In this document: piece after piece, positions 1 through 47,507 of the stretch | Layout of the letters: every line of letters begins with the position of its first letter | How positions within the stretch are numbered: the first letter of the stretch is position 1 | IMG/VR virus record: IMGVR_UViG_3300044977_000069 | Location: 1-47,507 of that record | Origin: a virus | DNA length: 47,507 nucleotides | Reading direction: 5' to 3' (one strand) | Program-made: the position numbers and the translations under genes | Notes under the pieces: generated by a model | Told to the model about the DNA's origin: nothing | The model's input: the letters and a program-made list of their open reading frames with translations, nothing else | The model's database searches: none

Positions 1-405
1 TGTAAGGGCACCGTTAATGCGAATGCCGGCGCGGTAGCGTTTACCCCTTGTGCGATAAACGCCTTTTGCCCCTGTGGAGTTGTCCTTTCTAAGGCCTCGG
101 TTCTGCGCATTCTGACGCGGCGTCGCGAGCCGCAAATTACACAACCGGTTGTTGCTCGTGTCCAAGTCGATATGGTCCAGTTGTCTGGGAGGCCACTCGC
201 CATGGTGCAGGAGCCAAGCCAGCCGATGCGCCGTGATCGTCTTTCTCACCCCGTCTTTCATGAAGCTTATCGAGATGTATCCGCCAGACTTCTTCGAACC
301 CGCAGGACGACCCATGATGCGGTGCGGGCCGCGCACCTTCCACCAAAGAAGGCCTGTTTCTGGATCGTAGCGAAGATTCGCTTTGAACCATTCGTCGGAG
401 AACAT
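1..405 (-). CDS. HNH endonuclease with AP2-like C-terminus, cut by left edge
   Basis: The frame is open from an ATG at 405 to the window edge (135 codons, no stop), so this is the N-terminal part of a longer gene. A ribosome site (GAGGAC) precedes the ATG inside the end of the connector gene. The protein reads like a homing HNH nuclease: YDPETGLLWW near the N-terminus, AHRLAWLLHHGEWP, then the nuclease core around LDHIDLDTSNNRLCNLR and ATPRQNAQNR, then GAKGVYRTRGKRYRAGIRIN, which is the start of an AP2-like DNA-binding domain. It is a clear paralogue of the gene at 5880-6398. Such genes are usually mobile intruders in phage genomes. The remainder lies left of the window. Confidence 0.85.
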   Translation of the reverse strand, partial: MFSDEWFKANLRYDPETGLLWWKVRGPHRIMGRPAGSKKSGGYISISFMKDGVRKTITAHRLAWLLHHGEWPPRQLDHIDLDTSNNRLCNLRLATPRQNAQNRGLRKDNSTGAKGVYRTRGKRYRAGIRINGALT

Positions 406-406
406 T

Positions 407-1147
407 TTATCTCGTCCTCTGGTAGAGGCGGCTGGAGGATCGCCCATAAGGCCGAATGAACACCGACGTCGGCCTGTCGAAATTGGTCAATTTTTCATAA
501 AAGGCGACGGCGCGCTGCGTGATCCGGGTGGCTGTCGCCTGATCGGCCGCTGCCACGCCCTCATCGTCCATGAGGCGATCCGCCAAGTTGTAAGCCATAC
601 CCTCTGTCCACTCGATTGGAAAGTCCATCGAGTCGGTCGGGAGGTTCACGTCGTCCACCGTGCGCGCGACGGTGCAATTGAACGTGCCGCCGAACATGGG
701 GAGGGGCCAGAAATAGAAGTTCGACGCCGTCGCCTGCTTGTCGAAACAGACGATGGAAGGGCCGCTCGACGACTGCGCGCCCTTGTTCGGCAGCATCATG
801 TAATCGACATAGGCGTAGGTCCCGAGCGGGCGCTCGTAGTAGCCCGGTTGGCCCTGCGAGATGCCCTGGCTGATCACCCAACGGCCTTCCTCGAAGCCCA
901 TGATCAGCGGTTCGATCTGATACGGATTGCCTGCGTACCCCACGCCCGTGGGAACCGTGAGCGAGAGTTGCTGCTGGCGGTACAGGTTGATGCCGTCCGC
1001 TTGCATGCCCTTGAGCATGATGTTGAGGAGGATGATCCCCTGATTGGTCTGGTCGTCAGTAGGCGAACCGCCAGCAGGGAGAATCCCCAGCTTGCGATAA
1101 GCCAAGGTGATCATTCCACCGGCCGTCAGGGAAAAATCCGTGCTCAT
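407..1147 (-). CDS. Head-to-tail connector (P22 gp4-like tail accessory factor)
   Basis: 246 residues. The start ATG at 1147 overlaps the tailspike stop by one base (TGATG). The N-terminus, TAGGMITLAYRKLGILP followed by a helix with LNIMLKGMQADGINLYR, resembles the family of small connector proteins that plug the portal after packaging (P22 gp4 type). The later part, FPIEWTEGMAYNLADRLM, also fits that family. By analogy it would bind under the portal ring and join head to tail needle or tailspike. The family call rests on the N-terminal helix pattern and on its position among virion genes. An alternative is a generic phage neck protein. Confidence 0.6.
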   Translation of the reverse strand: MSTDFSLTAGGMITLAYRKLGILPAGGSPTDDQTNQGIILLNIMLKGMQADGINLYRQQQLSLTVPTGVGYAGNPYQIEPLIMGFEEGRWVISQGISQGQPGYYERPLGTYAYVDYMMLPNKGAQSSSGPSIVCFDKQATASNFYFWPLPMFGGTFNCTVARTVDDVNLPTDSMDFPIEWTEGMAYNLADRLMDDEGVAAADQATATRITQRAVAFYEKLTNFDRPTSVFIRPYGRSSSRLYQRTR

Positions 1148-3435
1148 CAGAACACGCCGGACACGACGCCATAGGTGAATGGGCCGGTCGAAGCGACGGG
1201 CGTGCCATTGGCTATCAGGACGTCGGTCGTGACGGCGGCGGGATTGATCGTCGTCACGTTGACTTCGATCTTCGCATTGGAAGAGCCCGACAGGTTGACG
1301 CCGTACACGTACGTGCCGCCCCCAGGCGTCTCGATGTTCGGAGCCACGTAACCGCGCCCGCAAGCCGTGAGAAGAACCGCCGCAGCGGGGATCACCGCCT
1401 CTGCGGGATTGATCGTGTCCATCACCCGGAAGTTGGCGCAATTGGACAGCACCACCGGATTGACGAGGCGCGTGTGAATGTTGCTCGTCAATGAAAGGCC
1501 AGTGACATAAGCCGCCGTAACGCCGGTCGGATTGTTCACGCCCGAGACGAACTGACAGTCGCTGATCGACACGCTTCCATTGAGCGCGGTTCCGGAAGAG
1601 CCCCCCAGCGTGACGCACGCCGCGTTCGTGTTGGCGGCGATCTCAAGGCCCTTGATCGTAATGGCAGTCCTGGATGAGCCCGTCCGGATGCGAATGCCGG
1701 ACACGGCGTTCGAGTCCAACGAACCGGAGATAATCAAAAGATCCTCAGTCTCGAAATCCAACGCTGTCGTTGAAACGCCGTTGAGGTCGATGCCATAGTC
1801 GCTCAAGCCACTTTCAAAGCTCTCGATATAGGTGTCGGTGAAACCCTGATAAGACTGGATACCAGCCGTGTAAGTATAGGACGGCGCGCCAGATTCGCTG
1901 ACGTTCGAAAAGAAGCGGCAGTGGTCGAAATAAAGGCTAGCGTTCCCGCTGTTAGCTCCGAGGGGGGCCGAATTGTCCATGAAGAAACCGGTCGCGTTGT
2001 CATTGCCGCTGTTTTGTCCCGCGGTGTAGCGAAGGCCGGAACACGCAGTGATGAAGTTTTCGATGGTCCCGAAGAACGACCAAGCGCGGGTGTGTTCCAA
2101 GCTAATGACCCGTGTCGGGTAGCACAGGGCGCACCAGCGCATTTCTACGCCGCACGGGCCGCCTGTGACGCCACTGGCGGGATTGTCGATCGGCGAGGCT
2201 CCCGAGACGCCCAGAGGAACACTCGCGGTCGCCCGCACGAGCGTGAGGTCTTCAGGCCACGCCGCATAAAGGAACTGCGCCGGTTGTGTGGCTGACGACG
2301 AGCCGATCTGAATACCGGTCGCCGATGGGCTCGTCATGACAAGCTGCGTCGTGTTCGGATCTATCGCGGCATTTCCGGGACCACCCGTAGCGGATGTCGC
2401 GGCGGGAATCTGCGAGGCTCCGACGCCCCTCAGTTTCTGGCCGTTGATGTTCATCCACAGGTTCGCTCCGGGCGAAACTGTGCCACTGACGGTCGCCGTG
2501 ATGTAATAGGCTCCGGCAAGGAGCTGCACGACGGGCAACTGCGAAGTCAACGCAGCCTGGATCGCCGGCTGGCAGTCGAACGCCGCATTGTTCGGCGTCG
2601 CGCCCCACCATTCCGCGTATCCGACAACCATCGACGATTCGGAAAAGACGATGGAGCCAAGGCCCGCTGTCGCGTTCGAGAAAATCTGCGTGATCGGCGC
2701 AAAGACACCCTTCTCGAACGTGATCGTTTTGCCCGTCGCAGGCTTGATCACAGCCCCGGCCGCGAACGTCACGGGTTCGGTGAACGTGACGCTCCCTGCA
2801 TCCACCGCATACGTTCCGGCTGGGAAGAACAGCGGGACATTGAGCGCGGCCAAGGCTGCCAAGGCCGTGTACGCATCCGTAGACCCATTGTTCGGGGCGA
2901 TGACCACGAGGCCGCCAAATCCCGCAGCGCTCTGCTCCCATACTGGAGCGGAAGCCCCCCCGCTCATCAGCAGTTCGCCCGCCGTTCCTGGCGTGAGCGC
3001 CGTCCACGTGCTGGAGCCACGATAGATCAGCGAACCAGGGGACGAGCCTATCGCGCTGTCCAGAAGCGTCGAAAGGCTCTCCTGTTGCCATGTCGAGGAG
3101 CCGCGCACCAGAATTTCGCCCGGCGTCGCCCCGATGATATCGAGAACAGTACTCGGGGTTTCCTCCACCCACGCACTGGCTCCCCGCGCGAGCACCATTC
3201 CGGGCGTACTGCCGATGGCGACATCGATCGTCGCCGTCAGGGTGTTTCCGGCCGCAACGGCCGGAGCGCCGGATATGTTCGACAGCACGTAGCCATTGGG
3301 AATATCGGTCGCTTGGGGCAATTCCCCTCCCAGAATAAAGCCCGTGCCTACGCCGACACGGTCGACGACGAGCGCATCGCTTGCCTCAAGCGAGGAGAAC
3401 GGAACACCGCCGTTATAGTCGCGAATTGCGGGAAT
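1147..3435 (-). CDS. Tailspike / tail fibre with beta-helix domain
   Basis: About 762 residues if begun at ATT 3435; a TTG at 3321 gives 724. The coding signal clearly runs upstream of 3321: VPFSSLEASDALVVDRVGVG is a typical tail-fibre N-terminus that attaches to the virion. Then come three tandem repeats of roughly 33 residues (TPGMVLARGASAWVEE, TPGEILVRGSSTWQQE, SPGSLIYRGSSTWTAL), then a pectate-lyase-type beta-helix with FFPAGTYAVDAG and low-complexity Ser/Gly/Thr rungs. It likely binds or degrades surface polysaccharide of the host. No ATG, GTG or TTG lies between the upstream stop and 3321, but a GGGGAGG ribosome site sits 8 bases before the ATT. The catalytic residues are not identifiable by eye. 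Confidence 0.75.
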   Translation of the reverse strand: MPAIRDYNGGVPFSSLEASDALVVDRVGVGTGFILGGELPQATDIPNGYVLSNISGAPAVAAGNTLTATIDVAIGSTPGMVLARGASAWVEETPSTVLDIIGATPGEILVRGSSTWQQESLSTLLDSAIGSSPGSLIYRGSSTWTALTPGTAGELLMSGGASAPVWEQSAAGFGGLVVIAPNNGSTDAYTALAALAALNVPLFFPAGTYAVDAGSVTFTEPVTFAAGAVIKPATGKTITFEKGVFAPITQIFSNATAGLGSIVFSESSMVVGYAEWWGATPNNAAFDCQPAIQAALTSQLPVVQLLAGAYYITATVSGTVSPGANLWMNINGQKLRGVGASQIPAATSATGGPGNAAIDPNTTQLVMTSPSATGIQIGSSSATQPAQFLYAAWPEDLTLVRATASVPLGVSGASPIDNPASGVTGGPCGVEMRWCALCYPTRVISLEHTRAWSFFGTIENFITACSGLRYTAGQNSGNDNATGFFMDNSAPLGANSGNASLYFDHCRFFSNVSESGAPSYTYTAGIQSYQGFTDTYIESFESGLSDYGIDLNGVSTTALDFETEDLLIISGSLDSNAVSGIRIRTGSSRTAITIKGLEIAANTNAACVTLGGSSGTALNGSVSISDCQFVSGVNNPTGVTAAYVTGLSLTSNIHTRLVNPVVLSNCANFRVMDTINPAEAVIPAAAVLLTACGRGYVAPNIETPGGGTYVYGVNLSGSSNAKIEVNVTTINPAAVTTDVLIANGTPVASTGPFTYGVVSGVF

Positions 3436-3438
3436 CGA

Positions 3439-3972
3439 TCAGTCCTCCCCAAGGAACGGCGGAACAGGCGGTCCCGCGAACGGCACAGGGCCGGGACTCG
3501 TGCCCGTCCCGGTGATATACGGCACCGAGGGCGGAAACACCGGGCCTGTGCGCAGCGTCACGTCGTCTTCGATCAAATCCGCTGGCGGCATGTCGGCCGG
3601 GATCGGATCGACCGTGAACGGCTGTGGCGAATATGCCCCAATCGGCACCTGCTGCCCATTCGGATAGATTGGGTACGACCCATCCGTCACCGTGATGCCG
3701 CCCGGCTGGGACATCAGGTAACTGTCATCGTTCAGACGGTCGGGATTGTCCTGCGGGGGCCGCGCGTCGAGGAACGGACGGCCCTCGCCGGGGTCGATGG
3801 CGGGTGGCTGCATCTGGGGTGGCCGAGGGTCATCGCACTTCGCGTCGACCTTCAGACCGTCCCAGCGGGTGAGCATGCGCGACCGCCTCCACCGCTGACC
3901 ACAGACGTCGCAGATGAACCAGCCGCCGCCGCGGTAGACGTCCCAGCGGAAGCGTGCGGCTACGGCGGACAC
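3439..3972 (-). CDS. Zinc-ribbon, proline-rich virion-operon protein
   Basis: 177 residues, GTG start with AAGGA seven bases upstream. The N-terminal part holds WFICDVCGQRW and a further Cys about 23 residues later (KCDDPRPP), an incomplete zinc ribbon common in small phage proteins encoded between capsid and tail genes. The rest is proline-rich and probably extended (IDPGEGRPFLDARPP, PFAGPPVPPFLGED). Its TGA at 3441-3439 is in the same frame as the tailspike gene that follows directly, so readthrough would fuse the two. The function is unknown; its position suggests a minor neck or tail part. Confidence 0.65.
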   Translation of the reverse strand: MSAVAARFRWDVYRGGGWFICDVCGQRWRRSRMLTRWDGLKVDAKCDDPRPPQMQPPAIDPGEGRPFLDARPPQDNPDRLNDDSYLMSQPGGITVTDGSYPIYPNGQQVPIGAYSPQPFTVDPIPADMPPADLIEDDVTLRTGPVFPPSVPYITGTGTSPGPVPFAGPPVPPFLGED

Positions 3973-4007
3973 CTGACGATCCTTTCAGCACATCGGCAAT
4001 AAGTGTT

Positions 4008-4931
4008 TCAAAACCCGGGCGTCGCAAACGCACTTCGCCAATCTGCCGGTGTCGGGACGAAACGGGCCGTGCTTTTACTTTTGGCGTTCTCCGTGTCAAA
4101 ATCGGCATCTCTCTCAAGTTCCGGATATCGCCTCCAGATACTCACCAACCCCGTGTTCCTCGGGATGCTGGTCTGCATGAACCACGCCTGGGTGGCTTCG
4201 ACGCCGAAGTATGGATTGCAGATCGCGCCTTCGGGGATCAGGCCCATGTTTTTGATGGCGTTGATGTCGTTGTTGGCCGTGTTCGTGCGGAGCTGGGAGT
4301 TGAGGATGCGCTCGGCGTTGAACATGTCGGCGGCGGAGACGATCAGGCGGCGGGGATGCAGGTTGATCTGCAGGCCGCGGCTGTTCTGCGCGAGATAGAC
4401 GCGCTTGATCATGTCCTCCAGGGAGGCCTCGGAGAGGTCGGCGTTGGTGGTCGGCAGGTTCGATTGCAGCCCGCTCTTGGTCGGGTGGGCGGCGGAGAAC
4501 CAGGGCTGGCCGTCGCCGTACGTCGGGCCGCCGGAGAAACCGTTCAGGAACACGTTGGCGTGGATCAGTTCGATGGTCGTGCGCATCGAGAACGCCAGCG
4601 AGGCGGCGCGGCGGCTGGAGACCTCGGCGTAGAGGTTGTCTTCCATCTCCTCGCGGGTGACCTGGAAACCCAGGGCGATAACGCTGGGGGTGGCGAGGGT
4701 GACATAGCCCTCGGCGTCCGCGTCGTAGGAGATCGGGGCCGATTCCGACTTGGGCCGGGCAAGGCCAAAGCCGGTGGCTTCAACCAGACGCTCGGTGGCC
4801 AGTTCGCCGTCGATCTCCTCGTAGATCTGCGAGAAGACTTCCTCGAACATGTCGTAGGAGAGACCGAACTCCAGAAGCACGCCGGGCCACAGGAAGTCCG
4901 GGTGGTTTGAGCGGGTAATGACGGCGGCCAT
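4008..4931 (-). CDS. Major capsid protein
   Basis: 307 residues, ATG start with AGGAG ten bases upstream. The middle has the pattern of the Mu gpT-like capsid family: IHANVFLNGF, then GDGQPWFSAAHPTKSG, then a long helix SLEDMIKRVYLAQ and the strand INLHPRRLIVSAADM. The N-terminus (FEEVFSQIYEEIDG) and EGYVTLATPSVIALGFQVTREE fit the coat protein fold. The gene lies downstream of scaffold and a probable decoration protein, the usual position for the shell protein. It should be the most abundant virion protein. The gpT family assignment is by eye. Confidence 0.8.
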   Translation of the reverse strand: MAAVITRSNHPDFLWPGVLLEFGLSYDMFEEVFSQIYEEIDGELATERLVEATGFGLARPKSESAPISYDADAEGYVTLATPSVIALGFQVTREEMEDNLYAEVSSRRAASLAFSMRTTIELIHANVFLNGFSGGPTYGDGQPWFSAAHPTKSGLQSNLPTTNADLSEASLEDMIKRVYLAQNSRGLQINLHPRRLIVSAADMFNAERILNSQLRTNTANNDINAIKNMGLIPEGAICNPYFGVEATQAWFMQTSIPRNTGLVSIWRRYPELERDADFDTENAKSKSTARFVPTPADWRSAFATPGF

Positions 4932-4958
4932 GAGGCGTGACTCCTGGAATGGATCTGA

Positions 4959-5879
4959 TCAGATGCCGGCTTGGCCGGTGATCTCGGTGGCGGTGTTCAG
5001 GCGGACGATCAGCTTGGTGAAGTAGTTGCCAGCCGCGTTGTCGGCGTCGGTGTAGATCCCCACCACGTTGAGTTGCAGGGTCGAGCCAGTACCGGGCGCG
5101 GCGATGGCGGAGCCGGCCGCGTCGTAGTTGGCCCCCGTGCTTGCCTGCCAGCCGCTCCAGCCGGTGTACGGATTGCCCGTACCGGGAAGCAGGTTGATGT
5201 TCTTGCCCACGATCGAGACCGGCGGAGCGACCCCGCTGGTGATGTAGGACGAACCCGTGCCCGCGCCGGCCATAACGATCGCCGTGCCGCCAGGAGTGGC
5301 CGCGACAGTGATCGAAGTCGAAGTGCTGCCGGCCAGAACGTAATAGGTCTGGTAGGCCACCAGAGGCGATGGAAGGTCGGTCGAGGCGGTGGAGTTGGAG
5401 AACGCGACCGGCGTGCCAGCCGTGCTCGGCAGGCCAGTGCCGGTAATCGCCGAAGAAGCCGAGAACGTGACGGCGATCACGCCGCCGTAGTTGTTGTCGG
5501 CCTGGATGATCCACTCGTCTTCGAAGCTGTCGTCGACCAGCACGTACCAGTCCGAGGCCGTCGAGGCGGGGCGATAGAGCGGGCCAGTCGGCAGGCCATA
5601 GAAGGACGGCGTGTTACCGCTTCCCGCCGTAGAGACGCCCAGGAAGCCGCACACCACACCGGTGACTGCGTCACCGGACGCGGCGAGCGCCAGATCGACG
5701 CCGTTGACCCCGTTCACGTCGGCGGAAGCGGTCACCTTGATCACCGGGTCGCCGACATAGAGCGCGTTGGTCTTGGCCTGCGGCGAGTAGTATTTCCGCA
5801 GGCGCGCGTTCCACTTCGCGTCGTCGAGACGCTGAACCGGGTCGAGGCCCTTCGGCAAATTGGGATTGAAGCCAGTCAT
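4959..5879 (-). CDS. Virion structural protein, probable capsid decoration or stabilisation protein
   Basis: 306 residues, ATG directly after the TAA of the HNH gene, with GGAG inside that gene's 3' end. The N-terminal third (LDDAKWNARLRKYYSP) looks globular. The middle contains a beta-rich module with AITGTGLPSTAGTPVAFSN and TTPG-like strands (SITVAATPGGTAIVMAG), a type found as an exposed insert in many phage structural proteins. It sits between scaffold-associated genes and the capsid gene, so a head decoration role is likely. No enzymatic motif is seen. A tail or neck protein is an alternative. Confidence 0.6.
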   Translation of the reverse strand: MTGFNPNLPKGLDPVQRLDDAKWNARLRKYYSPQAKTNALYVGDPVIKVTASADVNGVNGVDLALAASGDAVTGVVCGFLGVSTAGSGNTPSFYGLPTGPLYRPASTASDWYVLVDDSFEDEWIIQADNNYGGVIAVTFSASSAITGTGLPSTAGTPVAFSNSTASTDLPSPLVAYQTYYVLAGSTSTSITVAATPGGTAIVMAGAGTGSSYITSGVAPPVSIVGKNINLLPGTGNPYTGWSGWQASTGANYDAAGSAIAAPGTGSTLQLNVVGIYTDADNAAGNYFTKLIVRLNTATEITGQAGI

Positions 5880-6398
5880 TTAAGCGCTCCTCGCGTAGGG
5901 GCCGAAGGTTGATAGGGCTGCCTCGGCATACGCCGTGTTAGCTTCTTCTGCGGTGTCAAAACAACCGAGATGATGAATCTTACCCGCGTGCCGAATTGCA
6001 GCAGTGAAGCGCCCGGATGGCATAGGATAGGCTCCCTTCACCCCGCTCCGAGACGTTTTCACCGCGCCTCGGTTCGAATTGTTTTGCCCTCTGGTCGCAG
6101 GACGAAGATTTCCCCAACGGGTATCACCGCGATCCAAATTGTCGTGGTCAATCCATTCAGTTGGCCATGCGCCGGTCATGTACAGCCACGCCAAACGATG
6201 GGCGTAAAAAGGATGCCCCTCAATCTTTACGACCCTGTAGCCCGTGCCCTTGCTGGGAAAGTCTGCGCGGCTTCCGATGAGTCCGCGCTGCCCCATTCGA
6301 ACCAATCGCGTGAATGCCCCTGTTTCGGGGTCGTAGTGGAACAGGTGAACAAGACGCTCTTGCGTCAAACCCGTAGCCACATCCTTCGGTGCCACCAT
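5880..6398 (-). CDS. HNH homing-type endonuclease with AP2-like domain
   Basis: 172 residues. ATG 6398 follows GAGGA, which overlaps the stop of the upstream gene. The N-terminus has YDPETGAFTRLVR; the core has FYAHRLAWLYMTGAWP, WIDHDNLDRGDTRWGNLR and ATRGQNNSNR (HNH signature); the C-terminus SGVKGAYPMPSGRFTAAI and LGCFDTAEEANTAYAEAA is AP2-like and binds DNA. It interrupts the otherwise collinear head gene block and its last bases supply the ribosome site of the next structural gene. It would cut a related phage at this locus and be copied in. It is a paralogue of the gene at the left edge. Confidence 0.88.
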   Translation of the reverse strand: MVAPKDVATGLTQERLVHLFHYDPETGAFTRLVRMGQRGLIGSRADFPSKGTGYRVVKIEGHPFYAHRLAWLYMTGAWPTEWIDHDNLDRGDTRWGNLRPATRGQNNSNRGAVKTSRSGVKGAYPMPSGRFTAAIRHAGKIHHLGCFDTAEEANTAYAEAALSTFGPYARSA

Positions 6399-6408
6399 GG
6401 GTTAGTCC

Positions 6409-7059
6409 TCAAGCCGGAGTGGAAACAGGGCCGGTGCGCTTGCCGGGAGGCCGACCGCGCCGGCGCCCGACATCGCCAAGGGTGGCTTCGGGCGGAACGT
6501 AGAATTGGTCTTCTTCCGAGACGCCGCCGACCGCGCCCTTGCGGACCTCGCCATCCTTGGCGAGCGCCACGGGCACATCGTTGAGTTCGCCGCGGTACAC
6601 CCGGCCCGCAAGCACGTCGTCGCGGTAGTCCATGGCGTCGGCGTTATCGTCTTCCCAGAAGTCGCGGCGCTTCTTCACCAGATACTGGTAAAGGGGCTGG
6701 CCGTTCTTTTTCTCGCCCGCGATGATGCGCAGCCGGCCCCCGGGCTCGGAGTCGGTCATGTCGTCGGTCGAGAAGTCGGGGATCTCGTCTTCCTGGACGA
6801 AATCGTAGTCATCCTGCTTGGTGACGATGCGCAGGCGCGCGCCCTCGTCGGAGACCCAGCGATAGATGTAGGCCGGGTCGAGCTGCGCATTCTCGAAGAT
6901 GTCGAGCTTGAATTGCGCCATCCGGTCGAGCGTGCCCTTCTTGCGGCGGCGACGCTCGGTGGTGTGAACCTCTTCCCGGGTACGTCTGGCCCGAGGCATG
7001 ATCGGGCGCTCGTTCGATTGGCGGCCCCGGCCGCCCCCTGCTACGCCTGTCGTGGTCAT
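6409..7059 (-). CDS. Minor head-operon protein, basic N-terminus and acidic middle
   Basis: 216 residues from ATG 7059, chosen because it forms an ATGA overlap with the scaffold stop. The N-terminal quarter is strongly basic (PRARRTREEVHTTERRRRKK). The middle is acidic and aromatic (ETD-rich stretch, then YQYLVKKRRDFWEDDNADAM). The tail is basic again (RRRGRPPGKRTG). No domain is recognised. The position between scaffold and capsid genes, with a likely ordered centre, suggests a minor head or scaffold-associated protein. The strongly charged ends could contact DNA or the portal; that is inference. Confidence 0.65.
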   Translation of the reverse strand: MTTTGVAGGGRGRQSNERPIMPRARRTREEVHTTERRRRKKGTLDRMAQFKLDIFENAQLDPAYIYRWVSDEGARLRIVTKQDDYDFVQEDEIPDFSTDDMTDSEPGGRLRIIAGEKKNGQPLYQYLVKKRRDFWEDDNADAMDYRDDVLAGRVYRGELNDVPVALAKDGEVRKGAVGGVSEEDQFYVPPEATLGDVGRRRGRPPGKRTGPVSTPA

Positions 7060-8057
7060 GCCTTGTCTTCCCAATAGGTGCGCGCCATACGGTTCTGCGC
7101 CTCTTCGGCGCTGATGCCCTTGCGCTGCGCGCTACGCACAAACCGCGTCATTTGCGCTCGTTCGACAGACGGAATGTCCATCCAACCCTTTTCCTTCTTC
7201 GCGACAGGACCATTCCCGCCGCGTGAGCCTCCAGCCACTTGCGGAGCTGGGGGCCTGACCTCCGAGAGCCGGACCTCTTGCCGCTCTTGGCGAGGCTCTG
7301 GCCTTGGGTCTTCGCGCCTCGCTTGAGGCACATCGTCGAACAGTTCGGGGAATCGGCGTTTCGCCGCTGCTTCGCCTGCCTGGAGCTGCTCCTCGATGCT
7401 CGCCCCGCTCTTCTCCGCGCGCTTGATCGCTGCGACAGTGACGGCGGTGGCCTCGTCTTCGAGGGCGTCAGGGCCAGTGCGAAACCATGGGTTTCGGCCA
7501 ATCCATGCGACGGTCTGAGGCGGAGGCCCTTTGGCCTGGACCATCTTGTCGGCGGCCCGGCCTGCAGCTTCCACGTCGCCCGTTCGGACGGCGGCTTCGT
7601 GTTCCGCCCGAGCCTGCGCCAGAGCTTCCCTGCGGGCCTGCTCGGCTTGCTCCTCTGCGACCTGACCCCAGCGCTTCTGGCGCTCTTGCAGGGTCTCCAG
7701 CCGCTTGGGCGTGAACTCCAGAAAGTCCGGGGCGTCTACGTGGGTGTCCGCATTGCGACCCGCCGCGACCCAGGCTTCCTTGTCCAACCACCCCATTCGC
7801 CTTGCGACGCGGCGGCTGACTTCCAGTTCAAGATCACCATCGGCGACTTGCCCTGTTCTTACAGGTTGAACGGCGTCTTGCTGATTGTCAACTGTCTCTG
7901 CCGCAGGGGGTTCGGTGCGCAGATTGCGGCGCAACGCCACCTCTTCCTTGCGGTTGAGCGGCTCGCGAACAGGCTCTTCGTTTACCGGCGGATCTTGCTC
8001 GACGACATCGCCAGCGGCTTCCTTCTCCCGCAGGCGGATTCGTTCGGGTCTTGGCAT
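7056..8057 (-). CDS. Capsid assembly scaffolding protein
   Basis: 333 residues, ATG 8057 with a weak CAGGA site. The sequence is highly charged and helical, with a Glu/Arg/Ala-rich coiled coil (VAEEQAEQARREALAQARAE). The motif IGRNPWFRTGPDALEDEA followed by ERLF-type RRFPELFDD resembles the NPWF signature seen in scaffold proteins of P22/T7-like phages. A basic C-terminus (MTRFVRSAQRKG) would dock to the coat protein. It is preceded by a strong hairpin that may set its expression relative to upstream genes. Scaffolds direct capsid closure and leave the mature head. Confidence 0.7.
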   Translation of the reverse strand: MPRPERIRLREKEAAGDVVEQDPPVNEEPVREPLNRKEEVALRRNLRTEPPAAETVDNQQDAVQPVRTGQVADGDLELEVSRRVARRMGWLDKEAWVAAGRNADTHVDAPDFLEFTPKRLETLQERQKRWGQVAEEQAEQARREALAQARAEHEAAVRTGDVEAAGRAADKMVQAKGPPPQTVAWIGRNPWFRTGPDALEDEATAVTVAAIKRAEKSGASIEEQLQAGEAAAKRRFPELFDDVPQARREDPRPEPRQERQEVRLSEVRPPAPQVAGGSRGGNGPVAKKEKGWMDIPSVERAQMTRFVRSAQRKGISAEEAQNRMARTYWEDKA

Positions 8058-8123
8058 AGGCTCAGGTTCCTGTTATCCATAGGACTTGAACCTCGGCCCC
8101 CGCCTTCGTTCACGTTCGATGTC

Positions 8124-8153
8124 AAACCCCGCCACCTCACCCTGGCGGGGTTT
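8124..8153. terminator. Perfect 11-bp hairpin before the scaffold gene
   Basis: Arms 8124-8134 (AAACCCCGCCA) and 8143-8153 (TGGCGGGGTTT) pair perfectly around an 8-base loop. On the plus strand five T follow the stem, a textbook intrinsic terminator. On the minus strand, the direction of these genes, the stem ends in GGTTTGAC, with a weaker T-run, so it would act as a partial terminator or RNA-processing stem. It is the only gap of about 100 bases in this part of the operon. Confidence 0.75.
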
Positions 8154-8155
8154 TT

Positions 8156-8506
8156 CTATGCAAGAGACAGCTTCTCTCGCAGAGAATAGCCCTCCAGTGG
8201 CCAAAGCTGCTTGATGGCGTCTTCGTAGGCGAACCTGCGCCCCTTCTCGACGTCGAAATTCTCAGGAGCCGCCGGAGCGCTTTTCCCCAGCACGGTAAAA
8301 CCGTTCTGCATCACAAGAATGCAGATCGTCAGGACATCGAGCGGATTGCGCGACGATGCGCTGCCATAGGTCGCAAGTTCCATCTCTCCGGCGTTGAAGT
8401 ACATCTCGCGGACGATTTTGGCCTCCATGCTCCCCAGAGAGACGCGCGGATGCGTTGCGCGAGCCGCGCTGTACTCGTCAGTGGCTTTGAGCGTGTCGCT
8501 GTGCAT
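8156..8506 (-). CDS. N4 gp49 / Sf6 gp66 family protein
   Basis: 116 residues. ATG 8506 overlaps the TGA of the GroES-like gene by one base and has AAGG seven bases upstream. The C-terminal half matches the family pattern closely: LTICILVMQNGFTVLGKSA, then ENFDVEKGRRFAYEDAIKQL and WPLEGYSLREKL. The N-terminal part (SLGSMEAKIVREMYF) is also typical. The family is widespread in phages and its biochemical role is unknown. It is followed by the hairpin at 8124-8153. Confidence 0.85.
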   Translation of the reverse strand: MHSDTLKATDEYSAARATHPRVSLGSMEAKIVREMYFNAGEMELATYGSASSRNPLDVLTICILVMQNGFTVLGKSAPAAPENFDVEKGRRFAYEDAIKQLWPLEGYSLREKLSLA

Positions 8507-8949
8507 CACGCCGCCTTCCAGTCCATCGAACGTAGCGCAGGCATTTCATCGGCCGCGCGCTGTATAACGCCCGCACAATCCTTGTCTTTCAATAGTCTAT
8601 AAGACTTTCCATCTATACCTACAAATTCGCCGCCAGCATAGCGGGGGAACCAGATCACATCGCCGACGCGCGGCTTCATGGAATCGTCCGGCCATGCTTC
8701 GTAGTTGAACGCCAACGGCGACATCGCAACGATGCGCGCAGCCTGCGAGGCGATCTGCATCCGCTCCCTGGTTTCATCGGTGAGGATGATCTTGACGTTC
8801 TTGCCAGTTGTCTCCGGCGCATTTGGCAAAATGACAACTAGATTGTACTCTACCGGGGTCAAACCCGGATTACACTCATCAAGCGCCGGAATATCGTTCA
8901 GCGCGACATCCCCGATCTTGCCGAGGTTCACGATTTCATGCTTAGCCAT
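8506..8949 (-). CDS. Phage GroES-like co-chaperonin
   Basis: 147 residues, ATG 8949 with one-base overlap to the previous stop. After a 30-residue N-terminal extension the protein follows the GroES fold order: TPVEYNLVVILPNAPETTG (first strand and base of the mobile loop region), IILTDETRERMQIASQAARI, then VAMSPLAFNYEAW, KPRVGDVIWFPRYAGGEF, and DGKSYRLLKDKDCAGVI. It would cap the host GroEL to fold a phage protein, most likely the coat protein given the head-gene context, as T4 gp31 does. It is longer than bacterial GroES (about 97 residues). It could bind GroEL or have lost that role. Confidence 0.8.
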   Translation of the reverse strand: MAKHEIVNLGKIGDVALNDIPALDECNPGLTPVEYNLVVILPNAPETTGKNVKIILTDETRERMQIASQAARIVAMSPLAFNYEAWPDDSMKPRVGDVIWFPRYAGGEFVGIDGKSYRLLKDKDCAGVIQRAADEMPALRSMDWKAA

Positions 8950-9275
8950 CAGCCGTATGTCTCCTTGAAGTCCTTCGGGTCCACTGTGGATAGGTAGTTG
9001 GCGTGGGTCGACTGAAGGAACGCCTCGTAAGCGTCGACCCGCGTATGCACTTCCTTGCGCAGGAGCATTAGCTCATCGGGTGTGAACGAGCCGGAGCGAA
9101 GGGCCGATTCCCACAGGCGCTCGTTTGCGGCGATACCGAGCGCGTAGGCCTTGGCGACCCAGCGACTCACCGGATGGGCGCACCAAAGTTCAAATTCCGA
9201 TGCTGTCGGGTTGTGGCGGACTTCGGCCGGGATCGGCGTCGGCAAACGCTCAAGCTTTGGAGCAGGCTGCCTCAT
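8949..9275 (-). CDS. Unknown head-operon protein
   Basis: 108 residues, mostly helical, with conserved-looking aromatic residues (SEFELWCAHPVSRWVAKAYA). The ATG overlaps the preceding stop by four bases (ATGA), and its own stop overlaps the GroES-like start. No family recognised. Confidence 0.65.
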   Translation of the reverse strand: MRQPAPKLERLPTPIPAEVRHNPTASEFELWCAHPVSRWVAKAYALGIAANERLWESALRSGSFTPDELMLLRKEVHTRVDAYEAFLQSTHANYLSTVDPKDFKETYG

Positions 9276-9493
9276 TGCCGGAACAGCCTTTTCGCATCAT
9301 CTTCCATGTAGATAGTGGCTTTCTGTGCCTCACCGAGCACAAGGCGCATATCCACAGGGCGCAGATAAACTTTAAGCCCCTTCGAGTCAGTCGCGGATGC
9401 AAGAACTGCGAGGAGCGCCTCGACCCATCTGGCCATGTCCTCTTTTTTAACCTCCGCTTCAGGCGGCTGCTGGCGCGGGTGCGACTGTGCCAT
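9272..9493 (-). CDS. Unknown small head-operon protein
   Basis: 73 residues. ATG 9493 overlaps the upstream TGA by one base. A polar, Pro/Gln-rich N-terminus leads into a helical core (MARWVEALLAVLASAT). The first residues (MAQS) resemble those of the next gene upstream, but the rest differs. No function can be assigned. Confidence 0.6.
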   Translation of the reverse strand: MAQSHPRQQPPEAEVKKEDMARWVEALLAVLASATDSKGLKVYLRPVDMRLVLGEAQKATIYMEDDAKRLFRQ

Positions 9494-9927
9494 CAGGGCG
9501 CTTCAAAACAGAGACGCATGCGCAGGGAGATATGCCACGTTGGGCACGTGGGGATTTCTGGCGGATTCTCCAGGAACGCGTCCGGATCGTGATATCCCCA
9601 GTCCAATTCGGGCTCTGCCCGCCACCAGAGCATCGCCGGACCATCGATCTGTTCGCGCAGAGCCTTAGCAGTCAGGAAACTCCCCTCAATCGCCTCCTCA
9701 ACGGTCTCGATGCGGTGAGACCTCTCATGCTCCCCTTTGACGGGGCCGTTGAGGATCGTGAGATGTGGCGTCTTGCGCGGTGTACAGGCGTACATTGAGT
9801 GGCCCGGGACCGTGTCGCAAAGCGCTTCGATGCGGCGCCGAAGGTCTTTAACTGAAGCCTTCTCCTCTGCGGAGAATTCCCTGTGCGGAACAGCCTCAAG
9901 GCCGTTGTGATGTCGCGACTGTGCCAT
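9493..9927 (-). CDS. Unknown protein overlapping the portal gene end
   Basis: 144 residues. Two ATGs lie close together (9933 and 9927). The second is preferred because AAGGAGG lies eight bases upstream of it and only two bases from the first. The N-terminal half has a charged helix (REFSAEEKASVKDLRRRIEA). The C-terminal half is aromatic (MLWWRAEPELDWGYHDPDAF). The gene begins inside the last 32 bases of the portal gene, which suggests coupling. The family is not recognised. Confidence 0.65.
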   Translation of the reverse strand: MAQSRHHNGLEAVPHREFSAEEKASVKDLRRRIEALCDTVPGHSMYACTPRKTPHLTILNGPVKGEHERSHRIETVEEAIEGSFLTAKALREQIDGPAMLWWRAEPELDWGYHDPDAFLENPPEIPTCPTWHISLRMRLCFEAP

Positions 9928-12151
9928 TGGCATCGCCTCCTTCTATCGGTTCGGGTGCGGGAAGGACGCCCTCGCGGGCTACGCGGTGCGCCTCTTGGTG
10001 GAAGCCATGCGTCTGCTCCGCCACTTCGCCCATCGTGCGCACGGTCTTGGCGTTGCGCTCGTTGGAGAGCGAGTGGAGCGCGGTCATCTCTGAGCCGAGA
10101 TGTTTGGCCTGCGCCTGCTTCAATGCAGCCGCAGCGGCCATATCCTGCGACTTGGCGATGGCCTCCGGATCTGGCGGCACAGTGGCCAGGAAACGCTCGG
10201 GACGGTCGACGTCGAGCACGTTGAGGGCTTCGGTCATGATCTCCTGCGCCGGCCCTGGCTGCGTCATTCCCGCGGCGATGCCGACAGGCGACTCACCCAA
10301 CTGGATCAGCGTCTGCACCCGCGCCATCTTCTGCATCTTCGTGACGACGGAAGGATCGGCGACCGGCTGGATATCCGTGCCATCACCGCTGAAGTCCTCG
10401 TCGAAGTTCCCGCCCGTGAGTTCGGCATACTCCTTGCGCTCGCGATCCGTCGCCCAGCGTTGCAGGCACTCATAGATCAGTCGGAACTCGTCCCGGAAGC
10501 CGCGGTACATGCGCTTGTAGATCGCGCTGAACACCTGCAGGGCTTGGTTCTGCAGGGCGAGTGTCGTCCCCACAGGAGCCGTAGAAGGCGCATCGCCCGT
10601 CACCACGTCCTTGACGCTGGAGATGTCCTTCGCGGCTGCGAGCAGCAGTTCCAGCATCTGCATCGTCACGGCGGAGGGCTTGGGCGTGGTGAACTCGAAG
10701 ATCGCCTGACGCAGATCAGGCCCGCTCGTGCTGACCGTCTGGTACTCGCCCGGCTGCTTGTACACCGCGCCGCCTTGGCCCGAGCCCTGCAGCCTGACAT
10801 TGGCCCCGATGAACCCTCCGCCGGCGATCTCCGCATTGCCGGCGTCAATCAGTTGGTTGATCGAGGTGTCGACACTGTCGGTGATCGCCTCCAGCAGCTT
10901 GGCGAGGCCGAGGCCGTAGAAGCGTCCCCTCGGATCGGGCAGGAACAGGAATGTCGGGAACGGCACCCAACGTTCAATGCGCGTCACCACGCCCGTTATG
11001 GAATCAAACGCGACGTCACGCAGCGTGAAGCCGGCCTGGATGCACATCGTCCGGCGCGTCTCGACGTCCACCGTGACGATGTAGGGCTCGGGCAATCCAT
11101 CCCCGTCCAGATCCTCAAGCCGGTGCTGCTCGATCCATTTGCGTGACGCCTCGGGGTCTTCCCCGACCACCGCGAGATGCTCGTCACGATAAAGGCCGGC
11201 GCGAATCCCTCCTTCGATCTCGTAGGGGTAGATGTCGTAGTCCTGCGTGATGCGGGGGCAGCGCTTCAGCGACTTGGTCTGGTTCGATACCGTCAGGCGC
11301 ATGGCGGACGCGTAATCGCTGCGGACCCCCTCCGGACCCATGTACACTTTCTTGAAGCCCATGCCTGTAACAGGGCTCTCCATCAGGAGGAGGTCGGTTT
11401 CCCCTTCCCAATCGTCCATCCGGTAGAAGATCACGAAGTTGAGGTAATGCGCGACGCGTTGGCCTCTCGCCTGTCGCGCCTTGGCCTGCAGGTCGGCCAT
11501 GTTCTCGGCCTTCTGGTCGGCGTGGACGGCTTGGGCCGATTGTTGGGCATCCTGCGGGCTCTGAGGCGCAGGGCCTTCCTTGGCGATCTGTAGCGGGCTC
11601 GGCTGCATCGGAGGGGCCGAGAACGTCTTCACGCCGACGACCTTGTCGCCCTTGATCAGTTCCGGCGTGGCGCGGGCGTTGAATTGCGTGACGGCGCTGG
11701 TCAGGATCGGATAGTTGACGTCGCTTGCGTTGGCGAACGGATATTCCTTCTCGGAATCGTCCTCGTCACGCTCCTGCGTCGCCAGCAGAAGGCCGCGCTC
11801 GGCAACATCGACCCATCCCTGACGGGAGCCTTGGTCTATCTGCCATTCACGGACGGCGGCGTTACCGATCCGGTCGACCACCGCTGCGTCGAGGAGGTCC
11901 GAGATGTCGCCTCCCTTCGTGGCGAGCCGATAGAGGAAAGCGAGGTTGTCAGGAAAAGCCGCAGCTTCCTGCGCTTCGCCCTCCGGCTCTTCTGGAGCCA
12001 TTCCATCGGCGACATCTGGTTCATCGGATTTCAGGAACCTCCGTGCGAGCGCCTTCTGATCAGGGAACATGCCCAGAGAGGCGCGCGGGGTGTCGACCGG
12101 ATAGACCTGTCTCGTCTTGAGCCCGAGCATGTCTCCGCGTTCACGCGCCAT
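9896..12151 (-). CDS. Portal protein
   Basis: 751 residues, close to the length of P22 portal (725). ATG 12151 overlaps the upstream stop by one base. Diagnostic segments are YPFANASDVNYPILTSAV with FNARATPELI near residues 130-160, the stem/clip region YRMDDWEGETDLLLMESP, LSVSNQ-type core strands, and the helical barrel near the C-terminus with long Ala/Gln/Glu helices (MAAAAALKQAQAKHLGSE). The protein forms the dodecameric DNA channel at one head vertex, binds terminase during packaging and the connector afterwards. The C-terminal coiled-coil barrel is as expected for P22-like phages. Confidence 0.85.
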   Translation of the reverse strand: MARERGDMLGLKTRQVYPVDTPRASLGMFPDQKALARRFLKSDEPDVADGMAPEEPEGEAQEAAAFPDNLAFLYRLATKGGDISDLLDAAVVDRIGNAAVREWQIDQGSRQGWVDVAERGLLLATQERDEDDSEKEYPFANASDVNYPILTSAVTQFNARATPELIKGDKVVGVKTFSAPPMQPSPLQIAKEGPAPQSPQDAQQSAQAVHADQKAENMADLQAKARQARGQRVAHYLNFVIFYRMDDWEGETDLLLMESPVTGMGFKKVYMGPEGVRSDYASAMRLTVSNQTKSLKRCPRITQDYDIYPYEIEGGIRAGLYRDEHLAVVGEDPEASRKWIEQHRLEDLDGDGLPEPYIVTVDVETRRTMCIQAGFTLRDVAFDSITGVVTRIERWVPFPTFLFLPDPRGRFYGLGLAKLLEAITDSVDTSINQLIDAGNAEIAGGGFIGANVRLQGSGQGGAVYKQPGEYQTVSTSGPDLRQAIFEFTTPKPSAVTMQMLELLLAAAKDISSVKDVVTGDAPSTAPVGTTLALQNQALQVFSAIYKRMYRGFRDEFRLIYECLQRWATDRERKEYAELTGGNFDEDFSGDGTDIQPVADPSVVTKMQKMARVQTLIQLGESPVGIAAGMTQPGPAQEIMTEALNVLDVDRPERFLATVPPDPEAIAKSQDMAAAAALKQAQAKHLGSEMTALHSLSNERNAKTVRTMGEVAEQTHGFHQEAHRVAREGVLPAPEPIEGGDANGTVATSQRP

Positions 12152-12399
12152 CAGGCTCCCTCAGGTCCAGTCGGACTGTCATCGATATCGTGCATCCGAG
12201 CAACAACGTCGGCTTGGAGCTTGAGACAGGCCATCGACAGCGACCCCAGATTGATGCCGGACGACCAGCACGTAGACCAACCGTCATTGATGCGAACCAT
12301 GCACACCACGCCATCAAGACCCTCCCAATTAGCGACCTGCGCCAGGAGAGCCGAAGGCGTTGTGGTTTCGGGATGAAGAATGGCCACCTTGCTCGACAT
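12151..12399 (-). CDS. Unknown small protein upstream of portal
   Basis: 82 residues, with one-base stop/start overlaps on both sides. The core DGVVCMVRINDGWSTCWSSG and a following helix (LSMACLKLQADVVARM) look like a compact alpha/beta domain. It belongs to the accessory gene cluster between terminase and portal. No family recognised. Confidence 0.65.
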   Translation of the reverse strand: MSSKVAILHPETTTPSALLAQVANWEGLDGVVCMVRINDGWSTCWSSGINLGSLSMACLKLQADVVARMHDIDDSPTGPEGA

Positions 12400-12641
12400 C
12401 AGCGCTTCAGCGCCTCATCGAATGATCCCGCCCCGCTCGGTCGTGCTTCGGCCGTCCGCAGCTTGGCGAGCGCCTGCGTCAGCGCTTTGACGACCTTCTC
12501 AGCCTCGGAGCGCTGAAGTGTTACACCTGTCGCGCCCGGAGAGAGCGCGCCTGTAACAGTCAGGACGATGGCTGTAACACCAAACTCGACCTCGACCTTG
12601 CCTCCAGCTTCAGGGGAGACGGCTTCCTTGCGGGCGCTCAT
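12399..12641 (-). CDS. Unknown small protein
   Basis: 80 residues, ATGA overlap with the upstream gene. A predicted strand-rich part (VEVEFGVTAIVLTVTG) is followed by a helix (SEAEKVVKALTQALAKLRTA). Function unknown. Confidence 0.6.
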   Translation of the reverse strand: MSARKEAVSPEAGGKVEVEFGVTAIVLTVTGALSPGATGVTLQRSEAEKVVKALTQALAKLRTAEARPSGAGSFDEALKR

Positions 12642-12850
12642 TGATGCATCTCGCGCAGGTCTATGAAGTAGCCTTCGTCATCCTTCTGGATGCGGATACC
12701 ATCCGCCGGAACGGGCCAGAACTTTATCTCTTCATCGGGGGCCTGAAGAGCGAACCCAGGCCAGCCGGTCGCGCTCCAGTCCAAGGACTCCGCTTCCCTC
12801 CAGTTCATAGAGAGAAGCCTGTATTTGACGGGTTCCTCTAGGGCACTCAT
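12638..12850 (-). CDS. Unknown small protein
   Basis: 70 residues, ATGA overlap at both ends of the gene. It is rich in Trp and acidic residues (WREAESLDWSATGWPGF). No known domain. Confidence 0.6.
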   Translation of the reverse strand: MSALEEPVKYRLLSMNWREAESLDWSATGWPGFALQAPDEEIKFWPVPADGIRIQKDDEGYFIDLREMHQ

Positions 12851-13074
12851 TGGGCGTCGTCCCTGATTTCGGCTGCGAGACGCGGCCCCACGTCTCCGTA
12901 GCAGCGATACACCTCGCGTCCTTCTGCATCATGCTCGACGAAGGCGAAGGCCGTTCCCCCGAGGTGCTCGATCGTATCCGGCCGGAATGACATGATCTGT
13001 CCGGAAGCCTCCACGGAAAGCCTCGCCGCAAGCTCCATCAGCGCCGCCTCACTCAGGTCGGTGTTGTACTTCAT
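12847..13074 (-). CDS. Unknown small protein
   Basis: 75 residues from ATG 13074, which overlaps the upstream TGA by four bases. A TTG two codons earlier is less likely. The helix AALMELAARLSVEASGQ is followed by a beta-like FAFVEHDAEGREVYRCYG. Function unknown. Confidence 0.6.
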   Translation of the reverse strand: MKYNTDLSEAALMELAARLSVEASGQIMSFRPDTIEHLGGTAFAFVEHDAEGREVYRCYGDVGPRLAAEIRDDAQ

Positions 13075-13379
13075 CGCCAAGTCGCCTGTGCGCGGGACTT
13101 GTTGGCGCGCTGGACGATGCGGCGTTGGCCTTCGGCGTCCTCAAGCTTGTCCCAGGCCGTGCCTTCCCAATCTCGCGGGGCCATGTCGTGCTGACATGCG
13201 CCGCGGATGTCGCCGATCCAGTCGGCAGCCGAACCTTCGTACTTGGTAGGCCCTTCGGGAAGGTCCATTCGCATGGGCTCGTTACGCACAGGGCTCTCCA
13301 TGGTTGACCGTACGAGCGCGGAGAGGAACTCCGCGAAATCCGGAGTGCTGCGCTCTCCAAGCGGCTCGGATATAGGCAA
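13071..13379 (-). CDS. Unknown small protein, start uncertain
   Basis: 102 residues if begun at TTG 13379, 76 if begun at ATG 13301. The segment STPDFAEFLSALVRST, upstream of the ATG, uses G/C-ending codons like its neighbours. The competing upstream frame (13282-13623) looks less coding over the same bases. No convincing ribosome site precedes either start. The N-terminal part may therefore be translated after a frameshift from the upstream gene. The C-terminal part (ADWIGDIRGACQHDMAPRDW) is clearly coding. Confidence 0.55.
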   Translation of the reverse strand: MPISEPLGERSTPDFAEFLSALVRSTMESPVRNEPMRMDLPEGPTKYEGSAADWIGDIRGACQHDMAPRDWEGTAWDKLEDAEGQRRIVQRANKSRAQATWR

Positions 13380-13623
13380 TAGCTGCAGTGCTCAGACCTG
13401 CCGAGGGATTTCGAATGATCCAGTCCGCAATGACGGAGGGCCAAAGGCCCATACGCCCTTGAGAGTAATTCCTGATCCCTTCCCTCACCGCTGCGTCGAC
13501 CTCACGTTCACGGGCCATACGATCAGCCGTCGCGTTGAACGAGAACTCCCTCAACGCCTGCTCGACACCTTCGGAGATTTCCGCTCGGTGCTTGCCGACG
13601 AACTGTCCCACGGCGTTACGCAT
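13282..13623 (-). CDS. Unknown helical protein with long 3' overlap
   Basis: 113 residues. ATG 13623 has GGGAG six bases upstream and overlaps the previous stop by eight bases. The coding character is good through MGLWPSVIADWIIRNP (a helix-turn-helix-like stretch) but declines over the last 30 codons, where the next gene's frame looks better. The true end may be shorter if a frameshift joins it to the gene at 13071. Function unknown. Confidence 0.55.
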   Translation of the reverse strand: MRNAVGQFVGKHRAEISEGVEQALREFSFNATADRMAREREVDAAVREGIRNYSQGRMGLWPSVIADWIIRNPSAGLSTAAIAYIRAAWRAQHSGFRGVPLRARTVNHGEPCA

Positions 13624-13831
13624 TGGGGGCTCCCAGCCAATCAGCGAGCCTCTGACGGAGACGTTGAAAGAAGGTCGGCCTCGGCGTGAACATGCGCGGA
13701 TCAAACAGCATCGGCTCGTCTTTCACCGGAGCGAGGCGATAGCGACGAGCAGCAGCGATGGGCTCGTCACTCACCGCGTAGGTGAAGCGCGAACCTTCGA
13801 CCGCTTCCGAGAACGACGTGTGATCACGCAT
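13616..13831 (-). CDS. Unknown small protein
   Basis: 71 residues, ATG 13831 with GAGGAG upstream and an eight-base overlap with the previous gene. Tyr- and Arg-rich; the C-terminus TFFQRLRQRLADWLGAP could form an amphipathic helix. No family recognised. Confidence 0.6.
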   Translation of the reverse strand: MRDHTSFSEAVEGSRFTYAVSDEPIAAARRYRLAPVKDEPMLFDPRMFTPRPTFFQRLRQRLADWLGAPNA

Positions 13832-14039
13832 TGTCGATCAGCTCCTCGACTGAATGCCAGCGGTAGGGATCGGGCGGCGCTACTACGACAAGCCGCACCC
13901 TCAGATAAGGGCACAGCCCGAACTCAGCTTGGAAGGAGGACCGCATGGCGTCCAAAGTGTCCTGGCTGAAGTCTCTGGCCTTCGTGAGAAGGGCCGTCTG
14001 CTGATCCGTATCAAACAGGCGTCCAAATTCGTCCGACAT
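13824..14039 (-). CDS. Unknown small protein after terminase
   Basis: 71 residues from ATG 14039 (MSDEFGRLFDTDQQTALL). The frame stays open further upstream into the terminase gene, so a TTG at 14099 is an alternative start. A helix (TLDAMRSSFQAEFGLCP) precedes a strand (LRVRLVVVAPPD). Function unknown. Confidence 0.55.
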   Translation of the reverse strand: MSDEFGRLFDTDQQTALLTKARDFSQDTLDAMRSSFQAEFGLCPYLRVRLVVVAPPDPYRWHSVEELIDNA

Positions 14040-14101
14040 CGTCGCTAGGCCCTTGACCTCTGAAACTGTGAGAATGTCATGAGCCGGTGCGTCGGACAAG
14101 G

Positions 14102-15709
14102 TCAGTAGCCGGTGCGCGAATTGCGCCGTCCACGCTTGCGGTCCGGCCGCACTATCGCGGCGTTTAGCTTCACGGCAAATGGGACAGCCCACGTGAGCGC
14201 AGCGGCGTCACCCAGGTCCGGAGACGCTCCGATCCGCTTCTTGATCGCCGCCTTTTCCTCCAGCACCAACTCATTCGACGTGTTGTAACGCGTCTTGCCG
14301 TCGCCCCACTCTGCAGCGGTCAGATCGGCCTGTAACGAATCGTCGTCCGGAATCTGCACCGGCAGGTCGCCATCGAACCACTGGCGCATCAGGTCGTACA
14401 TCTCGGCCCGGCGATTGAAGTACACGTCGTCTCCCGTTGGCCCCTTGCTGATCGGATTGGATCCGAAGTCCACGGCCGTCAGGATATCGCCATAGCCCCA
14501 ATCCATCAGCAGGTCGTACACGCCTGCGCCGTTCGAGCCGACGTCGATGTTCACCAGATCCGGCTTGATCCGATCGATCCGCGCCGCGACCTGTGACGCG
14601 ACATATGTAACAGATCCGCCAGGGTCCATGCGCTCGGCGATGCGTTCGCCCAACCTCCGGCCACAGCGATCGATGATGCCGACCTTGTCGCCAGAGCGGG
14701 CGGGGTCGATGCCGAGGATGACTGGCCCGGCACCGATGATGGTTTCTGCAGGGCGTCTGGCGCGCAGGACGCTTGTAGCTGGAATGAAGCTGTTACCGCT
14801 GGACTGGAACGCTTCGTCGAAGGTCGCGGGATACTCCTGCATGAACTTCCAGCAGGGGCGGTCGCTCGGCGCGCTGATGGAGTTGGCAAGCTCCCGGTTC
14901 TTCAGAAAGACCCAATAGAGCTGTTCCCACGTTAGGTCGTGGGCGCGGGCGTATTCGTACCACTCGATGGAGGGCTGCCAATCTGGCGGGCATTCCCGCT
15001 CGTAATCCTCGCTCCAGTGCCATGGGATGAAGATAGCTTCGTAGTCCGAATTCCCCCTTATCGCGGCTTGGCACAGATGATAGAACATGTTGCCAACGCC
15101 GTTGGCTGTGCTTTCAAGGATAATCTCCGTCCCCTGAGCATCACCGACCGTCTGGAATGCGCCCGTTACATGTTCTTGTGCGTTAGGCCAGAAGGCCGAT
15201 TCGGATCCATGAAACAACTGGAACGTCGCAGATCGGCCCGTTTCTTTGGTTCCAGCGGTCGATACTTGATACCCGCAGTCATTATGCTCGAACCGCAATT
15301 CCTTCGCGTTCGCGGCTTTCGTGGCCGGCTTCAGGTACTGGATCGGGTGAAGCTGGTGGAACCGCTGCGCCATGCCGAACAGGTTGTCTGTGGCTGGCTG
15401 CTCGTGCGTCAGGATGAAGGCCCGCATGGCGCGGTGCGTCGACCACAGGCGATGATAGAACCGCGCCTGAATGTAGGTGCTACAGCCTCCTTGGCGACCC
15501 TTGAGGATAATGGCGCGTACGCGGCCCGTCCTGGCTCGCTGCGCCTCAAGCCGCTGGTGGATGTGACGCTGCGTGCGGTTGAGCACGAGCGGCTTGATCG
15601 CCCCGTCTTTCGCTCGGATGAACAGCGCCTTGGACGCGAACACCGGCATATCCGCCTGCAAGCGCGACAGACCGTCCAGAACCTGGGGATCGAGGTTAGC
15701 CAGCGTCAC
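14102..15709 (-). CDS. terL: Terminase large subunit
   Basis: 535 residues, GTG start overlapping the small-subunit gene by 14 bases. The N-terminal ATPase has a Walker A-like KGRQGGCST (70-78) and a Walker B-like EIILES (195-200) with the coupling residues TANG. The C-terminal RNase H-like nuclease shows LGIDPARSGDK (Asp about 335), LVNIDVGSNG (Asp about 389) and DLGDAAALTWA (Asp about 498/501). It cuts concatemeric DNA and drives packaging through the portal. The Walker A loop lacks the usual GKS/T lysine; the lysine at 70, before GRQ, may replace it, as in other terminases. Confidence 0.93.
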   Translation of the reverse strand: MTLANLDPQVLDGLSRLQADMPVFASKALFIRAKDGAIKPLVLNRTQRHIHQRLEAQRARTGRVRAIILKGRQGGCSTYIQARFYHRLWSTHRAMRAFILTHEQPATDNLFGMAQRFHQLHPIQYLKPATKAANAKELRFEHNDCGYQVSTAGTKETGRSATFQLFHGSESAFWPNAQEHVTGAFQTVGDAQGTEIILESTANGVGNMFYHLCQAAIRGNSDYEAIFIPWHWSEDYERECPPDWQPSIEWYEYARAHDLTWEQLYWVFLKNRELANSISAPSDRPCWKFMQEYPATFDEAFQSSGNSFIPATSVLRARRPAETIIGAGPVILGIDPARSGDKVGIIDRCGRRLGERIAERMDPGGSVTYVASQVAARIDRIKPDLVNIDVGSNGAGVYDLLMDWGYGDILTAVDFGSNPISKGPTGDDVYFNRRAEMYDLMRQWFDGDLPVQIPDDDSLQADLTAAEWGDGKTRYNTSNELVLEEKAAIKKRIGASPDLGDAAALTWAVPFAVKLNAAIVRPDRKRGRRNSRTGY

Positions 15710-16211
15710 GCTGCTTGGAGATCTCCATCAGGGCGCCGAGAAGATCAGCCGCCGCAGGAGCCACGTCATGCTCTTGCTGGATTTTCTCGCCGTACTTCTT
15801 GGGGGCGAGCTTTCCCGCGTACCACTTGCGAGCGTCGATCCGCAGGCGCGAGCGCTGGACGTGCTCGCCATTGAGAACCCAGCCGATCGTTTGGTCGTCG
15901 GCGTCCTTGCGTTCCATCCAGTCGTTCGAGGCATCATCAGCGATGTCGAGGATTTCATCGGTGATCGTGTCGGCCTGCGCCTCTCTGGCGCGCGCGTATT
16001 GCTCGCGGAAGATGCGGTGATTTTCGTCAGCCAGCCACCGACAAACGGTAGCGACATGTGGCATGTGCTCGTCACAGCAGATTGAACGCAGGCTCTCACC
16101 CTCGGCGAGGCGGTTACAAATCTGGTCGGCCAACTCCTGCGTGAAACGGATTGCGGGCGAGGGCTTTGCCGTCACGGAATTAGGTGCAGTGTTACGCGGT
16201 TTCTTCGTCAC
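15696..16211 (-). CDS. terS: Terminase small subunit (Sf6-like)
   Basis: 171 residues, ATG overlapping the previous stop by four bases. The N-terminal helix-turn-helix TQELADQICNRLAEGESLRS with ICCDEHMPHVATVCRWLAD binds the packaging site. The central helices FREQYARAREAQADTITDEI form the oligomer ring. RSRLRIDARKWYAGKLAPKK near the C-terminus is the family signature. It recruits the large subunit to phage DNA. Confidence 0.92.
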   Translation of the reverse strand: MTKKPRNTAPNSVTAKPSPAIRFTQELADQICNRLAEGESLRSICCDEHMPHVATVCRWLADENHRIFREQYARAREAQADTITDEILDIADDASNDWMERKDADDQTIGWVLNGEHVQRSRLRIDARKWYAGKLAPKKYGEKIQQEHDVAPAAADLLGALMEISKQRDAG

Positions 16212-16648
16212 AGCGAACGCTCGGGCGAATAGGGGACGTAGTCGATCTCTATCAGCAATGGAGGAATTCCCCTTAAAATAGCATCGCTGATGCGTCGTTG
16301 GGTCTCTGCGATTGCCTTCAGGATCTCGGCGCTCGGTTCGCTAGGTAGCGGTTCGATGGGCTCGATGGTGACTTTCGTCATCTGCACCGCATCACCGACC
16401 GCGAGCGTCGCGCGATTTGCTTTGGCTGATTTGCTCAGGCGCCGCTCTGGGGCTCTGAGGCCTGTTACAGGACTGAGGGTGCGATTGTACCAGCGGGCGG
16501 AGAGAAGATCGCTGATGGCGATGACATTGGGCGTGGCGACGCAACTGGAGGGTGTGAGGCTGTCCTCAACTGAGGCGCGGGATTGGCCGCATTTCACGCA
16601 CCAGTCGAATACGCCCCATTCGTGGTCTGCGTCACGCGGTTTCGTCAC
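16208..16648 (-). CDS. Unknown protein with CxxC motif
   Basis: 146 residues from GTG 16648, chosen because AAGG lies eight bases upstream and the GTGA overlaps the small gene before it. The N-terminus HEWGVFDWCVKCGQSR with a Cys about 17 residues later resembles short zinc-binding segments common in phage proteins. The C-terminal half is helical (SAEILKAIAETQRRISDA). Function unknown. Confidence 0.65.
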   Translation of the reverse strand: MTKPRDADHEWGVFDWCVKCGQSRASVEDSLTPSSCVATPNVIAISDLLSARWYNRTLSPVTGLRAPERRLSKSAKANRATLAVGDAVQMTKVTIEPIEPLPSEPSAEILKAIAETQRRISDAILRGIPPLLIEIDYVPYSPERSL

Positions 16649-16761
16649 GGAATTGGCCTTGGGGATTCGTGAGGGGGAATTTCGTGATGGCGGTTCCAGG
16701 TCGAGTCGTCGGCCAAAATGACGACCCGATGGCCCCAACGTCTTAGGTCTGCTGCGATCAT
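16645..16761 (-). CDS. Unknown 38-residue protein
   Basis: A short frame from ATG 16761 to TGA 16645 exactly fills the gap between its neighbours, with an ATGA overlap at its start and a GTGA overlap at its end. The sequence reads IAADLRRWGHRVVILADDS then a His/Pro-rich tail. The first part looks like a beta-alpha-beta start. Function unknown; the junctions are the main support. Confidence 0.6.
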   Translation of the reverse strand: MIAADLRRWGHRVVILADDSTWNRHHEIPPHESPRPIP

Positions 16762-17024
16762 GAGGTTCGGCTCACTTCGCTACAGGTCGTGAAGGGCTTG
16801 AAATAGGAGCGGCGAGGACATCCACTGCTGCCGCAATTGAGTTCAGCGCCGATCGGACAAACGCATCCCGCTTGGACCTGTGGGACAGGAAGCGGGTAGG
16901 GAAGCGGAGCACCTTCGTTGCGGTGAAACAGGCGTTCGACGAGCTTCGTGAGGGCGTCGACTTGGCCCTTCAGATAGGCAATTTCTCCGCGGAGTTCGCC
17001 GATTTCTGGATGCGCTTCGCTCAT
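16758..17024 (-). CDS. Coiled-coil protein with Cys-rich tail
   Basis: 88 residues. A heptad-like N-terminal helix (ELRGEIAYLKGQVDALTKLV) is followed by a Pro-rich linker and a tail with GCVCPIGAELNCGSSGCP, which could bind metal. There is no clear ribosome site before ATG 17024. Function unknown. Confidence 0.55.
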   Translation of the reverse strand: MSEAHPEIGELRGEIAYLKGQVDALTKLVERLFHRNEGAPLPYPLPVPQVQAGCVCPIGAELNCGSSGCPRRSYFKPFTTCSEVSRTS

Positions 17025-17067
17025 GTGCTGAAGGTATCGCGGGAGGGAGGGGGGATCAAGCGGGAGG

Positions 17068-17376
17068 CTACAGGCGCGAGTTGATCTCGTTCAGGGCCGC
17101 TTCGGCTACGGCAAGTCGGGATTGGAGTTCGTGACGAGCCATCTGGAACGAGTCGGAGAATCCATTGGGGACCGGAGCGGGCGGAGCGCGCTCGTCGCCC
17201 TTGGTCTCGAACGATCCAAACAGTTTCGACTTGATCGTCTGCGCCGTCACCATGACCTCAAGTGCGGTCACGTTCAGATTGTTCATGCGGTTGAGGATGT
17301 CGTCGGTCAGTGGCTGTGCGAGCTCGACCGCACCGGAAGCAACATTGGCTTGAAAGCCTTGGGCAGGATGGTTCAT
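17068..17376 (-). CDS. Unknown helical protein
   Basis: 102 residues; ATG 17376 has GAGGAG seven bases upstream. Helices ILNRMNNLNVTALEVMVTAQ and a C-terminal coiled coil (RHELQSRLAVAEAALNEI) suggest an oligomer. A small accessory virion-operon protein; no family recognised. Confidence 0.65.
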   Translation of the reverse strand: MNHPAQGFQANVASGAVELAQPLTDDILNRMNNLNVTALEVMVTAQTIKSKLFGSFETKGDERAPPAPVPNGFSDSFQMARHELQSRLAVAEAALNEINSRL

Positions 17377-17410
17377 CGTTCGTCTCCTCGGTGAAAATGG
17401 TTCAGGCCGG

Positions 17411-17665
17411 TCAAGCGGGCTGCTGTACGGGAATACCACGATTGGCTTTGCGACGGCGCTTCCAGATCGCGGCCTTGATGCGAGCCGCATCGGTCTCCGT
17501 CTTGGCATCCTCCAGAGTAGCGTGCGCGGCGCGTGCTCGCCCCCAGAACAGGACCCTGTCGCTGCGCATGAGATCCCGGTCGCGGATGGCCTCTGTGATC
17601 TTCCCCCGACGCCGGCCGATTTCGATCAGGCGATCTTCGCGGCTCACTGTGACACGTTGCATCAT
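17411..17665 (-). CDS. Unknown basic helical protein
   Basis: 84 residues. Two adjacent ATGs (17665, 17662) follow GGGAGGAAGTG, and the first overlaps the upstream TGA by one base. A long Arg/Lys/Glu-rich helix (EDRLIEIGRRRGKITEAI, later ARIKAAIWKRRRKAN) makes nucleic-acid binding possible. Function unknown. Confidence 0.6.
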   Translation of the reverse strand: MMQRVTVSREDRLIEIGRRRGKITEAIRDRDLMRSDRVLFWGRARAAHATLEDAKTETDAARIKAAIWKRRRKANRGIPVQQPA

Positions 17666-18129
17666 CACTTCCTCCCGAATGGCCACCACCAGCGGCGGCG
17701 GGGTTTGCGAAGCTTTTGGGCGCTGGACCATGCTTCGAAAATCTCTTCGTACGCAGGCGAGGTCCCGGGACCGGGGTGCTGTCCCGGTGACGCCGCAAAG
17801 CTTGTACCAAGCGACTGGTCGCAGCCAGATAGCGCAGCGGCGGAAGGCATCTCGCGCGAGGCCTGATTTTCAGCCCACGCCTTGAAGGCTCTCAGGTCGG
17901 CCTCGGTGAGCGGCCGCACCCGATATGGTTCGAAATGATCGGGCGCGCGTGGCCCCTGCTGAAGGGGATGTGCGGCTTGAGCGGCAATTGCCGCCCGCTC
18001 TTCTGCCGACCGCACGATCGTCGGATTTTCGCGCACGCAGCGCCTTATGAATTCTCGCTCGGCCTCAGTGAACTCCTCGCGAACGTCTTGGCTCACGAAC
18101 CGACCTCGGGCGTCTCTGGGCTGGGTCAT
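17665..18129 (-). CDS. Unknown protein with basic Trp-rich C-terminus
   Basis: 154 residues from ATG 18129 (ATGA overlap). It begins TQPRDARGRFVSQ, common in phage accessory proteins, then a charged helix (FTEAEREFIRRCVRENP) and ends RKPRRRWWWPFGRK, which could sit at a membrane surface. Function unknown. Confidence 0.6.
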   Translation of the reverse strand: MTQPRDARGRFVSQDVREEFTEAEREFIRRCVRENPTIVRSAEERAAIAAQAAHPLQQGPRAPDHFEPYRVRPLTEADLRAFKAWAENQASREMPSAAALSGCDQSLGTSFAASPGQHPGPGTSPAYEEIFEAWSSAQKLRKPRRRWWWPFGRK

Positions 18130-18518
18130 TTGGGTGGCTCGGGAAGGTGCATCCAATGCGTAGGAAGTTCCCAACAGTCCCAGTGGGACGCGTCTTCCGT
18201 TCTCAATTCCTGTTGAGTGTCAGACACCCATTCCCATCGCTCGCGCTTTTCTTCGACCCAGCGAGAAGTGGTAACGTATGGCTTCGGACGTGTGTCATCC
18301 TGAATGGATTCTTCGCACCATATCAGAATCGGCGTTCCGTCTTTCGGGGCACAGGATATCGGTTGCAGCGCCGTTTGCGGAGATGCCTCTTCCAAGGCAT
18401 CCATAACTCTATTCGCGTATGGATCGCAGCCGCAGTGCGGCCAATCGCAATGCGCATACGCGGCCTCGCTAGACGTTCCTTTCGCTGCAGCGCACTCCCA
18501 CCCTTTATCTGCGCTCAT
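18126..18518 (-). CDS. DUF551-like phage protein
   Basis: 130 residues. The segment LQPISCAPKDGTPILIWCEE and the C-terminal ELPTHWMHLPEPP match the pattern of DUF551-type phage proteins, in which a strand pair precedes a P-x-HW-x-PLP motif. The N-terminus is Cys-rich (HCDWPHCGCDPYANRV). The ATG overlaps the MarR-like gene by four bases. Role unknown. Confidence 0.7.
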   Translation of the reverse strand: MSADKGWECAAAKGTSSEAAYAHCDWPHCGCDPYANRVMDALEEASPQTALQPISCAPKDGTPILIWCEESIQDDTRPKPYVTTSRWVEEKRERWEWVSDTQQELRTEDASHWDCWELPTHWMHLPEPPK

Positions 18519-18871
18519 TCCGGCAACCTCCGTAACAGGCCATCCAGCGCGGATCGCAGATGCGTGCGTGCGGACTGGCCCTTCTTGGTCAGCGAGATGA
18601 TGCGGATTCGACCGTCTTGGTTGGATACCTTGCGGGTGATGTAACCTTCCTCTTCCAGGCGATCGAGATTATACGTAACGTTCTGACCTGAAAAGCAATT
18701 CTCGTTGACTTCGTGCACGCTCATGCCGTCGGTTATGCGCATGACGATGGTGGCTCTGGACGCGTTGAGGCCGGGATAGCAGCCAATGCGCATCAGCTCG
18801 TTGTCCGTGGCTTCGTAGAACGAACGGCAGAAGTGTTCTGCACGGGTGAGACGGTCGAGGGAGTCAGTCAT
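18515..18871 (-). CDS. MarR-like winged-helix regulator
   Basis: 118 residues. The winged helix is visible: recognition helix region NCFSGQNVTYNLDRLEEEGY, then the wing ITRKVSNQDGRIRIISLTKK and a C-terminal dimer helix (RTHLRSALDGLLRRL). The N-terminal half (SRATIVMRITDGMSVHEV) fits the first helices. It lies near the start of the long virion operon, so it may control that operon or its divergent partner; which, is inference. Short for the family (about 140-150 residues). Confidence 0.75.
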   Translation of the reverse strand: MTDSLDRLTRAEHFCRSFYEATDNELMRIGCYPGLNASRATIVMRITDGMSVHEVNENCFSGQNVTYNLDRLEEEGYITRKVSNQDGRIRIISLTKKGQSARTHLRSALDGLLRRLPE

Positions 18872-19113
18872 TTCAGGATGTCCTCGACTCCCAAGGCTGC
18901 TCGATAGCGTTCCGGAACGCTATGATCGCAACCCTCCGCGCCATTACAGATCGGGCAGGGCAAGCAGTCGTCGCGCCACACACCACGCCTGATCCTGTCT
19001 GCGATAAGAACGGCGCGCACCCACATGCTACCTGCATCTGCAGGCCCGGATTTCAGCGCTTCGGTAACCGCTTGCGATCGCACCGACTCCTCGTGAATGG
19101 CCACATCAGTCAT
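18868..19113 (-). CDS. Unknown protein with CxxC motif
   Basis: 81 residues, ATGA coupling to the MarR-like gene. LPCPICNGAEGCDH and ERYRAALG at the C-terminus suggest a small metal-binding fold. Function unknown. Confidence 0.6.
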   Translation of the reverse strand: MTDVAIHEESVRSQAVTEALKSGPADAGSMWVRAVLIADRIRRGVWRDDCLPCPICNGAEGCDHSVPERYRAALGVEDILK

Positions 19114-19297
19114 CGAGAATATCCCAGATCGTCAGGCACACGCTCTCCGCGCTTTCGCTCCCGTTCATAACCTCCTCGATCCGCCGCAGCTTGTCCGCTG
19201 CGCGGCGCAACGAAGGAATCGCGTCTTCGTATCGTCCGACCTTGGTGAGCTGCTTTGCCAGCGCTTCGAGGGCTTCGCAGTCTTCGGAGGTGGTCAT
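19106..19297 (-). CDS. Unknown small helical protein
   Basis: 63 residues from ATG 19297, which overlaps the previous stop by four bases. It is a helical hairpin-like sequence (CEALEALAKQLTKVGRYEDA). Function unknown. Confidence 0.6.
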   Translation of the reverse strand: MTTSEDCEALEALAKQLTKVGRYEDAIPSLRRAADKLRRIEEVMNGSESAESVCLTIWDILDD

Positions 19298-19518
19298 GTG
19301 CGCCGAGCCCAATATGTTCGCCCGCGCCGACCTGCATGGTCCGCAGCTAAACGCCATGCGATCTGCTCATCAGCGACTTGGAACGCGATGATAGGCTTGC
19401 TGCGCCCAACGGGCGCCTCGCAGTACCATGTACCGGAGCACGGTCCTCGCCAAACCCGATATCCGCGCCTCTTCAGGCGAAGAAGAGCGTCCGGATCGAT
19501 TGGCGCTTCAGTGATCAT
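19294..19518 (-). CDS. Unknown small protein
   Basis: 74 residues, ATG 19518 with AGGAG upstream. Aromatic and Arg-rich core (RRGYRVWRGPCSGTWYCEAP), then a helix (DEQIAWRLAADHAGRR). It looks like a compact strand-helix domain. Function unknown. Confidence 0.6.
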   Translation of the reverse strand: MITEAPIDPDALLRLKRRGYRVWRGPCSGTWYCEAPVGRSKPIIAFQVADEQIAWRLAADHAGRRGRTYWARRT

Positions 19519-19538
19519 GCGGCCTCTCCTGAATAAGC

Positions 19539-19573
19539 GCCCCCGAAGCGACCGTGTACGTCACTCCGGGGGC
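19539..19573. repeat. GC-rich hairpin in a 106-base gap
   Basis: Arms 19539-19548 (GCCCCCGAAG) and 19564-19573 (CTCCGGGGGC) pair with one mismatch around 15 bases. It lies in the gap 19519-19624 on the minus transcript just ahead of the ribosome site of the 74-residue gene. No T-run follows, so an RNA-stability or attenuation stem is more likely than a terminator. The gap also holds a weak 22- to 35-residue frame (MAPGVTYTVASGALIQERP) that overlaps the next start. Confidence 0.5.
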
Positions 19574-19624
19574 CATCGCGTGCGGCGGGGTGTGTGGGCG
19601 CGAACCGCACGCCATGTGGTGGAA

Positions 19625-19804
19625 TTACGCAGACTGCTCGTCGGGCATGAAGCGTAGCGTTTGGAGATTCTCATCCAAGCGCCGGATGCAGAGTGCGTAG
19701 TGGGTTGCAGCGAGATCATCGCCATTTGCTTCTGCTCTGTCGGCCATCCGGGCAAGTCGCGCCCGAAGCTCTTCAGTGGCCTTGCTCACGTTCTGCACGG
19801 TCAT
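19625..19804 (-). CDS. First gene of the leftward operon, unknown
   Basis: 59 residues from ATG 19804 with GGGAG seven bases upstream. The leader AAACGGGAGCAAC also precedes the first gene of the divergent rightward operon. Helical (ATEELRARLARMADRAEA). Function unknown. Confidence 0.6.
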   Translation of the reverse strand: MTVQNVSKATEELRARLARMADRAEANGDDLAATHYALCIRRLDENLQTLRFMPDEQSA

Positions 19805-19825
19805 CACGTTGCTCCCGTTTGACAC

Positions 19826-19945
19826 CTGACCGTCTCACATCCCTAAAATCCCGTCAACCGAAAAATACGCCACGCCGCGACATTTTCCGCTTGCACTGCG
19901 GATGGCGTCATGCTGTTATGGCGTCACCAAACGGGAGCAACTCAC
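19826..19945. promoter_or_regulatory. Divergent control region
   Basis: This 120-base gap separates the leftward virion-side operon from the rightward small-gene operon. It contains the rightward promoter at 19891-19919, a direct repeat ATGGCGTCA (19902-19910 approximately, and 19918-19926), and on the minus strand a TTGACG hexamer at 19857-19852 with no good -10 partner. Operators for a phage repressor could sit in the repeat. Confidence 0.5.
19891..19919 (+). promoter_or_regulatory. Candidate sigma70-type promoter P1
   Basis: TTGCAC (19891-19896), a 17-base spacer, and TGTTAT (19914-19919) preceded by TGC, an extended -10. The spacer contains GGATGGCGTCATGC (19900-19913), found again at the same distance from a TTG at 22075. 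The first rightward gene starts 27 bases downstream. Confidence 0.55.
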
Positions 19946-20128
19946 ATGACCGACTACACGCAGCACACCGCAGGAACCGGCATCGTTCGCGAGCGTGATC
20001 GCCGCGATATCCGTCCGATCCAGCAAATCGCCGAACAGGGCCTCGAATGGGATCGCGTCGGCTATCCGCTCATGGCGCTGTGGCTCGCCTGCTTCGCCCA
20101 AGCCTACGAGGCTACACACCTCGCCTAA
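19946..20128 (+). CDS. First gene of the rightward operon, unknown
   Basis: 60 residues, ATG with GGGAG eight bases upstream. The N-terminal part is charged (GIVRERDRRDIRPIQQIAEQ). The C-terminus (YPLMALWLACFAQAYEATHL) is hydrophobic and helical, perhaps membrane-associated. Being first behind P1 suggests early expression. Function unknown. Confidence 0.65.
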   Translation: MTDYTQHTAGTGIVRERDRRDIRPIQQIAEQGLEWDRVGYPLMALWLACFAQAYEATHLA

Positions 20129-20160
20129 GCCCAGGGACAGACCGATAGGAGGCACACGAA

Positions 20161-20289
20161 ATGTTCACGAGAGATGAAGCACGGAAGCTCGCGCAGGCGG
20201 TCATCGCCTACCGAGCCGCGCAAGATAGCCAGTACACTTTCGCCCGCGAGTGCATGGACGGCGCGTGGGACGGAGACCAACCGCAATGA
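20161..20289 (+). CDS. Small unknown protein, possibly frameshifted
   Basis: 42 residues; AGGAGG lies eight bases before the ATG. After the TGA at 20287-20289, the +1 frame continues as NRNDIKAVMEIVLEFEEHA to a TGA at 20336-20338. That tail looks like a natural protein end, so the gene may be split by a frameshift or need programmed shifting. Function unknown. Confidence 0.6.
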   Translation: MFTRDEARKLAQAVIAYRAAQDSQYTFARECMDGAWDGDQPQ

Positions 20290-20348
20290 CATCAAGGCGG
20301 TAATGGAGATCGTCCTGGAATTCGAGGAGCACGCCTGACCCTCTGCGT

Positions 20349-20370
20349 TCGGCTGGTTCCGGCCAGCCGA
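20349..20370. repeat. 8-bp hairpin between small genes
   Basis: TCGGCTGG (20349-20356) and CCAGCCGA (20363-20370) pair perfectly around six bases. No T-run follows. It may stabilise mRNA or weaken readthrough to the next gene. Confidence 0.5.
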
Positions 20371-20399
20371 TAGCTGAGAGCCAAGAATGGGAGATAGAG

Positions 20400-20594
20400 A
20401 TGCGCATTGTCGAGATCACCCAACGATACCGGAATGATTTTCACTGGATCGGCGAATGCGAGAACTGCGGGCATCGCGAGAGATACGGCGATGGGTACGC
20501 CGATAACTTCTATTGTACTAGGGTCGTTCCAAGCCGTCACTGCGAAAAGTGCGGCATGAACAGCCGCGGTGAGTTCTGCAAGGAACGCGCCTAA
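20400..20594 (+). CDS. Small zinc-ribbon protein
   Basis: 64 residues. GECENCGHRERYGDGYAD and later SRHCEKCGMNSRGE form two CxxC knuckles about 27 residues apart, a zinc ribbon. A GGGAG site precedes the ATG. Such small zinc ribbons are common in phage early regions, often with unknown function. Confidence 0.7.
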   Translation: MRIVEITQRYRNDFHWIGECENCGHRERYGDGYADNFYCTRVVPSRHCEKCGMNSRGEFCKERA

Positions 20595-20637
20595 TCCTCA
20601 ACCAATCTTACCCTCCCTCCCCAGAGGAGCGCCGACA

Positions 20638-20829
20638 ATGGCGATTGAAATAAGCGTTACACCGGAACAAATCAGAGAACTCAAGAAGGCGCGCAGGCGC
20701 GTATTTCCCGTAGCCACGAACGTGTGGGCGTTCAGCTATCCGGGCTCTGGCACTGTCATAGCCGCCTCGGATGAGGCAGGAGCTTGGGCGGACGCTTGGC
20801 GACACTACGAGCGGACGAGAGCAAAATGA
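20638..20829 (+). CDS. Unknown small protein
   Basis: 63 residues, GAGGAG eight bases upstream. The sequence begins ISVTPEQIRELKKARRRVF and ends with a helix (AGAWADAWRHYERTRAK). No family recognised. Coupled to the next gene by ATGA. Confidence 0.6.
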   Translation: MAIEISVTPEQIRELKKARRRVFPVATNVWAFSYPGSGTVIAASDEAGAWADAWRHYERTRAK

Positions 20830-21032
20830 CCGACCGCGACCTCAACAACGCCGAGTGCGTGGTGATGGAAGAAGCTGACACCGCCTCGTACTATCTATCG
20901 AACTGGCTCGGCTACCTGCGTGCGGACGGTGTGCTGATTCTTCCTGGATACGGCGTGCGCGTCCGATCGTGGCAATGGCCGCGTTTTTCCGACCCAGAAA
21001 TCGGCGACTTCGCCTTCTGGGCGACGTGCTAG
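20826..21032 (+). CDS. Unknown small protein
   Basis: 68 residues. The start overlaps the previous stop by four bases. Aromatic and acidic, ending PRFSDPEIGDFAFWATC. Function unknown. Confidence 0.55.
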   Translation: MTDRDLNNAECVVMEEADTASYYLSNWLGYLRADGVLILPGYGVRVRSWQWPRFSDPEIGDFAFWATC

Positions 21033-21033
21033 G

Positions 21034-21225
21034 GTGGGCGAAGGCTATACGGGATACGTCGTAATGGATAGCGACGGATTGGATGCGAACCCGACTTTCG
21101 TTACATTCGACATCGCACTTGTCCTTCTCGATATCCCGTCGCTCGCGTGTCGCGTGTTCGTTGCTTCCCCTTTCGGCGAACTTCACCTTCTCGGTCGGGT
21201 GCTGAAATGGAACGTGAGACACTAA
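21034..21225 (+). CDS. Unknown small protein, start uncertain
   Basis: 63 residues from GTG 21034, or 53 from ATG 21064. Ribosome sites are weak for both. Strand-rich and hydrophobic (FVTFDIALVLLDIPSLACRV). Function unknown. Confidence 0.45.
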   Translation: MGEGYTGYVVMDSDGLDANPTFVTFDIALVLLDIPSLACRVFVASPFGELHLLGRVLKWNVRH

Positions 21226-21395
21226 TTCGCACGTTCTGCGAGGTCCTTGGCGCGCCCGTGAAAGTGGCCGAAGAATGGGCGGATCTCTTCATCGCGGAGA
21301 GGGATGCCCTTGCAACCGCGAGGCGCTGGACCGAAGCCGAAACAGTACGGTGGGAGCGGCGGGAAGTGAGCGCACTGATAGGTCATACACCTTGA
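21207..21395 (+). CDS. Unknown small helical protein
   Basis: 62 residues, ATG inside the end of the previous gene. Helical with many Glu/Arg (APVKVAEEWADLFIAERDAL). Its end overlaps the convergent gene on the other strand by 13 bases. Function unknown. Confidence 0.55.
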   Translation: MERETLIRTFCEVLGAPVKVAEEWADLFIAERDALATARRWTEAETVRWERREVSALIGHTP

Positions 21396-21760
21396 CCCTT
21401 CTTCCCCGCTCGCCACGCAGCGACACGAGCGCGATTGGCAGCTTTGCGAGCCTCGTCCGTCGTTGCGGACTTCGCCCCGCGCCCAGAGCGAACGCTAGGC
21501 GTGGTTTTCTGCCCGCTGGCGGCTTTCTTGGGGGTTTTGGGTATGAGGGGCTTGTCGGGCTTGGAGGCGACCCTGAGCGCGGAATTTTCGGCCTTGAGGG
21601 ATTCAACCTCGGCGCGGAGCTGGGTGATCAGGGCGTCGCGGGGGTCACGCCCGTGCGCAGCCATCTCCGATGGAGATGGACGAGCAGGCGCTTTCCCGCT
21701 CCAGACATGATCGCTTCCCCAATGCTTGACGCCACAGACTGCGCATAGAGGCGGATCCAT
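21383..21760 (-). CDS. Zinc-motif and coiled-coil protein, opposite strand
   Basis: 125 residues, the only leftward gene inside the rightward small-gene block. LCAVCGVKHWGSDHVWSG near the N-terminus is a zinc-knuckle-like motif (CxxC with two His). A coiled coil follows (LITQLRAEVESLKAENSALR) and a Lys/Ala/Arg-rich tail (ARKAANRARVAAWRAGKKG) that could bind nucleic acid. No good ribosome site precedes ATG 21760. It may be a separately transcribed regulator or a moron-type gene. Confidence 0.6.
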   Translation of the reverse strand: MDPPLCAVCGVKHWGSDHVWSGKAPARPSPSEMAAHGRDPRDALITQLRAEVESLKAENSALRVASKPDKPLIPKTPKKAASGQKTTPSVRSGRGAKSATTDEARKAANRARVAAWRAGKKGQGV

Positions 21761-21817
21761 TCGCCATTCATAGCAGATTATGTGCCCGAGCGCGACATTT
21801 CGTTGTAGGATAGCGGC

Positions 21818-22078
21818 ATGAGAGGCACTGATCTTCCCGCTGTCCGCGAGCGCCTGGGCGAACTCTGGAGTGTTGGCAGGCCCCTGCGGCCGATCGAACT
21901 TGGCCGCGCCTGCGGGTTCGTCGGCCGGCGTGCTTGGGAAGCTATAGCACGCTGGGAAGTTCGCGACGATGAGCTGGCGCCTCCAGTCTCGACCCTCCTA
22001 GAGGCCATGCTGTCGGGCGCGTTCCGTCCCGAGTTCCGAAAGCCAAAAATGTTGCAAGAAGGTGTAAAAACCGATTGA
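21818..22078 (+). CDS. Small DNA-binding-like protein (HTH type)
   Basis: 86 residues. PIELGRACGFVGRRAWEAIA followed by RWEVRDDELAPPVSTLLEAM resembles short Cro/XRE-like helix-turn-helix proteins of alphaproteobacterial phages. It is transcribed divergently from the coiled-coil gene on the other strand, from a 57-base gap. A regulatory role is inferred. Its end overlaps the promoter-like element at 22075. Confidence 0.6.
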   Translation: MRGTDLPAVRERLGELWSVGRPLRPIELGRACGFVGRRAWEAIARWEVRDDELAPPVSTLLEAMLSGAFRPEFRKPKMLQEGVKTD

Positions 22079-22103
22079 CGGCGGGATGGCGTCATGCGAC
22101 TTT
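22075..22103 (+). promoter_or_regulatory. Candidate promoter P2, repeat of the P1 core
   Basis: TTGACG (22075-22080) and, nine bases from the TTG, GGATGGCGTCATGC (22084-22097), identical to the P1 spacer core. The -10 position reads GACTTT, a poor match, but the TGC of an extended -10 is kept. The next gene begins at 22127. Confidence 0.5.
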
Positions 22104-22126
22104 CGTTCATCGAAACGGAGGCGCAT

Positions 22127-22342
22127 ATGGCCCGCAAATCGGTTCTCTGGAACATCTGGTCTGCTGACAGGACGCTGAACCTCGGTCGCGTCAACGCATG
22201 GGCGGGTATCGCCCCCGCGAAGGTGGTCGACATGTTCATCGCGCAACGTCAGCGCCTGTCCTCGCGTCCCCTCGGGCTCAATGCGGCCGACTATGTCGCG
22301 GCACATTATCCGATCAACGCTTTGGACGACTACGGCGACTAA
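22127..22342 (+). CDS. Unknown small protein
   Basis: 71 residues; ATG with GGAG six bases upstream. Begins ARKSVLWNIWSADRTLNLG and ends NAADYVAAHYPINALDDYG. Probably expressed from P2. Function unknown. Confidence 0.6.
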   Translation: MARKSVLWNIWSADRTLNLGRVNAWAGIAPAKVVDMFIAQRQRLSSRPLGLNAADYVAAHYPINALDDYGD

Positions 22343-22371
22343 CAGCAAAGGAGACCCAAGACGATCATCCA

Positions 22372-22411
22372 GCCGGGAGCGGGCAGCCCAAACCCCCGAA
22401 CTGCTCCCGGC
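22372..22411. repeat. 9-bp hairpin in intergenic gap
   Basis: GCCGGGAGC (22372-22380) and GCTCCCGGC (22403-22411) pair perfectly around 22 bases. Only AACTTAAT follows, so termination would be weak. It lies in the 96-base gap between two small genes and precedes the GAGGA ribosome site of the next. Confidence 0.55.
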
Positions 22412-22438
22412 AACTTAATCGGCTTGAGGAATAAAACG

Positions 22439-22669
22439 ATGGTCACGGTCGCCGAAAAGCTTCTCTACGAAATCGAGCGCATCGCCGCCAAGCGTGAGCG
22501 CTGGCGCGGATACGCCAAGATGGGTCCTAGCGGTGCCATCGGTTTTGGGCTGGCCATCGGCGTGATGACGCAAGAGATCGAAGCGGCCAAGCGCGCCCTT
22601 ATGAACAATGATGCGCTTGAGTGCATCGCCTGCCTCAAGTCCTTGGAGGAGTACAGCGATGACGACTAA
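22439..22669 (+). CDS. Unknown helical protein
   Basis: 76 residues, GAGGA eight bases upstream. Helices EKLLYEIERIAAKRERWRGY and QEIEAAKRALMNNDALECIA. Ends in Asp residues. Function unknown. Confidence 0.6.
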   Translation: MVTVAEKLLYEIERIAAKRERWRGYAKMGPSGAIGFGLAIGVMTQEIEAAKRALMNNDALECIACLKSLEEYSDDD

Positions 22670-22841
22670 GCCCCCCAAATCCATCCTCAAATCCTCCCGT
22701 GAGATTGCGAACGAAGCGACGGCGGAGAAGTTCGCCCGCTGGTTCGGAGGGACGGTGGAGGAACATCTGGCGGTTCTGAATGGGCTCACTGGGCGTGTCA
22801 GCCCGAAAGCGATTCATGGGTATTTTGGAGGGAAGCAGTGA
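22659..22841 (+). CDS. Unknown small protein
   Basis: 60 residues, ATG inside the previous gene's end with GGAGG nine bases upstream. It contains EIANEATAEKFARWFGGTVE and a glycine-rich end. Possibly a small helix-turn-helix. Function unknown. Confidence 0.55.
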   Translation: MTTKPPKSILKSSREIANEATAEKFARWFGGTVEEHLAVLNGLTGRVSPKAIHGYFGGKQ

Positions 22842-23281
22842 TGGGAACGAGAGCGCAATTCTTCATTGGTGATCCACAAGACGTCGAGGGGCGCGAGTGG
22901 CTAGGCTGTGTCGCGTGGGACGGTTATCCTGACGGAGACGTCGGCGATACTCTGAAAGAGGTTACCACAGTTGAGCAATTTCGGCAGGCCATTACAGGCC
23001 TAATGTATGCTCGCGACGACTTTTGCGATCCCGCCACGAACAGCTTTCCCTTCCCGTGGAAGGACGACCTGTTCCTGACGGACTGCACCTATGCGTGGTA
23101 CGACAACGCAGTGCAGTTCACCTACTTCCATCGCGGGTTCATGCCCCTCAAGGAATATCTGGCGCTCCCGGACGACCACGAGGACGAGCATCCGGATAAG
23201 CTCCTATCCAATGTTCCGGCGCCGACTTCGGGCAAGCCGCCCGGCCCAGATAGCATCATGATCCTGCGTGCGCTCCCATGA
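22841..23281 (+). CDS. Unknown conserved-type phage protein
   Basis: 146 residues. ATG 22841 shares a base with the previous stop (TGATG), with GGAGGG upstream. The N-terminus GTRAQFFIGDPQDVEGREWL and VAWDGYPDGDVGDTL resemble hypothetical proteins often seen in phages of Gram-negative hosts, with an aromatic C-terminal half (CTYAWYDNAVQFTYFHRG). No function is known to me. Confidence 0.65.
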   Translation: MGTRAQFFIGDPQDVEGREWLGCVAWDGYPDGDVGDTLKEVTTVEQFRQAITGLMYARDDFCDPATNSFPFPWKDDLFLTDCTYAWYDNAVQFTYFHRGFMPLKEYLALPDDHEDEHPDKLLSNVPAPTSGKPPGPDSIMILRALP

Positions 23282-23571
23282 CCCCCGTCCTCCACAGCCT
23301 CCTGTCGCAGGGCTATTCCGGTCCTGGCGAAATGTACGCCGTACCCCTGAACATCTGTTCGGGAATCGGCTGTCGGGCGCGTCTGGTGTTCAAGGACGCC
23401 GTCACCTTCATGCCGATCCTGGATGAAGGAGATAGGGGACATCCTCTGACGGGAGAAATCCAGGTCTTGCAGATCCAGACGTTCGCCGAGGCCGGTGCGC
23501 TGCGGACTGCGGCCCTTGAAGCTGTCGCGATGCTGGATCGCGTAATGCACAACGAAGGAGATCCACAATGA
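23278..23571 (+). CDS. Unknown protein
   Basis: 97 residues, ATGA overlap. The middle VPLNICSGIGCRARLVFKD is followed by a long helix (AEAGALRTAALEAVAMLDRV). Function unknown. Confidence 0.6.
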   Translation: MTPVLHSLLSQGYSGPGEMYAVPLNICSGIGCRARLVFKDAVTFMPILDEGDRGHPLTGEIQVLQIQTFAEAGALRTAALEAVAMLDRVMHNEGDPQ

Positions 23572-23927
23572 AGCATCTTACTGCGGGGCAAAGGCTTTTG
23601 CTAGCCGATTGCGACCGGATCGCGGCGTTGCCGGAGGAAAAGTTCGACATGAGGGCCCCCGGAAACCTGTGGGATGCCGAGGCTGGAGAGTGCGGATCAC
23701 CTGCATGCTTTGGTGGCTGGGTGCGGGCGTGGTCTGGGGTTCGCGACTACATCGGACAGGTCGGCGAAAGGCGCTACGGTCTCAGCTGCGAGAAGCTGTT
23801 CTTTCCTGACGCTGACGTTGTGAAGCTGAAGGACGGACGCTCCGCGTATCACGCCACCCCCGCCGAAGCCGCCCAAGCCGGCCGCAACCTCGCCCTCCAC
23901 GGCGATCCGCTGTGGCATACCATTTGA
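23568..23927 (+). CDS. Unknown protein
   Basis: 119 residues, ATGA overlap. GECGSPACFGGWVRAWSGV resembles a Cys/Gly-rich motif in hypothetical bacterial and phage proteins. The C-terminus is a helix (ATPAEAAQAGRNLALHG). No function recognised. Confidence 0.6.
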   Translation: MKHLTAGQRLLLADCDRIAALPEEKFDMRAPGNLWDAEAGECGSPACFGGWVRAWSGVRDYIGQVGERRYGLSCEKLFFPDADVVKLKDGRSAYHATPAEAAQAGRNLALHGDPLWHTI

Positions 23928-24172
23928 TGCCCACTTCCGACGCCAAGCGCGCGAAGAACGCCGAGGTTCATCAACGAATGAAGGACCAGGGCTGGAAGCG
24001 TCTGTCCCTGTGGCTCACGCCGTTCGGAGCGGCGCTGTTACCTGCGGCTGCGGCCAGATGGGGATCGGCGACCAAGGCGGTCGAGGTCGGTCTAGCAAAG
24101 TCACTGGAAGAGGAATCTCCGGGGTCGACGGTGAGGATCGCGACTGCGGTGCAGGTGGAGAGGGAAGGATGA
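23927..24172 (+). CDS. Unknown small protein
   Basis: 81 residues from ATG 23927, sharing one base with the previous TGA. The start SDAKRAKNAEVHQRMKDQGW then KRLSLWLTP recalls the ribbon-helix-helix-like N-terminus of small antitoxin-type regulators, but this is only a resemblance. Function unknown. Confidence 0.5.
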   Translation: MPTSDAKRAKNAEVHQRMKDQGWKRLSLWLTPFGAALLPAAAARWGSATKAVEVGLAKSLEEESPGSTVRIATAVQVEREG

Positions 24173-24351
24173 GCGACACTTCGGATTTGGTCCTGTTGGC
24201 TGAAACCTACCTGCGCCTGAGGCGGTGCGCGGGCGGACGCCTACTTGTTGACGGATATTGCTGTCCGCATTGCGGATCGGACGATCCACGTAAGATCTGC
24301 AAGGGGCATCGACGTAACAAGTCGCGCGCCCTCGAAAAGGTCGCCTCATGA
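24169..24351 (+). CDS. Small CxxC protein
   Basis: 60 residues, ATGA overlap. GYCCPHCGSDDPRKICKGHR gives a zinc-knuckle-like motif followed by a basic tail (RRNKSRALEK). Function unknown. Confidence 0.55.
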   Translation: MSDTSDLVLLAETYLRLRRCAGGRLLVDGYCCPHCGSDDPRKICKGHRRNKSRALEKVAS

Positions 24352-24410
24352 CCCGCGTCCTCACCCTCGCGATTCTGTCGTCCCTGACGGCCTGCGCGAG
24401 TTCGCGGTAG
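24348..24410 (+). CDS. 20-residue lipoprotein-like peptide
   Basis: ATG 24348 overlaps the previous stop by four bases. The 20 codons encode a basic start, a hydrophobic core and a lipobox (MTRVLTLAILSSLTAC) followed by only ASSR. Lipidation at the Cys would leave a 5-residue lipopeptide. Its first residues resemble those of the lipoprotein at 37897. An 80-base gap follows. It may be a truncated lipoprotein or a spanin-like remnant. Confidence 0.5.
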   Translation: MTRVLTLAILSSLTACASSR

Positions 24411-24490
24411 GTAGGGTACGGAAAACCCGGCAAACGCCGTCACGGCTCAAATTTGACCCCCTAGCGTGGACGTTACGAAAGGACCGAGCG

Positions 24491-24820
24491 ATGGAACAGA
24501 AAATCAGCGACGTGCTGGATCGGGCTGCGGATAAGATCGCGCCCGAGGGGGCGTGGACGCAGAAGACATATGCCAGATCAACGCCCAAAGGGCGAGGAGT
24601 TGGGGTGTACAACCCCAAGGCTATTTGCTGGTGCGCATTGGGCGCGATTTGGGCCAGCGAACCAAGCTTTGATGCGCAACGTCGGGCTATCGAAGCTCTT
24701 CGTGCGGTCGCAGGCGTCAGACACGTCCCGAAGTGGAACGACAGCAAGCGCAGAACCCAAGACGAGGTAGTCGCCGCCCTCCGTGAAGCCGCCCGTCGTG
24801 AACGGGAAGCCGGACGATGA
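24491..24820 (+). CDS. DUF6197-like protein
   Basis: 109 residues; AAGGA seven bases before the ATG. DRAADKIAPEGAWTQKTYAR then AICWCALGAIWAS follows the pattern of DUF6197 proteins found in phages and actinobacteria, with a WC-x-GA motif. C-terminal helix EVVAALREAARREREA. Biochemical role unknown. Confidence 0.65.
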   Translation: MEQKISDVLDRAADKIAPEGAWTQKTYARSTPKGRGVGVYNPKAICWCALGAIWASEPSFDAQRRAIEALRAVAGVRHVPKWNDSKRRTQDEVVAALREAARREREAGR

Positions 24821-24909
24821 TCCACCGCGCCCTTGCCGAAGCCGCCGTGATGGCGCTGTTTGTGGTTCTGGTGATCGTGTGGGCGCAGGTGTTGGCGGTG
24901 AGCAGATGA
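24817..24909 (+). CDS. Small single-helix membrane protein
   Basis: 30 residues with ATGA overlaps at both ends. One transmembrane helix spans AAVMALFVVLVIVWAQVLAV. Tiny membrane peptides of this sort in phage operons often modulate host envelope proteins; no specific role is supported here. Confidence 0.6.
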   Translation: MIHRALAEAAVMALFVVLVIVWAQVLAVSR

Positions 24910-25412
24910 CCTTGTGGCGTGAACAATCGGGTCGTCTCCTGCATTATGGTCCGGAGCCTATCGTTGGCGAACTCCGCAAGCCAGCAGGCGCTGGTATCTA
25001 CAAGCCAGTCGCGTTCTGGGTAAGCGTGCAAGGCGAACATGATTGGGCGGCGTGGTGCGAATCGGAGGGATGGGGAAACTTGTCTTGCGTCCACGAGGTG
25101 CGGCTCCGACCCCAGGCCGACGTCCTGCACATCCGGACCTCCAAGCAACTGAAATCCTTCGACAAGGAATTCGGTTACGGTGGCTATCGTAAAGCTTCTG
25201 GCACGCCTCGCCAGATCATGTGGGCGTTCTTGGCATCTTTTTACGAAGGCGTGATAATTGCACCATACCAATTCGGTCATCGCTTCGACCTTGATTGGTA
25301 TTACGGTTGGGACTGCGCGAGCGGCGCGATCTGGGATATTTCCGCCATCGAATCGATCACTTTGATCGAGGATAACCGCGACGCATTGCCAAGCGAACAG
25401 AACGCTGCCTAA
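24906..25412 (+). CDS. Unknown protein, last gene of rightward operon
   Basis: 168 residues, ATGA overlap. Segments KPVAFWVSVQGEHDWAAWCE and RLRPQADVLHIRTSKQLKSF then FDLDWYYGWDCASGAIWD suggest an alpha/beta fold. The pattern recalls hypothetical phage proteins with W-rich cores but no function is known to me. A likely terminator follows at 25465. Confidence 0.65.
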   Translation: MTLWREQSGRLLHYGPEPIVGELRKPAGAGIYKPVAFWVSVQGEHDWAAWCESEGWGNLSCVHEVRLRPQADVLHIRTSKQLKSFDKEFGYGGYRKASGTPRQIMWAFLASFYEGVIIAPYQFGHRFDLDWYYGWDCASGAIWDISAIESITLIEDNRDALPSEQNAA

Positions 25413-25464
25413 CTACCCCTGCCTCGCATCTCTGACGCGGTGTTACTCCTCCCTAGCTTGACTT

Positions 25465-25493
25465 CCCCGGCTGAGAGATTGGCCTGGGTTTTT
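25465..25493 (+). terminator. Likely rightward terminator
   Basis: CCCCGGC (25465-25471) pairs with GCCTGGG (25482-25488) except for one C/T mismatch, followed by TTTTT (25489-25493) and GTT. It lies 50 bases after the last rightward gene. Confidence 0.55.
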
Positions 25494-25529
25494 GTTGGGG
25501 GAAATGTCGCGGGCCGGGCGCTACTCCGG

Positions 25530-25634
25530 CTATCCAGGTGAGGCACGATACCGCCCCGTAGGCCCGTTGACATGGGTGACCTCGACTCTGGTCCACCCTG
25601 GTGGCCCGACCGTCGCCAAATCGTTCAGCGTCAC
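25530..25634 (-). CDS. Possible 34-residue protein
   Basis: A GTG frame between the rightward terminator and the membrane protein gene. It reads VTLNDLATVGPPGWTRVEVT then HVNGPTGRYRAS, which looks protein-like, but no ribosome site is clear. The rest of the 290-base stretch 25413-25701 shows no other gene. Confidence 0.3.
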   Translation of the reverse strand: MTLNDLATVGPPGWTRVEVTHVNGPTGRYRASPG

Positions 25635-25701
25635 CCTACTTGAAGGCTTCGATCAGTCGGCTTGCGGGTCTTGCTTTCCCCGCCGCCGCGACGATCCGAT
25701 T

Positions 25702-25887
25702 TTAGTACCGCACCACCGGAAACGCCAGACCTCCCATCAGCATATCGATCAGAACGACCAGCGCGATCACGCCGATGATCACCTGAGCGATCATTCCGAA
25801 TGGAGCGGGGAAGGGAATCGTACGCACGATCCACAGCGCGACGCAGAGGATCAGGGCGAAGATCAGAAGCGAGAGCAGGAGTCCCAT
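25702..25887 (-). CDS. Two-helix small membrane protein (Thivi_2564-like)
   Basis: 61 residues with two transmembrane helices (LLLSLLIFALILCVALWIV and IIGVIALVVLIDMLMGG) joined by IPFPAPFGMIAQ. This layout, with a Pro-rich link, matches small membrane proteins of the Thivi_2564 type found in bacteria and phages. No good ribosome site precedes ATG 25887. Possible holin-like or stress-type role; unproven. Confidence 0.55.
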   Translation of the reverse strand: MGLLLSLLIFALILCVALWIVRTIPFPAPFGMIAQVIIGVIALVVLIDMLMGGLAFPVVRY

Positions 25888-25919
25888 GGGAGGGGAACGG
25901 GCCGGTGAGGCTAGGGTTC

Positions 25920-26384
25920 CTAAAACTGCCGCCAGTCGACGCCATCCAATGACCGGATAGTTTCAGAGCGCCTCGGATGCGCAGGCTTGTTGCCGAGATG
26001 CTTCTTGCGTCCAAGCGCCGCGAGAGCGTCCGCGCGCTCATTCCACCTGTTTCCGTTGTGGCCCTTCACCCATTGAAACCCAACACGCCGGCCCTTCATG
26101 AGCGCCCGCGCTTCGTCGATCAGATCCCTGTTGGCGCGACCATTCCATTTTCCGCTGATGACATTCATCGCCAAGATGCTGTCGGATCGGATCAACACAG
26201 CGCCTGCGATAGGGTAGCGAAGCGCTTCGACGATGGCGCGCATCTCCATTCGGTTATTGGTCGTGTCGGATTCGCCGCCGTGCTTTTCGATGCCGATCGA
26301 TGGGATCACAAACCCCCAGCCACCGTGACCAGGATTCGGCTCGCAGGCGCCATCGGTCCAAATTTCTGTCACTTGCCGGGCCAT
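25920..26384 (-). CDS. rnhA: Ribonuclease HI
   Basis: 154 residues, the usual length. The catalytic set is in place: Asp11 in TDGACEPNPGHGGWGF, Glu47 in NNRMEMRAI, Asp68 in IRSDSI, and the last acidic site (Asp119) in WVKGHNGNRWNERADALA. It removes RNA from RNA:DNA hybrids, for example primers at the phage origin. The gene starts directly next to the stop of the initiator-like gene, forming part of the replication operon. Confidence 0.93.
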   Translation of the reverse strand: MARQVTEIWTDGACEPNPGHGGWGFVIPSIGIEKHGGESDTTNNRMEMRAIVEALRYPIAGAVLIRSDSILAMNVISGKWNGRANRDLIDEARALMKGRRVGFQWVKGHNGNRWNERADALAALGRKKHLGNKPAHPRRSETIRSLDGVDWRQF

Positions 26385-27044
26385 CTACGCCACCAGCCTC
26401 AGGTCGCCGGGAAACGTTCCCCACGCTGACCGCCATTCGCCGGTGTCCCGGTAATGCTGGATTCGTTCGGCCTGGATGAAGGGGGAGACGGGCTCAACAA
26501 CGACCCCGTTCGCTTCCTTCGGGAGCCAGTGCTCGTATTTTTGGTCGTTCAGCCAGATGTGAAAACCAGGGCCTCCGGATCGCTCGACGTCCCGATCCTC
26601 GGATCGGTATCGCTTCAGGGCGGCCAGCAAGCGCTCAGGCTCGATTTTCGCTGCGGCCCGGGTCCAAGCTGTTTTGGATTTAGCTTGGCTTGATCGCTGT
26701 CGCATCGTTTGGGTGCAAGCCTTCCAAGCTTGGTTGAAAAGCTCATCGAGAGCGCCGTCAGGCGCGCCGTGGGTGGGTGGGTTGAAAGAGGGGTTTATCT
26801 TTGAAGGGGGTTTGGGGGAAACTTTCTCAGGGGAGGAAGAAGGGAGAGCGGGGTCACGCTGTGACGCGTCACTTGTTACGTCACTTGTTACGTCACGCGC
26901 CTTCATGCGCTCTCTGTATCTGGCTTGTCGCTCCGCCCCCGCAGAGCGCGCGCGAGGCTCACCAAGAGATTCGATGATATCGGCCGCCTGATCGAGGGTG
27001 AGGCCGGCAGCGGCCATCTTGCGGAGAGCGTCGGCGACACTCAT
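26385..27044 (-). CDS. Replication initiator / helicase-loader-like protein
   Basis: 219 residues from ATG 27044, which forms an ATGA overlap with the small gene before it and has GGTGG upstream. The N-terminus (VADALRKMAAAGLTLDQAAD) is helical, followed by a basic stretch, a Pro/Ser-rich linker and a C-terminal helical domain (AAAKIEPERLLAALKRYRSE then GFHIWLNDQKYEHWL). Such layout and position next to dnaB fit the lambda O/P-type initiators or loaders of phages that use host polymerase. The linker is encoded by 12-bp repeats that may mark the origin. No ATPase motif, so an initiator fits better than a DnaC-like loader. Confidence 0.55.
   Translation of the reverse strand: MSVADALRKMAAAGLTLDQAADIIESLGEPRARSAGAERQARYRERMKARDVTSDVTSDASQRDPALPSSSPEKVSPKPPSKINPSFNPPTHGAPDGALDELFNQAWKACTQTMRQRSSQAKSKTAWTRAAAKIEPERLLAALKRYRSEDRDVERSGGPGFHIWLNDQKYEHWLPKEANGVVVEPVSPFIQAERIQHYRDTGEWRSAWGTFPGDLRLVA
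26853..26896. repeat. 12-bp direct repeats inside the initiator gene (possible origin)
   Basis: CGTCACTTGTTA occurs twice in tandem (26867-26878 and 26879-26890), with a third partial CGTCAC at 26891. A perfect palindrome GTGACGCGTCAC (26861-26872) overlaps the first, and a further GTCAC sits at 26853. On the coding strand the repeat encodes VTSD twice. Lambda carries its origin iterons inside gene O in a comparable place. A T/A-richer, purine-skewed stretch lies just left (26780-26825). Confidence 0.5.
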
Positions 27045-27136
27045 TGGCGTCCACCTTCCTTGGTAACGAAGGCAGCGACATCCGTTTGGCCATTCTGGGC
27101 TTGGAACCCACACGCCGAACCGCTATTATCTGTCAC
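27041..27136 (-). CDS. Tiny coupled gene upstream of initiator
   Basis: 31 residues from GTG 27136. The start overlaps the previous tiny gene's stop by four bases (GTGA) and the stop overlaps the initiator start by four (ATGA). The sequence reads TDNSGSACGFQAQNGQTDVA then AFVTKEGGRQ, a natural-looking small protein. Function unknown. Confidence 0.55.
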   Translation of the reverse strand: MTDNSGSACGFQAQNGQTDVAAFVTKEGGRQ

Positions 27137-27243
27137 AGTCGATCGTCCTTTCGTGCAGGACCGGAGACAAGGGCGGGATTGGTTCGCTGATTACGACCAC
27201 CCGCCCGCCCGGCTTTTGTCCACCTGTGCAGCCATTCCGTCAA
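27133..27243 (-). CDS. Tiny coupled gene downstream of dnaB
   Basis: 36 residues from TTG 27243, overlapping the dnaB stop by four bases (TTGA). It reads TEWLHRWTKAGRAGGRNQRT then a basic tail. With the next gene it exactly fills the gap between dnaB and the initiator gene. Function unknown. Confidence 0.45.
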   Translation of the reverse strand: MTEWLHRWTKAGRAGGRNQRTNPALVSGPARKDDRL

Positions 27244-28628
27244 TAGGGCGCCGTAGCCCTCCGCTCCTCACCCGGCCGATCCCGCAAGGCGTTGGACGCG
27301 ATGTCGATCCAAGCCTTCACGGTGCAGGTCGGTCCAGCCCGGTTCTTCTGGATCGACAGGTCGATTTCGAACTTGTGCTCTTCCGCCTTGGCGATCTGTT
27401 CTGGATCGCTGGAGCGCTCGTCATAATAGGCTTGGCGATAGAGCAGGCAGACGAAGTCCGCGATCTGCTCGATGGAGCCCGACCAGTTCAGATCGGCCAT
27501 GGTTGGGTGCTTGTCGGCTCGCTGCTCCGGTCCGCGATTGACCTGCGCCAATGCGAGGATAGGACATCCGACCTGCTTGGCGATGGACTTCAGTTCGTTG
27601 ACCACATCGGCCGTGTCGGCGGCCTTGTTGGACGTGGGGCGCAGCGGCTTTATGAGCCCAAGGTGGTCGATCACGATCAGGCCCGGCTCGATGCCCTGGC
27701 GTTCCCATGCGCGGACCTGACGCAATGAACGCGAGCGGATGTCCTCAATGGTGAGGCCTCCCTCGTCGCACACGCTTAGTGGTAGTTCCGCCAGCATCTT
27801 CGCGCCACGCCGGGCATGAGTGAGCGCATCGTGGTAGAGGGACCCTTTCAGGATGTCGGAATATCGGACGCGCACGCCACCGAAGAAGTCGTGGACCAAA
27901 TCCGCGATGAGCCTCGCCTGAACCTCGCGCAGGCCCATTTCCAGCGACCAGACCAGTACGGCGCGATTCGTCTGCGCTACGCCGCGTGCGAGCGACAGAG
28001 CCGCGACGGACTTGCCCATACTAGACCGTCCGCCAATCACCCAGACGTCATCGCGCTTGATGCCGCCCGTGATCCGGTCGATGCACCACAGGCCCGTCTC
28101 CACGCCGCGAAATTTGCCCTGTAGAGCCCCTTCCAGGTTTTCGAGGGCTGTGAGGCCAGCGGGAACGGCGGATGGCCCCAGAGCCGCGTCTCGCGCGATC
28201 TGGGCCAATCCTCGTTCGAGGTCTCCGAGGACCGCAGAGCCCGATCCTGCATGCCGGCACTCGCTGCGCGCAGCCTCGCATAGGTTCGTGATGCATCGCC
28301 TCGCATGAGCGTCGATCACGGCGTCCGCGAACTCGGATGCTTGGGCCACGGACGGGGCGTTGAACAGCAGATCGACGATGTGGGACGCCGGCCGATTGCG
28401 CATTCCCGGATGCGCTCCGAACTGCTCGGCGATCAACGTGACGTTGGACGAACCGCCAGCGCGGACCGATTCCCAGATCGCACCGTAGAGGGACTCGGAA
28501 AACTGATCCGGACGGACGCGCTCAAGCGCCTCGGCGCATAAGTCCCGATCCACGAGGACCATGCCAATGAGCCCCATCTCGGCATCGAGGGAAAACACGC
28601 TCATTTCGGCTAGGGCCGCACTTCGCAT
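27240..28628 (-). CDS. dnaB: Replicative DNA helicase (DnaB-like)
   Basis: 462 residues from ATG 28628; ATG 28604 is an alternative and neither has a strong ribosome site. The N-terminal domain begins SVFSLDAEMGLIGMVLVD, the DnaB start pattern. The RecA-like core has Walker A GGRSSMGKS (199-207), SLEMGLREVQARL, Walker B GLIVIDHLGL (316-325) and AQVNRGPEQRADKHP with the H4 motif. It unwinds the phage fork, working with host primase and polymerase since none is encoded here. Confidence 0.93.
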   Translation of the reverse strand: MRSAALAEMSVFSLDAEMGLIGMVLVDRDLCAEALERVRPDQFSESLYGAIWESVRAGGSSNVTLIAEQFGAHPGMRNRPASHIVDLLFNAPSVAQASEFADAVIDAHARRCITNLCEAARSECRHAGSGSAVLGDLERGLAQIARDAALGPSAVPAGLTALENLEGALQGKFRGVETGLWCIDRITGGIKRDDVWVIGGRSSMGKSVAALSLARGVAQTNRAVLVWSLEMGLREVQARLIADLVHDFFGGVRVRYSDILKGSLYHDALTHARRGAKMLAELPLSVCDEGGLTIEDIRSRSLRQVRAWERQGIEPGLIVIDHLGLIKPLRPTSNKAADTADVVNELKSIAKQVGCPILALAQVNRGPEQRADKHPTMADLNWSGSIEQIADFVCLLYRQAYYDERSSDPEQIAKAEEHKFEIDLSIQKNRAGPTCTVKAWIDIASNALRDRPGEERRATAPY

Positions 28629-28813
28629 TGAAGGCTCGACACGGCCGCCCCGAACGCCGCCGCATCTTCGGCGCGCAGGGCTATCCCGACCGCTCGCAGA
28701 AGGAGCATCAGGGCGCGCAATTTGCGCTTTGGATGTCGGTCGACGAATTCCCAGACGTGCTTGACGGCGGCGCCGTAAAGTTCAGCGTGTCCGTCTTCGT
28801 TGGCCGGGATCAC
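28610..28813 (-). CDS. Small helical protein upstream of dnaB
   Basis: 67 residues, GTG 28813 with AAGGGG eight bases upstream. A helical hydrophobic core (KLRALMLLLRAVGIALRA). Overlaps the start of dnaB. Function unknown; possibly a helicase accessory. Confidence 0.6.
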   Translation of the reverse strand: MIPANEDGHAELYGAAVKHVWEFVDRHPKRKLRALMLLLRAVGIALRAEDAAAFGAAVSSLQCEVRP

Positions 28814-28857
28814 TTCTGCGACCCCTTGAAACCCACCGCGATTTCCTGCATTCCCAT
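28810..28857 (-). CDS. Possible 15-residue leader peptide
   Basis: ATG 28857 to TGA 28810, which overlaps the next GTG by four bases (GTGA). It encodes GMQEIAVGFKGSQK after the start. AGGAG lies 12 bases upstream, a long spacing. It may be a coupled tiny gene or a leader that regulates the next gene. Confidence 0.35.
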   Translation of the reverse strand: MGMQEIAVGFKGSQK

Positions 28858-28866
28858 GGCTGGGCC

Positions 28867-28932
28867 ACGCTCCTGTTCAGCTCCGTTTCAAGGAGCGTTG
28901 GGGCGGGGAACCGCGGATCAGGCGGCCCCGCC
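28867..28932. repeat. Two hairpins between DnaA-like gene and dnaB
   Basis: ACGCTCC (28867-28873) pairs with GGAGCGT (28892-28898), and GGCGGGG (28902-28908) pairs with CCCCGCC (28926-28932). They lie in the noncoding stretch 28858-28967 of the minus transcript. Tiny coupled frames of 10 and 21 codons can also be read there (TTGA and ATGA junctions), so part may be translated. Confidence 0.45.
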
Positions 28933-28967
28933 ATTCCCTCATTTATCCGCCCACGGCAGAGCCGCCG

Positions 28968-29228
28968 TCAAGCCGCGATCGGCATCTGTTCGTAACCCTT
29001 GCAGGCGTAGTAGACGGTGCTGTGATCCCTGTTGAACCACCGGCCAACCAGGATGTAGCTCGGCAGTTTTCCACTCGGCATGGGTAGCCACTTGACCACC
29101 CGCATCGCCTCTTTCCTCGCGGCATAGACCCGATCGGTCTTGTTGTCCGACAGGATCTCCTCCGCGCTTACCCCGTGTTCATCCCCTATCAGGCGGATTA
29201 TGGTGAGAACGCGGTGGGGGAGGGTCAT
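28968..29228 (-). CDS. DnaA domain IV-like DNA-binding protein
   Basis: 86 residues from ATG 29228, ATGA overlap with the upstream gene. The sequence follows the C-terminal DnaA domain: VLTIIRLIGDEHGVSAEEIL, then VYAARKEAMRVVKWLPM, then SYILVGRWFNRDHSTVYYAC. The RDHSTV motif is the DnaA-box recognition signature. It lacks the AAA+ part of DnaA, so it cannot melt DNA by itself. It may mark the phage origin, act as a repressor, or compete with host DnaA. Confidence 0.75.
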   Translation of the reverse strand: MTLPHRVLTIIRLIGDEHGVSAEEILSDNKTDRVYAARKEAMRVVKWLPMPSGKLPSYILVGRWFNRDHSTVYYACKGYEQMPIAA

Positions 29229-29677
29229 GGATGCGAGAGTCGATGTTGCAGGGCCTTGGCGTCCCACCACGCGTTGTGCTGGACAGCGCCAGGAAGGTCA
29301 GTCGGGTAACAGTCGACGTTGTGGACCTCGAACGTCATCAGCGGATAGTCGGCGGATGCCCACTCACCACTTGCTCCAGTGGAGAGTGCGTGGCAGAAGC
29401 GAGCGATGTCGACGGGGCTGTCGGCGACGATGACGGGCACCTTATCCCTGGCGATGAAGCATCGGATTTCCCCACCAAGATCGTAGATGTGAAGACAGGA
29501 GACGTCGCGTAGCGCCTCATGTTTCTTCATGACCGGCAGCACATTCGCGACAACCCAATCATCTTTGGCAGCCGCGTCTATCTGAATGTGGATATTATCG
29601 CCGTTCTCTGCGACAAGAGCCATGCTCAGCAACGGGCCGTTGTGGCCGTCGAACTCGCAGTCGATGTAATATTTCAT
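29225..29677 (-). CDS. DEDD-type 3'-5' exoribonuclease-like protein
   Basis: 150 residues. It begins KYYIDCEFDGHNGPLLSMAL, the DxE motif of the DEDD nuclease fold as in Rv2179c-type enzymes. VHNVDCYPTDLPGAVQHNAW and WDAKALQHRL near the C-terminus supply the later acidic residues. It may trim RNA or DNA ends. In the replication operon, coupled to both neighbours by ATGA. Confidence 0.75.
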   Translation of the reverse strand: MKYYIDCEFDGHNGPLLSMALVAENGDNIHIQIDAAAKDDWVVANVLPVMKKHEALRDVSCLHIYDLGGEIRCFIARDKVPVIVADSPVDIARFCHALSTGASGEWASADYPLMTFEVHNVDCYPTDLPGAVQHNAWWDAKALQHRLSHP

Positions 29678-29892
29678 GCGTTTCCTCCCTCGATCCTCTC
29701 AAAGCAGAACGAGTACCACCGGCCCTCGCGATCCGGCCCGGCAACCGCACGGTCTGCGCCCAACGGTGTGGGTGTCTCATGCTCGCCGAACAGCCAGTCC
29801 GTGATCGGGATCACCTGACCGTCCGAAAGGGTTGCGGTGGCGGATTCGTCGTCGAAGGAGGAGACTTCGGGCGGGAACGACGCTCGCTTCAT
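29674..29892 (-). CDS. Unknown small protein
   Basis: 72 residues from ATG 29892 (ATGA overlap). The N-terminal part is acidic and Ser-rich, the middle reads TLSDGQVIPITDWLFG, the end DREGRWYSFCFERIEGG. Function unknown. Confidence 0.6.
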   Translation of the reverse strand: MKRASFPPEVSSFDDESATATLSDGQVIPITDWLFGEHETPTPLGADRAVAGPDREGRWYSFCFERIEGGNA

Positions 29893-30140
29893 CGGCCGAG
29901 TCCCCGCCACTTCGCGATGTCCGACTGCATCTTCTCCATTCGCTCGGATGCGTCCCCGTAGTTCCAGGCGAGCCGCTGACGCAGGTCCCGCCAAGCTTCG
30001 AAATGGCGGACGGCCGCTTCTCTCGGGGGTAAGGACGCACGAACTTGGTACACGCTGAGCCCCAACGCGTCGGCTATATGCTGGAGGGGAATTCCCTTGC
30101 GCCATTCGCGGGCGATGAAATCGGTCGCGTCGTCGGTCAC
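29889..30140 (-). CDS. Small HTH-like protein
   Basis: 83 residues, GTG start in a GTGA overlap. REWRKGIPLQHIADALGLSV then YQVRASLPPREAAVRH resembles a helix-turn-helix of a small phage DNA-binding protein. The C-terminal half is a long charged helix. A regulatory or replication accessory role is inferred. Confidence 0.55.
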   Translation of the reverse strand: MTDDATDFIAREWRKGIPLQHIADALGLSVYQVRASLPPREAAVRHFEAWRDLRQRLAWNYGDASERMEKMQSDIAKWRGLGR

Positions 30141-30505
30141 ATCACCACCCTTATCCGAATGCCGTATTCCGCAAGAAAGTGTTTGGCCTTCCAGCGGAAC
30201 AGTTGTGTTATCGTCGCCTTGGATTTCACGTCCTCGACAACGATTTCGTCATCCTCATAGTACACGAAGTCTGGTATGATGTGACCTATGACTTTCGTCC
30301 CAGCGTGCAGTGGATACTTCACCTGCCTTTGCAGGCGGCCTATCAAACCGCCGCGTTCCAGCAACTTCAACTCGGCCCACCGATGACTTTCGCGGATGCT
30401 GTCGAAATTCAGGCCATCCACCGTCACGGGCGTGTTGCGGTACTTGCGGGGGCGATCCTTCGCGATCTCTCCGCGCAGGGCTGCGAGCTGTTGGGCTGGC
30501 GTCAC
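30137..30505 (-). CDS. DUF1064 protein (nuclease-like)
   Basis: 122 residues, GTG start in a GTGA overlap. The pattern KYRNTPVTVDGLNFDSIRES then HRWAELKLLERGGLIG, YPLHAG, and DFVYYEDDEIVVEDVKSKAT fits DUF1064, related to Holliday-junction-resolvase-like and VSR-like nucleases, with E (ESHRWAEL) and D/K residues (PDFVY, VEDVKSK) as a candidate catalytic set. Its neighbours are replication and modification genes. Confidence 0.75.
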   Translation of the reverse strand: MTPAQQLAALRGEIAKDRPRKYRNTPVTVDGLNFDSIRESHRWAELKLLERGGLIGRLQRQVKYPLHAGTKVIGHIIPDFVYYEDDEIVVEDVKSKATITQLFRWKAKHFLAEYGIRIRVVM

Positions 30506-31383
30506 ACTGGAGGCCTTGCGTCATGAATGACGCCGTCGAGCCTGCGACCAGCAGCGCGCTTGCCAACGCGATACAGGTCCGGCTCGTCGTCAATGTGGCC
30601 GTCTGTCCACGCGAGATCCTCATCGCTGAAGAACCAGCCCTCGCGCTCACTGATCAGCGAGGCGGTTGCAACGCGTCCAAATTGTCGCTCAACATTTTCA
30701 CCAGGAGTCCATTCGCCCCACTGCTTGAACTCGAAGGGAACGCCGGCCTCTTCCGAGTCATCCCGAATGCCGCGAACCCAATCGGGGTGCGGCGGTCGCG
30801 CGTTCGGACCGCTCTCGCCTCCGCAGATCGCCCAATCAGGCCACCAGCCGTCATCGCGACGGATCGGACCCAAGAGCGGCTCGAAGCTTGCGAAGACGAA
30901 CAGCGGGGCCAACTCTTCGCGCACTCTGCGCAGCTTGCCTCCGTCGCGGTCCCATTCGTCTTGGTTGCAGAAGGTCGCGCCGACCGCCGCGTTTGGCGGC
31001 AAGCCGCCAGCAGCCGCGACACGTTCCGGCACAATGCCGATGCGCTTCGTGAGCAGGAGATAGATGCATCCTGGCGTGGCGCGCATGACCGTGAAGGCAT
31101 CGGCGAGCCAAGCGATCGGCACTTCCGCGTCGAAAATGTCCGACAAACTGTTGGAGAACACAAACGGGCGTCGCCCAAGTTCGACTTGGCGACGCTCGAT
31201 GGCGCGGGCCTTCGCCAGGCAGTGCAGGGTGCGCCGACGTTCTGCATGGACGCCCCAATCAACCCCGAAGCGATGGCCCCACGCCTTGGCGTAGCAGAAG
31301 TCGCACGCGGGGCTGACCTGCGTACAGCCGATCCAAAAGTTCAGCGTCGCGTCCGCCCAACTGATGTGAGTGGTTTCAGCCAT
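30502..31383 (-). CDS. DUF5131 / phage Gp37-Gp68-like protein
   Basis: 293 residues. The N-terminus TTHISWADATLNFWIGCTQ then SPACDFCYAKAWGHRFG is the radical-SAM-like CxxxxCxxC signature of this family. FVFSNSLSDIFD and YLLLTKRIG follow, and CGGESGPNARPPHPDWV later. The family is common in phages and bacteria; its enzymatic activity is not established to my knowledge. Coupled upstream and downstream to modification genes. Confidence 0.85.
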   Translation of the reverse strand: MAETTHISWADATLNFWIGCTQVSPACDFCYAKAWGHRFGVDWGVHAERRRTLHCLAKARAIERRQVELGRRPFVFSNSLSDIFDAEVPIAWLADAFTVMRATPGCIYLLLTKRIGIVPERVAAAGGLPPNAAVGATFCNQDEWDRDGGKLRRVREELAPLFVFASFEPLLGPIRRDDGWWPDWAICGGESGPNARPPHPDWVRGIRDDSEEAGVPFEFKQWGEWTPGENVERQFGRVATASLISEREGWFFSDEDLAWTDGHIDDEPDLYRVGKRAAGRRLDGVIHDARPPV

Positions 31384-31561
31384 TGGGTTCGCCCCTCAAC
31401 GCCCTCGTCATCGCCTCACGTTTGGCTGACAGGCCCTTCGCGCGATCGGATAAGGTCCTCGCCGCTTCCGACACAGGATCGGCCTGTACGGGCTTGGTTC
31501 GGTCGTCTGTGTGGAGATGGTACCCTCCGAAGCCGAGGTAGGTTGGTGCGGGGCGTTTCAT
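31376..31561 (-). CDS. Unknown small basic protein
   Basis: 61 residues between the methyltransferase and the DUF5131 gene, ATGA-coupled at its start. The C-terminal half is a helix rich in Arg/Lys/Ala (AARTLSDRAKGLSAKREAMT). Function unknown. Confidence 0.55.
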   Translation of the reverse strand: MKRPAPTYLGFGGYHLHTDDRTKPVQADPVSEAARTLSDRAKGLSAKREAMTRALRGEPNG

Positions 31562-32568
31562 GCGGCGTCTCCGAACAAGGAATCTTGCCGCGTGCGCTCG
31601 CCGAGTTTGGCCAGATTTTTCCTAGCCGCGGCGAAGTAGGACGGTTTCAGTTCGATGCCGATCCCCTTGCGCCCTAACTCCACGGCCGCGAACACTTCCG
31701 ACCCGATCCCGAGAAACGGGACCAGGACCGTCTCGCCCTCAACGCTCCAAAGGTCGATGCAACGCTCGATCACATCCAGTTGCAGCGGGGAGATATGGAC
31801 CTCGTCGGCCGGATCGCGGCCTCCCCGGTACTGCAGGGTTCGAGTTTGGTCGATGTCCGTCCACACTGGCGAGGCGTACCGCTGCCAAACGAGGATCGAG
31901 ACCCACTTCTCATAATCCCACGACGCCTCGCCGCCACGGGACGCGATGTCTCTCGCGTACGCCTCGCGGCTGATGTCTAGGCTGTCGTCTCCGATCCAGC
32001 GATCAAGACCACCCGTGATCGCTGCATCGTTTTCTCCGGGCTTGCGGAAGGTGACGACGTAGTCGGCCAACCCCTGCCCGCTCATGGCGCTGTCTTTGAC
32101 CAGTTGCTTGTGGAGCAGCCGGAGCGATTTGGTCCGCTGCTGCGCGACTACGGGGTCTTTCCAGATGCACACTTCAGAATGAAAGTGCCACCCGCAGTCC
32201 TGCCAAAGCCGAATGATCTCCCCGCGAAAGTCGCGCATCCCAACATAGCCGTCACGCCCTTTGTTCCGGGGAAGTTGCATACAATGGACGCTGGCAAGCC
32301 GCCCCGGCTTGGTCACGCGGAGCATCTCTTGAATCAAGAAGCTATAATGCTCCCAGAACAGATCGCCGTCCGAATTAGACAAGTCTCGGTCATAGTTGCT
32401 GAACTTATAAAGGCCGATAAATGGAGGCGAGTGCACGCTGAAATGAATGCTGTCGCCTGCGATGCCCCGGATGACTTCGCAACTATCGCCCTGATAGATT
32501 GCGTACGTATCCGTGACAACCTGATCGACAACCTTCACATCTTCCGACACGTTCACGCGGCGAGCCAC
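31558..32568 (-). CDS. DNA methyltransferase (N6-A or N4-C type)
   Basis: 336 residues. Motif IV is SPPF (47-50); the AdoMet motif I region is PFLGIGSEVFAA (from about 284), with IGIELKPSYFAAARKN after it. Motif order IV before I is the beta-class arrangement (N6_N4_Mtase family). SPPF allows N4-cytosine or N6-adenine; which cannot be decided. No matching endonuclease is nearby, so it is a solitary phage methylase, likely shielding DNA from host restriction. It overlaps the SNF2-type helicase gene by 16 bases. Confidence 0.85.
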   Translation of the reverse strand: MARRVNVSEDVKVVDQVVTDTYAIYQGDSCEVIRGIAGDSIHFSVHSPPFIGLYKFSNYDRDLSNSDGDLFWEHYSFLIQEMLRVTKPGRLASVHCMQLPRNKGRDGYVGMRDFRGEIIRLWQDCGWHFHSEVCIWKDPVVAQQRTKSLRLLHKQLVKDSAMSGQGLADYVVTFRKPGENDAAITGGLDRWIGDDSLDISREAYARDIASRGGEASWDYEKWVSILVWQRYASPVWTDIDQTRTLQYRGGRDPADEVHISPLQLDVIERCIDLWSVEGETVLVPFLGIGSEVFAAVELGRKGIGIELKPSYFAAARKNLAKLGERTRQDSLFGDAA

Positions 32569-33941
32569 TCGGGAACCTCCATTTTCATATTTGGATCATA
32601 ATTCGGCGTGTCCCGAACCATTCCCCGCACGGCCTTGGTCGAGAAGCTCTGTGTGTGCATGATCATCGCCGCCATCATCCGATCGGCATCCGCTTCCTTG
32701 CGGCGCAGATTGGCGACAACATTGCCCTCAGTTTCGGCCGCGATCAGATGCGCCGTAACGGGCTTGGTCTGGCCGAAGCGCCAGAAGCGGCGGATGGCCT
32801 GATAATATTGCTCCCAAGAATCGTTGAGGCCGACAAACCCAGTGTCCGCACAGTGCTGCCAATTCATCCCGAATCCGGCAACCTTGGCCTTGGTCACGAG
32901 CACTCGGATCGATCCATCTGAGAAGCCACGAAGTTTCCGCGTCTTTTCTTCGTCGCTGTCCGACCCCTTCGTTTCGACCGCGCCAGGGATCAGTTTCGTC
33001 AGCGCCTCGCTCTCAGTGTTTAGATTGCACCACCAGACAAAAGGACCAGCGGGAGGCGTGACGTCGGCCGCCTTGCGCACCCGCTCTTCGACCGTCGACC
33101 GTCGCGCTGCTATGCGCTCTTGCATCGTCTCGGCTTGGATCGGGAACAGAAGGCCGGCGCGGTTAGCGGCATCGAAATCGACACCCACAGCGTGGTGGGC
33201 CAAATTGAGCGGCGGAAGGTCGTAGCCGTCATTCGAATAGCCCAGATCCCCGGGCTTGCGCAGCATGACGGACCATGAGGCCATCCACTTCCAGAAGTCG
33301 TTTTCGGCATGTCCCTTGAGCCGCCATTTCTGCGTCTCCCCGCCATCGTGGGTGAAGAAGGTCGCGAGCATGTCGGTGTAGGACATGACGCCGAGGAACT
33401 CAGCGTGGTTTCCAAGTTCCATAAAATCATTAGGCGCTGGCGTCGCCGTCGCAGCGAGGCGGAATGGTATGCGCGCGCACTCCGCAATCAGGCGCGTTCT
33501 ATAATGACCGTCCGTCGACTTCAGGATGGATGATTCGTCTAGGATCACGCCACCGAACTGCGATAGGTCAAAGTGCTCGATTTTCTGATAGTTGGTGATG
33601 TTCGTACCGGTCATCACACTCGATTGAGCCCGGACCTGCTGCGCGGCGATACTGAACTTCGCCGCTTCCATCACAAGTTGATCGGTCACGGCGAGAGGCG
33701 CAAGATGCAGAACATTGCGGCCTGTTTCACGGTGGACCGCATCGGCCCACGCCAGTTCCATGAAGCTCTTGCCAAGGCCAGTACCAGCGAAGATCGCTGC
33801 TCGTCCGCGCCGGAGAGCCCACGCGGTAATATCGCGCTGGAATGGGAACATCAGGTCTGGCATGGCCGACTTCGGCTCAAAACCAGTCGGCGAATCGATA
33901 ATGGACTTGCGGGCGAGGAATTCCGCGTACGAGGCGTTCAC
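32553..33941 (-). CDS. SNF2-like DEAD/DEAH helicase
   Basis: 462 residues from GTG 33941, which overlaps the upstream stop by four bases (GTGA) and follows GGAGG. Motif I is GTGLGKS (53-59), motif II LDESS (DEAH-like, about 135-138), motif III-like TATPAPND, and motif VI QAIRRFWRFGQ (about 381-391). It likely moves on double-stranded DNA. Coupled to the methyltransferase, it may help modification of phage DNA, but a role in recombination is also possible. Confidence 0.88.
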   Translation of the reverse strand: MNASYAEFLARKSIIDSPTGFEPKSAMPDLMFPFQRDITAWALRRGRAAIFAGTGLGKSFMELAWADAVHRETGRNVLHLAPLAVTDQLVMEAAKFSIAAQQVRAQSSVMTGTNITNYQKIEHFDLSQFGGVILDESSILKSTDGHYRTRLIAECARIPFRLAATATPAPNDFMELGNHAEFLGVMSYTDMLATFFTHDGGETQKWRLKGHAENDFWKWMASWSVMLRKPGDLGYSNDGYDLPPLNLAHHAVGVDFDAANRAGLLFPIQAETMQERIAARRSTVEERVRKAADVTPPAGPFVWWCNLNTESEALTKLIPGAVETKGSDSDEEKTRKLRGFSDGSIRVLVTKAKVAGFGMNWQHCADTGFVGLNDSWEQYYQAIRRFWRFGQTKPVTAHLIAAETEGNVVANLRRKEADADRMMAAMIMHTQSFSTKAVRGMVRDTPNYDPNMKMEVPEWLAA

Positions 33942-34138
33942 CCCACCCTCCACGCCCGCGGCCCCTGGTCCGTATCAGCCGAGACGTACTTCCGATCAGG
34001 ATAGCGCCGCTTCACTCGGCTGATCGTGCTTCTTACACTGGAGAGGCTGTAGTCGAAGAGGGGCAGCGACTTTCCAGCCTCCATCTCCTCGATGAGGTCC
34101 TCCAGCGTCTTTCGGACGGGGAGGGGCGTATCGTCCAT
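33938..34138 (-). CDS. Small DNA-binding-like regulator
   Basis: 66 residues from ATG 34138, with GGAG six bases upstream; an ATG at 34150 is less favoured. LEDLIEEMEAGKSLPLFDYS then SLSSVRSTISRVKRRYPDRK looks like a small helix-turn-helix domain with a basic tail. First gene of the leftward replication and modification operon, beside the operator-like palindromes. It may regulate the divergent promoters. Confidence 0.6.
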   Translation of the reverse strand: MDDTPLPVRKTLEDLIEEMEAGKSLPLFDYSLSSVRSTISRVKRRYPDRKYVSADTDQGPRAWRVG

Positions 34139-34254
34139 GGCGTGCTCCATAGGCGAGTGATGACACGGAAAAATAGTTTGTACAAGCGTTGAATTCCGCT
34201 TGTGGGACCCCGATCCCTGTGCCACGATCATCCTGCATCGAACGGAGGAACCGG
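34139..34254. promoter_or_regulatory. Divergent control region with palindromes
   Basis: This 116-base gap separates the leftward replication operon from the rightward recombination operon. An inverted repeat ACAAGCG (34182-34188) / CGCTTGT (34197-34203) with an 8-base spacer overlaps a second palindrome TTGTACAA (34178-34185). Promoter hexamers are not clear-cut. Confidence 0.5.
34178..34203. promoter_or_regulatory. Operator-like overlapping palindromes
   Basis: TTGTACAA (34178-34185) and ACAAGCG-N8-CGCTTGT (34182-34203) share bases. Both are perfect. The layout is as expected for a dimeric repressor between divergent promoters. The 66-residue HTH-like protein starting at 34138 is the nearest candidate binder. 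Confidence 0.55.
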
Positions 34255-34362
34255 ATGCCCGAGGCTGGCGAACTAGACCCATTCGATTTGGCGTCTGCGC
34301 CGGTGCTTGAGGATCGATTTCCGGCCGGCGAGCCAGAAGATTTGGAGGAGCAAGACCAATGA
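34255..34362 (+). CDS. Tiny acidic protein upstream of ERF
   Basis: 35 residues; ATG with GGAGG six bases upstream, and the stop overlaps the ERF start (ATGA). Very acidic (AGELDPFDLASAPVLEDRF, then PEDLEEQDQ). It could act as a small partner of the recombination proteins. Function unknown. Confidence 0.65.
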   Translation: MPEAGELDPFDLASAPVLEDRFPAGEPEDLEEQDQ

Positions 34363-35078
34363 ACGACGCAACTGTCTGGGAAGGCGATCGCCCTCCTCTC
34401 GCCAAAGCTCTCGTAGCTGCACAGAAGGCCAGCGAAGCGATCAAGAAGGCGTCGAGCAATCCGGCGTTCCGCTCCAAATATGCGGATCTGGCAGCCGTGG
34501 TCGAGGCTGTCGTGCCGGCGCTCAATGACGCTGGAGTGGTCGTGATCCAAGCCCCGACCTTCGATGGCGAAACGGTCAGTGTCGAAACGACGCTTTTGCA
34601 TGAGTCCGGTTCATCGCTCACCAACACGCTCACTCTGCGGCCAACCAAGGCCGACCCGCAAGGTGTTGGCTCCGCGATCACTTACGCCCGTCGCTATGCG
34701 TTGCTGGCGCTCGCCGGGGCCGCTCCGGAGGATGACGACGGCAATAGCGCCTCAGAACGCCCCGGAAGCGGCGCGCAGACCCCAGCGCGGTTCCAGCGCC
34801 AGCAATCTGCCGCTCCGGCTCAAGACGGCCCCAGCGACGCTGCAGTGGACTTCCTGAAGGGCATTGAGGCGCTGACCTGCGAGGCCGAATGCACCGCGTG
34901 GGGCAATGGCAACGCAAAGGCTATCGGAGCCCTTAGCGTCGCTGACCGTGACATCATCCGCGCTGCGCTCAAGTCTCGCAAGAGCGCCTTGCGTGCGGAG
35001 GCCGAGACCGTCGAAACCTTTCCTGGCGACCGTACTGCGGACGTGGCCCGGAACGGGCCTGAACTGGAGATGAACTGA
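34359..35078 (+). CDS. erf: ERF-family single-strand annealing protein
   Basis: 239 residues. The ERF core is clear: LVAAQKASEAIKKASSNPAF then SKYADLAAVVEAVVPALNDA, and DPQGVGSAITYARRYALLAL followed by GAAPEDDDGN. The rest is a variable linker and a C-terminal tail. Such proteins bind single-stranded DNA, promote annealing and work with the YqaJ exonuclease next door in recombination and double-strand-break repair. Confidence 0.9.
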   Translation: MNDATVWEGDRPPLAKALVAAQKASEAIKKASSNPAFRSKYADLAAVVEAVVPALNDAGVVVIQAPTFDGETVSVETTLLHESGSSLTNTLTLRPTKADPQGVGSAITYARRYALLALAGAAPEDDDGNSASERPGSGAQTPARFQRQQSAAPAQDGPSDAAVDFLKGIEALTCEAECTAWGNGNAKAIGALSVADRDIIRAALKSRKSALRAEAETVETFPGDRTADVARNGPELEMN

Positions 35079-35701
35079 TGGAACAGCGCACCAACGAATG
35101 GTTCCAGGCCCGCTGCGGCAAGGCCACTGCCTCGCGCATCGCCGACGCCATCGCGAGGACGAAGACAGGATGGGGCGCAAGCCGTGCAAACTACATGGCC
35201 GAGCTGATCGCCGAACGTCTGACAGGATCGCCAGCCGAACGCTTCACCAACGCGGCGATGCAATGGGGCGTCGACACGGAGGGCGAGGCCCGAATGGCGT
35301 ATGGCCTTTCGACCGGCGATGATGTGATCGAGGTTGGCTTCATCGATCATCCCGCGCTCCCGATGAGCGGCGCAAGCCCGGACGGATTCGTCGGTGATTT
35401 GGGATTGGTCGAGATCAAGTGCCCGAACACAGCGACCCACATCGAGACGCTGATCGGCCAGACGATCCCCTCGAAGTACGAGACGCAGATGCTCTGGCAG
35501 ATGGCCTGCACCGGCCGTCGCTGGTGCGACTTCGTGTCCTACGATCCCCGGATGCCGGATGACATGCGCCTGTTCGTTCGCCGTTTCCACGGCGACGGCG
35601 CAGAGATCGCGCGTCTCGAAACAGAAGTCCGCGTCTTCCTCGCGGAGGTCGAGGCCAAACAGGCGCAGCTTATCGAAGCGATCAGGCGGCGCGCTGCCTG
35701 A
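35078..35701 (+). CDS. YqaJ-type viral recombinase exonuclease
   Basis: 207 residues, one-base overlap with erf (TGATG). N-terminal RTNEWFQARCGKATASRIAD then the core with Glu70 (DTEGEARMAYG), SGASPDGFVGDLGL (Asp102) and VEIKCPNTATH (Glu112, Lys114), the PD-(D/E)XK nuclease pattern. It resects double-stranded DNA ends 5' to 3' and hands the tail to the ERF protein. Confidence 0.9.
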   Translation: MEQRTNEWFQARCGKATASRIADAIARTKTGWGASRANYMAELIAERLTGSPAERFTNAAMQWGVDTEGEARMAYGLSTGDDVIEVGFIDHPALPMSGASPDGFVGDLGLVEIKCPNTATHIETLIGQTIPSKYETQMLWQMACTGRRWCDFVSYDPRMPDDMRLFVRRFHGDGAEIARLETEVRVFLAEVEAKQAQLIEAIRRRAA

Positions 35702-36105
35702 TGCCCCTGCGGCTTACTCTTTACGGTGAGCGGGAGCGCGTCCGAGCCGTTGGGGCGATCAGGACCGCACCGCCGCTTGCCCGCGTGGAAATCGCGGACC
35801 CCAAGCGCTCTGACCCGCAAAATCGGGCGCTCTGGGCCAAGCTCGGTGACATCCTTGAGCAGCAAGCCGCATGGTTCGGCCCCGGGCTCGATACGGATGA
35901 TCTGAAGCAGGTGTTCATGTCCGCGCTTGATGGCGAGCTTCGCATGGCGCGTTCGGCCGATGGCCACGGATACGTCCCTCTCGGACGCAGATCCAGCAAG
36001 CTCACTTGGTCTCAGATGTCCGACCTACTCGCGCTTTTGGACGCGTGGGGAGCAAATCCGGAACACCTTGTCGTCTGGTCAGATCCAGAAAGGGCAGAGA
36101 CGTGA
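35701..36105 (+). CDS. NinB-like recombination protein
   Basis: 134 residues, one-base overlap upstream. KRSDPQNRALWAKLGDILEQ matches the NinB start and SSKLTWSQMSDLLALLDAWG the later helix. NinB binds single-stranded DNA and takes part in recombination (phage lambda orf family). The family call rests on these two segments. Confidence 0.8.
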   Translation: MPLRLTLYGERERVRAVGAIRTAPPLARVEIADPKRSDPQNRALWAKLGDILEQQAAWFGPGLDTDDLKQVFMSALDGELRMARSADGHGYVPLGRRSSKLTWSQMSDLLALLDAWGANPEHLVVWSDPERAET

Positions 36106-36527
36106 GCCGCATCGCCCTCTCTCCCGACCACGGTCAGCCCGTCGAGCCCACGCCCCGCAAGCCCCTGACCGAGGCCCAGCGCATCGAACTCTGGAACCGC
36201 CAGAACGGTCTCTGCGGACGCACAGGTTGCGGCAAGCCGATCCCGCACAAGGGACCAGGAGTCGTTGACGAGCATCTCGTACCGCTGAATTTCGGGGATC
36301 CCGAAGCCAATGCGCTCCGTAACCGCGCCCTCCTATGCCGGGCCTGCGCGACCGAGAAAACCTCGAAGGAAGACGCTCCAGCTATCGCGAAGGCGAAAAG
36401 ACGGGCGGCCAAGCACGACGGGACCTATCGCAAATCCTCCCATCCCCTGAAATCCCGTGGCTTCCAGCGAACCCTCCGGCGTCGGATGGACGGCCGGGTC
36501 GAGAAACGAAACGGAGAGACATCATGA
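36102..36527 (+). CDS. HNH nuclease
   Basis: 141 residues from GTG 36102 (GTGA overlap, AGGG upstream). LWNRQNGLCGRTGCGKPIPH, VVDEHLVPLNFGDPEANAL and RNRALLCRACATEKTSKE form the HNH fold with two zinc-binding Cys pairs (CGRTGC, CRAC). The C-terminal tail is basic. In the recombination operon it may act as a structure-specific nuclease, or be a homing nuclease. The position in the operon favours a native role. Confidence 0.8.
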   Translation: MSRIALSPDHGQPVEPTPRKPLTEAQRIELWNRQNGLCGRTGCGKPIPHKGPGVVDEHLVPLNFGDPEANALRNRALLCRACATEKTSKEDAPAIAKAKRRAAKHDGTYRKSSHPLKSRGFQRTLRRRMDGRVEKRNGETS

Positions 36528-36673
36528 TCTACACGGTCGAGATTCACGACGCTTGGGGCTTGGTCGAGACGTCGCGACCTTTCTGGCGAAGATCGGCGGC
36601 GGAGCGCTGGGCCGAACGCTGGCTGGTCGGTGACGAGTGGGCTAACATCGTCCCGCGCAGGTGGTTCCGATGA
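36524..36673 (+). CDS. Unknown small protein
   Basis: 49 residues, ATGA overlap upstream. Aromatic and Arg-rich (VETSRPFWRRSAAERWAERW). Function unknown. Confidence 0.55.
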   Translation: MIYTVEIHDAWGLVETSRPFWRRSAAERWAERWLVGDEWANIVPRRWFR

Positions 36674-36792
36674 GCGCCCACCAAGTCATTGCGATCATTC
36701 TCGACGTCGGCCGCTTCCTCGTCGCGACTGCGGCGGGGGCTCTGGGCTTGTCCCTGATCATCGCCGCCGTGAAGGACGCCACCCATGGTTGA
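36670..36792 (+). CDS. One-helix membrane protein
   Basis: 40 residues, ATGA overlap. One transmembrane segment (FLVATAAGALGLSLIIAAV) with a short polar end. It starts a run of envelope-directed genes. Function unknown. Confidence 0.65.
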   Translation: MSAHQVIAIILDVGRFLVATAAGALGLSLIIAAVKDATHG

Positions 36793-36901
36793 GCACAAGC
36801 ACGGCGGCACGATGATCGTCACCGTCGTGGTCCTGTCGATCGCGCTGTACGGGCTTCTGTGGCTCGTGGGGCCGCGCCTGTTTCCGGGGGTGGGGTCGTG
36901 A
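36785..36901 (+). CDS. One-helix membrane protein
   Basis: 38 residues overlapping the previous gene by eight bases. A hydrophobic helix (MIVTVVVLSIALYGLLWLV) follows a His-rich start (VEHKHGG). Function unknown. Confidence 0.65.
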   Translation: MVEHKHGGTMIVTVVVLSIALYGLLWLVGPRLFPGVGS

Positions 36902-37227
36902 TCCTTCCGCTCCTCCTCGCGCTTACCGTGAACGGCGCACAGCCGCCCGAGCGCTCGCCCTACCCCTCCGATGTCCCGATGTGGAACATCGCCTTCTGCA
37001 TCGGCTACAACACCGCAGCGGCGGAGAGTTCCGATAGGGTCGACGCGTTCTCGGACGGCCTTGTGCGGGCCGCGCAGGCGGTCAACGACAAGAGCCTGAC
37101 CGACTTCATCCAGGCTGTTGTCGAAACCGCAAAACGGAACATGCCCGTTCCGGAAGTGAGCGGCCACGTCGTTGATGACGATCACAACCTTGTCGCGGAT
37201 TGCACGCCGCAGGATGCGAAGCCATGA
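36898..37227 (+). CDS. Secreted small protein
   Basis: 109 residues from GTG 36898 (GTGA overlap). A short signal-like N-terminus (ILPLLLALTVNGA) is followed by a soluble part with two Cys (FCIGYNTAAAESSDRVDAF, later ADCTPQDAKP). Probably exported to the periplasm. Function unknown. Confidence 0.6.
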   Translation: MILPLLLALTVNGAQPPERSPYPSDVPMWNIAFCIGYNTAAAESSDRVDAFSDGLVRAAQAVNDKSLTDFIQAVVETAKRNMPVPEVSGHVVDDDHNLVADCTPQDAKP

Positions 37228-37568
37228 CCCCTGGCGAAGAGGCAGTCGTATCCATAGTTTCGGGTGTCGGGTTGGCCGTAGCTCTTATAGCGGCTGGCGC
37301 CTGGGGGTATTATGAGGGCTCCTGGCATCAGGCGAAGATCGACGCCCGAGCCACACTCAGCGGCCCTGTAGCGACGACTGCCGGCACTCTCTCATGTTTC
37401 AGCAACATGGCCGAGCCGCCGACAGCGTCCAAATCCCCGCCCGACTGCGTCCCCGGCCACGGCTGCCGCCCATTCCCCGGCCTCGTCCTTCCCGTATGCG
37501 ATAAGGCCAAGGACGTGTGCTGCAAGGCGGGTGACGCGGCGTGCATCAGGGAGTTGCCGAAGCCATGA
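37224..37568 (+). CDS. Anchored Cys-rich protein
   Basis: 114 residues, ATGA overlap. A transmembrane helix (AVVSIVSGVGLAVALIAAG) is followed by a short linker and an external part with many Cys (CFSN, DCVPGHGCRPF, VCDKAKDVCCKAGDAACIR), likely disulfide-bonded in the periplasm. Function unknown. Confidence 0.65.
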   Translation: MTPGEEAVVSIVSGVGLAVALIAAGAWGYYEGSWHQAKIDARATLSGPVATTAGTLSCFSNMAEPPTASKSPPDCVPGHGCRPFPGLVLPVCDKAKDVCCKAGDAACIRELPKP

Positions 37569-37900
37569 GAACCGAAGACATCCCCGCTGACGGCCCATCG
37601 GACTGGCGTCGTGAGCCCTCTGAGCGTCGCAACGCCCTACTCGGCAAGCTGGCAGAGGAGTGCAACGAACTCGCGGGGCGTCTCGTGCGCGCTATGATCC
37701 AGGGGCTGGACGAACTCGACCCTGACGACGGACGTCCAAACCTCATGCACATCCAGGATGAATTCGCGGATGTGACGGCGCTTATGGAGTTGTTCGAGTT
37801 GTACATCGAACTTGATCAGGCGGAGATAATGGCACGTTGGGGCAAAAAGCTACGCTACAAACGCCCGTGGTTTGAGGCTCTTCCGGACGAACGCTCATGA
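37565..37900 (+). CDS. MazG-like nucleotide pyrophosphohydrolase
   Basis: 111 residues, ATGA overlap upstream. LLGKLAEECNELAGRLVRAM and HIQDEFADVTALMELFELYI give the MazG pattern ExxE...ExxD (Glu32, Glu35, Glu66, Asp69). Such enzymes hydrolyse nucleoside triphosphates or (p)ppGpp-like alarmones and help phages in starved hosts. Membrane-directed genes lie on both sides, but this protein is cytoplasmic. Confidence 0.75.
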   Translation: MRTEDIPADGPSDWRREPSERRNALLGKLAEECNELAGRLVRAMIQGLDELDPDDGRPNLMHIQDEFADVTALMELFELYIELDQAEIMARWGKKLRYKRPWFEALPDERS

Positions 37901-38139
37901 CCCGCACCCTCGCCATCATCACCCTCGGCATCGCCCTCGCCGGCTGTCCCCACGCCAGCGGACCGATCTGGCATCCCCTCGACCCCTGCTTCGGCTACAA
38001 GGGGACGGTGGACAGGTGTCTGCACCACCCGACCACGCCGCTGCCGGCCGTACCGGAGCCATCAAGCTGGACGCTCGTCATTCTTGGAGCGGCGATGGTG
38101 GGTGGGGTGATGCGGGCGAGGCGGAGGGTGGTGGCGTGA
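37897..38139 (+). CDS. Small lipoprotein with PEP-CTERM-like tail
   Basis: 80 residues, ATGA overlap. The N-terminus has a lipoprotein signal (TLAIITLGIALAGC, lipobox ALAGC). The middle is Pro/His/Cys-rich. The end reads AVPEPSSWTLVILGAAMVGG then VMRARRRVVA: the PEP motif, a hydrophobic helix and a basic tail that define PEP-CTERM sorting signals recognised by exosortase in certain Gram-negative bacteria. Carrying both a lipobox and a PEP-CTERM tail on an 80-residue phage protein is unusual. It may alter the host surface after infection. Confidence 0.7.
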   Translation: MTRTLAIITLGIALAGCPHASGPIWHPLDPCFGYKGTVDRCLHHPTTPLPAVPEPSSWTLVILGAAMVGGVMRARRRVVA

Positions 38140-38375
38140 GAGGCGATCTACGTTGCATCGAAGGCCGCCTTTATCGGCATGACCCGCAGTATGACGATCC
38201 GGACTTGGAAACCGATGTCGGCGAATGCCCGGATTGCTCTGGGGATGGCTGCGGAGATGATGGGGAGCCAGTTTCAAAGGTGGGTCGCAGCCCTCGATGG
38301 CAGATGGGCGACGTCTATCCTAGACCAAGTGCTCCCGTTTCGGAAGTAGTTGCATACTGGAACAAGAAGTCATGA
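38136..38375 (+). CDS. Unknown small CxxC protein
   Basis: 79 residues, GTG start in a GTGA overlap. VGECPDCSGDGCGDDGEP has a CxxCxGxGC motif like the DnaJ-type zinc repeat, and VVAYWNKKS ends the protein. Function unknown. Confidence 0.6.
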   Translation: MRGDLRCIEGRLYRHDPQYDDPDLETDVGECPDCSGDGCGDDGEPVSKVGRSPRWQMGDVYPRPSAPVSEVVAYWNKKS

Positions 38376-38812
38376 GCGGTTGCGGCTCCATCGAATGCGC
38401 CAACGAGTGCGGCGGAGACTACACTTGGGCCACGTGCCCACATGCGCAAAAGCCTCCTACTTACGACGAACTAGCGGAAACGCTAAGGCCGTTCGCGGAG
38501 GCTGCGGGGGCGATCGATGCAAAGCTGGTTCTGGGTAACGATATCGACCACTGGCAACTTAATTCTCATCAAGCAGCCCTATTGACACTGGGAAACCTTC
38601 GTCGAGCCCGTGCTGCCTTCGACAAGGTGGCGCTCCCCGACCAACTCAAGCTACCTTCCGGTGGAACGTGCGCCTTGTGTGGTGGTGCGCCTGTCAACGA
38701 AAAACACGTGTGCGCGACGTGTCAGGACGAACTCCAATATCGGCTGTACACTGGAGTCGTAGTGACGGAGCCAGATGGAAGCATGTGGGCTGAGATCGAT
38801 CAGTCGGCATGA
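38372..38812 (+). CDS. Unknown protein with CxxC motifs
   Basis: 146 residues, ATGA overlap. The N-terminus SGCGSIECANECGGDYTW and the later GTCALCGGAPVNEKHVCATC suggest two zinc-binding sites. The middle is helical. Function unknown. Confidence 0.6.
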   Translation: MSGCGSIECANECGGDYTWATCPHAQKPPTYDELAETLRPFAEAAGAIDAKLVLGNDIDHWQLNSHQAALLTLGNLRRARAAFDKVALPDQLKLPSGGTCALCGGAPVNEKHVCATCQDELQYRLYTGVVVTEPDGSMWAEIDQSA

Positions 38813-38831
38813 TCTTAACCAGGGGAAACCC

Positions 38832-39014
38832 ATGACCGACCAACAAGCCACCCCCGTCATCGACGCCGAGCGCGAGATAGGACGCGCGGTGTTCAGGAGG
38901 ATCGCGGAGTTGAGGATCGCACAGCCGCGCTCGCCGCAAGTGGCGCTCACAATTAAAATTGTGCTCACCGCCCTCGAAGCCATCGTCCTGGCCGTAACGG
39001 GAGAGAAGGGATGA
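38832..39014 (+). CDS. Unknown small helical protein
   Basis: 60 residues, AGGGG six bases upstream. Helix with REIGRAVFRRIAELRIAQ and a hydrophobic end (LTIKIVLTALEAIVLAVTG). Function unknown. Confidence 0.55.
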   Translation: MTDQQATPVIDAEREIGRAVFRRIAELRIAQPRSPQVALTIKIVLTALEAIVLAVTGEKG

Positions 39015-39262
39015 TCCGGCGCTCTGTGTCCGCCTTTTTAATCGTCCTGGCGATTGGTTGCTTTGTGGTAGGGGTGATGACGATGTCATATAATGATTTG
39101 AATCACAAGTTCCCCCCCTTCCCCGCTGGGCGTACGCTGGTTTTTACATCGTTCGTACTTGGTGCAATGGCTGCCGCTTTGTTGGCTTACGGCGGATTTT
39201 ACGACATCGAGCCCGAAGCTTGGTCCGCCGCATGGTCTCACTACCAGAGGGAACGGACGTGA
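39011..39262 (+). CDS. Two-helix membrane protein
   Basis: 83 residues, ATGA overlap. Two transmembrane helices (VSAFLIVLAIGCFVVGVMTM and VFTSFVLGAMAAALLAYGG) joined by about 20 polar residues. A small membrane protein of unknown role. Confidence 0.65.
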   Translation: MIRRSVSAFLIVLAIGCFVVGVMTMSYNDLNHKFPPFPAGRTLVFTSFVLGAMAAALLAYGGFYDIEPEAWSAAWSHYQRERT

Positions 39263-39429
39263 GCACAGACATCAAGACGGCCGTCCATGAGGTAGAGCGC
39301 ATAATCCTGCGCCGCCTGCGCGAGCGGAGGGCTGAGGGGTATACCCTAGAGATGGCGGTAGAAATCGTGAAGTTGTTTGAGGCGTCTACTGCTATCATGC
39401 GGCTCGGCGAAACAAGGGCTTCGTCATGA
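39259..39429 (+). CDS. Unknown small helical protein
   Basis: 56 residues, GTG in a GTGA overlap. AVHEVERIILRRLRERRAEG forms a charged helix. Function unknown. Confidence 0.55.
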   Translation: MSTDIKTAVHEVERIILRRLRERRAEGYTLEMAVEIVKLFEASTAIMRLGETRASS

Positions 39430-40271
39430 ATGCAGACACCAAGGCGCTGATGGGGCGCATTCAAGCGTTCGCAGATCATGCGATGGCCCGACAAGGGTCA
39501 TTGATCTTCTGCGCTGGCCGTACACTACCTCCGGTGGAACTTTCCTGGCTCCTCGCTCTCGCAAGGCGCGTCCCTGAACTGGAGGAGGCGCACCGCAAGA
39601 TCATCGAGGAGACGAAGTACGTCGAAAACAACTATGCGCGGGCCGCGAACAAGATCGCCCGCGCCGCTCTCTCGCCATCCGACCAGACCAATTCCAGCGG
39701 GGTCCCTACCGGCAGTCAGACTGAGCACTCGTCCGGTGGGTTGGAAAGCGCCGAGCCGGAGCGGCGACCCGCTGGGGCTCCGGCAATCCCGCCCCAACCC
39801 AAAGGGGCGGCCGTAAGCGATATGCCGGAGGGGGCGTGGCCAGACGATGCGGCCGTTCAGGGCGGCGCAGCGGAACTGAAACAGGCGCTCCTTGCGGCAG
39901 AGATCAACATCCCCGATTGGAGGCTCCCCGGCCTCGCCCGCGTGGTCCTGATAGCAGCCGCCGTTCCCTCCCCTTCCAGGCCAGAGGGGCCAGACATGCG
40001 TGCGGTCGTCGAGGCGCTCGGGTTCGAGCCCGACAATCACCACAACGCGCTCAAGTGCCCGTACTGCAATCCAGAGGGGCTGACGTTCGCTCCCAGCCAG
40101 ATCACAGACGCAGACGTCGAGAGGTGCGCGAAGGCCGGATACCTCGCTTATTGGGCCGACATGCCTCCAGCAGACGATTGGGAGGCGGCAGACGAACAAA
40201 CCAAGCTGGATTGCCGCGTGACTACCCGCGCCGCTCTCCAAGCCTTCGTCAATGGAGGGGAAGATGAATGA
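39426..40271 (+). CDS. Unknown protein with linker and CxxC
   Basis: 281 residues, ATGA overlap. The N-terminal helix region ([20 protein letters not shown]) leads to a long Pro/Ser/Gly linker, then a helical C-terminal domain with [11 protein letters not shown] and [20 protein letters not shown]. It may be a two-domain regulatory or accessory protein. Function unknown. Confidence 0.6.
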
Positions 40272-40734
40272 GCTGGTGCGCTTCTTCAGGTTCGTAGAAA
40301 TGGACCCCAACAGTGGATGTTGGCTGTGGAGCGGCACCACTACGCAAAAGGGGTACGGCAGATTTTGTGTAGATGGCCAGCGTCAGATAGCCACACATTT
40401 TTCCTGGACGGCGTTTCGCGGGTTCAAGCCAAAAGGCAAGGACGGTAAGCCGATTTATCTGTGCCACAGGTGCGACACGCCCGCGTGCGTGAACCCTGAC
40501 CATTTGTTCTTGGGCACCCAAGCCGAGAACATGCAAGACGCCTATTCAAAAGGCAGGCTTTACATTACTCGTGGAGAGGCGAGGGTAACTGCCAGACTCA
40601 CTGATGCACAGGCATTGGAGATAAAACAGAAGAACCGCGCAGGCATAGGGTACCGTCGATTGGCCAAGGAATACAAAGTTCATAGGAGCACGATAGTCGG
40701 TGTCGTGCGGGGGAGAACCTGGCGACATGTCTGA
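40264..40734 (+). CDS. HNH endonuclease with HTH
   Basis: 156 residues; ATG 40264 with GGAGG five bases upstream, overlapping the previous gene by eight bases. [20 protein letters not shown] then [20 protein letters not shown] and [16 protein letters not shown] is the HNH_3 pattern. The C-terminal part [20 protein letters not shown] is a helix-turn-helix. Likely a mobile homing nuclease. Confidence 0.85.
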
Positions 40735-40975
40735 TTCAGGCCCACCCATCCCGCCAGCGAACCTGGAGGCGCTGAAAGACCTCGATGTGGTCATCAGCGT
40801 GATCACCGACTGGAAAGCCTACCACGAGGGCTACGTAGACGGTGAGGGCTGGGGAGTTGATTGCAGCGACCCTGACCCACGGCCTGACTACTGGATCGGC
40901 TGGAGCGACGGATTCCATGGGCATCCCGAGCGCGCACCTGCGATCCCTCCCCCCTCAAACGACACCGAGGGATGA
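40727..40975 (+). CDS. Unknown protein
   Basis: 82 residues; ATG inside the end of the HNH gene. Acidic and aromatic ([17 protein letters not shown] then [14 protein letters not shown]). Function unknown. Confidence 0.55.
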
Positions 40976-41196
40976 CAATGGCCTCGGTCAAGACATCCGA
41001 TTGCACCGCCTGCGCGAACCTCCGGACACATCCGAATCCCTCGCAGCCATTCCACCATTGGAAATGCGCAAAGTACGGACTGTGCGTCGGGACGACCGTA
41101 TTGAAGTGCGAGGGATTCAGGAGGCGCACAACCGGCGAATGTCCTCCCAAGGCTGACGCGCAGGCGTTCGTGTGGTCTCCGGCGATTCCAGATTAA
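40972..41196 (+). CDS. Small Cys-rich protein, end of rightward operon
   Basis: 74 residues, ATGA overlap. ASVKTSDCTACANLRTH and HHWKCAKYGLCVG with a further CEGF and ECPP: five or more Cys that could bind metal. Its TAA and that of the convergent gene overlap as TTAA. Function unknown. Confidence 0.6.
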   Translation: MTMASVKTSDCTACANLRTHPNPSQPFHHWKCAKYGLCVGTTVLKCEGFRRRTTGECPPKADAQAFVWSPAIPD

Positions 41197-41570
41197 CGCG
41201 CCTCGCCATTCGCGATGTTCGGATAGAATGCGTCATCTGTAGGGAAGTGAGAGCCAGGAAACGCCTTGCTCCATAGCATGGAGTTTATGCGAAGTTGCCA
41301 CGCAAGGCTCTTATTTGAATCGTCTATGCTGGCGCGAAGTTGCGTATCGATTTCCGTTTGTTTGTCTTCGATCTTGGTGATCTGAACACGATCGGCCGCT
41401 ACCTGCGTCTCTAGGGCAGATATCCTCGCCGATAGGCTCGCCACATCCTTCGCCGCCCCAATCGCCGTGGCATACAGCACGAACAGAGAGCCGATCAGCG
41501 CCAGGGCCAGCGTGCCAATGCCAGCCCATGCGCTCCAGCGTGCGGTTCCGTTGCCGTTGCCCTCAGCCAT
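41193..41570 (-). CDS. Membrane-anchored coiled-coil protein
   Basis: 125 residues. N-terminal transmembrane helix (AGIGTLALALIGSLFVLYA), then a coiled coil (VASLSARISALETQVAADRV). The layout resembles i-spanin or accessory lysis proteins, but no partner o-spanin is identified. Overlaps the rightward gene end by four bases at TTAA. Function unknown. Confidence 0.55.
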   Translation of the reverse strand: MAEGNGNGTARWSAWAGIGTLALALIGSLFVLYATAIGAAKDVASLSARISALETQVAADRVQITKIEDKQTEIDTQLRASIDDSNKSLAWQLRINSMLWSKAFPGSHFPTDDAFYPNIANGEAR

Positions 41571-41607
41571 GGGGCGGAAGTGTAACGGAAAATGGCGGCT
41601 TCGCTAG

Positions 41608-41730
41608 TCAGGGCCAGGGATCGGACTTGGGGTCGAGTTCCTTCCCCAGATGCCTCGCGATCAGCCAGATGACCACCGCGACCACCACAAGGGCAATCGC
41701 GGCGCCACCGATGATCGCGAGGAAAGTCAC
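41608..41730 (-). CDS. Small membrane protein
   Basis: 40 residues from GTG 41730. One strongly hydrophobic helix (TFLAIIGGAAIALVVVAVVI) then a charged tail. No clear ribosome site, but its start lies one base after the previous stop. Supported mainly by the hydrophobic profile and position. Confidence 0.5.
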   Translation of the reverse strand: MTFLAIIGGAAIALVVVAVVIWLIARHLGKELDPKSDPWP

Positions 41731-41731
41731 G

Positions 41732-42256
41732 TCAGAAGGTCATCGTGTACGGCTGCGATCCGTCCAGCGCGGTCGGCGTTGTGGAATCGACCACATCGAT
41801 GGTGAAGCTGTACGTTCCGGAGGTCGTCGGCGTGCCGCTGATTTCGCCGCCCGAGGACAGCGACAGGCCGGGCGGCAGGGACGATCCCGAGGCGAGGCCG
41901 AAGGTGTACGACCCGTCACCGCCGGAAGCCGTCAGCGTGGCGCTGTAAGGCGTGTTCAGGACCGGATCGGTCAGGGTGGCGGGGCTGATGGTCAGAGTCG
42001 TCGCAGCAGGCGTCAGAGCGGCTTGTAGGGCCGCGTTGTTCGACGCGAGGGTCTGCGCCAGCGATTCGATGGTGGCGTCGCTGTCGCCAGACGGAAGCGC
42101 CTTCAGGGCGGCGATGGCCGCTTCGGTGACGGTGGTGTTTTCCGTGACGGCGGCTTGGAGGTCCGAAAGCCCAGACATGATTTGCTCCAGTTGGGTTAGA
42201 TCGAGGCTGATGGTCAGGTGGTGACGATTCTCGTGCAGGAAGTCGGTGAGCTGCAT
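41732..42256 (-). CDS. Protein with Ig-like (He_PIG) domain
   Basis: 174 residues from ATG 42256 (GGGAG 11 bases upstream); ATG 42178 with GGAG six bases upstream is an alternative start. N-terminal helices with LSDLQAAVTENTTVTEAAI precede a C-terminal Ig-like domain (LNTPYSATLTASGGDGSYTF then LPPGLSLSSGGEISGTPTTS) as in many phage and bacterial surface proteins. Probably on the virion or exported. Role unknown. Confidence 0.65.
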   Translation of the reverse strand: MQLTDFLHENRHHLTISLDLTQLEQIMSGLSDLQAAVTENTTVTEAAIAALKALPSGDSDATIESLAQTLASNNAALQAALTPAATTLTISPATLTDPVLNTPYSATLTASGGDGSYTFGLASGSSLPPGLSLSSGGEISGTPTTSGTYSFTIDVVDSTTPTALDGSQPYTMTF

Positions 42257-42307
42257 GCGGCTTCGTACTCCCTGTTCGTGGCGCGGATGTGAACGCGTGG
42301 GCGGCGG

Positions 42308-42661
42308 TTAGGCTGCGGCGACGGCTGCCTTGGCAAGAGCGATGATCGCTTGCAGGATCGAACTGGCCAGCGACTGCACAGTCGGCAGAAGCGTCGAGCC
42401 GGTGGATTCCAGATCTTCGATGAACGCCTGCATGATGTCCTCGATCGCACCACCAAGCGTGGGAGAATTTACGGAGGCGAGCGCGTTCAGGAACGCCGTG
42501 ACGCCGGCCTTGACCTCCGCGATCACAGTGGGCTCGGCCGCTTCGATCAACGGCATGGCGAGTTCTTCGACGGCGACAAGGCCTGCCTTGGCTTCCGTGC
42601 CGAGCCACTTCAGAGCGGTTTCGGCGTCCGATTCGAGTTCGAGGATGATCTTGGCGGTCAC
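42308..42661 (-). CDS. Unknown Ala-rich helical protein
   Basis: 117 residues, GTG start in a GTGA overlap. Mostly helix (ESDAETALKWLGTEAKAGLV, later ILQAIIALAKAAVAAA). It may associate with membranes but has no clear transmembrane span. Unknown. Confidence 0.55.
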   Translation of the reverse strand: MTAKIILELESDAETALKWLGTEAKAGLVAVEELAMPLIEAAEPTVIAEVKAGVTAFLNALASVNSPTLGGAIEDIMQAFIEDLESTGSTLLPTVQSLASSILQAIIALAKAAVAAA

Positions 42662-42963
42662 GTAGTTGGTCCTTGTGCTGGAGGGGTAACGAGGTCGGAT
42701 TCTAACTGACTTTCGAGCGCCGCAGCGGACTTCTCGACGCCCGGCGCGGCAATGCCTCCGAGGAAGCCTCCGAGCAGGCGCTTGGCCGTCGAGAGAACGA
42801 GGGCCTGGACGAAGGGGGCCGCGTCGTTCGTCACCAGGGCCGCAACGAAGGCGTCCCAGGCCGTTTGCGTCGCGGGATGCAGCTTGCCTATCGTATCGGC
42901 GCGGAAGGACTGTAGGGCCGCTTCTACGCCCGATACGGCGTCTGGCGCGGGGGTTTCCGTCAT
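42658..42963 (-). CDS. Unknown helical protein
   Basis: 101 residues from ATG 42963 (ATGA overlap with the holin-like gene). Helical core VEAALQSFRADTIGKLHPAT, later AKRLLGGFLGGIAAPGVEKS. Function unknown. Confidence 0.55.
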   Translation of the reverse strand: MTETPAPDAVSGVEAALQSFRADTIGKLHPATQTAWDAFVAALVTNDAAPFVQALVLSTAKRLLGGFLGGIAAPGVEKSAAALESQLESDLVTPPAQGPTT

Positions 42964-43388
42964 GGCGCTCCTTTCGGCGACGTAGGGACCACGGGGACGA
43001 CCACAGTTGCGGGGGGCGCGGACACCTGGATCTTGGCCAACTGCGCTTCCACGATATCCGAGAGGTGGGGAGCGGAAATGTTCGCGGCCTTCAGCACGTT
43101 CGGGAGCGCGGTCTGGACGTACTGTACTCCAGCCGCGATCTGAGCCGATTTCACGTCGATGCTCGAATTCGCATCGGCGAGCGCGTGCCCCCGTGAGAGC
43201 GCCAAGGCCGCGCCGTTCGAAGCGGCTGTGATGATCCGCTGATTGAGCGCGCCGCTCGCTTCGATGTGAAGTTTCCGACAGACGAACGCCGTCACGATCG
43301 GAACCGCCCCGGCGATGGTCGCGGCGACGACGGGCTGAAGGATGCTGAATGCCAGATCGATGGCCGGCTTCAGACTCACAACGCTCAT
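42960..43388 (-). CDS. Holin-like membrane protein
   Basis: 142 residues, ATG with no strong ribosome site visible. The N-terminal half is hydrophobic (FSILQPVVAATIAGAVPIVT), then an amphipathic part (HIEASGALNQRIITAASNGA). The pattern resembles holins of the LLH superfamily. Downstream of the lysozyme gene on the same strand, as expected for a lysis cassette. A call by position and membrane profile only. Confidence 0.5.
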   Translation of the reverse strand: MSVVSLKPAIDLAFSILQPVVAATIAGAVPIVTAFVCRKLHIEASGALNQRIITAASNGAALALSRGHALADANSSIDVKSAQIAAGVQYVQTALPNVLKAANISAPHLSDIVEAQLAKIQVSAPPATVVVPVVPTSPKGAP

Positions 43389-43439
43389 GAACGATCCTCA
43401 ATCGGGAATGGCGCAGGATAGCACGTTCTTGGATGCGGG

Positions 43440-43883
43440 CTATGCCGCGAGTTCACCGGTCAGGAACATGCTGGCGATCCGCCTCGCGCGCTGTCCGACC
43501 TGTTCATACCAGATGCTGTCGATGGCTTGGTCGTGCGCCTCCTGCCAGTTGCCTGCCTCCAGTGCGGCGAGCATGTGCGGGAAGCCTAGGAGGCCGTGTG
43601 CGCCCAGGTTGAACCCCATGTCGGCAAGAGCCGCCGCGCGCACAACGTCCAGCGTTCTCCACCAAGGCATCAGCGGGTCCATCTGGTGCAGACGTTCGGT
43701 GGCGTCCGTGACGAGCTGTTCGTCGGCCTGCGCCTGCGTCCACACGGTCCCTGAAGCCACATAGGCATGGCCATAGCCTACGGTCCACACGCCCCGGCTA
43801 TCTTGGTAGGCGGTGAGGCGACAGCCCTCGTCCCGCTGCAGCATCGGGATCAGGATGGCGAGGATTTCCGCGTCCGTCAGCAT
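43440..43883 (-). CDS. Lysozyme / endolysin (GH24, T4 type)
   Basis: 147 residues from ATG 43883 (TGATG with the gene before it). The catalytic triad has T4 spacing: Glu19 (RDEGC), Asp28 (YQDSRG) and Thr34 (VWTVGYGH), as E11-D20-T26 in T4 lysozyme. It cleaves peptidoglycan at the end of infection. No signal peptide, so it needs a holin. Later parts (ALADMGFNLGAHGLLGFPHM) fit the family. Confidence 0.9.
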   Translation of the reverse strand: MLTDAEILAILIPMLQRDEGCRLTAYQDSRGVWTVGYGHAYVASGTVWTQAQADEQLVTDATERLHQMDPLMPWWRTLDVVRAAALADMGFNLGAHGLLGFPHMLAALEAGNWQEAHDQAIDSIWYEQVGQRARRIASMFLTGELAA

Positions 43884-44194
43884 CACTGGTCTCTGTCCAC
43901 CTGCGTCACATACGGCTGCGGGACGTTACCGCGCACCACCATGCGCAGCCATTCCATGATCTCGTTGAAGCGGCGGTCTGAGCGCTCCTCGTTCTTTTCC
44001 AGGCGGGTCACACGCTCCTTCAGCAGCGGCATGGTCTGCTGGTGGTCGGTCTGGAGCGCTTCGAACTTCTCCGTCAGGTTGTCGAGCGCCTTGGTCGTCG
44101 CGTTCGAACTGCTGCGCCACATGCCAAGCATGAACACGAACAGGACGGCCTGCACGGCGATGGCGACGCAGACCTGAGCCCAGCCGGCGTTCAT
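43883..44194 (-). CDS. Membrane-anchored coiled-coil protein (i-spanin-like)
   Basis: 103 residues. N-terminal transmembrane helix (VCVAIAVQAVLFVFMLGMW), then a long coiled coil (ALDNLTEKFEALQTDHQQTM to LKERVTRLEKNEERSDRRF). This topology matches inner-membrane spanins, but no o-spanin gene is embedded or adjacent. It directly precedes the lysozyme on the transcript. Confidence 0.6.
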   Translation of the reverse strand: MNAGWAQVCVAIAVQAVLFVFMLGMWRSSSNATTKALDNLTEKFEALQTDHQQTMPLLKERVTRLEKNEERSDRRFNEIMEWLRMVVRGNVPQPYVTQVDRDQ

Positions 44195-44719
44195 TCACGC
44201 GCCCGGCTTCTGCGCAGATCCGCGACGCGCAAGACCCAGAAAACCGCGCCTAGGCCAACGGCCAGACAGAAGAGCGCCCCACTCCCGCCCAAGGCTCAAT
44301 CCTCCCGGTGTTGCGACGCATAGGATTTCCACGGCGAACAACGAATTCCCGATTGCCACGAACACGTTATGCGGGATGGTAACACGATTTGGCAATTGCA
44401 TAAGGTACATCGCGTCCCAAACCATCTTGGTCAGGAGGGTGAACATCTGCGCCACCAGCCAGCGGGCGGACCAGAAGTGAAAGCAGGTCAGAACCACCAG
44501 CAGGATCACGAGATCGAACCACGGGAAGAGGTCATATGCCGCAGGCCATCCAACCGCCGCAGCCAGCACCTTGCTACCGATCCATGAGGCGACAAGGCAC
44601 GGCGCCACGAATCGGGACGGATGCGGCCCATCGCCATTCTCGGCCCTCCACGACAGCACCCACGCACCGAGCGCGGCGATGCCGAGGCAGGCGGAGGGGA
44701 TGTCCAGCAGCCGGACCAT
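44195..44719 (-). CDS. Polytopic membrane protein
   Basis: 174 residues. About four transmembrane segments, for example IPSACLGIAALGAWVLSW, LVILLVVLTCFHFWSARWLV and VFVAIGNSLFAVEILCV. The stop is directly next to the following ATG. Possibly a second holin-type or superinfection-exclusion protein. No family recognised. Confidence 0.6.
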   Translation of the reverse strand: MVRLLDIPSACLGIAALGAWVLSWRAENGDGPHPSRFVAPCLVASWIGSKVLAAAVGWPAAYDLFPWFDLVILLVVLTCFHFWSARWLVAQMFTLLTKMVWDAMYLMQLPNRVTIPHNVFVAIGNSLFAVEILCVATPGGLSLGREWGALLSGRWPRRGFLGLARRGSAQKPGA

Positions 44720-44907
44720 CAGGTCTTGGGATCGCCGTCGTCGGGCTGCACGAGGCCGGGATTGTCGGCCATCACAGCATCAAGCGCCGCCTTCAGCGCG
44801 GCATGATGCGCGGTCTTTTGCGGACTCGGCGGAGTGATCTTCTCCCATGCGCGAAGGGTCGCATAAGCGACGTCTATCCGCGATTGATAGGCGACGAGAT
44901 CGGGCAT
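44719..44907 (-). CDS. Unknown small helical protein
   Basis: 62 residues; ATG with AGAGGA upstream. Mostly helix (VAYQSRIDVAYATLRAWEK, later HHAALKAALDAVMADNPG). Function unknown. Confidence 0.55.
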   Translation of the reverse strand: MPDLVAYQSRIDVAYATLRAWEKITPPSPQKTAHHAALKAALDAVMADNPGLVQPDDGDPKT

Positions 44908-44921
44908 TGGGTTTCCTCTGG

Positions 44922-47174
44922 TTATGGGACCGCCGTGCCGGTGCAGCCTGTAGCCTGCGGCACACCGGGGACGGTGGGGTAGAAACTATTGCCGATGAAA
45001 CCCGCAATCGTTGGGCCGCCGAGGTAGCCGGTCAGCAGGTTGATGTTGCCATTACCCCCGGCCGCGGGGTCGCCGCTGCCGAAGTTGGCGCTGCCGAGCG
45101 AGAACAGGCCGATCTGCACCGCCGTGCCTCCGGAATAGGTCAGCGTCGAACTGCTTATGGCATAGCTCGTATTGCTCGTCACGCTCACGACGTACGCGCC
45201 TGTGTCCACGCCGTTGACGTATATTTCACCCCCTTCGATGTTGCCTGAAGCTGACGTGCTCGGAGCCGTGGTCCACGTGATGACGCCGCTTGCAATCGAA
45301 GCGTTGAAGGTTTGGCCATTGTTGATGAAGAAGCCAGGATCGGGTGCGCCGAAACATCCTCCAGCTCCAGTCGGATCGATGTAGTTGTTCAGGGCCTCGA
45401 ACGAACCATAGGTGATATAAGAGATCGACTCCGGACCGGCCGAATTGTTGTACGCGTACTGCGCCACCAGCGTGTCCCCCGAGACTGGACTCGACAGCGT
45501 TCCGCAACTGCCAGCGCTGTTCGGAGGTGGGCAAAGAGTGAACGTCGTCCGCGTCCCGCTTTGCAGGATCGTAGTGTTGGCAGGAATGGCGCTGGGGTTT
45601 GTGCGGTCAAGCAAGACAAAGCCTAGACCCGTACAGGAACCTTTCGGCACGGGAGGGCCGGGAATGGTAATGGAACTTGTCGCCGTGACGGTTGGATTGG
45701 CTCCGGAGTTCACGCTTCCGGTAAATACGACCTGGCAGTTTGTATCGGTGAGTGAGTTATTTCCAAGGTACGTGTTGTTGTCGAAGATGGCTTTAGTGAA
45801 AGCAGCTCCGTGAGGAGCCCCAGCAGTTTGATCCTCGCAGGCCGAGTTTATGTTATTCGCCATCCAGGTCAGGGGGTTGCAGACATTGAAACTTATGTCC
45901 GACAAAGGAAGGGTCAGGCGATGCCCAATGATCTGCTCTTCCAATTCCCCGTGCGCAGCTTGGACCGTCCCCGCATAGTTGGCGTGACCGGCGGTGATCA
46001 CATCGACGTAATTGTAATACGTCTTGAAGAAGTCGACTGCGCCCGGAGCATCAGCGGTCGCGGTGAATGGACGCTGTGTGTTGTGGGTGAAGGCGTTGTA
46101 CGTGATCGTGCGAGAGCCTGCGGTCGACCCATCGGCAAACGCCGTGATGGGCCATGTGCAAGGAGCAGGAACAGCGGCTTGGAAGCAGGCAGTAGATCCG
46201 GGCTGGGCGTTTCCCTCGAACCAGTTGTGCGTGATGATTCTGGTCCAATTTGTCGAGGCCGTTCCCTCGACGTTGATCATGTAGGTGTTGCCGCCGCAGT
46301 CGAACCCGCACCCTATCCCCGTGGCCGTGATCGAGTTCACGGCGAGATAGTTGTCGTGGATGTAGATCAGCAGGGTGGTCGGGGTGAGGCCTCCTGCGGC
46401 GCCCAGAACAATTCCAGCTCCTGCGTGCGTGAGGGACGGAATTCCGGTGACCAGTCGCCCGCTGAAGTCCAGTCCATTCGGCTGGAACACGCAGAGGCTC
46501 CCACAGCCCCCGCCCCCTACGTTCGTCCCGTTGCAGCTGTAGACGTTAGCCCCCCCGCTCGTCGTCCATGTGCATCCGGGTGGCATCTGGCCAAAGCCGG
46601 AGCCGGTTGAGAAGGTCGCGGCGACAGCGACGTCCACCAACGGGCTGGTGGTGATCGGCGTGTTTGCCGGTTCGCTCAGCGTGTTGCTGGAGATCGTGAA
46701 GATATTTCCAGATCCGCCAATAATGTAGGCGTTGGTGTTGACCCCATTCGCATACACCATCGCCCCTTTGAGAGGCGGCCCGCCGGAATATCCTGGGGTG
46801 AGTGTGAGGACCCCGGCTGAGATCGAACCGGTTCCGCTGATCGCGTACTTGGTGGTGTAGGCGATCGGAAAGTCGAATGCCGCGACGTTCCACGGCATCG
46901 GATGGGTTGCGAAGATGGACGGCTGCCCGCTCTGGATCGCTGCCGCAGCGCCAACCGCAAATTGCCCCGGACCGGTGATCCCGGGAGCCCAGAAGGCATC
47001 GGTGAAATCAGCCCCCGCACACCCATCGCTGACGCCGTTGCCATTGACGTAGGACCCGCCCTCCGGACATAGGATCGGCGATGGACCGCTGCCGTGTACG
47101 GGCCATGCCGTCGCACAGCCTGCGGCCGTGAGTCCGGCGAGAACGGCGAGCAGGACCAGCAATCGCTTCAGCAT
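44922..47174 (-). CDS. Large beta-rich lipoprotein
   Basis: 750 residues. ATG 47174 overlaps the previous stop in ATGCTGA. The start is a lipoprotein signal (LKRLLVLLAVLAGLTAAGC, lipobox with Cys20). The rest is Gly/Ser/Thr/Asn-rich and strand-rich, as in beta-helix adhesins and tail proteins, with scattered Cys. Two copies of a module recur (residues 116-176 and 623-683: YANGVNTNAY... and YVNGVDTGAY..., each with ISS-TL). A secreted, lipid-anchored phage protein of this size is unusual; it could be a surface-exclusion factor or a virion protein whose signal-like start is coincidental. Confidence 0.7.
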   Translation of the reverse strand: MLKRLLVLLAVLAGLTAAGCATAWPVHGSGPSPILCPEGGSYVNGNGVSDGCAGADFTDAFWAPGITGPGQFAVGAAAAIQSGQPSIFATHPMPWNVAAFDFPIAYTTKYAISGTGSISAGVLTLTPGYSGGPPLKGAMVYANGVNTNAYIIGGSGNIFTISSNTLSEPANTPITTSPLVDVAVAATFSTGSGFGQMPPGCTWTTSGGANVYSCNGTNVGGGGCGSLCVFQPNGLDFSGRLVTGIPSLTHAGAGIVLGAAGGLTPTTLLIYIHDNYLAVNSITATGIGCGFDCGGNTYMINVEGTASTNWTRIITHNWFEGNAQPGSTACFQAAVPAPCTWPITAFADGSTAGSRTITYNAFTHNTQRPFTATADAPGAVDFFKTYYNYVDVITAGHANYAGTVQAAHGELEEQIIGHRLTLPLSDISFNVCNPLTWMANNINSACEDQTAGAPHGAAFTKAIFDNNTYLGNNSLTDTNCQVVFTGSVNSGANPTVTATSSITIPGPPVPKGSCTGLGFVLLDRTNPSAIPANTTILQSGTRTTFTLCPPPNSAGSCGTLSSPVSGDTLVAQYAYNNSAGPESISYITYGSFEALNNYIDPTGAGGCFGAPDPGFFINNGQTFNASIASGVITWTTAPSTSASGNIEGGEIYVNGVDTGAYVVSVTSNTSYAISSSTLTYSGGTAVQIGLFSLGSANFGSGDPAAGGNGNINLLTGYLGGPTIAGFIGNSFYPTVPGVPQATGCTGTAVP

Positions 47175-47507
47175 TGCCCCCCTCCCGTCGCGGCGATCGT
47201 GCAGCTGGAGGCAGACGAAGTGGTTCCCACGACGACGATCAAGCCGCCACCGCCAGTCCCTGGGGTTCCGAGATTCGTTGCGCCCTCACCGGCTCCTCCG
47301 CCGCCCGCGCCATAGCCTCCGTTGCCCCCATTGCCTCCGGTGACTATTCCCCCATAGCCTCCACCACCGCCGCCGCCTGGGCCGAGGCCATCGACGGGGT
47401 CTAGGAAGCTGTCAGCCAAGGAACCATTGGCCCCTGCCGAAGCGGTGGCGAACGATCCAGCGCCGCCCCCACCTCCGCCTTGGCCAACGCCACCGGCTGC
47501 CGCAGCG
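47168..47507 (-). CDS. Glycine-rich protein, cut by right edge
   Basis: The frame is open to the right edge (112 codons visible, no start in view). It is very Gly-rich (LGPGGGGGGGYGG, GGNGGNGGYGAGGGG) and ends SASSCTIAATGGGQC. Such repeats occur in phage tail-fibre and adhesin tips. The start lies right of the window. Its stop overlaps the lipoprotein start by seven bases. Confidence 0.75.
   Translation of the reverse strand, partial: AAAAGGVGQGGGGGGAGSFATASAGANGSLADSFLDPVDGLGPGGGGGGGYGGIVTGGNGGNGGYGAGGGGAGEGATNLGTPGTGGGGLIVVVGTTSSASSCTIAATGGGQC

Follow-up and report, generated by a model that had tools for sequence, protein, structure and literature searches.

The window analysed here is a whole stretch of 47,507 nucleotides from a 47.5-kb IMG/VR virus record assigned to the Caudoviricetes. 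It encodes terminase subunits, a portal, a major capsid protein (MCP), an endolysin, DnaB, Erf, RNase H, NinB, and a DNA methyltransferase; neither an integrase nor a repressor is among the protein families listed for it. Downstream of the genes for Erf, YqaJ, and NinB, direct reading reveals a run of plus-strand genes whose stop and start codons overlap by 4 nt (ATGA at 37224, 37565, 37897, and 38372; GTGA at 38136). Inside this run lies the gene of interest, an open reading frame (ORF) at 37897–38139 (+) that encodes an 80-aa phage lipoprotein, MTRTLAIITLGIALAGCPHASGPIWHPLDPCFGYKGTVDRCLHHPTTPLPAVPEPSSWTLVILGAAMVGGVMRARRRVVA, with a lipoprotein signal and a C-terminal PEP-CTERM domain. It overlaps both of its neighbors by 4 nt, through ATGA at 37897 upstream and GTGA at 38136 downstream. 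The upstream neighbor, at 37565–37900 (+), is a MazG-like NTP pyrophosphohydrolase (phrog_4856, E = 1.3e-12 for the body of the protein).

Two cysteine-rich orphans are found near this gene in the operon. The first, at 37224–37568 (+), is a 114-aa protein with ATGA overlaps at both ends, for which sequence and hydropathy predict an N-terminal transmembrane (TM) segment and a cysteine-rich periplasmic part. The second, a 79-aa ORF at 38136–38375 (+), directly follows the PEP-CTERM gene, shares the GTGA overlap with its stop codon, and in turn overlaps the following gene (38372–38812) by ATGA. Elsewhere in the window, a 750-aa protein (44922–47174, –) opens with a signal peptide that resembles those of lipoproteins (TAAGC), a feature that seemed unusual in a phage protein of this size.

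The 80-aa protein begins with a predicted type II signal peptide, MTRTLAIITLGIALAG followed by Cys17 (37897–37947, +). Its lipobox, L14-A15-G16-C17, is canonical, and Cys17 is the predicted lipidation site; the call was made by scanning the window with the consensus regular expression [LVI][ASTVI][GAS]C alone, and by this consensus the N-terminal signal peptide is of the lipoprotein type. By direct reading, a short ectodomain rich in proline and histidine follows (residues 18–51; 37948–38049, +). It contains two cysteines, C31 (37987–37989) and C41 (38017–38019), which could close a C-x9-C loop through a disulfide. The PEP-CTERM domain occupies 38050–38127 (+) according to TIGR02595 and residues 51–76 according to PF07589, and comprises the motif VPEPSSW (V52-P53-E54-P55-S56-S57-W58), a hydrophobic stretch at residues 59–72 approximately (about 38071–38112), and the basic cluster RARRR (R73-A-R-R-R77; 38113–38127). 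The chain then ends at residue 80 with VVA-COOH, so that Pro-Glu-Pro, TM helix, and basic cluster stand in this order at the extreme C-terminus.

A sequence-only reading of this DNA had described a lipobox combined with a VPEPSS motif, a hydrophobic helix, and an Arg-rich end, which it took to resemble a PEP-CTERM signal. This description is borne out by the regular expression and by the curated profiles, since PF07589 matches the protein with 28.4 bits (gathering cut-off 20.7) and TIGR02595 with 20.9 and 19.2 bits (DNA search and protein search; cut-off 16). The PEPxxWA-CTERM model NF035944 aligns over its full length (positions 1–24; E = 1.3e-8) and is a near miss, its 34.6 bits falling 0.4 bits short of the cut-off of 35, with T59 where the model has an alanine. 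Because the E-values were computed for whole libraries, the chance per model is far smaller than these values state. As a control, an HMM was trained on 77 tails drawn from other loci, most of them belonging to long bacterial proteins, and all ORFs were scanned with it. The tail of the window scored 37.7 bits, against 9.4 bits for the best C-terminal match among background ORFs, taken from related phage and prophage loci (L122–L232). The PEP-CTERM domain of the 80-aa protein is statistically secure, and a chance match is excluded.

PEP-CTERM proteins and their exosortases (EpsH, Xrt) are known from Gram-negative bacteria (Haft 2006, PMC1569441; TIGR02595, PF07589). In bacteria, the tag routes proteins to the cell surface through this enzyme. 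PEP-CTERM proteins share with the protein described here a C-terminal VPEPxxW motif, a hydrophobic helix, and an arginine cluster; an N-terminal export signal and little homology beyond the tail are also common to both. Unlike its bacterial counterparts, the present protein is phage-encoded, is only 80 aa long, and carries a lipobox in place of a plain signal peptide. The genetic settings differ as well: in bacteria, most PEP-CTERM genes stand alone as single-gene units preceded by a long intergenic region (Haft 2006, PMC1569441), a common and not a defining trait, whereas the phage gene sits in a packed operon with 4-nt overlaps on both sides, in a phage without an exosortase of its own. These overlaps, together with the phage gene set of the record, make host contamination very unlikely.

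Other tripartite tags that consist of a motif, a helix, and a basic end, and that serve surface delivery, are MYXO-CTERM with myxosortase and GlyGly-CTERM with rhombosortase, which differ from PEP-CTERM in their motifs and proteases (PMC11980579). For MYXO-CTERM, lipidation has been proposed at a C-terminal cysteine (PMC11980579), whereas the lipobox of the phage protein is N-terminal.

The layout of a lipobox plus a C-terminal TM helix, which the 80-aa protein has, is also that of unimolecular spanins (u-spanins) such as T1 gp11. Read in this way, the protein would be held in the outer membrane by its lipid and in the inner membrane by its helix and would fuse the two at lysis, the PEP motif being incidental. 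The window does encode an Rz-like i-spanin (41193–41570, –; phrog_739, 1.7e-5), and no separate canonical o-spanin lipobox was found beside its gene, for which reason the u-spanin reading is reduced but not dismissed; overall we consider it improbable. Unlike T1 gp11, the 80-aa protein has periplasmic cysteines (C31 and C41), and none of the 58 u-spanins catalogued in PMC6139136 has one. Its ectodomain of about 34 residues is shorter than 62, the shortest summed length reported for two-component spanins in the same paper, a yardstick that was set by two-component systems and not by u-spanins. The gene also lies several kb from the endolysin and Rz genes, on the opposite strand, and in three other records (L018, L107, and L070, see below) a PEP-tailed protein occurs alongside separate Rz/Rz1-like genes. 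Lastly, a PEPxxW motif that matches at profile level would be superfluous in a spanin.

No homologue of the 80-aa protein was found in IMG/VR by pattern and tblastn searches, and INPHARED gave just three weak partial matches (about 30% identity, E = 8). A tblastn search of phages with the consensus tail returned nothing, such short hydrophobic queries having little power, and a concatenated query of the phage PEP proteins found no match in INPHARED. Relatives of the phage itself were recovered through its MCP, in the form of viral contigs whose MCPs are 34–86% identical to that of the window. Whole or large records of seven of them have the structural module in common with the window, but not the region around the PEP-CTERM gene. 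PEP-CTERM matches were absent from 35 MCP-related viral contigs, many of which are fragments. Since these structural-module relatives have neither the region nor a PEP-CTERM match, the gene is a lineage-specific accessory. PEP tails were likewise absent from four records of isolated or named phages, namely Sphingopyxis phage VSN-002, EBPR podovirus 1, Methylophilales phage Venkman, and the first 50 kb of Sphingobium phage Lacusarx.

Pattern scans of IMG/VR returned mostly ordinary bacterial PEP-CTERM proteins of 180–300 aa, which probably come from provirus flanks or non-viral contigs and were left out of the phage proteins. The same scans also gave short PEP-tailed proteins in phage settings, with ectodomains that are unrelated from family to family. 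Four of them, of 134–141 aa, form one family (L018, L063, L335, and L348). The others are proteins of 147 aa (L002), 139 aa (L107), 108 aa (L033, between HNH endonuclease and DNA methyltransferase genes), 97 aa (L070, in a 166-kb record, beside a spanin pair), 79 aa (L036 and L111, from records of 298 kb and 197 kb, with a Dda-like helicase close by), and 75 aa (L299, in a 369-kb record). In the region 10392–11602 of L018, the PEP-CTERM gene is convergent to overlapping Rz/Rz1-like genes, and that of L107 also lies close to Rz1-like genes. In L070, the gene between the spanin pair and the PEP-CTERM gene (4235–4876, +) codes for an exported protein of 213 aa that contains a CxxCH haem-type motif. 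In L299, the gene for the 75-aa protein (805–1035, –) adjoins a second PEP-CTERM gene (1036–1815, –), whose 259-aa product is of the ordinary bacterial type.

Longer proteins of the MHFG PEP-CTERM family, named by NCBI (NF038119), were found here on viral contigs as well (L074: 3311–4003; L019: 4150–4854; and L020), and the L074 contig also carries integrase, primase, and tail-fibre genes. They differ from the 80-aa protein in their length of about 230 aa and their conserved ectodomain. The 80-aa protein reaches 20.9 bits with the family model, against a cut-off of 100, through its tail alone, and is not a member.

A terminase large subunit (TerL) is encoded in the records of L002, L107, L018, L036, L111, L033, and L299, two of which are jumbo phages. 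The phrog_2 model found no TerL in those of L063, L070, L019, L020, L074, L325, and L335, so that these are taken as phages from their context. A search for the L018 family with its N-terminal part only recovered five loci, one of them cut by a contig end; all four complete ones keep the PEP motif and the basic end. Three of these four were already known from the tail scans, so that the search adds one new independent member. The same N-terminus had no match in 401 genomes of the sphingomonad order. A C-x8-10-C pair in the ectodomain is shared by three short phage proteins (those of the window, L299, and L033), which is suggestive, though the sample is small (n = 3). The tail, then, recurs on unrelated small phage proteins, and in one family the homologues retain both PEP motif and basic end. 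Similar tagged proteins in several unrelated phages suggest that phages borrow the host exosortase machine. The gene might instead be a captured fragment of a host gene, or its tail might be there by chance and without function, as the lack of homologues and the absence from phage relatives would allow. We hold this to be very improbable, in view of a tail far above the HMM background, the tight overlaps on both sides of the gene, the same design in unrelated phages, and the conservation of the tail in the L018 family.

Exosortase was found neither in the window nor in 15 further viral records with PEP-CTERM genes, and because the phage brings no such enzyme, processing would need that of the host. 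An exonuclease encoded upstream of the PEP region is 58–64% identical to exonucleases of Paracoccus, Sinorhizobium, Sphingopyxis, and Caulobacter phages, and its relatives in genomes are mostly in alphaproteobacterial prophages. The recombination module thus likely points to an alphaproteobacterial host, as a candidate only. Among 30 alphaproteobacterial genomes, exosortase was present in six, namely in six of the seven sphingomonads and in none of the 23 others. An exosortase-positive sphingomonad is a plausible candidate host. One genome of the sphingomonad order (G373) has exosortase and PEP-CTERM proteins and carries, on contig 1 around position 663337 (L237), a provirus of the window's capsid lineage (MCP 43% and TerS 54% identical). 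This provirus is itself without a PEP-CTERM gene. MCP relatives were found once in 301 sphingomonad-order genomes and twice in 298 genomes of the Microvirga order, and because they occur in both orders the MCP does not fix the host. DUF5131 gave no genome match, tetranucleotide usage was not discriminating, and a class-wide search with NF035944 was uninformative, this 24-position model being too short for per-genome E-values. The best hint of an exosortase in the host is the PEP tail itself, by an argument that is partly circular.

Taken together, these data lead us to regard the gene as probably a phage-made miniature substrate for the host exosortase, whose most likely effect is to alter the envelope of the infected cell. 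In the proposed mechanism, the 80-aa protein would be exported by Sec and lipidated on Cys17 by Lgt and LspA, while its C-terminal helix and RARRR would keep it anchored in the inner membrane, the PEP motif lying at the periplasmic face. The host exosortase (EpsH/Xrt) would then bind it, cleave at the PEP motif, and hand the product on, following the model outlined in Haft 2006 (PMC1569441). The product, a lipopeptide with a possible Cys31–Cys41 loop, would come to lie in the outer envelope of the infected cell or in its exopolysaccharide layer. The envelope could be changed by display of this lipopeptide, for example in superinfection exclusion, or by loading of the exosortase, with displacement of host PEP-CTERM proteins. 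Across phages only the tail recurs and the ectodomains differ, and we therefore give display and exosortase loading about equal weight. The idea that a phage could exploit host exosortase stands in part: a true PEP-CTERM tail on a phage lipoprotein, in a phage without exosortase, speaks for it, on the presumption that the actual host has the enzyme.

Phages are known to block reinfection with small lipoproteins. Within the preferred reading, display of the processed lipopeptide may serve superinfection exclusion, for which exosortase would supply the outward route (model in PMC1569441). As the specific role of this protein we rate it as doubtful. A lysogenic role is unlikely because neither an integrase nor a repressor is among the families listed for the window, though lytic phages exclude too. 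The other use within the same reading makes the tail the putative active part of a decoy or inhibitor, which would load or block the host exosortase and leave host PEP-CTERM adhesins and matrix proteins undelivered, easing access or release of the phage. It would account for ectodomains that are unrelated across phage families and often tiny (75–80 aa for the whole protein in the window, L036, and L299), with only the tail in common. Host PEP-CTERM proteins bear the same motif, so that no special affinity can be read from the tail by itself, and the L018 and MHFG families have longer conserved ectodomains, which suggests that in them this part is important as well; a decoy is in our view possible, if on the unlikely side.

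The open-licence literature on exosortase or PEP-CTERM with phage yielded no account of an exosortase substrate encoded by a phage, which agrees with the sequence-only reading, to which no such phage system was known. The combination of a lipobox with PEP-CTERM was likewise not described in the portions of the literature available. Among cellular genes transferred to viruses, a paper on hot-spring viruses includes genes of the TIGR03118 family, with a putative exosortase interaction domain (PMC11003980). Nor is annotation wholly without phage-borne PEP-CTERM proteins, since NCBI names the MHFG family, found here on viral contigs. PEP-CTERM and exosortase are already known; the new part would be a phage-encoded, lipobox-bearing miniature substrate.

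More generally, and with less than even confidence, it is hypothesized that unrelated phages, jumbo phages included, have repeatedly evolved small secreted proteins with an exosortase tail, which enter or block the host pathway and thereby change the cell surface or matrix. If this is true, such tail-bearing proteins would constitute a class of phage–host interaction not previously described. In environmental bacteria, biofilm matrix and surface proteins are built through exosortase sorting. Phage substrates would reveal C-terminal surface sorting as a process on which phages act, a route for which no paper on phages was found. If the pathway is blocked, such phage proteins would be natural exosortase competitors. 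Small phage substrates would also be compact natural probes of the exosortase pathway.
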